Both the position numbers and the translations under genes were made by a program. This document shows positions 1 to 27,621 of a stretch of DNA of 27,621 nt, piece by piece. The DNA comes from a virus, in IMG/VR virus record IMGVR_UViG_3300044904_000014, positions 1-27,621 of that record; one strand, written 5' to 3'. A model generated the notes under the pieces. The model did not search any database. It was not told the DNA's origin and saw only the letters and a program-made list of their open reading frames with translations. Numbering within the stretch: the first letter of the stretch is position 1; each line of letters opens with the position of its first letter.

Positions 1-92
1 GTGACGGCCCCACGATCATGCCAGGGCAGGGCACGGCGCATCTCGGGAACTTCGCTGCATTGCGGATGGTGCTGGGGCTGTAGGTTCGTCAT
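1..92 (-). CDS. Partial gene after the tailspike, 5' end only
   Basis: An ATG whose A overlaps the tailspike stop (ATGA arrangement) opens a frame that stays open to the window edge, giving about 30 residues starting MTNLQPQHHPQCSEVPEMRR. The piece is rich in His, Gln and Pro and has one Cys. I do not recognise it. Its position directly after the receptor-binding protein would suit a tail-fibre chaperone, another tail gene, or the beginning of a lysis cassette, but nothing in the visible residues decides between these. Confidence 0.55.
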   Translation of the reverse strand, partial: MTNLQPQHHPQCSEVPEMRRALPWHDRGAV

Positions 93-3000
93 GTCCGCAG
101 CACCGACACCGAGAACGACTCTAGGTACACCCAGTCCGTACCCGAATCGGAGCTTCCCGCCATCGCGAACGTCGCCCCGCTGAGGTCTTGGGCGGAGAAG
201 TAGAAGCCCCCCGAGGTAAATGTTCCGCCGATCATGCCCTGAGTGAATATGCCACGCGCCGTACTGCCGACGCGCACAATACTCCCTTGAACCGACCAGC
301 GCCCATTAGCCGCCGCTGCTACGGTCATCTCGATGGCGATAGCCCCATTGACTAGGAGATAAACGTACTTCGCCTGCGCGGTTCCCGACGTGTAGCCCGT
401 CGCCAGAAAGTCGACGGTGTTTCCGTCGGCCAGCGTTGGCAGCGTCGTCGTCCGCAGCACCGCGGCCGCCACGCTCTGCGTTCCCACCAGCGTGGCATTG
501 CTGTACTGCACGGTCGCGATCTTCCGCGCCGTCCCATCCGCATTGAGCTGGAACGCGGTGTGATAGAAGACCGGGTTCGTGCCCGTCGCCGTGAAATCCA
601 AGTAGGAGATCGAAGGCGTTCCACCCGTCCACGACCCACCCATTAGAATCCCGTACTTCGGCGAGGACGCCGCGTCCTGCATCGCCCCGTTGATCAGCAG
701 CCCCACGTTCGCGCTGATGGCCGAGAGTTGCGCGACGGCCATCTGGCTCGCCACGATCAGCGAGAAGGGGCTGACGTAGGTCACGCCGCTGGGGTTCGTC
801 GCCGCGGTGGCCGCGCTGTAGGCCGTGTAGGAACTCGCGCCGTACTGGAGCCGCACCTTGTAGGTGTAGGTGCTCGCAATCGTCAGCCCCGAATGCACCA
901 CCGCCTGCCCGGTGGTCACGATGGCGTTGGTCGTGTAGCCGCCGCCGTTCACGCTGTAGTCGATGACGAACGCACTCCCTGCGGGCGGTGCGCCGCTCAT
1001 CGTCACGGTCATGCTCTGATAGCCGGGCGTCAGCGTCGGGGTGGCGGGCGCCGCGGGTGAACCGGACCAGGAGGGCGCGACGTAGGCGAAGGTTGCGGCC
1101 GTCCCATCGGCGAGCGTTGCGGCCGAGAGCGCGGAGGTCGCGAGCGCGTTGTAGAACGTCTTCGGCTGCCACTTGCTCACGGCGGCGTTCCACCACGGGA
1201 TCTGATCGGCCGACGGCGCGGCGGTGGAGTCGAAGGTGCCGAACGAGTTGATCGTCAGGTCATTGGCGAACAGGTGCCACGCGCTCGCCCCCGCCGCCGT
1301 GTAGGTGACGACGCCCGCGCTGCTGACACCGATGCTCAGGTAGTTGTTGACATTGTACTCGGCCGAGACCTGCGGCCCGGTCGTGCTGCGGCCAGCGAGC
1401 ACCGAGCCGATGGTCGCGCCACCCGCGAACAACGCCGTGCCGAAGTACCCCGTCCGCGGTTGGGAGGTGGCGGGGGCGTCATCAAAGGCGCGGATGTCCC
1501 CGAGATAGAACTGCGCGGTGTCGGCGGCGACGGCGGCGGCAGGCTGCACCTGAACGCGCATGACGTGAGAAGCCACGACATCGAAGAGCAGGGCCGTCAC
1601 CCGCCAACCCGTGTCCTCGGCCACGCACGAGAGAAGCGCACCCGCGCCGTTGACGGTCACGACCGGCGTGGCCACCGTGAAGTTGATGACGAGCGAGAGG
1701 CGCCGCTGGCTGTAGGCGTCTTCCACAACGTTGATGACGTGGGCAGCGTAGGCCGACGAGCGTGCCATCAGGAAGGAGAACCGTTTATGCCCGTTCGTTG
1801 TGAACGAGAACGTACGGCCGAACCCCTCGATGCTCCCCGCGTCGTCGTCCCCAATCAGGTCCAACGGGATGCCGTTGACCGTGATGGCCGCTGCCGTGCG
1901 TGTCGGCGTGCCGCTCAGTGTCCACGCGGGGGTGTCGCCGACCGTCGTCCAGTGGATCAGTGCGGTCGTCAGTCCCGTGGCGCTACCGACATCATAGAGA
2001 TTGTGGACGGCGAAGGTCGCGGGACCCGCGAAGACCGGAGCGGTAAACCGCGCCGTACCATTGACCCCGAGCGCGTAGGCCGGGAAGTCGGTCTGCCCAG
2101 TCGAGCCACCGACTTGCGTTAGACCGTTGTGCGTGAACGACGCGATTTTGTCCGACCCCGAGACCCACTTGAGGAGGCCCGCATAGCGCCCGATGGGGCC
2201 GTCTAGCACCGTGAGTCCCACCGGGGTTCCCGCGATCTTGAGCGGGTAGCCGGTCGCGTACGTGTCCTCACCGATGTTCGGTCGGAGCGTGAGGTAATTG
2301 GTGTCCGTAATGACAATGCCATCCACGCTATACGGCGCCGACAAGGCGGAAACGACGCTGCACTTGATGTCGAGGACATTGGTGCTGGCGCCCGAAATCG
2401 TCATTCCCGAGGTAATGTTCCCCTCGGCGCCGCAGACGAGTGTCACAACCGCGGTCGGATACTCGTAGGCCCCGGCGGGCTTCGAGATGACATACCCGCT
2501 GCCGCCGTTGCTGTCTGAGGCCAAACTGTGCCCACTCGAATACGTCCAGCCCGAGATGTCCCACCCGTGCAGGACGTTGTCGTGTGCGTAGCAGTCCTGC
2601 ACATGGAGCAGGGTACTGAACCCCCGGAAGACGAACCCCGAGGCCCCAGAACTTCCGACGTTGCAATGCCGGATGGAGCCGCCCATGATGTTGCCGAGGT
2701 AGTAGCCCCCGTAGAGATGCAGCACGTTTAGGTCATCGAGGTCTACCCGAATAGCGGAGTCGTTCGAGTAGAGCCAGATGCCCGCGCCGGAGGTATGCGT
2801 CACGCCGAGCGCAATGGTGACGCGGAAGCCGCTCAACCGGAACGTCGGCGTGGGTGACATCCCAGCGGCGAGCGTCCCGTTGCTGAGGACGTTCCCCGTC
2901 GTCGCCGTGTAGCAGAGTTCGGTACACTCTGACCCCGCGCCCCGAATCGTGATCCCTCGCCGCATCAAGAGCGGTGCGGAGATGAGATAGGTCCCCACCG

Positions 3001-3283
3001 GGAGAACGACCGCGCCACCCCGGTTGACGTGAATCCACGCCGCGTCGGCTGCGCTCGGACAGGCATCGAGCGCCGCCTGAATCGCCGCCGTGTCGTCTGT
3101 GAGCCCGTCGCCCACCGCGCCATAGGCTTTGACGTTGAACTCCGGCGACGCCCGCGCCACCCAGGCGCCACCGCTCCACGACAACTGATCGTTGACCGTC
3201 GCGCCAGGGGCTAGGGCGATGCCCCCCACCAGCATCTCGCTGAGGCGCCGCAGGGTCAGGCCGTCGATGTCCGAGAGAATCAT
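89..3283 (-). CDS. Tailspike / tail fibre with pectate-lyase-like beta-helix
   Basis: Protein of 1064 aa, probably the receptor-binding or capsule-degrading tailspike. After a short N-terminal part (residues 1-45, likely virion attachment), the signature FNVKAYGAVGDGLTDDTAAI at about 49-68 followed by a GGAVVLPVGTY stretch is the classic opening of the pectate_lyase_3 / GH28-like right-handed beta-helix found in phage spikes. The helix seems to extend to about residue 360. Later regions are Thr/Ser/Gly-rich beta structure, with a fibronectin-III-like segment at about 740-832 and a probable distal binding domain at the C-terminus. The start overlaps the stop of the upstream small gene (ATGA). 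Catalytic residues cannot be assigned by eye, so enzymatic activity is inference. Acidic pairs occur in the helix region. Confidence 0.85.
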   Translation of the reverse strand: MILSDIDGLTLRRLSEMLVGGIALAPGATVNDQLSWSGGAWVARASPEFNVKAYGAVGDGLTDDTAAIQAALDACPSAADAAWIHVNRGGAVVLPVGTYLISAPLLMRRGITIRGAGSECTELCYTATTGNVLSNGTLAAGMSPTPTFRLSGFRVTIALGVTHTSGAGIWLYSNDSAIRVDLDDLNVLHLYGGYYLGNIMGGSIRHCNVGSSGASGFVFRGFSTLLHVQDCYAHDNVLHGWDISGWTYSSGHSLASDSNGGSGYVISKPAGAYEYPTAVVTLVCGAEGNITSGMTISGASTNVLDIKCSVVSALSAPYSVDGIVITDTNYLTLRPNIGEDTYATGYPLKIAGTPVGLTVLDGPIGRYAGLLKWVSGSDKIASFTHNGLTQVGGSTGQTDFPAYALGVNGTARFTAPVFAGPATFAVHNLYDVGSATGLTTALIHWTTVGDTPAWTLSGTPTRTAAAITVNGIPLDLIGDDDAGSIEGFGRTFSFTTNGHKRFSFLMARSSAYAAHVINVVEDAYSQRRLSLVINFTVATPVVTVNGAGALLSCVAEDTGWRVTALLFDVVASHVMRVQVQPAAAVAADTAQFYLGDIRAFDDAPATSQPRTGYFGTALFAGGATIGSVLAGRSTTGPQVSAEYNVNNYLSIGVSSAGVVTYTAAGASAWHLFANDLTINSFGTFDSTAAPSADQIPWWNAAVSKWQPKTFYNALATSALSAATLADGTAATFAYVAPSWSGSPAAPATPTLTPGYQSMTVTMSGAPPAGSAFVIDYSVNGGGYTTNAIVTTGQAVVHSGLTIASTYTYKVRLQYGASSYTAYSAATAATNPSGVTYVSPFSLIVASQMAVAQLSAISANVGLLINGAMQDAASSPKYGILMGGSWTGGTPSISYLDFTATGTNPVFYHTAFQLNADGTARKIATVQYSNATLVGTQSVAAAVLRTTTLPTLADGNTVDFLATGYTSGTAQAKYVYLLVNGAIAIEMTVAAAANGRWSVQGSIVRVGSTARGIFTQGMIGGTFTSGGFYFSAQDLSGATFAMAGSSDSGTDWVYLESFSVSVLRT

Positions 3284-3465
3284 GCGCGCAGCCCCTCATG
3301 TTGCCGTGCCCGGACGTTGCCCGCCGCACAGACGAGGAGCGCGCGGAGGTCCGTCCATGTCAGCCGCGCGGGAATCAGCGGCAGCAGTTCCGGCTCCCGC
3401 TCCTCCAGCTCGCCGATCCGCAGGGCGGCGAGTTCAAGCTCCTCGGCACACCGCGTACACGCCAT
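3280..3465 (-). CDS. Small protein between tail hub and tailspike
   Basis: A 61-aa protein with an N-terminal CxxC (MACTRC), a charged helical middle (ELEEREPELL) and a second helical half. It starts 1 nt after the hub stop and its stop overlaps the tailspike start, so it belongs to the tail operon. It is unrecognised. The size and place suggest an assembly helper or a small structural protein of the tail tip, but this is only position-based. A lone CxxC is not enough to claim zinc binding. Confidence 0.65.
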   Translation of the reverse strand: MACTRCAEELELAALRIGELEEREPELLPLIPARLTWTDLRALLVCAAGNVRARQHEGLRA

Positions 3466-3466
3466 A

Positions 3467-6400
3467 CTAACACGCCGCGTGGTACTTCACGAGTGTCGTC
3501 TGCGGGCCGCTGTCCACCGTTGCGAGGACCGTTCCAGAGGGGGACTTCATCACGATCCTGCCCGTCCACGTCCGCGAACTGCCGCCCGCATCGTCGTAGT
3601 AGTTCGTCTCCTGCCAGGTGTAGGTCGGCGTGGGCGCCAGCAGACTGAGGGCGAGCGGCAGGAAGCCCCCGCTGCCAATCTCGCCGTAGAAGTCATAGGT
3701 ATACCCCGTGTCATCCCCCGTGACGCTCGGCACGATGTCCCAGGCGTGCGGCGCGCAATCCGGGGGCGCCGTGCCCGCCTGCTCGTTGCCCAACGCCACG
3801 GAGGTCAACGTCGCCGGGCTCGCGGTCGTCATCGAGACTGGCCCATCGAGCGCCGAGGCTTGACCATTGATAAAGTGATCCACCGCAACCAGGTAGGCGG
3901 TCGCCGCCGCCAGGCCGGGGATCGTCCACCCCTGCGCGTCCACACCATTCGGCGGCTCGGTATGGATCACCACGCCGTTGAGCCAGACGCGCGTTGCCGA
4001 GAGGTGATCGCCGTTGTTGTTCCACGTGATCGGCTGCGTGGTCTGCGTCGCGGTCCCCGCTGCCAGACTGGTCGGCGCGGCGCTCGGCGGCGCCCCGAAC
4101 GCCACCATCTGCGTGACAATGACGGCCGTGGGCGCGTCCCGCGCGCCATCTTCTGTGTACCCGACAAGCACCGCGAACTTGTGGAATTCTGCGGTCCCCG
4201 CGACCCGCTGGACCGCCACACCGGCCGGGAAATCGCTGGCGTTGAGCGTGAAGCTGTGATCGGCATCATTCAAGGTCGGGGCGTATCCGCTCGGGGCCAC
4301 GTTCTCCAGCACGTAACCCTCGACGCGGTAGCACTTCGGCCCGAAGGTCACCTGATAGCTAACCGAGGTTTCATCGTGGGTCACCGCATACGTGAAGGGT
4401 GCCGGCTTCACAAGTTGCACGTCCAGGCTGGCGGTGCAACTCCACGGCGGATCGCTATCGCTCACGACCCCGATGGCGGTCAGGGCGCGGATCTGCACCG
4501 TCCACGTGTCCCCGTCCGTCGCCACGCCCACGTAGGTCTGGAGAGAGCCGTCGCCCCCGATCATGTCGGCGCCGATATACCCTTCGTGCCGCCACGTCGC
4601 ATCCACGGGCACCGCGGGATCGCCGCAGACCGTGCGCTGTGCCCAGAGTTCGTACTGCTGGACGCGGCTATCACCCGAGGGAAGCCAGCGCGCCAAGATG
4701 CGGGGGTCGCTCGTCCCGGCCGAGAGCGCGAGCCCTGTGGGCGCATCGGGTGGGACAAACGGGTTGACCAGCGAGGTATCCACCAGCTTCGGGCACCCGG
4801 GCACCAGATCGTAGGTGTAGGCGGCGGCGTTGTACTCCAGGAGGGCGAAGCCTACCTGCATGCTCTCCAGCAGCCGGACGCGACGCACCCAGAAGTCCTT
4901 GCCCACCCACCCCGGCGTGTCGTAGGTCAGGGGCACCACATCGGCGATGCCCAGCCCCATGGCGGACTCCAAGGCTATCAGAGCAACCCCACGGCCGTTC
5001 CGCCATTCCTTGAGCGCCACCATGGCGATCTGCTCGCACATGTGGCGGTCATTCGTGAACGGCAACTCCAGCGGCTTCTCGAACTTGAGCCCTTGGTCCG
5101 CGAGCAGGTACGGGTTGGTGGCATCCACGGGCGGATAGAGGAAGCTGTTGGGCTGCCAGTTGTTCGCCGCGTCGATGAACGAGATCCGGAGGACGTTCGG
5201 CGCCTTCGTCCCTCCCGGCAGCGTGGTCCGGATGTCCCCCGTCACGTTGTCTGGCGTCAGCGCGAAGCTGGAGGGGGTCACCGCGCGGCGCGTGAAGAGG
5301 CGATACTGCCCCGCCTGGTAGAAGAGTTCCGCCCGACTCGCCGTCAGCAACTGCTCCATATTGCTGCGCACCGTGCGGCTGGTATCCACCATACCGTCAC
5401 AGCGGAAGGTCTCCTGCTGGCGCGCGAACTCCACCGTGGCGCCTGTCTGCGCACCCCCCACGCTGAAGGCCACCGCGTGCCCGGTGCCATCGTCCACCGT
5501 GAAGTTATTGGCGTCGATCTTCGCCAGCACCTTCTGGTGGCCGAGCACGGTCGGCGTGGTCACGGTGTCCAGGAAATAGATGTCTTGAGCCGCAGCGAAC
5601 GGATGGCCCGTGACGTTCACATATCCCGTCACGGTCGAGACGGCAGCCACGGTCCAGGCTCCCGTGTCTTTCGGCACCCACTGCGCCTGCACCACCAGGG
5701 CACCCGTCAGGTTGTCTGCCCCGTCGCCACACATGGTCGCCTCGCCCGCGATGCCGCCGGCCGCGTTGGCGTCATAGACCAGGGCATCCGGCGCCCCGCG
5801 CCCGTACCGCAGGCTCGTCAGGTAGTCCCGCTGGCAGAGCGCGGCGTTCGCCGAGTAGCCGACGACGCCCACCGTGCCGCCCGTGCCGCCCACGGAGACG
5901 TTAATCGGGAGCACGATGGTCGAGCCAGTCGTCCCCGCCTGACAGCGGTAGACGCCATTGAGGTTCGGCGTGCTGCCAGCATGGCCGAGGATCCGCACGA
6001 GGTCGCCCGGGCTCCGGCCGTGCGCCGTCCCCGTGGTCAGGTGCGTCGGGTTCGCCGCGCTCGAGGAAGTGATCGCCACCGCCGTCCGCGGGTCGTAGAC
6101 CTTCTTCCCCCGGACGATCACCGTCACCTGCGGAACGCTCGACCGGAAGCGGGCGCTGTCCCACTTGAGTTTCAAGACGATGTAGGCGATGCCCTTCCCA
6201 ATCGGTGCGGGGCTCGCAAGGCCGGCGTCCGGGGACCACTCTGGGGCGTGCGCGACCAGCGAGTTGGTCCCGGAGCCCGCGTACATCGGGACGCCGCCTT
6301 CGTCCTCGCCGGCCTGCCAGCCGCCGAGGTGCTGGTCCTGGTCGTCCGCGCCGACGTACTTGACGTAGCCGAGATAGCCCTGGTAGCCCGGCGTGTTCCG

Positions 6401-7063
6401 GCGGACCTTCTGCACGGAATACCCAGGATCTGTGTAACTCGGATCAGCGTACCCTGGGAGCGTGAAATTGTGGTCATCCTGCACCTCGTAGACCACATAG
6501 GCGTGCGTCCGGGTATTGAAGCCGATGTTTATGAGCTGGAGATCGACGTTATCGCCCGGCGCGTAGTCGTGCGCTGCGCCGGTCGTGACATGGAGCAGAT
6601 TGTCCGCTGTGACCGGGATGCTCGATGCGCCGAGCCAGCCGGGCTGGTTCGGCCGGATCGTGCCGTTGGCATCTACCGCGAGCGCGCCCCCGACATAGAT
6701 CTCGTCAAAGCCGCCGATCTCGCCGAGACAGGCCCCGCCCACGTACCAGAGCCACTTGTTGCCGCCCTCCGCCGTGACGTAGGCGAGATGGCAGCCGAGG
6801 CGTACCTTCCCGTAGCAGACCGGATAGTAGGCCGTCGGGCTCGCCACCATCTGCTCGCGGTTCTGGTGCAGCAAGGCGGGCTGCGTGAGGCCACGAATCA
6901 GCGCGCCCAGTTCCGTCTCCAGGCCGAGCTTCGTGAGCGCCGTCGAGGCGGCGAAGGCTCCGCCGAACAACTCCGTGCTGCCAGCCAGCCCCCCGGGGCC
7001 GAGCAGGAGGCCCGCGCCAATCTCCGCGCCGCCGACCAGCAGCGATTCGAGGAAGTTCGCCAT
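3467..7063 (-). CDS. J-like tail hub / tip attachment protein with FCCH-like and Fn3 modules
   Basis: A protein of 1198 aa forming the central tail tip, comparable in place to lambda J or the baseplate hub of other siphophages. The N-terminus (about 1-40) is hydrophobic and Gly/Ala-rich, as in many hubs. Residues 70-135 (SPTAYYPVCYGKVRLG...) resemble the conserved start of phage-tail J-like proteins. Three beta modules interrupt the core at about 155-205, 328-403 and 473-546. They have the pattern 'GH.F..GD...' then 'N.FT.DDGTG' seen in FCCH-like modules. Residues 550-760 carry the conserved tail-hub core and 772-870 and about 1010-1100 look like fibronectin-III domains. ATG follows the previous stop directly. 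The C-terminus ends in a Trp/Tyr-rich beta domain. Confidence 0.8.
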   Translation of the reverse strand: MANFLESLLVGGAEIGAGLLLGPGGLAGSTELFGGAFAASTALTKLGLETELGALIRGLTQPALLHQNREQMVASPTAYYPVCYGKVRLGCHLAYVTAEGGNKWLWYVGGACLGEIGGFDEIYVGGALAVDANGTIRPNQPGWLGASSIPVTADNLLHVTTGAAHDYAPGDNVDLQLINIGFNTRTHAYVVYEVQDDHNFTLPGYADPSYTDPGYSVQKVRRNTPGYQGYLGYVKYVGADDQDQHLGGWQAGEDEGGVPMYAGSGTNSLVAHAPEWSPDAGLASPAPIGKGIAYIVLKLKWDSARFRSSVPQVTVIVRGKKVYDPRTAVAITSSSAANPTHLTTGTAHGRSPGDLVRILGHAGSTPNLNGVYRCQAGTTGSTIVLPINVSVGGTGGTVGVVGYSANAALCQRDYLTSLRYGRGAPDALVYDANAAGGIAGEATMCGDGADNLTGALVVQAQWVPKDTGAWTVAAVSTVTGYVNVTGHPFAAAQDIYFLDTVTTPTVLGHQKVLAKIDANNFTVDDGTGHAVAFSVGGAQTGATVEFARQQETFRCDGMVDTSRTVRSNMEQLLTASRAELFYQAGQYRLFTRRAVTPSSFALTPDNVTGDIRTTLPGGTKAPNVLRISFIDAANNWQPNSFLYPPVDATNPYLLADQGLKFEKPLELPFTNDRHMCEQIAMVALKEWRNGRGVALIALESAMGLGIADVVPLTYDTPGWVGKDFWVRRVRLLESMQVGFALLEYNAAAYTYDLVPGCPKLVDTSLVNPFVPPDAPTGLALSAGTSDPRILARWLPSGDSRVQQYELWAQRTVCGDPAVPVDATWRHEGYIGADMIGGDGSLQTYVGVATDGDTWTVQIRALTAIGVVSDSDPPWSCTASLDVQLVKPAPFTYAVTHDETSVSYQVTFGPKCYRVEGYVLENVAPSGYAPTLNDADHSFTLNASDFPAGVAVQRVAGTAEFHKFAVLVGYTEDGARDAPTAVIVTQMVAFGAPPSAAPTSLAAGTATQTTQPITWNNNGDHLSATRVWLNGVVIHTEPPNGVDAQGWTIPGLAAATAYLVAVDHFINGQASALDGPVSMTTASPATLTSVALGNEQAGTAPPDCAPHAWDIVPSVTGDDTGYTYDFYGEIGSGGFLPLALSLLAPTPTYTWQETNYYDDAGGSSRTWTGRIVMKSPSGTVLATVDSGPQTTLVKYHAAC
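5426..5647 (-). repeat. FCCH-like module inside the tail hub, copy related to the adaptor gene
   Basis: Residues about 473-546 of the hub. The core (KVLAKIDANNFTVDDGTG then AVAFSVGGAQTGAT) matches the insert of the fibre-tail adaptor at 21763-21999 at roughly 26 of 36 aligned residues by eye. It looks like an exchanged or duplicated domain inside two otherwise unrelated structural proteins. Confidence 0.65.
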
Positions 7064-7798
7064 CTAGCGCACGCCCCGCTGGCCGCTCGTCGCCAAGCCG
7101 CCCCGCTGCTGGAGCGGCAAGTTCATGTCGACGGCGAAGATGGTGTCGCCCCACTGGAAGCGCTTGGTCGGCAGTTGTGCGACGTACTGGAAAAAGGTAT
7201 CGAACTTGAACAGGTGCTCCAGCGTTGCCCCCGCCGCCACCGCCGGCTGCTCCGGCTGCGACTGATGTGAGGCCAGGTTGCTCTGGATGCCCCGCACCTG
7301 ATTCAGCGCCCCGAAGAGGTCCACCACGCGCGTCTCAATCGTCGCGCTCGGCGTCTCCGTAATGTCCGTCGGCCGGTGATCCTCGCACAGCCAGTCCTCA
7401 TTCAGATAGCCGCAGACCAGCAGCGTCGGGCTTGCCACCACGGCCCAGGTGGCGTCGAAGTGGCAGCGCCACACCGAGGCAAGACACCCCACGCAGGGGT
7501 TGAGTAGCACGGCGGCAATCACCGTCTGGTTTACGGCGGAGAACTTGAGCGGCGTACCCGAACCGCCAAAGTCGCCCGACTCCGCTACCTCGCCGAAGGA
7601 CAACTCCCCGCCGATGGCAGAGAAGGTGTAGGGGCCGTCCACCGAGCCATCGGGCCGCGTCACGCCGGCGGAGACGTTGACCGGGGCCGTGGTGAGCCGG
7701 ATCGTCCCGCCCGTGAATTGCAGCTCGATTAGGTGTGTTGCACGTGCAACTTCGGCCGCCACCTCCGTCTGGACGCCACTGGTCAGGGCGCGGCTCAC
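7064..7798 (-). CDS. Tail tip protein, DUF2163-like
   Basis: A 244-aa protein in the slot between the Dit-like protein and the hub. The opening 'SRALTSGVQTEVAAEVARATHLIEL' and the C-terminal segment 'TFFQYVAQLPTKRFQWGD' follow the layout of the DUF2163-type / phage BR0599-like tail proteins, where the same place reads roughly 'EYVP.L..K.I.WG'. Such proteins sit at the distal tail near the hub. It has five Cys in the middle (CVGC, WRC, LVC, WLC), more than neighbours, which might form a metal site or disulfides. The start overlaps the upstream stop. Family assignment is from pattern memory, not a search. Confidence 0.65.
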   Translation of the reverse strand: MSRALTSGVQTEVAAEVARATHLIELQFTGGTIRLTTAPVNVSAGVTRPDGSVDGPYTFSAIGGELSFGEVAESGDFGGSGTPLKFSAVNQTVIAAVLLNPCVGCLASVWRCHFDATWAVVASPTLLVCGYLNEDWLCEDHRPTDITETPSATIETRVVDLFGALNQVRGIQSNLASHQSQPEQPAVAAGATLEHLFKFDTFFQYVAQLPTKRFQWGDTIFAVDMNLPLQQRGGLATSGQRGVR

Positions 7799-8442
7799 GG
7801 CATCTCCGCGAACGTCAGCGTCAGGTTCACCAAGTACTCGACCGTGCTGATGTCCGGTTTCTGGATCGCCACCAACCGGGCGCGGAAGAGCACGCTGCCG
7901 GGCGTCGCATTGATCGTGAGTGCCGCGTCGTCGGCAGGCGAGGAACCGGCGGGGATCGGGGGCTCGATCGCCAGCGTTGTCGCTCCGGCCGCTGTATTCG
8001 GTGCATCGGCGGTCAAGACAAAGACCGGGTTGAGACCGGCGAGGGTGAAGATGTCCCCCGCCTTGAGTTGGGGATTATGCCCGTCCGTCCACCCATCGGT
8101 GACCAACGAAGCCCCCGTCTGGCTTGCGCCCGCGACGAGCGGCGCCCCCACGCCAGCCCCGAAGAGCGTCTGGCGCTGGGGATGGGCGAGCGTGAAGATC
8201 GTGCCCCGCGCCTTCGCCTGCTCCAGAAAGGCGAGCCAGCCCTGCACGGCCTGCGCCGTCGCGGCCAACGCCACGCTCTTGGCATGAACCAGCAGCGGCG
8301 GGTACGACTCGCTCCAGACGTGCCCGATCGTGCCGAGGTCACGGAGCTGCGTCTTCCCGGAGAGGCCGACGCCCTCCATGACCGCCGGCCCCAAGGGCCA
8401 GGTGGCGCTCTGCGGCTGGCACAAGCGGGGGAAGGCGGTCAC
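7795..8442 (-). CDS. Distal-tail (Dit-like) minor tail protein
   Basis: A 215-aa protein starting with GTG that overlaps the tape-measure stop (GTGA). It has the order common in siphophage proteins of this place: an N-terminal beta part ending '...SYPPLLV', a helix (WLAFLEQAKARGTIFTL), then a 'GASQTGASLVTDGW' turn and 'LKAGDIFTLAGLNPVFVLTAD' with 'TTLAIEPPIP', a small beta-barrel. These landmarks are typical of minor tail proteins that cap the tube between tape measure and hub. The exact role as a Dit ring is inferred from synteny. Confidence 0.65.
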   Translation of the reverse strand: MTAFPRLCQPQSATWPLGPAVMEGVGLSGKTQLRDLGTIGHVWSESYPPLLVHAKSVALAATAQAVQGWLAFLEQAKARGTIFTLAHPQRQTLFGAGVGAPLVAGASQTGASLVTDGWTDGHNPQLKAGDIFTLAGLNPVFVLTADAPNTAAGATTLAIEPPIPAGSSPADDAALTINATPGSVLFRARLVAIQKPDISTVEYLVNLTLTFAEMP

Positions 8443-10091
8443 TGGTTCCCCGCCATGTAGTCCGTCAAGCGCCCGCTCTTCATAATCCCTTCGGCCGCCA
8501 GCCCGGAGATCAAGTCCTTATGCTTCCGGAGCATCCGCGCCGTGTCCTGCGGCTCGTTGGTGCGGAGGTCCACATGCACGGCGCTCGAGAAACTGTGACC
8601 GCCGCGGGCGCTGCCACTCCCGAACTGCCGCTCCATCTCGCGCGAGAGCGTGACGGCTGGCACGGGCGGCAGCGCCAGCGCGGCGCTCAGGGCGCGCTGT
8701 TGCGCCAAGCGTCCCAAGATGTCGGGCCCCATCGGCGGCGCGACAAACCCCGCCATCTCAGTCTTATCCTCGCCGCGGCCCAGTAGCTGCCCGATGCCGT
8801 ACTCCCCCAAGGCGCGGAGTGCCCCGCCGAGGTTCCCCGAGGTCAGCTCACGGAACGCACTTGTGAAGAGCCCCTTGAGCGCCTCCACATGCGTCCGCGT
8901 CAACTCCTGGCGCCGCTCGTACTGCCGCTCCAGGTTCTTAGACCCCTCCTCCATGATGCGCGCCTGCGCGCTCTCCAGTTCCCGGAGTTCGGCGACCTGC
9001 TGTGTCTGGAGTTTCCTCAGCGCCTCCGCTTGCAGTTCGGCCGCCTTCTTGGCACGGGTCAGGGCGTCGATCTCCGAGGTCAGGGCTTGCGCGTGGGCCA
9101 GGGTGGCGCGGCTCGCGCCCGCCGTCCGCAGCTCGTAGGTCTGAATCTCCGCCTGCGTCATCCCGAAGGTGGCGCGCTCGCGTTCCAGGGCACGAATCGT
9201 TCCGGTGATCGTCTCCTCGTGCCGCTTCGTGACTTCGGCCGCCCGGTTGCGCGCCTCGTTCGCCTGGTTGATGGCCTCCGTCTGATTCCGCGTGTCGATC
9301 GCTTCCTGCACCCGCTGCCGGGCTTGGGCCTGCACCGACAGTTTCGAGAGGTCGTCGCCGAACAGAAACGCCTTGACCGCGTTGAGCCGGTCGATCCACT
9401 CCACGTTCGGCCCGTTGGCCAGCTCCGTCTTGAGCTGCGCCATGCTCTCCCGCAGCCGGTCCTGCTTGACCTTGAGGCTCTCCATCGCGTTCAACGCCAC
9501 GGTGTTCTTCTCGATGAACTTCTGCTCCGTCGCGGCATACTCCTCCGCGGCGTGGCTCAAGAGGTGCCACGCCTCCACCGCAGCCGTCACGGCCACTAGC
9601 GTCCACCCCAGGCGCGGCAGGAGGCCCATCAGGCCGAACTCGACGCTGCGCAGCCCCAGGGCACCCCGGGACGCCCCAGACGCCATCATGCCGAGCCCGA
9701 AGGCGAGCCGGCTGGTGCTGTGCTCTGCGGCGGTGGAGACTTCCGTCAGCCCGCCGCCCACTTGCCGGATGACCCGCCCCGCGGCGTTCGAGGTGGCCGA
9801 CAGCCGACCGATCGTGTTGTCGGCGAGCACGCCCTGCGTGGCGAGTTCGGCGGCATCGGCCTTGATCGTGGCGGCGGCGGCGCCCAACTCCTGCATGGAG
9901 ATGGCGCCGAGGGATGCGGCCTGCTTGAGGGAGACGAGGCGGGTTTGGAGCAGGGTAGCAGCTTGGGCGCCGGCCTCCATAGCGGCCTTCGCGCCCTGGG
10001 TGGCGCGGGCGCTGGACAGCATCGCGTCCTGAAACTCGGCGGTCTGCGCGCCGATCTTGGCAACGAGGCTGGCGATCGTGGTGGTGGCCAT
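8439..10091 (-). CDS. Tail tape measure protein
   Basis: A 550-aa protein that sets tail length and is expected to pass with DNA during injection. The N-terminus (MATTTIASLVAKIGAQTAEF) and following Ala-rich helices fit tape-measure starts. Residues about 125-180 are hydrophobic with Gly/Met/Leu runs and may span a membrane. Residues about 185-410 are charged Glu/Arg/Gln-rich coiled coil (AELQAEALRKLQTQQVAELR). The C-terminus is mixed. At this length the tail would be short for a siphophage, on the usual rough scaling of about 1.5 angstrom per residue. It follows the frameshifted chaperone gene, the standard order. ATG lies 3 nt after the chaperone -1 frame stop. Confidence 0.9.
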   Translation of the reverse strand: MATTTIASLVAKIGAQTAEFQDAMLSSARATQGAKAAMEAGAQAATLLQTRLVSLKQAASLGAISMQELGAAAATIKADAAELATQGVLADNTIGRLSATSNAAGRVIRQVGGGLTEVSTAAEHSTSRLAFGLGMMASGASRGALGLRSVEFGLMGLLPRLGWTLVAVTAAVEAWHLLSHAAEEYAATEQKFIEKNTVALNAMESLKVKQDRLRESMAQLKTELANGPNVEWIDRLNAVKAFLFGDDLSKLSVQAQARQRVQEAIDTRNQTEAINQANEARNRAAEVTKRHEETITGTIRALERERATFGMTQAEIQTYELRTAGASRATLAHAQALTSEIDALTRAKKAAELQAEALRKLQTQQVAELRELESAQARIMEEGSKNLERQYERRQELTRTHVEALKGLFTSAFRELTSGNLGGALRALGEYGIGQLLGRGEDKTEMAGFVAPPMGPDILGRLAQQRALSAALALPPVPAVTLSREMERQFGSGSARGGHSFSSAVHVDLRTNEPQDTARMLRKHKDLISGLAAEGIMKSGRLTDYMAGNQ

Positions 10092-10094
10092 CAG

Positions 10095-10621
10095 CTACCG
10101 CTCGGCCCGGGCGCGGACGTCGGCTTCCATCGCTGCGGCCTCCGCTTCCTGGCGTTCGAGTTCATAGAAGGCCAGCCACCGCTGCCGCAGGTCCGCGGAC
10201 ATGCTGCGCAGCAGGGCGTCCACATCCCAGATCCCGAGGTCACGGGCGAGTCGGAAGCCGAAGAGCTCGCCGACCCGCCGCGTCAGTTTCCCTTCACACC
10301 CTCCAGATCCTGCATCCCCGACAGCTTCAGGCAGACGGGGAAGATCCGGTCGAGTACGGCGCCAGATTTCCCGGCCACCAACTCGACCTCGGCGTCCGTG
10401 AAGATCCGCGCACCGGCGTCGTCCACCACACACCGCGCCACGAGCTGGGCGCGGAAGTTGGCGACGAGCAGCTTGCCCTTGCCATCGAAGCAGACGGCGT
10501 TGAACGTGTCCTGATCCGTGGCGGAGAGCCCACGGAGCCGAACCGCGCCGCCCCACTCCGGCACCTCCATGTCTTGCGTCGGCCGATCCTCGGCCGCCAG
10601 AATCGCATCCTTGGTCAGCAT
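10095..10621 (-). CDS. Tail assembly chaperone, -1 frameshift product (G-GT analogue)
   Basis: The zero frame (10283-10621) gives 112 aa ending ...LEGVKGN. At 10286-10292 the mRNA reads GGGAAAC in the phase AAG GGA AAC TGA, the canonical X XXY YYZ slippery heptamer, with the zero-frame stop right behind it. Slipping back one base opens a frame that continues for 63 residues (LTRRVGELFGFRLARDLG...) to TAG at 10095, giving a fusion of about 175 aa. This matches the lambda G/GT arrangement directly upstream of the tape measure gene, where both forms are needed to assemble the tail tube on the tape measure. The -1 part has a helical, charged, C-terminal domain. The shorter product alone is listed separately. 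Confidence 0.85.
10283..10621 (-). CDS. Tail assembly chaperone, short (zero-frame) product
   Basis: A 112-aa protein, the G-like form of the tail chaperone. It begins MLTKDAILAAEDRPTQDMEVPEWGG, an opening common to phage tail assembly chaperones, followed by 'VRLRGLSATDQDTF', a region that often binds the tape measure. It lies 9 nt downstream of the tail-tube gene. Most ribosomes should stop at the TGA at 10283-10285, so this form should outnumber the fusion. Confidence 0.85.
   Translation of the reverse strand: MLTKDAILAAEDRPTQDMEVPEWGGAVRLRGLSATDQDTFNAVCFDGKGKLLVANFRAQLVARCVVDDAGARIFTDAEVELVAGKSGAVLDRIFPVCLKLSGMQDLEGVKGN
10286..10292 (-). promoter_or_regulatory. -1 programmed frameshift slippery site GGGAAAC
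   Basis: In the mRNA the heptamer is G GGA AAC, in phase with the chaperone zero frame and immediately followed by TGA. Both tRNAs can re-pair in the -1 frame (GGA to GGG, AAC to AAA). Downstream, a 6-bp stem GGCGAG/CTCGCC (10266-10271 with 10245-10250) lies about 14 nt after the site and could stimulate slipping. Confidence 0.85.
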
Positions 10622-10630
10622 CGGTCCCCC

Positions 10631-11059
10631 TTACGAGGTGGCACGCAGGAGCGTGGCTGCCGTCCCGCCTGCCGGCTTGAAGACGGCCTTGACGGGCGAG
10701 ATGCCGCCCACGGCCACCGTCAGCGGCGGTGCGCTCTCAAGCATCGCTTCGAAGCTGTAGCACGGGTTGGTCGGCGAGGTCGTGGCGTTGACCGGGTTGA
10801 TGGCCACTGGGAACGCCGCGACGCCCGGCCCGACCAGCGGGAAGAGGGTCTGGTTCACCTTCCCGCTCGCCTCGTCCTGGTAGAAGTCCACCTCCACGCC
10901 GCTCACCTTGAGCCCGGGCAGGAAGTTGTCGGTGTCGTCGCCCATCTTGGTCGCCGTCTCGCTCTTGGCCCCGTGGGCGATCGTCACCTGACGGGCGTGG
11001 TCCGAGAGATCGACGCTGTTCACGACGATCTTGCAGTTGGAAAGGACGGTGATGGCCAC
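10631..11059 (-). CDS. Tail tube protein, second copy
   Basis: A 142-aa tube-type protein. Its start 'ITVLSNCKIVVNSVDLSDHARQ' and the motif 'DDTDNFLPGLK' match those of the next gene upstream ('VQVLTNCRLWVDGYDLSGHTNK' and 'HDTENFVPGLK'), so the two are paralogues. It ends with the tube-like 'YSFEAMLES' segment and a short beta tail. A Shine-Dalgarno-like AAAGGAG lies upstream of its ATG. Which of the two is the main tube subunit is not decided by sequence. This one has the usual minimal tube length. Confidence 0.8.
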   Translation of the reverse strand: MAITVLSNCKIVVNSVDLSDHARQVTIAHGAKSETATKMGDDTDNFLPGLKVSGVEVDFYQDEASGKVNQTLFPLVGPGVAAFPVAINPVNATTSPTNPCYSFEAMLESAPPLTVAVGGISPVKAVFKPAGGTAATLLRATS

Positions 11060-11071
11060 AGGGCAGCTCCT

Positions 11072-11803
11072 TTACTGAATGCCGAGAACGACAACGAACG
11101 TGAACGAGGGCGAGGTGCCCGTGATCGTGTAGCTGATGCGCCAGAAACCGTCCGTGATGGCTCCCGGCCCCAAGGGCGTGGCCCACGCTGCACCAACGCC
11201 GCTCTGCGTGGGAATCACGATGCGGTCGCTCGGGGAGCCGAAGCCGACCAAGGCGGCTGACTGGATCTTCACGGCCAGGGTTGGGCCGGCGCTTCCGCTC
11301 ATCGCTAAGACGTGCAGCGCCGCGTAGACGGACTGTGCTACGGTGGGGCCGGGGATGGTCAGCACGGGGCCGGTGCCGTTGGCGGTGTCCGTGCGGTTCC
11401 CGGCGACGACGCCGTGGATCAGGCTGCTCTGCGCCTCCGCGTCGAAGCTGCCCTTGGGCACACCGCCCACCGTGAAGCCCGGCTTGTAGCTGCTGCCCTG
11501 CATCTTCCCCGTGTAGGCCGCTTGGCCTTCCGCGCCCGTCAGCGGCCCCACGGACATGATGATCCCGCTCGCGGCCGCGCGGGCGAACAGCACCTCATCG
11601 ACCAGCCCCGTCCCCGCCTCGTAGAGCACCTCGTGGGCGGCCTTGAACTGCTTGAGGCCGGGGACGAAGTTCTCCGTGTCGTGCGTGAAGGCGGTCACCA
11701 CCTCCGCCTTCGCCCCGTAGGAGAGGCCGAGTTTGTTGGTGTGCCCAGAGAGGTCGTAGCCGTCCACCCAGAGGCGGCAGTTCGTCAGCACCTGGACGCT
11801 CAT
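11072..11803 (-). CDS. Tail tube protein, longer copy
   Basis: A 243-aa protein whose first about 115 residues are homologous to the 142-aa tube protein downstream (shared DLSGH / DxTENFVPGLK landmarks). The extra C-terminal part (about 120-243) is a Gly/Ala/Ser-rich beta region ending 'ITGTSPSFTFVVVLGIQ', possibly a decoration or Ig-like domain projecting from the tail. Its ATG overlaps the upstream gp10-like stop. It may be the tube subunit with an extension, or a tail terminator/initiator relative. Confidence 0.75.
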   Translation of the reverse strand: MSVQVLTNCRLWVDGYDLSGHTNKLGLSYGAKAEVVTAFTHDTENFVPGLKQFKAAHEVLYEAGTGLVDEVLFARAAASGIIMSVGPLTGAEGQAAYTGKMQGSSYKPGFTVGGVPKGSFDAEAQSSLIHGVVAGNRTDTANGTGPVLTIPGPTVAQSVYAALHVLAMSGSAGPTLAVKIQSAALVGFGSPSDRIVIPTQSGVGAAWATPLGPGAITDGFWRISYTITGTSPSFTFVVVLGIQ

Positions 11804-12246
11804 GTCACCCCCACCGCTTCGAGATCCTGCGCCAGCGCGTTCGCAATCAGGTCCACGATCGCGTCCCGATTGACATCTAGGGCGGGCCGCAGGAACGGCC
11901 GCTCCTCCGCGCCGGGATGGACAACCTTTCCGTGCCGCTCCTCATGTGGCCGCGTCCCAAACTCCACCATCACCGCGTACCACCCCAGATGCCGCTCGCA
12001 GCCGATGGCCCACTCGGCCCCGAGCCGGTCGGCCATCGTCTCCTCGGCGAAGAGGCTCCGCAGCAGCCGCTCATCGCTGCGCTTGGGCACCAGCCGCTGC
12101 GCCGTCTCCAGCACCAGCTGGGCCGCTGGCTGAATCGCGGCGCTCACCGCCTCCGGGCTCAACGCCTCCGCGCAGCGCGTGAAGGCCGCCTCCAGCTCCT
12201 CGAAGCCCTGCCGCGGCCCCGTCGTCCAACTGATCGTGATGCTCAT
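11800..12246 (-). CDS. HK97 gp10-like head-tail / tail-completion protein
   Basis: A 148-aa protein with the HK97_gp10 pattern: N-terminal helices ('AAQLVLETAQRLVPKRS'), then 'VEFGTRPHEE...KVVHPG...RPFLRPALD' near the C-terminus, which is the family hallmark (EFGT, HPG, PFLRPA). Such proteins sit at the head-tail interface or help complete the tail. The gene follows DUF3168 with a 1-nt overlap and is followed by the tube genes. Assignment is firm at family level; the exact role is less sure. Confidence 0.8.
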   Translation of the reverse strand: MSITISWTTGPRQGFEELEAAFTRCAEALSPEAVSAAIQPAAQLVLETAQRLVPKRSDERLLRSLFAEETMADRLGAEWAIGCERHLGWYAVMVEFGTRPHEERHGKVVHPGAEERPFLRPALDVNRDAIVDLIANALAQDLEAVGVT

Positions 12247-12632
12247 CAGTTGGCGTGGAACACGAGGAAGTCCTGCGCCACATGATAGAGCAGCGCATCG
12301 GCATCAAACGGCATGTCGATCTCCAGCTCCTTCAGCACATCCCAGATCACCACACCCCCGCTGATGGTTCGGAAGCGGCTCAAGGCCGTCGCCGCATCCC
12401 GCGCCGCCGTCTTCGCGGTGGCGTAGCGGTCCGCCCACGCGGAGACTTGCCAGCGGCTGATCTGGACGTTCGGATCCTCACCCATCGCGTGCGTCACCGT
12501 CTCACTCACCAGCTTGTAGGTGAGGAACGGGTAGGCCGCGCCTTGGGCCGCCTGCACGGGGTAGACGCGCGTGCCGTAACTCGGAGTCCCCGTCAGGAGT
12601 TGTGCCTGAAGCACCTCGTTGACGACGCTCAT
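12246..12632 (-). CDS. Tail completion protein, DUF3168 (gp17-like)
   Basis: A 128-aa protein with the DUF3168 layout: 'RVYPVQAAQGAAYPFLTYKLVSE' (the usual Y-P-x-P-...-YPF-TY core), then 'SRWQVSAWADRYATAKTAARD' (Q-x-W-x-D helix) and a beta C-terminus. The family includes SPP1 gp17-type tail-to-head joining proteins. Its ATG overlaps the head-tail joining gene stop. Confidence 0.85.
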   Translation of the reverse strand: MSVVNEVLQAQLLTGTPSYGTRVYPVQAAQGAAYPFLTYKLVSETVTHAMGEDPNVQISRWQVSAWADRYATAKTAARDAATALSRFRTISGGVVIWDVLKELEIDMPFDADALLYHVAQDFLVFHAN

Positions 12633-12994
12633 GTGCCCGCCGCCTGGCGCTCGAGCACCAGCATCAGGAGCCGCCGCCGCCGGCTGTCGGGGTCATTGGC
12701 CGTCTGAATGTCCCCCGTGTGTGTGCCCCAGAGCAGCCGCATCTTCGGCACGACGCCGGGGATGAAGCGCGTGAGCACGTCCCACCACTGGTCGGCCTGC
12801 CGCCGCTCGCCAGCCTCGATCTCCCGCGAGCCCCGCGTCACCAACGCCGTCGTGGCCCACGCGGTGGCGAACGGCTGCCAGTTCTCCAACTCCTGGCCGC
12901 TGGCGTCCTGTGTGCCGGCGGCGAGGTTGACCTGAATCGTGATGAGGGTGCGGAGTTTGCCGGCCTGGAGCGGCCCCTCCAGCGTCAGGGCCAT
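12629..12994 (-). CDS. Head-tail joining (head closure) protein
   Basis: A 121-aa protein with the Phage_H_T_join / head-closure pattern: 'LQAGKLRTLITIQV', 'QDASGQELENWQPFATAWATT' and 'SREIEAGERRQADQWWDVLTRFIPGVVPKMRLLW' then 'GDIQTANDPDSRRRRLLML'. These proteins close the portal after DNA packaging and present the tail docking surface. It lies between the small head-tail proteins and DUF3168, as expected. Confidence 0.85.
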   Translation of the reverse strand: MALTLEGPLQAGKLRTLITIQVNLAAGTQDASGQELENWQPFATAWATTALVTRGSREIEAGERRQADQWWDVLTRFIPGVVPKMRLLWGTHTGDIQTANDPDSRRRRLLMLVLERQAAGT

Positions 12995-12997
12995 GGG

Positions 12998-13210
12998 CTA
13001 CCCCCTCCGGGCGCGCGGCTCCGGGCGCTGGGTGTGGGCGGCGACCTCAGACGGTCCCACGGCGGCCGTCTCCAGCACTGTTTCGGTCCGCACGGCGATC
13101 CCATCGGCCAGGAGCGCCTTGGCAACGCTGTCCGCGACCTCCGAGACATCCCCGGGGGCCACCGTCGGGCGGCCCCAAGGGGTCCAAGGCTTGAGGAAGC
13201 GGAGCCGCAC
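12998..13210 (-). CDS. Small head-tail region protein
   Basis: A 70-aa protein starting with GTG (a GGGTG stretch precedes it). The start 'RLRFLKPWTPWGRPTVAPGDVSEVADSVAKALLADGIAV' follows the pattern of many small phage proteins in head gene clusters: an R-x-R-F-L strand, a 'G' turn, then V-x-E-V-x-x and an 'A-x-x-L-x-x-G' helix. The tail is Arg/Pro-rich. Function is unknown; it lies in the slot before head closure. Confidence 0.65.
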   Translation of the reverse strand: MRLRFLKPWTPWGRPTVAPGDVSEVADSVAKALLADGIAVRTETVLETAAVGPSEVAAHTQRPEPRARRG

Positions 13211-13213
13211 CCG

Positions 13214-13366
13214 TTAGCCCTCGGCCGGAGCTTCCGGGGCCACAGGGGCCACGGGGGGCGCCTCTGGGACCTCCGGAACAGGCTCCACGACCGGAGCGAC
13301 CGGGACGGGGGCCACTGGCCCTATGCGCGTCGGCGCGACGATCTGTTCGGGATCCTTGGTGGCCAT
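13214..13366 (-). CDS. Short Pro/Val/Ala-rich protein
   Basis: A 50-aa frame starting MATKDPEQIVAPTRIG, followed by a repeated P-V-A/P-E-V-P run to the end. ATG lies 2 nt past the stop of the upstream structural gene. The composition suggests an extended linker or disordered peptide. Such short PVAP tracts are often real in GC-rich phages but also easily arise by chance in GC-rich DNA. Supported mainly by tight spacing on both sides and by filling an otherwise empty gap. Confidence 0.5.
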   Translation of the reverse strand: MATKDPEQIVAPTRIGPVAPVPVAPVVEPVPEVPEAPPVAPVAPEAPAEG

Positions 13367-13368
13367 GG

Positions 13369-13830
13369 TCAGTTCTTGAAGCGCGCGTTGCCGCGGACGA
13401 TCACGCCGGAAATGGTCATCGTGTCGTTGGCGGTCCCCGCCCGAGCGAGCAAACGCAGGTAGCGCTTGGCGCCGTGGTAGCCCACCTGAAGGGCCGGGGC
13501 CGAACCTCGCGCCAGCGTGAAGGTGTCCGCGTACACGGAGTCGATGTTGTTCCACGTCAGATCCGCGACGGCGGAGTCCTGGAGCACGACGTAGCGCCGG
13601 GTGCCGGCCGCGATGACCATGAAACCACGATTCACGAGGCCGAAGGCCGAGGCGTAGTTCGCCAGGTCCACCGTGCTTCCGGTGCATGCCGAGGCGACGC
13701 AGAGCTGCGGCGGGATCGTGGTGGCCGTGGAGATGTTGGCCGACAAGTCGGGCCGCTGAAGGCTGGTGAAGCCGACCGCAGCGCCGAGCAGGGCGACGAA
13801 AAGCAGGAGGTTCCGAAGCGGGTGGCGCAT
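13369..13830 (-). CDS. Virion-like protein with N-terminal membrane or signal segment
   Basis: A 153-aa protein. The C-terminal two thirds look like the small beta-rich protein often found right behind the capsid gene ('STVDLANYASAFGLVNRG', 'VVLQDSAVADLTWN', 'QVGYHGAKRYLRLLARAG', 'ISGVIVRGNARF'), possibly a head decoration or minor head protein. The N-terminus is different: MRHPLRNLLLFVALLGAAVG is basic followed by about 14 hydrophobic residues, a signal peptide or anchor. A Cys pair (CVASAC) follows. The start is supported by GGGAGAG 8 nt upstream. A membrane segment on a virion-type protein is odd. Confidence 0.7.
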   Translation of the reverse strand: MRHPLRNLLLFVALLGAAVGFTSLQRPDLSANISTATTIPPQLCVASACTGSTVDLANYASAFGLVNRGFMVIAAGTRRYVVLQDSAVADLTWNNIDSVYADTFTLARGSAPALQVGYHGAKRYLRLLARAGTANDTMTISGVIVRGNARFKN

Positions 13831-13866
13831 GGTCTGATCTCTCCCTGGTTGCTCGTCAGTGGACGG

Positions 13867-13894
13867 GGGAGCCGGCCGCCTTCGGCCGGCTCCC
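13867..13894 (-). terminator. Strong hairpin just after the capsid gene
   Basis: A perfect 12-bp GC stem GGGAGCCGGCCG / CGGCCGGCTCCC with a 4-nt loop, starting 12 nt after the capsid TAA. No U run follows in the mRNA direction, so it is not a canonical intrinsic terminator. It may attenuate transcription or protect the capsid message from 3' decay. Confidence 0.6.
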
Positions 13895-13906
13895 GCACCC
13901 GTTCCG

Positions 13907-15277
13907 TTACGACGTGATCCCGCGCACGAAGGCGTCTTCGAGCGTCGGCATCGCGTCGATTTCCGCGCGGACGATGAAGCCCACCTGGTTGGTGGCCGCG
14001 TAGAGCTCGTCCAGCCGCTGGATGTCGAAGTTCAGCGCGATCGCCATCCAGATGTACGACAGATCGCCGAGGACCATCAGGTAGTTGCTCGCCGTGGCGG
14101 TCCACGCCGGCGCGTTCTCGTCCAGGACGTAGGGGAAGTCCAGGAGCGTGCTCGGCACGTCCACGAGGCCCATCGAGGGCAGCCACAGGTACTGCCCCGT
14201 GGTCGCCTTGAGGCTCCGGAACTTGGCGAAGGTCGTCCGGTGCATCACCCACGTCAGGTTCTTGTAGGCATCGCGGATGCTGTGCCGCAGCGTGATCACC
14301 TTGTCGGGGTCGAGCGCGCCGGTCGAGATGACCGCCGTGTCCCGGCCCGTGGTGATGCCCGCGCTGGAGGCGACGAAGATCCCCAGCGGCTGGTTCGCCC
14401 CGGTGCCCTGGTTCAGCGCGTTCGAGACCGGGTTGCCGATCTTGTACGCCATACGGTCGCGGATCAGCGCTTCCATGTTGAGCGGCGAAGCGCGCATCAA
14501 CTTCCGGGAGATCAGGAGCAACTTGGCGATCGGCCACGGGGTGAGTTCACGCTTCCCGAAGGCCATCGTGACATCCTGCCCTCCGGTCGCCAGCTCGGTC
14601 GTCCACGTGCTGTCCGACGGGTTGGCCTCGAGGGTCGGGACGCCGAGGCTCTGGGCCTGCGGCACCTCGAACTTCGTGGCCTTGGCGATCAGCGGGAACA
14701 GGTCGTCCAGCTTGCGGATGATCTGCGGCACGAACTCCTGCACCGGGACGGCGTAGCCGCCCTGGCTGGCCGTGCCCACCGAGAGGTCACGGAACTCCTG
14801 CGGCGCCAACTCGTAGCGCGCGTCCAGGGCCGTGAGGTAGGCGCCGAACGCCTTGGCGTAGCCGGGCTTGGCCCGCGCCTCGTAGCGGCTGATCACGTCC
14901 GGGTCGTAGCGCTTGCGCCACGCCTCCGGAGCCACCACCGCCTTCTCGCCGCCCTTCCCGCCGTCCACGTCCAGCTTCAGGGGGACGCGCTGGGGCTGGG
15001 CCAGGAACGCCTCGCGGCTCTCCAGGCTCTTCGCCCGCTTCTCCGCCTCGGCCGCCGTGTGCTCGGCGTCGTGCAGATTGGCGTGGAGCGCCTCGACATC
15101 GGCGTCCATCGCCTCGTAGGTCGTGGTCTCGTCGCCCGTGAGCTCGCGCTTTTCGGACGCGGCCTTCTCGTACATCGACCGCTGCTCCGTGACGAGCTCC
15201 AACATCTTCTGCCGCTGCTCGGCGACGGGCAGCTTGCCCCACTTCGCCTTCAGCTCCTTCAGTGCCTTCTCGTCCAT
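13907..15277 (-). CDS. Major capsid protein, HK97 fold
   Basis: A 456-aa protein that builds the icosahedral head. Residues 1 to about 110 are a charged coiled coil (MDEKALKELKAKWGKLPVAE...), equivalent to the HK97 delta scaffold domain removed by the protease. The mature part begins near 'SVGTASQGGYAVPVQEF' (about 166-182), the usual start of the HK97-fold core, and includes 'GTGANQPLGIF', the common loop motif. The start at 15277 is chosen from the first ATG after a GAGG; an ATG at 15286 (adding MRA) is also possible. Length fits HK97-type capsids with an attached scaffold domain. Confidence 0.92.
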   Translation of the reverse strand: MDEKALKELKAKWGKLPVAEQRQKMLELVTEQRSMYEKAASEKRELTGDETTTYEAMDADVEALHANLHDAEHTAAEAEKRAKSLESREAFLAQPQRVPLKLDVDGGKGGEKAVVAPEAWRKRYDPDVISRYEARAKPGYAKAFGAYLTALDARYELAPQEFRDLSVGTASQGGYAVPVQEFVPQIIRKLDDLFPLIAKATKFEVPQAQSLGVPTLEANPSDSTWTTELATGGQDVTMAFGKRELTPWPIAKLLLISRKLMRASPLNMEALIRDRMAYKIGNPVSNALNQGTGANQPLGIFVASSAGITTGRDTAVISTGALDPDKVITLRHSIRDAYKNLTWVMHRTTFAKFRSLKATTGQYLWLPSMGLVDVPSTLLDFPYVLDENAPAWTATASNYLMVLGDLSYIWMAIALNFDIQRLDELYAATNQVGFIVRAEIDAMPTLEDAFVRGITS

Positions 15278-15517
15278 GGCCCGCATCCTCGGAGTCAGAG
15301 TCGGACAACGCAGCGAGCACCTGGCGCGCACACCGAGCGAAACCGCCCCACGGGGGCTGGCCTCACGTCCAGTGCTGCGATCCAGGTGCTCGGTCGGGCG
15401 GCGTCCCGGTTGCCCAGGAGGTGCCTCGGTCGGCCACCCGATCCCCTGAGTGGCCCTTCTGCCTCGAGCGGCGTGGAATGCGCCGCGGGTGCGTCAATTG
15501 TCTACAGCGACTCTATT
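15278..15517 (-). promoter_or_regulatory. 240-bp capsid leader with repeats
   Basis: The longest gene-free stretch in the window, between the repressor-like gene and the capsid ATG. It holds a perfect 11-bp inverted repeat CGAGCACCTGG (15314-15324) / CCAGGTGCTCG (15382-15392), with a related direct copy GGAGGTGCCTCGGTCGG around 15417-15433. A CAATTG core lies at 15495-15500. No convincing reading frame was seen here. A promoter lies at its upstream edge. Confidence 0.6.
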
Positions 15518-15543
15518 TTATGAGGTGAATTGCGCCGGGGCAA
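15515..15543 (-). promoter_or_regulatory. Putative sigma70 promoter for the capsid gene
   Basis: On the minus strand: -35 like TTGCCC (15538-15543), a 17-bp spacer, -10 TAAAAT (15515-15520, 5 of 6 to TATAAT). It overlaps the stop of the repressor-like gene. In this GC-rich DNA the AT-rich -10 stands out. The -35 matches less well, so an activator or phage factor may be needed. Confidence 0.5.
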
Positions 15544-15748
15544 GACCGTTGCGGACATAAAGCGACAACCCAAGGGCGCCGAGGAGGCGCGCGGCGGTAT
15601 CCAGCCGCGCGCCCGTGCGCCCCGTTTCGATGCTGGAGATGTGGTGCTGCTCGACGCCGGTTGCCTCCGCGAGCCGCTGTTGCGACCAGCCGCGGGCGCG
15701 CCGGCCTTCCCGGATGGCGTCCCCCACGACACGACGCGCTTCCGTCAC
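15518..15748 (-). CDS. XRE-family helix-turn-helix regulator
   Basis: A 76-aa protein with GTG start overlapping the protease stop (GTGA). Residues about 17-60 form the XRE fold: 'GRRARGWSQQRLAEATGVEQHHISSIETGR', with the typical WSQ..LA..TGV helix and ISxIE-G after the recognition helix. The C-terminal 'LDTAARLLGALGLSLYVR' is HipB/HigA-like. DNA-binding regulator, possibly acting on the promoter and repeats just downstream. Finding it inside a head operon, between protease and capsid, is unusual. It might also be an orphan antitoxin-like gene; no toxin is next to it. Confidence 0.85.
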   Translation of the reverse strand: MTEARRVVGDAIREGRRARGWSQQRLAEATGVEQHHISSIETGRTGARLDTAARLLGALGLSLYVRNGLAPAQFTS

Positions 15749-16866
15749 GCTGCCTTGTCCTTGGCATCCCCCAGGATCTTCTCCAGCTTGGTCTCGATCT
15801 TCGCCTTCTCATCCTCGGTAATCCCCTCCGTCTGCGGCAGCCGCGAGAGTGCGTTGCGCACGGCGTTGAGGTTCACCGTCCCGTCGGGGTGCTTGTACGG
15901 CAACTTGAGGTCGCCGAACGACTTGGCGTCGGCTGGCGCCCACGCATAGCAGGACTTCACATGATCCTGCTGCGCCTCCGTCAACTCGTCCCACGTCTTG
16001 TCGGGGTAGAAGTCGCCCAAGGACGGCTTCTCCCACGACTTCTCGGTGGTCTTGGACCGCACGGTGAGGCCCAGTTCCCGCTCGAACATCGCCAGCCGGC
16101 GGCTCCGGAGGGCCAGCGGGACGAACGCCGCCGTTTCGGGCGGCATCAGCGTCTCCAGCCGCTTGAGGATGCTGCGGACGGTTGCCACATCCGGGGCCAC
16201 GATGTGACGCTGTTCCATGCGCACCAGCGCAGCCGCCAAGTCATCCAGCCGGATGCCGGCCCGTACCGACGCAACCTCCAGCACGGGGTCCAGGGAGCGC
16301 TTCTCGGCCGTGCTGTCGGGGTAGGCCGGGAAGGCCACGGGAGAGATGTCGCGTAGGCGCACCTCGACCAACTCCCGTAGTATCGAGCCATCGGCCTGCC
16401 GGGTCGCCGGCGTCCGCACCGGGTCGAAGCCGAAAGAGCTGCCTGTGACATCGCGCCGCTCGACCCGGCGCGCAAAGGAGACGTGCATTGGGTCTTGGCC
16501 GTCGAGCTGCACATCGGCCGTCATCCCCCGCGGTTCGGAGCGCATCTCCATGGTGCCGTTGGACGGGCGTCCCAACACGAAGTCCGCGTTGTGGTTCCAG
16601 CAGGAAACGATGGAGTCCCGGTGCTCCTGCACCGTCTTCGTAAAGGCGGTCGAGCGCACGACCTCCGTAAAGTCCCCGATGGAGCGGCTGTGCATCTCCT
16701 CCGAGGGCTTGTCGTAGGGAATGAGCATATGGATCCGCGGGCCCTTGTCCGTGGCCTCCACGGAAACGTCGCCGTTCAGGAAGCGCCGCTCATGGCGCGG
16801 CAGTTCCGCCGCGAACTTCGCGGCATCCTCAGGCGACAGCGGCTGCGCTTCCAGGCTCTTCTCCAT
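15745..16866 (-). CDS. HK97-family prohead protease with C-terminal extension
   Basis: A serine protease of the U35 family (373 aa) that trims the capsid scaffold during head maturation. Residues about 25-190 carry the fold. 'SCWNHNADFVLGR' places the catalytic His near 92, and 'TGSSFGF' the Ser near 143-144. The C-terminal part (about 285-373) is a separate domain: 'DAKSFGDLKLPYKHPDGTVNLNAVRNALSRL', a KLP-H-DG-N-x-V-R pattern also found in other phage head proteins. The start at 16866 has GGAG 6 nt upstream; an in-frame ATG at 16884 is also possible. It overlaps the portal end by 38 nt. Confidence 0.88.
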   Translation of the reverse strand: MEKSLEAQPLSPEDAAKFAAELPRHERRFLNGDVSVEATDKGPRIHMLIPYDKPSEEMHSRSIGDFTEVVRSTAFTKTVQEHRDSIVSCWNHNADFVLGRPSNGTMEMRSEPRGMTADVQLDGQDPMHVSFARRVERRDVTGSSFGFDPVRTPATRQADGSILRELVEVRLRDISPVAFPAYPDSTAEKRSLDPVLEVASVRAGIRLDDLAAALVRMEQRHIVAPDVATVRSILKRLETLMPPETAAFVPLALRSRRLAMFERELGLTVRSKTTEKSWEKPSLGDFYPDKTWDELTEAQQDHVKSCYAWAPADAKSFGDLKLPYKHPDGTVNLNAVRNALSRLPQTEGITEDEKAKIETKLEKILGDAKDKAA

Positions 16867-18148
16867 CGTGGACTCCGCCGGCATCGGCCGGCTTCGGGGG
16901 TTTCGGCGGGTTCAAATTCGGCGTTACCTGGAACTGGTCGAGGTCCGCGGGGCCGGGGTTCAGCCCTTCCTTGGCTCGCGCCTCGTTCGGCGTCAGCACG
17001 CGGTTGACGATGCCCATCTGGTAGGAGGTGAAGCGCGCCATGACATCGCCGCGGTCCAGGGCGTCGAGATCCGCGCGGACATACAGCCGCCCGACTTCCT
17101 TGCGGCCGAAGAGCTGCATGCTGCACCGCTGCTCCCACCGCACCACCCAGGGCCGGGCGTGGTTCTGGCGGAACTCCAGCGCCTGCTGCTCATTGTTGCT
17201 GAAGGTGTTCCGCGAGAGGTCGCCGAGCATGTGGGGCGGAATGTTGAGGATCCGCGACGCCTCGGTGATCTGGAACTGCCGGAGCCCCAAGAGTTGCGCC
17301 TTTTCGGGGGAGATGGTCGTCTGCGTCCACTTGAGACCTTCTTCAAGGATCAACAGCCGGTGCGCGCGGTCGATCCCACCGACCTGCTCGTCCACCTGTT
17401 TCCGGAGCCGCGACTGCGCCTCCATACTGAGCTTTCCATCCTTCGTCAGAATGCCAGTCGGTGCGAGCCCGCGGCCGAAAAACCCCGCAATGAAGAGCTC
17501 GCCGGCCAGGCCGAGCCCGATGGCTTCCCGGTGGAGGTTCGGCAGCAGTTCCCCGAGGATGCCGCGATGCGAAAACCCACGCACCCACAGCACCTCATCG
17601 GCCGGCAGCAACGTGTAGCCCATCATGCCGCCGCCCTGATAGTCCGGCAGCGTCACCCGGAGCCACAGGGTTGCGTCTGGATGGCGTTCCCATTTGCAGC
17701 GGTCGGGGTTGAGCGGCCAGAGTTCCTTGATGATGCCCCCATTATCCCGCACGATCTGGGAGGCGGAGCCGCCCCACCAGAGCGCGTGGGCCTGCACCAT
17801 CTCGAAGAACTCCATCGGCGTCTGCTCGTCGTTCGGCTGGTTATGCACGATCCAATGGACCGGGTGCTCAGGACGTTCCACCTTGCCGCCTGGCCGCAGA
17901 CCCTGACCCGGCGTCTGCTCATAGACGCTCCAGGGCAGCGAGCCCAAGGTAGCCGCCGAGAGCCGGACGCCCGCGGAGAGCGCGGTCCACGACAAGGCGG
18001 ATTCCGGCGTGACATCGATGCCGGAGGTCGCGGGGCCGCCGTGTGCCCCGAGGAACAGTTTCTGGATCCAGTAGGCCGGATCCATCGGATTGCCGATCAG
18101 GACATTGATGGCCCGCTGCTCGTAGGCCCGGGTGAGGAAGCCGCTCAT
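16829..18148 (-). CDS. Portal protein, HK97 gp3-like
   Basis: A 439-aa protein forming the dodecameric head vertex through which DNA enters and leaves. Residues about 50-75 (SALSWTALSAGVRLSAATLGSLP) match the family start (A-V-x-AxV-xx-S-AxxP). The 'ASRILNIPPHMLGDLSRNTF' stretch at about 297-316 is the phage-portal clip/stem hallmark. The C-terminus is Pro-rich and disordered. ATG overlaps the upstream stop (ATGA). Confidence 0.92.
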   Translation of the reverse strand: MSGFLTRAYEQRAINVLIGNPMDPAYWIQKLFLGAHGGPATSGIDVTPESALSWTALSAGVRLSAATLGSLPWSVYEQTPGQGLRPGGKVERPEHPVHWIVHNQPNDEQTPMEFFEMVQAHALWWGGSASQIVRDNGGIIKELWPLNPDRCKWERHPDATLWLRVTLPDYQGGGMMGYTLLPADEVLWVRGFSHRGILGELLPNLHREAIGLGLAGELFIAGFFGRGLAPTGILTKDGKLSMEAQSRLRKQVDEQVGGIDRAHRLLILEEGLKWTQTTISPEKAQLLGLRQFQITEASRILNIPPHMLGDLSRNTFSNNEQQALEFRQNHARPWVVRWEQRCSMQLFGRKEVGRLYVRADLDALDRGDVMARFTSYQMGIVNRVLTPNEARAKEGLNPGPADLDQFQVTPNLNPPKPPKPADAGGVHDGEEPGSAAAVA

Positions 18149-18360
18149 GGACCACCCTTCGCGCCACGCGCGGCGCCGGTCAGGCCCGTGGAGACCAGGA
18201 GCGCCCCGGCCAGGAGCCACCCCGCGGGCGCGTACACCATCGCAGCCCCCCGAATCAGGGCGCCGGCGCCAGCTATCGTCACCACGTCCCAGCGGTCGAA
18301 GGGGAGCCGCTGCACGGCCGCGGTCGTCGCGTGCCAGAGACGGGAGAGGAGCCGCTTCAT
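18145..18360 (-). CDS. Small membrane protein between terminase and portal
   Basis: A 71-aa protein with a basic N-terminus (MKRLLSRLWHATTAAVQR) then two hydrophobic stretches at about 25-42 and 43-62 (Ala/Gly/Leu/Val rich), so probably one hairpin or two short membrane helices. The end overlaps the portal start. Function unknown. It resembles a tiny holin or leader only in size and hydrophobicity, and the usual lysis neighbours are missing. Confidence 0.65.
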   Translation of the reverse strand: MKRLLSRLWHATTAAVQRLPFDRWDVVTIAGAGALIRGAAMVYAPAGWLLAGALLVSTGLTGAARGAKGGP

Positions 18361-20060
18361 CCGAACACCAGGGGGCCGCGGGACTCGTACACCGATACCT
18401 CACGCTCCACGACCGCCCGACCCATGGCCAGGATCAGTGCCACGGCGGGGTCGATCTTGTTCTCCGGCCGGTCCTTGCGAGGGAAGATGTTCCCGTTCGG
18501 GTCTTCCCGCACGGTCACGTTGGACAAGCCCCAGGCGAGCAGCGGATCGCCCGTGTGGTGGAAGCGCCCGGCCTTGACCGCCGCCTCCAAGTCCTTCATG
18601 GCCGGCGAGAGGTACTGGACCCGCTGCGGCACCTCCACGATCTTCGTCTCCTCCAACCCCGCCCGCTTCAGGGGGTCGGTGAAGGCCCGGGCGTTCCAGG
18701 GGTCCACGCTCACCGTATCCAGCCCCTGCGCCGTGGCATCCTGCATCAGCTCCTCGGCGGCCCGCTCGTAGTCGGTGTCCGTGCCCTCGGTGCCCACCAG
18801 CCAGCCCTCGCGCTCCCACGCCCGGTAGTGCTGGTTGGCCGGCGCGTCCACCGTCGCCTTCGGAATGTAGTGGCGGGCGAAGGCGTAGAAGTGCTGGCCG
18901 TCCTCCTGGCTCTTGCTGAAGACCCGCACGACCGAGGTCAGGTCCAGGCGGTTCGCCAGGTCGGCGCCCACCGCACAGGGTTCCCCGGCGAAGTCCTCGG
19001 CCCTGAGGCCCGGGTCGGCGCAGCGGTGCCACCACTCCATATTCATCCAGGCGTCCCGCGCCGTCACCCAGACGTTGAGGTGCTTGGTCTTGAAGATCCC
19101 CTGCTCGCGGCTCGAGGCGATGGCCTTCTGCTGCTGGGCCTTCAGGTAGGAGCCGCTCACCGACACGTCGAAGTTCGGATTGGCCTTCTTCAAGGCGGCC
19201 ACCGAGGTCCAGTCGTCGGCCTCATCGATCGTATAGATGATGCCCCACAGCCGGTCGTCGGCCTGAATCCCCTGGAGCATCTTCTGCACCCGCTCCCGCA
19301 GCGCGTAGCACGGTCCGGCGATGTTGTCCCCGGCCGTGGTGATAACCAAGGCCAAGGGCTGGCGCCGGGCGCCCATCCCCGTGACCATCGTGTCGTACTG
19401 CGTCGAGTCCGGGTGCTCGTGGTACTCGTCCGTGATCGAGAGCGACGGCGAGGCCCCGTCGCCAGGCTTCCCAATCACGGGCTCGAAGCGGCTCCCGGTG
19501 CTGAGCACCGTCATCGTCTTGGCATGCACCTCGACGCCAAACTGCTCCCGGAAGTCGCGTGTGCGCTCCGCCATCTGCTTGGCAGGCCGGAACACCTCCC
19601 ACGCCTGCTTCTCGGACGTCGCTCCGGAGTAGACCTCGGCACCGAACTCCCCATCCGCCGCGAAGCAGTAGAGGCCGTCGATCGCCGCCTCGGTGCTCTT
19701 CGCGTTCTTCCGCGGCACCTCCAAATAGGCTTCCCGGAAGCGCCGGAGCCCGCTGCCCTTCTCCACCCAGCCGAAGACGCAGCAGCGCCGGAAGCACTGC
19801 CAGGGCTCCAGGTGAATCAGGTTCGTCCTCCCCTTGACCGGCAGCGCCCAGTGGCCCTTGACGTGGGGCATGTGCTCCGCGAAGCGGCAGGCGCGTTCCG
19901 CCTTCGCGGCGTCGAAGCGGTAGGGGAAGCCCTTGGTTCGCGCCCGCGCCAGGTCGTCCAGGTGCCGCTGACACGCGAGCCGGACCCACTGGCAGGCCGG
20001 CACCTTCCCCGCCACCACGGCGCGGGCGTAGCCATGCGCGAAGGCCGCGTAGGACTTCAC
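18357..20060 (-). CDS. Terminase large subunit
   Basis: A 567-aa packaging motor and nuclease of the Terminase_1 / HK97 group. Walker A-like 'VPRKNAKST' sits at about 115-123, Walker B 'LSITDE' at 207-212 and the coupling motif 'ITTAGD' at 240-245. In the RNase-H-like nuclease half, candidate metal ligands are D367 (GADLANRLDLT), D453 (SVDPWN) and D537 (ENKIDPAVAL). The length fits. It starts at the terminase small subunit stop (ATGA), so both are translated as a unit. Confidence 0.95.
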   Translation of the reverse strand: MKSYAAFAHGYARAVVAGKVPACQWVRLACQRHLDDLARARTKGFPYRFDAAKAERACRFAEHMPHVKGHWALPVKGRTNLIHLEPWQCFRRCCVFGWVEKGSGLRRFREAYLEVPRKNAKSTEAAIDGLYCFAADGEFGAEVYSGATSEKQAWEVFRPAKQMAERTRDFREQFGVEVHAKTMTVLSTGSRFEPVIGKPGDGASPSLSITDEYHEHPDSTQYDTMVTGMGARRQPLALVITTAGDNIAGPCYALRERVQKMLQGIQADDRLWGIIYTIDEADDWTSVAALKKANPNFDVSVSGSYLKAQQQKAIASSREQGIFKTKHLNVWVTARDAWMNMEWWHRCADPGLRAEDFAGEPCAVGADLANRLDLTSVVRVFSKSQEDGQHFYAFARHYIPKATVDAPANQHYRAWEREGWLVGTEGTDTDYERAAEELMQDATAQGLDTVSVDPWNARAFTDPLKRAGLEETKIVEVPQRVQYLSPAMKDLEAAVKAGRFHHTGDPLLAWGLSNVTVREDPNGNIFPRKDRPENKIDPAVALILAMGRAVVEREVSVYESRGPLVFG

Positions 20061-20446
20061 CCGAGCTCCGAGAAGGCGTTGACCCGGTTACCCCGCGGCT
20101 TCGGCACCGTCACCTTCGAGCGATCCGCGGGCGAGAAGCCGAGCCGGCCGTAGCAACTGACGAGAATCCCGACCTCGGCGGCCTTAATCACGCCGTCCCG
20201 CTCCTTCTGCCGGAGCCGGGCCATGGTTTCCAAGATCGCGCGGTCCGCCCGCGTCAGCACCCCCGGAGCCGCATCGTTCACCAGCTCCATCCAGCGCGCC
20301 CGCTGCGCTTCGTTGAGACAGGTGGGCGGCGCGCCAACGTCCGGCTCCGGCTGCGGCTCGTTCTCCCGCGCCCGCCGCCGGTCCGGGTGCTTCCGGAAGG
20401 AGCCGGTGAGCTCCAGAATGGCGCTCGGCTTCCGTGGGCGTCCCAT
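20057..20446 (-). CDS. Terminase small subunit, P27-like
   Basis: A 129-aa DNA-recognition subunit that picks the packaging start. It opens 'MGRPRKPSAILELTGSFRKHPDRRR', the GRPxKP / L-G-xxRxHP pattern of P27-type small terminases, and has the later 'W..L......G.LT.AD...L...A' helix block. AGGTGG sits 9 nt upstream of the ATG as ribosome binding site, inside a palindrome. It is directly followed by the large subunit. Confidence 0.88.
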   Translation of the reverse strand: MGRPRKPSAILELTGSFRKHPDRRRARENEPQPEPDVGAPPTCLNEAQRARWMELVNDAAPGVLTRADRAILETMARLRQKERDGVIKAAEVGILVSCYGRLGFSPADRSKVTVPKPRGNRVNAFSELG

Positions 20447-20579
20447 TATGCCACACCACCTGTGGCATTTTGTAGCGGGGACGTGAAAAAAGAGACACCA
20501 CGGCGGTCTTGGGCGGCGTCCGTGGGAGGCGCGACCTGCCCCCCCTGATGGGGATCGCGCAATTCCTTGCGCGGTTCAG
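20447..20579 (-). promoter_or_regulatory. Gap between HNH and terminase genes: possible cos region
   Basis: A 133-bp gap. In many HNH-terminase phages the cos site lies in this gap. It holds the palindrome at 20448-20468, an A-rich run (20486-20493, plus strand) and GC-rich arms. I cannot locate a cut site by eye. Confidence 0.3.
20448..20468 (-). promoter_or_regulatory. 8-bp palindrome at the terminase small subunit start
   Basis: ATGCCACA - 5 nt - TGTGGCAT, a perfect 8-bp inverted repeat. In the mRNA the loop reads GGTGG, part of the ribosome binding site. It could be a protein operator or a translation control hairpin. Confidence 0.5.
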
Positions 20580-20930
20580 TCACCGGCCGAACCCTCCGTC
20601 CTCGGTCACCGTGCGGTGCGAGTGGTGCCGATGGCAGAGGCCGCGGAGGTTGCTGTCCGCGTCCGTGCCGCCCTTACGCTTGCTCACGATGTGGTCGACG
20701 TCCACCGAGAGCTCCTGGCAGTCCGGCCATCGGCAGGAGGGGTCGCGCTTCAAGATGCGGGCGCGGAGCGCGGCCCAGGCGTGGCCGTAGCCACGGGCGG
20801 CGGCGTGCGGTCGGGTCGCATCCTGTTTCTGCCGCCAGGCGCGACGGTGCGCCTCGCAGAAGTGGTCGGGCGCGTTGGTCAGGATACGGCAACCGGAGCC
20901 ACGGCAGGGATGGAGCGGGCCGTTAGGCAT
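20580..20930 (-). CDS. HNH endonuclease
   Basis: A 116-aa protein. The HNH core is visible: 'CRWPDC' (C66, C71), 'VDVDHIVSKRKGGTDADSNLRGLCHRHHSHRT', with DH at 79-80, N94 and the final H near 102-103. A first Cys set (CRGSGC, HFC) forms a second zinc site. HNH proteins beside the terminase help cut cos DNA in several long-tailed phages. Its start overlaps the connector gene stop by 1 nt. Confidence 0.9.
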   Translation of the reverse strand: MPNGPLHPCRGSGCRILTNAPDHFCEAHRRAWRQKQDATRPHAAARGYGHAWAALRARILKRDPSCRWPDCQELSVDVDHIVSKRKGGTDADSNLRGLCHRHHSHRTVTEDGGFGR

Positions 20931-21622
20931 CAGGCGAACTCCGGTTCCCAGGTGGAGGCGTGCTGGTCCATCAGCACGTCGAAGATGGGCAGGCGCGTGA
21001 GGACGGTCGTGGCCTCAGCTTCCCGGTTCTCGTACAGCGTGCCCACCACCATCAGGAGTGCTTGGCGGATCATCTGCGGCACCGCACCGATGCTCGCCAC
21101 GCCCGCAACGTAGGTCACGGTCACCGCGTTGGGCACGTACCGTGTGGGCGTCCAGTAGGTCGGCACGTCTTGGTTGCCGGTCAGCGGATCGATGCCGAAG
21201 GGCAGCAGACGGGCGATGGGCTGATGATGGGCGTCCACGATGTACTGACTCGTGGGCCGTATCTGCGTGTTGCCGTTCATGTCGATGTACTGCACGCTGG
21301 TGACCGAGGTCAGGAGGTCGGTCAGGTCCAGGTTGCCCGTGCGCGGCAGCGGCAACGCCCAGCCGGGGAAGCGTGAGAGGTTGAGCTCCAAGGTCTGCTG
21401 CATCAATGCCTTGCAAAGCAAACCTTCCATCGTCTCGCGGGCCGTCACGATGTGGGATTGCAAGAGCGCGTCTTCGTCCGCGATCGAGACGCCGCGCAGG
21501 TGATCCTTGACCTCTTGAAGCGTCACCGGCTCCAGCGTCGGCGCGACGGTGCGCCGCAGCGCCCACTCGATGGGGAAGCGGCGCCAGTCCTGAAGCATGG
21601 CGATCGGGTTACCGAAGGTCAT
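20930..21622 (-). CDS. Head-tail connector, gp6 / phiE125 gp8-like
   Basis: A 230-aa protein. The N-terminal half is the helical connector pattern 'LEPVTLQEVKDHLRGVSIADEDALLQSHIVTARETMEGLLCKALMQQT', a match to the phiE125 gp8 / HK97 gp6 type. The rest has 'LPLPRTGNLDLTDLLTSVTSVQYIDMNG' and a helical end. Such proteins form the ring below the portal. It is placed upstream of the terminase here, whereas related genes usually lie after the capsid gene. Confidence 0.8.
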   Translation of the reverse strand: MTFGNPIAMLQDWRRFPIEWALRRTVAPTLEPVTLQEVKDHLRGVSIADEDALLQSHIVTARETMEGLLCKALMQQTLELNLSRFPGWALPLPRTGNLDLTDLLTSVTSVQYIDMNGNTQIRPTSQYIVDAHHQPIARLLPFGIDPLTGNQDVPTYWTPTRYVPNAVTVTYVAGVASIGAVPQMIRQALLMVVGTLYENREAEATTVLTRLPIFDVLMDQHASTWEPEFA

Positions 21623-22152
21623 CGGTTGTCCACCCGGACCACGACGCTACGGTCCAAGGTCCGGCCCTGTGTGGTCGTGACGCGGTTGCGGACGCTGTAG
21701 ACTTGACTCTTGGTGCCGGCGCTCACCACGGTTGAGGCGACCGTATTCGTCAGCGCGCTCAGGGCCGCGGTGGCGCCCGCTTGCGCCCCACCGACCGTGA
21801 ACGCGACGGCCACACCCGTTCCATCGTCCAGCGTGAAGTGATTCAAGTCCGGCGTTGCCAAGACCTTGCCTGCGCCGACCACCGAGGGCGTCGAGGCGGT
21901 GCCAATGAGCGAAATCGCGTCGCCGATGCCGAAGCCATGCGCCGCGCAGGAGAGTTGATTGGGAATCGACGGATCGGTGTGGAGCGCAATCGCGGTGATC
22001 GCCTTCGTGGGCGGCGTGCCGAGCCCCAACGCCCCGTCGCCCGCTTCCACGGCCCACGCGCTCGTCAGCAGCGTTTCGCCGCTGTTGAGGTCGCCGGCCC
22101 AGTCGTAGCTCAGGCTCAGGACTTCATCCGGATCCTTGAGGCTGACATTCAT
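21619..22152 (-). CDS. Fibre-tail-adaptor-like protein with an inserted module
   Basis: A 177-aa protein. The two ends match the small 'adaptor' proteins often seen in siphophage genomes: 'MNVSLKDPDEVLSLSYDWAGDL' at the start and 'YSVRNRVTTTQGRTLDRSVVVRV' at the end (NR-x-TT-x-GRT-x-DRS). Residues about 52-130 are an insert, 'CAAHGFGIGDAISLIG...' plus 'FTLDDGTG', that resembles FCCH-like modules and is related to one in the tail hub. The start overlaps a 17-codon upstream frame. Function by position: tail or neck part. Confidence 0.7.
   Translation of the reverse strand: MNVSLKDPDEVLSLSYDWAGDLNSGETLLTSAWAVEAGDGALGLGTPPTKAITAIALHTDPSIPNQLSCAAHGFGIGDAISLIGTASTPSVVGAGKVLATPDLNHFTLDDGTGVAVAFTVGGAQAGATAALSALTNTVASTVVSAGTKSQVYSVRNRVTTTQGRTLDRSVVVRVDNR
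21763..21999 (-). repeat. FCCH-like insert shared with the tail hub
   Basis: Adaptor residues about 52-130. The core KVLATPDLNHFTLDDGTG plus 'AVAFTVGGAQAGAT' is near-identical in layout to residues 511-543 of the tail hub at 3467-7063. Confidence 0.65.
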
Positions 22153-22202
22153 CGCGTCGGCGTGCCCTGGCGCATAGGCATAGGTGAAACGTTGACCCGC
22201 AC
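22149..22202 (-). CDS. Possible 17-aa leader peptide
   Basis: A GTG with GGGAGG 4 nt upstream opens a 17-codon frame (VRVNVSPMPMRQGTPTR), whose TGA overlaps the ATG of the adaptor gene (ATGA). The adaptor's own ATG has no good ribosome binding site, so coupling through this leader would explain its translation. Such a short frame can also arise by chance. Confidence 0.3.
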   Translation of the reverse strand: MRVNVSPMPMRQGTPTR

Positions 22203-22215
22203 ATCTCCTCCCTTT

Positions 22216-22983
22216 TCAGTTGTTCTGCAAGACCGCCGCCGCCTCGACCGGATCGCAGCCTGCCGCCGTCGCGCGGAAGCGGACCAAGCCGGCGTTCCTC
22301 ATACCATCAGCCGCCGCGACGACGAGCTTGTAGTCGCCACCCGTCAGCTCAATCGCCGGGGTATTGATCGCGGCGACGAAGGCGCCGCTGTCAAGTGCAA
22401 AGCTACAGGCGGGCGTCTTGCCCGTCGCCTCGGTCACATGGTCGGTCAGCTTCATCTTGAACACCAGCGTCAACGTCGGCTCGTTCTTGAGCCGCGCGAG
22501 CTGATCCTTGAGGCTCATGTCGTCTCCCGTGCCGATGGTGCTCAGGACGCCGCCCGAGATCGTACTGATCGCCGCGTTGAGGTTCGTGTTGATTGTCGGA
22601 TAACTGTCGCCGCTCTGGCTCACGTCGATCGACAGCGGAAGTCGCTCCGCGTAGGTGTCCGTCTTCGCCGCAGCCGGCATGAGATTCAGCGTAGCGAAAT
22701 CCACGCCCGTGGCGAGCATGGCATCCGGGAGGTCCAGGCGGTAATCGCCCGCCGCGTTCGCGGCGCTCAACTCCTTCAGGCCGCCGGCCGCGAACGCGCT
22801 GTTCACGGCGACGAGATTACTCAGGGCCTGCACCAGGGGCGCCGCGGCCCCTGTCCGGAAGTAGTACATCGTCAGGTCGGCCGCGACGAGGCCGGCGACC
22901 GCCGCGCCCGACTTCGTGAGATGGACGACGATGGACACCGACGTTGAGCCCGCGCGGATGCCACCAAAGAACTTGTCCGACAT
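22216..22983 (-). CDS. Virion-like structural protein
   Basis: A 255-aa protein starting MSDKFFGGIRAGSTSVSIVV, with GGGAGGA just upstream. 'AGSTSVSI', 'AVAGLVAADLTMYYFRTGAAAPL', 'GGLKELSAANAAGDYRLDLPDAML' follow a layout common to phage structural proteins (the '.GYYRLDLPDA' beta part). The C-terminal half is a separate beta domain. It probably belongs to the tail or neck; there is no clear name. It is the first long gene of the late operon. Confidence 0.65.
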   Translation of the reverse strand: MSDKFFGGIRAGSTSVSIVVHLTKSGAAVAGLVAADLTMYYFRTGAAAPLVQALSNLVAVNSAFAAGGLKELSAANAAGDYRLDLPDAMLATGVDFATLNLMPAAAKTDTYAERLPLSIDVSQSGDSYPTINTNLNAAISTISGGVLSTIGTGDDMSLKDQLARLKNEPTLTLVFKMKLTDHVTEATGKTPACSFALDSGAFVAAINTPAIELTGGDYKLVVAAADGMRNAGLVRFRATAAGCDPVEAAAVLQNN

Positions 22984-23020
22984 CAGTCCTCCCGGAAACG
23001 ACGGGACGCCCGATCCACCG

Positions 23021-23158
23021 TCAGAGAGACCGAGCGTCCGAGATCAGCAGCGGCGGCTGCGCCGTGGGCTCGAGGGGCGCGTTGCAAATCAGGCACCGCT
23101 CAAGCCGCTCGTCGGGGTCAGCCTGCCACCCGCAGCGGGGACAGCGTTGGAGCTGCAT
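23021..23158 (-). CDS. 45-aa zinc-ribbon protein
   Basis: A short frame starting MQLQRCPRCGWQADPDERLE, with CPRC at 6-9 and CLIC at 22-25, two Cys pairs typical of a zinc ribbon. It lies directly behind the strongest promoter in the window, with about 18 nt of leader. The ribosome binding site is weak. Function unknown; small zinc ribbons can bind nucleic acid or proteins. Confidence 0.65.
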   Translation of the reverse strand: MQLQRCPRCGWQADPDERLERCLICNAPLEPTAQPPLLISDARSL

Positions 23159-23182
23159 GGTCGTGCCAGATACACAAACGCT

Positions 23183-23210
23183 AATCTATTGGCTTGCCGG
23201 GGCTTGTCAA
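23183..23210 (-). promoter_or_regulatory. Putative sigma70 promoter for the late operon
   Basis: On the minus strand a perfect -35 TTGACA (23205-23210), a 16-bp spacer and -10 TAGATT (23183-23188, 4 of 6). The stretch is AT-richer than its surroundings and lies after the accessory genes end, facing the structural operon. Confidence 0.65.
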
Positions 23211-23239
23211 CAGTCCGCGCGCTCACGCAGTTCCGGCCC

Positions 23240-23701
23240 TCACCGGCCCTCGGCCGCCGCGGGGGCCGCCAGCTTTGCGTCTTCAACCGCCAGTACGTTG
23301 TCACCCGCGAGCACTTCCACGACCCACGCCGCTGCGCTCGGAACCGGCAACGAATTGGGCTTGGGGTCGCCCCGTTTGTAGTGCGGGGTGTACTGCGCCA
23401 CGAAGCCGTGCCCGTTGATGTGCTCGACTGCATCACGCAGACGAGCGATGCGCCGAAGAAGTATCCTTCTCACCTCGTAGTAACTCGGCACTGGCCGTTC
23501 GCGCTCGTCCGGCCCCAACGGCGCGGCCCGACGGTTCCACGCGGCGACGGCTTCGGCCCCAGTGACATAAACGACCGGGAATCCCCCGATTAGTGCGCCG
23601 CATCCGATGCACTGAACCAGCGACCCGCCCCACGGCGCGACCGCGCCACGGTCCCCGCAGAACGGGCAGGGCGCGGGGTCGGGCCGCCGCGAGCCCGTCA
23701 C
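23240..23701 (-). CDS. Lar-like restriction alleviation protein
   Basis: A 153-aa protein with a zinc ribbon in the first 60 residues: CPFCG (C12, C15) then 'QCIGCGA' (C31, C34), followed by 'AEAVAAWNRRA', the Lar / PF14354 signature (C-P-F-C-G ... A-x-x-A-W-N-x-R). Proteins of this group blunt type I restriction or modulate methylation. The last 90 residues (helix then beta) are an addition of unknown role. GTG start overlaps the upstream stop (GTGA). Lar activity is inferred from the motif only; the family also includes proteins of unproven role. Confidence 0.7.
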   Translation of the reverse strand: MTGSRRPDPAPCPFCGDRGAVAPWGGSLVQCIGCGALIGGFPVVYVTGAEAVAAWNRRAAPLGPDERERPVPSYYEVRRILLRRIARLRDAVEHINGHGFVAQYTPHYKRGDPKPNSLPVPSAAAWVVEVLAGDNVLAVEDAKLAAPAAAEGR

Positions 23702-23901
23702 GGAACCGCCTTGCGCTTATCGCACGCCTTGAGATACGCGACGTTGACGCCGGGGTGGTCGAGGTGAATGACGATCTCGCCGTCCTCCGGCTTCACCTCG
23801 CCCGTTGACCACTCCCGAATGTCCTTGAGGCGTAGCTTCGGGTTACACAGGGCGACCCGTGCGTTGACGGTGATTTCGGTTTCTAGCGTGCAAAGGCTCA
23901 T
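23698..23901 (-). CDS. Small hypothetical protein
   Basis: A 67-aa protein (MSLCTLETEITVNARVALCN...), beta-rich with acidic and basic runs: 'KLRLKDIREWSTGEVKPEDGEIVIHLDHPGVNVAYL'. It has ATGA overlaps on both sides. Not recognised. The composition looks like a genuine small protein, not GC-driven noise. Confidence 0.65.
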   Translation of the reverse strand: MSLCTLETEITVNARVALCNPKLRLKDIREWSTGEVKPEDGEIVIHLDHPGVNVAYLKACDKRKAVP

Positions 23902-24230
23902 CGGTTCTCCTGGTCGGTGGGGTCCGGCGTGGCCGCGCGCGGGAGAGACAGTTCGCGTGCCCGCTTGCGGACGGCGCCCAGCTTTCGCAGCCAGTCGCGT
24001 GGGGCCTCGGCCAGTGGCACCAGTTCGTTTGCTCGTGGCGACGGGCGCGGAATTGAGGTGTAACCCGCGAGGTACAACTTCGCCTCGTAGCAGGTGTAGA
24101 CGTGGCGCGTGGCAGCGACCTTGACGAATCCCTCTTTGTGTCCGCCACGCTCCCACAACTTCTTGCAATACGGGCACCAGAAATGGGCATAGCCGATGCG
24201 AAGCGTAATTCTCTCGGGAATTACCCTCAC
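23898..24230 (-). CDS. Hypothetical protein with a partial zinc-finger motif
   Basis: A 110-aa protein with GTG start overlapping the methyltransferase stop. The N-terminus has 'WCPYC' and a later 'TCYEAK', with His in between, a possible but incomplete zinc site. The middle is helical (AEAPRDWLRKLGAVRKRARELSL) and the end is disordered. Function unknown. Confidence 0.6.
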   Translation of the reverse strand: MRVIPERITLRIGYAHFWCPYCKKLWERGGHKEGFVKVAATRHVYTCYEAKLYLAGYTSIPRPSPRANELVPLAEAPRDWLRKLGAVRKRARELSLPRAATPDPTDQENR

Positions 24231-25219
24231 GTCCGCCTCCCGGCGCCGCTCACGCGACAGCCCGCTTCCGTATCGAGGTAGGCGCGGATGAACTGCGCCG
24301 CCAGCGGCGCGATTATGGCGTTCCCGTAGCCCCTCAAGCGTCCGACCCGGTTGGGCGTGCCTTCGATGAGCGGCGAGAGGGTGAACGCTTCGGAATCTCC
24401 ATTGCGCAGGTATCCCAGCAAATCGGCAGGCCCATCAGCCACCGTGAGAAGCCGGGATTGAGTCGGCCGGGCTTTCCCATCGCGGCAGGGGAGCCAGACG
24501 AGATCGGACCAGGGGCCATCGCTTGCGCCGTCATCCCCAGCGTCATCCCGAAGCCGTTGCCGTTCCGACCCTTCGCCTTCTCCTCTGCGCGGCGCTCTAG
24601 CATCCGCTCCGGGTCCGCGATCTCGAACTCCTGCGCACTCGGCGTCGGCCAGGGTGCCACCAGCGCCACCGTCTTGCGGCTGCTGTCCGTGTTCCCCGCC
24701 TCGTTGTAGTCCTCCGTCGCGGGACTCAGCCACGAAGTACAGCCGTTGCCGGAGGTGCGGTGCGCCAACCCCCGCAGCGCACAAATCGGCCGCCCCGACG
24801 GCGTAGCCCATTCCTTCCAGGTCAGCCGAAACAGCGTCGAACCACGCGACGCCATCCGGACTCGCAACCTGCTCGCCAAACACGACTGGAGGGCGGCACT
24901 CGCGGATGAGGTCGGCCCATCGAGGCCAGAGATGCCGAGCATCTGCTGTGCCCCGTCGCCGGCCCGCAGCCGAGAACGGCTGGCAGGGGCAACTCCCGGT
25001 CCAGACGGGCCGCTCGTCGGGCCATCCGGCGAGTCGGAGGGCGTAACTCCAGACGCCGATGCCTGCGAACCAATGCCGTTGCGTGTATCATCGGACATCA
25101 TCTGGCTTCACCTCTGCGATGCTGCGGGAGTCCACGTCGCCCTCGGGAATGTGTCCCGCTGCCATCAAGTTCTTGAGCCACGCGCAGCAGAACGGGTCGA
25201 TCTCGTTGTAGTAAATCAC
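24227..25219 (-). pseudogene. C5 cytosine DNA methyltransferase broken by in-frame TGA
   Basis: Read through one TGA at 25088-25090, this frame encodes a phage-type Dcm of 330 codons. Before the stop are 43 codons with 'IYYNEIDPFCCAWLKNLMAAG' and '...SIAEVKPDDVR'. After it come 'YTQRHWFAGIGVWSYALRLAGWP' (SAM-binding motif I, FAGIG), 'GSCPCQPFSAAGR' (catalytic PCQ, motif IV), 'VVFGEQV' (motif VI), 'HLRQRLYF' (motif VIII) and a C-terminal 'RLRGYGNAI' (motif X). In related proteins Gly stands at the stop position, so GGA to TGA would explain it. All else is intact, so the loss is recent or an error. The first in-frame start after the TGA is a GTG at 24883, after the catalytic motif, so a restart product would be inactive. 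Confidence 0.85.
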
Positions 25220-25611
25220 TGTGCCTGACGGGCCTCGTAGAGCGCCAAGTAGGCCGCGGCGATCAGCGGCAGGTCCAACCCGTACTTCCGCTGGAACGTC
25301 TGGATGCCGTGGGCGTGCTGCTCGGCGTGGTGTGCGTGGCACCCCGGGTAACACTTCCCCCGGTCCCGCTCCGGCCCACGCGGCAGCAGCCGCTTGCCGG
25401 TGATGTGACAGCACTCCGAAGGCGCGGATTTCCCGCAGACCTGGCAGGCGAACGTCGAGATCCATGCGCGGTACTCGGGGTCGCCCCGCTCCGACGTCCT
25501 CCGAGCCTTCAGGGGCGTCGCGCGCTTCAACCCCGCCCGGTGCCCCCCCCGCCGCAGGGACTTCCGCCCTCTCAGTGTGGCGTGGCGCGCCAGCGGGCCG
25601 CTGCGCTTCAT
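25216..25611 (-). CDS. HNH / NinG-like zinc nuclease candidate
   Basis: A 131-aa protein with a basic N-terminus (MKRSGPLARHATLRGRKSLRR), the usual start of NinG- and Ref-like phage nucleases, then a zinc-like core: CQVCGK at 56-61, 'ECCHITGKR' and a 'HAHHAEQHAHG' block at about 92-102, a compact HNH-like His cluster. Probably a recombination or junction nuclease. Catalytic identity is not proven. The stop overlaps the methyltransferase start (GTGA). Confidence 0.7.
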   Translation of the reverse strand: MKRSGPLARHATLRGRKSLRRGGHRAGLKRATPLKARRTSERGDPEYRAWISTFACQVCGKSAPSECCHITGKRLLPRGPERDRGKCYPGCHAHHAEQHAHGIQTFQRKYGLDLPLIAAAYLALYEARQAQ

Positions 25612-26156
25612 GCGGTCGTCTCGCCGGAATCGGAGCCGGCCGGAAGGGCACGCCGCATCGCCGTGTCACCGCCGAGCGTGCGCGAGTAGTCGATCATCCG
25701 GCCGAGTCGCCCACTCTCATCTCGCACGAGGATGTGCGCGAAGAACGCCTCCGTCATCGTTTGCATCCCGGCCGCCGCCGCTGAACAGGCTGCGTCTACC
25801 CAGAGCACGAGATGCCGCCACGCGACACGTTCAGATTGCGCCAGTTCGTCATCGGTGTAGCCCGTGATGACAGGCGCGTTCCACCGTTGCCCGACGCGCC
25901 GCTGCTTGTCCGGGGCGATGCCGGTGAGTGCCTGAGCCACAGCGAGTACGTCAATCTCCAAGCGCACCGGCACCTGGGGCGCATCCTTCCGCGTCGAGTC
26001 CGGCACGCGAAACGTGATCGTCGCCTTGTGCGTCTCGTAGTCGCTCGCCGAGGCGAACCCCGTGCAGCCGTAACGCCGCAGGATGCGCTCCAACTCGGAA
26101 CGACTGTTGTTCACGGGCGTCGAGGTGTTCGCGGACTTCACGAATCGCGCGCTCAT
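25608..26156 (-). CDS. Conserved phage hypothetical protein
   Basis: A 182-aa protein with the layout of a family often found near phage replication/accessory genes: 'SRSELERILRRYGCTGFASASDYETHKATITFRV' (S-R-x-E-I-E-x-L-L-x-R-Y-G-A), then 'AWRHLVLWVDAACSAAAAGMQTMTEAFFAHILV' (W-R-x-L-x-L-x-x-x-x-x-L-E-A-x-x-x-G) and a disordered acidic end. No enzyme motif recognised. ATG overlaps the upstream stop. Confidence 0.75.
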   Translation of the reverse strand: MSARFVKSANTSTPVNNSRSELERILRRYGCTGFASASDYETHKATITFRVPDSTRKDAPQVPVRLEIDVLAVAQALTGIAPDKQRRVGQRWNAPVITGYTDDELAQSERVAWRHLVLWVDAACSAAAAGMQTMTEAFFAHILVRDESGRLGRMIDYSRTLGGDTAMRRALPAGSDSGETTA

Positions 26157-26332
26157 CGTTCCCCCAGCGGCGTGACCGTCACGGTGATGGAATCGCCCCA
26201 ACAATCGCGACACCAGCGTTCCGCATCCTCCGGGGTCTTGGCGACGATCCTGCCCTCCCACCGTTCCCCGTCGGGCCACTTCACGGAGGCGCGGTACGTG
26301 GGGCAGCCGAGGGCCAGGGAGACGGGGATCAC
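26153..26332 (-). CDS. Small hypothetical protein
   Basis: A 59-aa protein starting with GTG that overlaps the upstream stop. It has an aromatic beta part ('TYRASVKWPDGERWEGRIVAKTPEDAERWCRDCWGD', CxxC near the middle) and reads like a compact single domain. Function unknown. Confidence 0.6.
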   Translation of the reverse strand: MIPVSLALGCPTYRASVKWPDGERWEGRIVAKTPEDAERWCRDCWGDSITVTVTPLGER

Positions 26333-26712
26333 GCGGGCTTCTCCTGCGCCGCGAGCGCCGCCCGCAATAGTGCTGGAATGTCGAGCGCCGAGTAGAGGAG
26401 ATGCTGCGCCGTGAGTTCCCCACCAATGGTCGTTGCCATCATCGGAAGCAGCATCTGAGCGAGAGCGTGATTCGCCGCGGCGATCATTCGCGCATCGGGC
26501 TCGTCGCTGACCCGTCGCAGGCCGGCGGCGTGCAGGATCGCCGCGACGTGGGCCTCGTACCAGCACCGGATGGCATCTTCCGTGAGATAGTTGTGGCCGG
26601 GGTTCCTGGCGCCACAGGAACACGACCCGTACCAGGGTGCGCCGACCACTTGAAACGTGACACGATGTTCCGCCAGCAGGGCGGCGAGGCCGGCCGGGGG
26701 CGCGTCAGGCAT
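26329..26712 (-). CDS. Hypothetical protein with Cys pair
   Basis: A 127-aa protein. ATG at 26712 sits inside the last codons of the upstream gene (overlap 8 nt). The first half is beta with 'GSCSCGARN' and two Tyr/Trp patches, the second half helical ('ARMIAAANHALAQMLL'). No family recognised. Confidence 0.6.
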   Translation of the reverse strand: MPDAPPAGLAALLAEHRVTFQVVGAPWYGSCSCGARNPGHNYLTEDAIRCWYEAHVAAILHAAGLRRVSDEPDARMIAAANHALAQMLLPMMATTIGGELTAQHLLYSALDIPALLRAALAAQEKPA

Positions 26713-27028
26713 CGTCGAACATCCCGAAGACAAAGGCGTGAACCGCCTCGCGCAGCGCCTCTTTGATGAGTGGTTCGACCCACTTCCGATCCGTGACGTA
26801 GGAGGCCACCGTCGCCTCGATGTCTCCGCGCTTCGAGAAGGCGATGTGCTCGGCGAGTTTCCGTATCGCCTCGTCCACGGCCCTCGGTCCAGCAGCGCGC
26901 AAGGCGTCCTCGGCCACGTCGAGCGAGAAGCGGTAACCCGTCCGCATCGTCGGCCCCGACGAATTCGCCTCAAGGTCTGCCGCCACAAATAGCGGCCCGC
27001 GCATCGGCACTCTCAGTGGTTCGCTCAC
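26705..27028 (-). CDS. Hypothetical helical protein
   Basis: A 107-aa protein starting with GTG that overlaps the upstream stop; an earlier in-frame ATG would run 30 residues into the upstream gene and is Arg-rich noise. Beta start, then helices 'RFSLDVAEDALRAAGPRAVDEAIRKLAEHIAFSKR' and 'VEPLIKEALREAVHAFVFGMF'. Function unknown. Confidence 0.65.
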   Translation of the reverse strand: MSEPLRVPMRGPLFVAADLEANSSGPTMRTGYRFSLDVAEDALRAAGPRAVDEAIRKLAEHIAFSKRGDIEATVASYVTDRKWVEPLIKEALREAVHAFVFGMFDDA

Positions 27029-27348
27029 TTGCCCTCCAGGGCCGCGCCGAGGGCGGCCAGCGCGTGCGTCGTGGCGGCTTCTAGTGTCGCGAACTCGGCG
27101 CCGCATCGGTAGTGCCACGGTTCGGGGTACTGCAGCGCCGCAAGCTCGAACTTGAAGGTGGCGCGATGGACTAGGTATGCCTCCCGCACCCCCGGCACAT
27201 CCGCCAGCTCCACCGCCCCAGCCGCGTTGGCGGCGGCGAGAGCGCGAGGGTAATCGCGTAGTGATGAGTCGAGCCGGAGCACGAGTTCGCGTGCTGCCGC
27301 CTCGACCATTGCCTCATTCGGCGGGTCTACCACGATCAGGTGTCTCAT
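27025..27348 (-). CDS. Hypothetical protein
   Basis: A 107-aa protein, 'MRHLIVVDPPNEAMVEAAARELVLRLDSSLRDYPRALAAANAAG', alpha-helical with a beta start. ATG overlaps the upstream stop. Its first six codons lie in an 18-bp repeat also found at 27585-27602. Unknown function. Confidence 0.65.
   Translation of the reverse strand: MRHLIVVDPPNEAMVEAAARELVLRLDSSLRDYPRALAAANAAGAVELADVPGVREAYLVHRATFKFELAALQYPEPWHYRCGAEFATLEAATTHALAALGAALEGK
27330..27347. repeat. 18-bp direct repeat, copy 1
   Basis: CCACGATCAGGTGTCTCA, identical to 27585-27602. It covers the start region of the 107-aa gene. Confidence 0.8.
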
Positions 27349-27551
27349 CGGGCCGCCCGTTTCCGCCCCTTCGCTCGCGCCGCGCGCTTCCGCTTCGTCG
27401 CCTCGTGTCGAATGCGCTTTACGGCCCGCGAGATAGACCGTATTGCCGCTGGCACACCCTTCAGTTCAACAATGTGCTTGGCGGGGACGCCTGCCTTCAG
27501 CGCCTCCTCGCGCGACTCGTACAACTTCCCTGTCCGGTCATCCATTGTCAT
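27345..27551 (-). CDS. Small basic protein
   Basis: A 68-aa protein. 'DRTGKLYESREEALKAGVPAKHIVEL' looks like a folded small domain, followed by a Lys/Arg-rich tail (KRIRHEATKRKRAARAKGRK) typical of nucleic-acid binding. ATG at 27551 or 27545. Function unknown. Confidence 0.6.
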   Translation of the reverse strand: MTMDDRTGKLYESREEALKAGVPAKHIVELKGVPAAIRSISRAVKRIRHEATKRKRAARAKGRKRAAR

Positions 27552-27603
27552 TCGCTCCCTTCTCGGCCTCGGGCGCCGCGAGCGCCACGATCAGGTGTCT
27601 CAC
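27538..27603 (-). CDS. 21-aa frame sharing its start with the 107-aa gene
   Basis: A GTG with AGGAG 5 nt upstream opens 21 codons (VRHLIVALAAPEAEKGANDNG). Its stop lies inside the next gene. The first codons are identical to the start of the gene at 27025-27348, so this may be a truncated copy of that gene or a leader peptide. Confidence 0.35.
   Translation of the reverse strand: MRHLIVALAAPEAEKGANDNG
27585..27602. repeat. 18-bp direct repeat, copy 2
   Basis: Second copy of CCACGATCAGGTGTCTCA, 255 bp away from the first. It covers the start of the 21-codon frame. Confidence 0.8.
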
Positions 27604-27621
27604 GGTGTCTCCTGGCCCATG
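27600..27621 (-). CDS. End of an upstream gene, cut by the window
   Basis: Only the last codons (ending MGQETP and TGA) can be seen. The TGA overlaps the next GTG, the same coupling as elsewhere in this array. Nothing can be said of its function. Confidence 0.35.

Follow-up and report, generated by a model that had tools for sequence, protein, structure and literature searches.

An in-frame TGA in a phage C5-cytosine methyltransferase gene that overlaps a conserved second reading frame

The window analyzed here is the whole stretch of 27,621 nucleotides that makes up positions 1 to 27,621 of the IMG/VR virus record IMGVR_UViG_3300044904_000014. The locus of interest lies on its minus strand and comprises a gene for a phage C5-cytosine methyltransferase (Dcm), its upstream neighbor, and a second reading frame, ORF2, that overlaps most of the methyltransferase gene (Table 1). 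Read from 25219 to 24227 (−), the Dcm frame translates as VIYYNEIDPFCC...VKPDDVR*YTQRHWFAGIGVWSYALRLAGW...GSCPCQPFS...GYGNAI...RT*, with one internal TGA. When this stop is read through, the product matches the phage family profile phrog_363 over residues 2–321 (E = 7e-76) and the Pfam family DNA_methylase (PF00145; E = 3e-14), and it contains motifs I (FAGIG), IV (PCQ), VIII (RQR), and X (GNAI) together with a VI-like motif (GEQV); the A1 and A4 invariant columns are also preserved. An initial annotation, made from the sequence alone, had described one methyltransferase frame split by a single TGA at 25088–25090, and the match to phrog_363 on both sides of the stop bears this out. The Dcm start codon is GTG 25219, which forms a GTGA overlap with the stop of the upstream HNH gene.

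Table 1. Features of the interrupted methyltransferase locus (positions are those of the window)
Feature	Coordinates	Strand	Remark
Upstream gene, HNH-nuclease-like (phrog_1588)	25216..25611	−	stop shares bases with the Dcm start codon
Dcm frame (frame 0), phage C5-cytosine methyltransferase, phrog_363	24227..25219	−	interrupted by one TGA
N-terminal piece, 43 codons ahead of the TGA, with motif II (NEID) and motif III (GDV)	25091..25219	−	
In-frame TGA, Dcm codon 44	25088..25090	−	begins at the wobble base of ORF2 codon 4
Motif I (FAGIG), 3′ of the TGA	25055..25069	−	
Catalytic motif IV (PCQ), 3′ of the TGA	24980..24988	−	
ORF2, 255 aa, +1 frame of Dcm, phrog_1008	24334..25101	−	ATG-ATG start; ends with TGA 24334

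From the TGA up to the PCQ motif there is no ATG, GTG, or TTG in the Dcm frame, as the initial annotation had also observed. The first start codon 3′ of the stop is GTG 24883, which lies past PCQ and would give a 218-residue fragment without motifs I and IV. Ordinary translation would therefore yield no catalytic protein, and the locus, with a TGA at codon 44 and no restart, does not contain one uninterrupted frame able to give an active enzyme. A two-subunit (split) C5 methyltransferase is ruled out by the same position of the first start codon beyond the catalytic motif. Translation restarting at ATG 25091, in the third frame, would cover an 89-residue ORF that has no PHROG match, and inspection by eye from ATG 25101 to motif I revealed no slippery heptamer at which an ORF2-to-Dcm frameshift might bypass the stop.

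ORF2 starts 11 nucleotides ahead of the Dcm TGA and is open throughout in the window, where it matches the phrog_1008 profile (E = 3e-23) and carries a WPTP motif and the C-terminal sequence LNPGFSRWLMGLP. The relatives compared consist of 28 with the protein, 80 viral loci, 80 bacterial or prophage loci, and four phage records, and the ORF2/Dcm overlap was found in 191 of 192 relatives. Loci retrieved by an ORF2 query contain Dcm in the same frame relation, many of the contigs being identical to those of the Dcm-based sets. Both genes are annotated in Escherichia phage K1ind2 and in PhiXhv-5, and ORF2 only in Pseudomonas phage PMG1. Under synonymous shuffling of the Dcm frame in 189 sequences, 460 stops would be expected in the ORF2 frame and 13 were observed; the third frame had 2021 stops in the same test, with 1807 expected. 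For the window alone, the shuffle test for ORF2 was not significant (0.085). Codon positions were examined through the ratio of third- to first-position divergence of the Dcm frame in 49 independent pairs, and an all-pairs version was also computed. The ratio was 4.09 (95%, 3.50–4.85) before the ORF2 start, 2.21 (2.03–2.42) in the core overlapped by ORF2, 0.80 (0.69–0.90) in the variable region, and 1.47 (1.33–1.64) in the C-terminal part. Because third positions of Dcm codons coincide with second positions in ORF2, and first positions of Dcm codons with third positions in ORF2, this shift, with its non-overlapping intervals, is the one that dual coding predicts. Moreover, the motifs of ORF2 itself, its WPTP units and a C-terminal LNPxxSRWLMG, are kept across 15 aligned sequences. 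Collectively, these comparisons show that ORF2, for the family rather than for the window alone, is a selected coding frame and no by-product of Dcm conservation, and that the variable region is under tighter constraint in the ORF2 frame than in the Dcm frame.

The ORF2 protein has no Pfam match, no PDB match, and no convincing NCBIfam match; its structure model is of low confidence (mean pLDDT 52) and mostly unstructured, and its Foldseek viral matches (E ≤ 0.001) are four phage proteins with TM scores ≤0.19, one of which is named a methyltransferase. The homologues known as "Mte8-like protein" in K1ind2, PMG1_00057, and XYR92439.1 in PhiXhv-5 have the same family, position, and frame inside Dcm as ORF2, but their labels ("DNA methyltransferase," "Mte8-like," hypothetical) give neither a function nor a dual-coding pair. 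PHROGs likewise labels phrog_1008 "DNA methyltransferase"; neither the window member nor any of the 14 relatives aligned with it matches a methyltransferase in Pfam, and the label probably derives from the overlapping gene. Among open-licence PMC papers, searches on overlaps between a phage cytosine methyltransferase and another gene, on Mte8, and on phrog_1008 yielded no account of the Dcm/ORF2 pair. The WPTP-centered units vary in number in ORF2 (for example in locus L023, 311–1583), and their counterparts in the Dcm frame are LADA-type units. The Dcm variable region is predicted to be disordered; either frame, or neither, may form a target-recognition domain.

None of the approximately 190 relatives compared has a stop at Dcm codon 44. 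The initial annotation had proposed comparison with related phages and had named glycine as the usual residue at this position, which the 178 codon-aligned relatives bear out: the aligned codon encodes Gly in 117 and is never a stop. The other residues found there are E, P, D, N, A, Q, and R, with single cases of others, including Trp in one sequence; Cys occurs in none. Within this sample, the TGA at 25088–25090 is private to this phage, and Dcm is intact in nearly all relatives. The nearest relatives are only ~77% identical in core DNA, and searching viral contigs for exact 30-base matches returned no close relative of this virus, so that the age of the TGA is bracketed only loosely. Relatives identified through the terminase are ≤70% identical, and among 80 such loci only L337 has this Dcm/ORF2 arrangement.

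Interruptions of Dcm at other positions do occur over an open ORF2. In locus L013 the Dcm frame has a TAG at the glutamine of PCQ, in L337 a TGA at Trp98, and in PMG1 (L192), an isolated phage, a frameshift near residue 30. The reverse case, an interrupted ORF2 with an open Dcm, is seen in L022, L182, L185, and a few others, so that neither gene is essential. That either gene can be lost alone suggests that Dcm and ORF2 have two separable functions. We are inclined, tentatively and at somewhat less than even odds, to regard ORF2 as an accessory protein of the phage whose role can be separated from methylation. Just downstream of Dcm/ORF2, at 23240–23701 (−) of the window, there is a weak match to Lar-like restriction-alleviation proteins (phrog_599, E = 3e-6). 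The surroundings of the pair may form an anti-restriction neighborhood, and the role of ORF2 is possibly anti-restriction, like that of the Lar-like neighbor.

According to the initial annotation, the remainder of the Dcm frame showed no other decay. This view did not survive the comparison, as it overlooked both the conserved +1 frame, ORF2, that holds the DNA in place and an excess of change in the N-terminal piece. An open, conserved frame after the TGA is in fact poor evidence of a working Dcm, as much of it would be preserved by ORF2 on its own, and the N-terminal piece, which lies mostly outside ORF2, is the better gauge of selection on the Dcm frame. In that piece, 6 of 22 conserved columns are changed in the window (the family median is 0, and 1.1% of sequences reach 6); the corresponding counts are 2 of 57 for the core and 0 of 15 for the C terminus. 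First- plus second-position divergence of the N-terminal piece lies in the top 5% of the family, and its ratio to that of the core in the top 6%. The signal is modest, in the 1–6% tails, and provides moderate evidence that the N-terminal divergence reflects relaxed selection, which would favor a mutation that is real and not brand-new. Past residue 50, conserved Dcm columns show no excess of change, so that the loss of Dcm would be recent, or else hidden by ORF2.

The 43 residues cut off by the TGA had been described simply as the N terminus of the enzyme. They are indeed part of Dcm, but they are no generic N terminus: they carry the SAM-binding motifs II–III, which stand ahead of motif I. 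Structure prediction, for which one row from the phage collection was left out of the alignment, places a β-α-β unit in these residues with high confidence. In the family profile, M.HhaI residues 3–32 (motif I) fall on residues 36–65, the motif I part being weak alone, and HhaI 71–179 (motif IV onward) fall on residues 69–173, while HhaI 33–70, the stretch with motifs II–III, is absent between them. Structural alignment to HhaI (2uyc_A) gave a VIA Z of 15.7 and 2.4 Å over 167 residues, and aligned residue 1 of the model to HhaI residue 35, a start shared by all the HhaI matches listed. In addition, the N terminus from the window scored 48 against motif II of the canonical phage enzyme in L315, where the maximum of 1000 shuffles was 41; the family consensus scored 34 against the same motif and does not stand out. 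The canonical order I-II-III-IV was not found, a result that holds for the whole phage family, and we conclude that motifs II–III precede motif I in this family. Given this placement, the TGA falls at the joint of the moved segment. A circularly permuted C5 methyltransferase (type H) is ruled out, as motif X (GNAI) is C-terminal and does not come before motif I.

The explanation that we favor, with a probability of roughly 0.6, is that the TGA is a true nonsense mutation, confined to this phage, by which Dcm is abolished and the overlapping ORF2 left intact. Under this explanation the mutation would have arisen fairly recently in this phage lineage. Dcm translation from GTG 25219 would end after 43 residues, motifs II–III would be separated from motifs I, IV, VI, VIII, and X, and, judging from the stop and the lack of a restart codon, no active methyltransferase would be produced. 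ORF2, which is open in the window and conserved and selected in relatives, would presumably still be translated from ATG 25101. Since the T of the TGA occupies the wobble position of ORF2 codon 4, the mutation would change ORF2 by at most D/E; being nearly silent in that frame, it would not be removed by selection on ORF2, which would also slow the decay of the dead Dcm frame. The main rival to a genuine mutation is a sequencing or assembly error, in which case the phage would have a sense codon here and a normal Dcm and ORF2, as its relatives do. The difference is a single base, and a single wrong base is possible as no reads accompany the IMG/VR virus contig of this record; the Dcm frame is otherwise open, with conservation from residue 51 onward, and the 77% core identity and empty 30-base search mean that no close relative confirms the TGA. 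However, the N-terminal piece is unusually diverged, as relaxed selection would make it, and there are independent interruptions of Dcm over an open ORF2, one of them in the isolated phage PMG1. On balance, we consider an error unlikely.

The initial annotation had listed readthrough and control by recoding beside a nonsense mutation and a sequence error; the latter two remain, and the former found no support. If the TGA were decoded as an amino acid, a little full-length enzyme would be made, and the downstream Dcm frame is indeed open and conserved; one report (PMC7918605) also describes in-frame stops with conserved flanks in prokaryotes. The overlapping ORF2, however, accounts for the conserved downstream DNA, the TGA is kept in no relative, and the RNA fold around it is no better than that of shuffled sequences (z = 0.24). 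TGA also serves as an ordinary stop in this virus, as it ends 22 of 27 ORFs that were checked in the window, and there is no tRNA gene, hence no suppressor tRNA, in the window. Selenocysteine in particular is disfavored because codon 44 is not conserved and is not Cys in relatives. With the TGA unconserved, Cys absent, and TGA a normal stop, assignment of the gene to a readthrough or recoding class, including selenocysteine insertion and genetic code 4, was rejected, and we regard programmed decoding of this stop as highly improbable. Scarcely more probable, and equally minor, is a coupling device, in which ribosomes terminating on the 43-codon leader re-initiate on ORF2 and the methylase gene becomes an ORF2 expression unit. 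The TGA sits only 11 nt past ATG 25101, and the frameshifted Dcm leader of PMG1 also terminates near the ORF2 start, but the nonsense codons of L013 and L337 are well within ORF2, away from its start, which makes the placement of the stops inconsistent, and most relatives have ORF2 without such a stop. A more far-reaching version of the loss of Dcm, which we think rather unlikely as a whole, is that a functional ORF2, probably involved in host interaction or anti-restriction, is dual-coded in a motif-transposed Dcm across many phages, and that in this phage Dcm has been given up and the locus has become an ORF2 gene, its expression perhaps raised by the 43-codon leader.

The window enzyme shares its family and motifs with the phrog_363 C5 methyltransferases of Salmonella phage epsilon15, K1ind2, and Edwardsiella phage PVN06. 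Nearly all phrog_363 relatives checked have the ORF2 overlap, as the window does; nearly all are intact, whereas the window Dcm is interrupted at codon 44. M.HhaI and the canonical C5 methyltransferases (PF00145) have the core fold and motifs IV–VIII in common with the phrog_363 enzymes, but they are ordered I-II-III-IV, in contrast to these. Natural circular permutants of the M.BssHII type (PMC5944983) also depart from the canonical order; in these, rotation at the variable region affects the entire chain and brings motif X before motif I, whereas in the phrog_363 enzymes only the II–III segment is moved and motif X is still C-terminal. The transposition of motifs II–III is thus a C5 methyltransferase arrangement unlike the circular permutants surveyed in PMC5944983. 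The out-of-frame HNH of the ShiLan element in an actinophage methylase (PMC11855218) resembles ORF2 as a second protein in another frame. However, the ShiLan element is an inserted homing endonuclease, while ORF2 is no insertion and overlaps the core of the methylase.

The stop itself is ordinary. What is notable at this locus is a same-strand overlap of at least roughly 700 nt between a methyltransferase and an unrelated conserved protein. The overlap is present in almost all members of a widespread family of phages, and annotation usually keeps one of the two genes or names both alike. Because the variable region is more tightly constrained in the hidden ORF2 frame than in the Dcm frame, conservation and dN/dS give a misleading picture when they are computed for the Dcm frame only. 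Natural Dcm-minus cases, in which the role of ORF2 can be probed, are provided by phages whose Dcm is broken and whose ORF2 is open.

Several further loci show other rearrangements of the pair. In L179, from an Arsenophonus endosymbiont, the Dcm and ORF2 frames are both interrupted, and the pair is apparently a pseudogene in this insect endosymbiont. In L027 (3001–4606), a frame change swaps the halves, such that the N-terminal half of ORF2 (LTWKRKRTPLGR) continues into the C-terminal half of Dcm; the N-terminal half of Dcm stops, and the C-terminal half of ORF2 is in the third frame. L017 (537–2218) and L084 each contain, within one locus, two Dcm matches in different frames, each paired with a match to ORF2, which suggests that they hold two copies of the pair; in L017 the two Dcm matches stand in tandem, one after the other.
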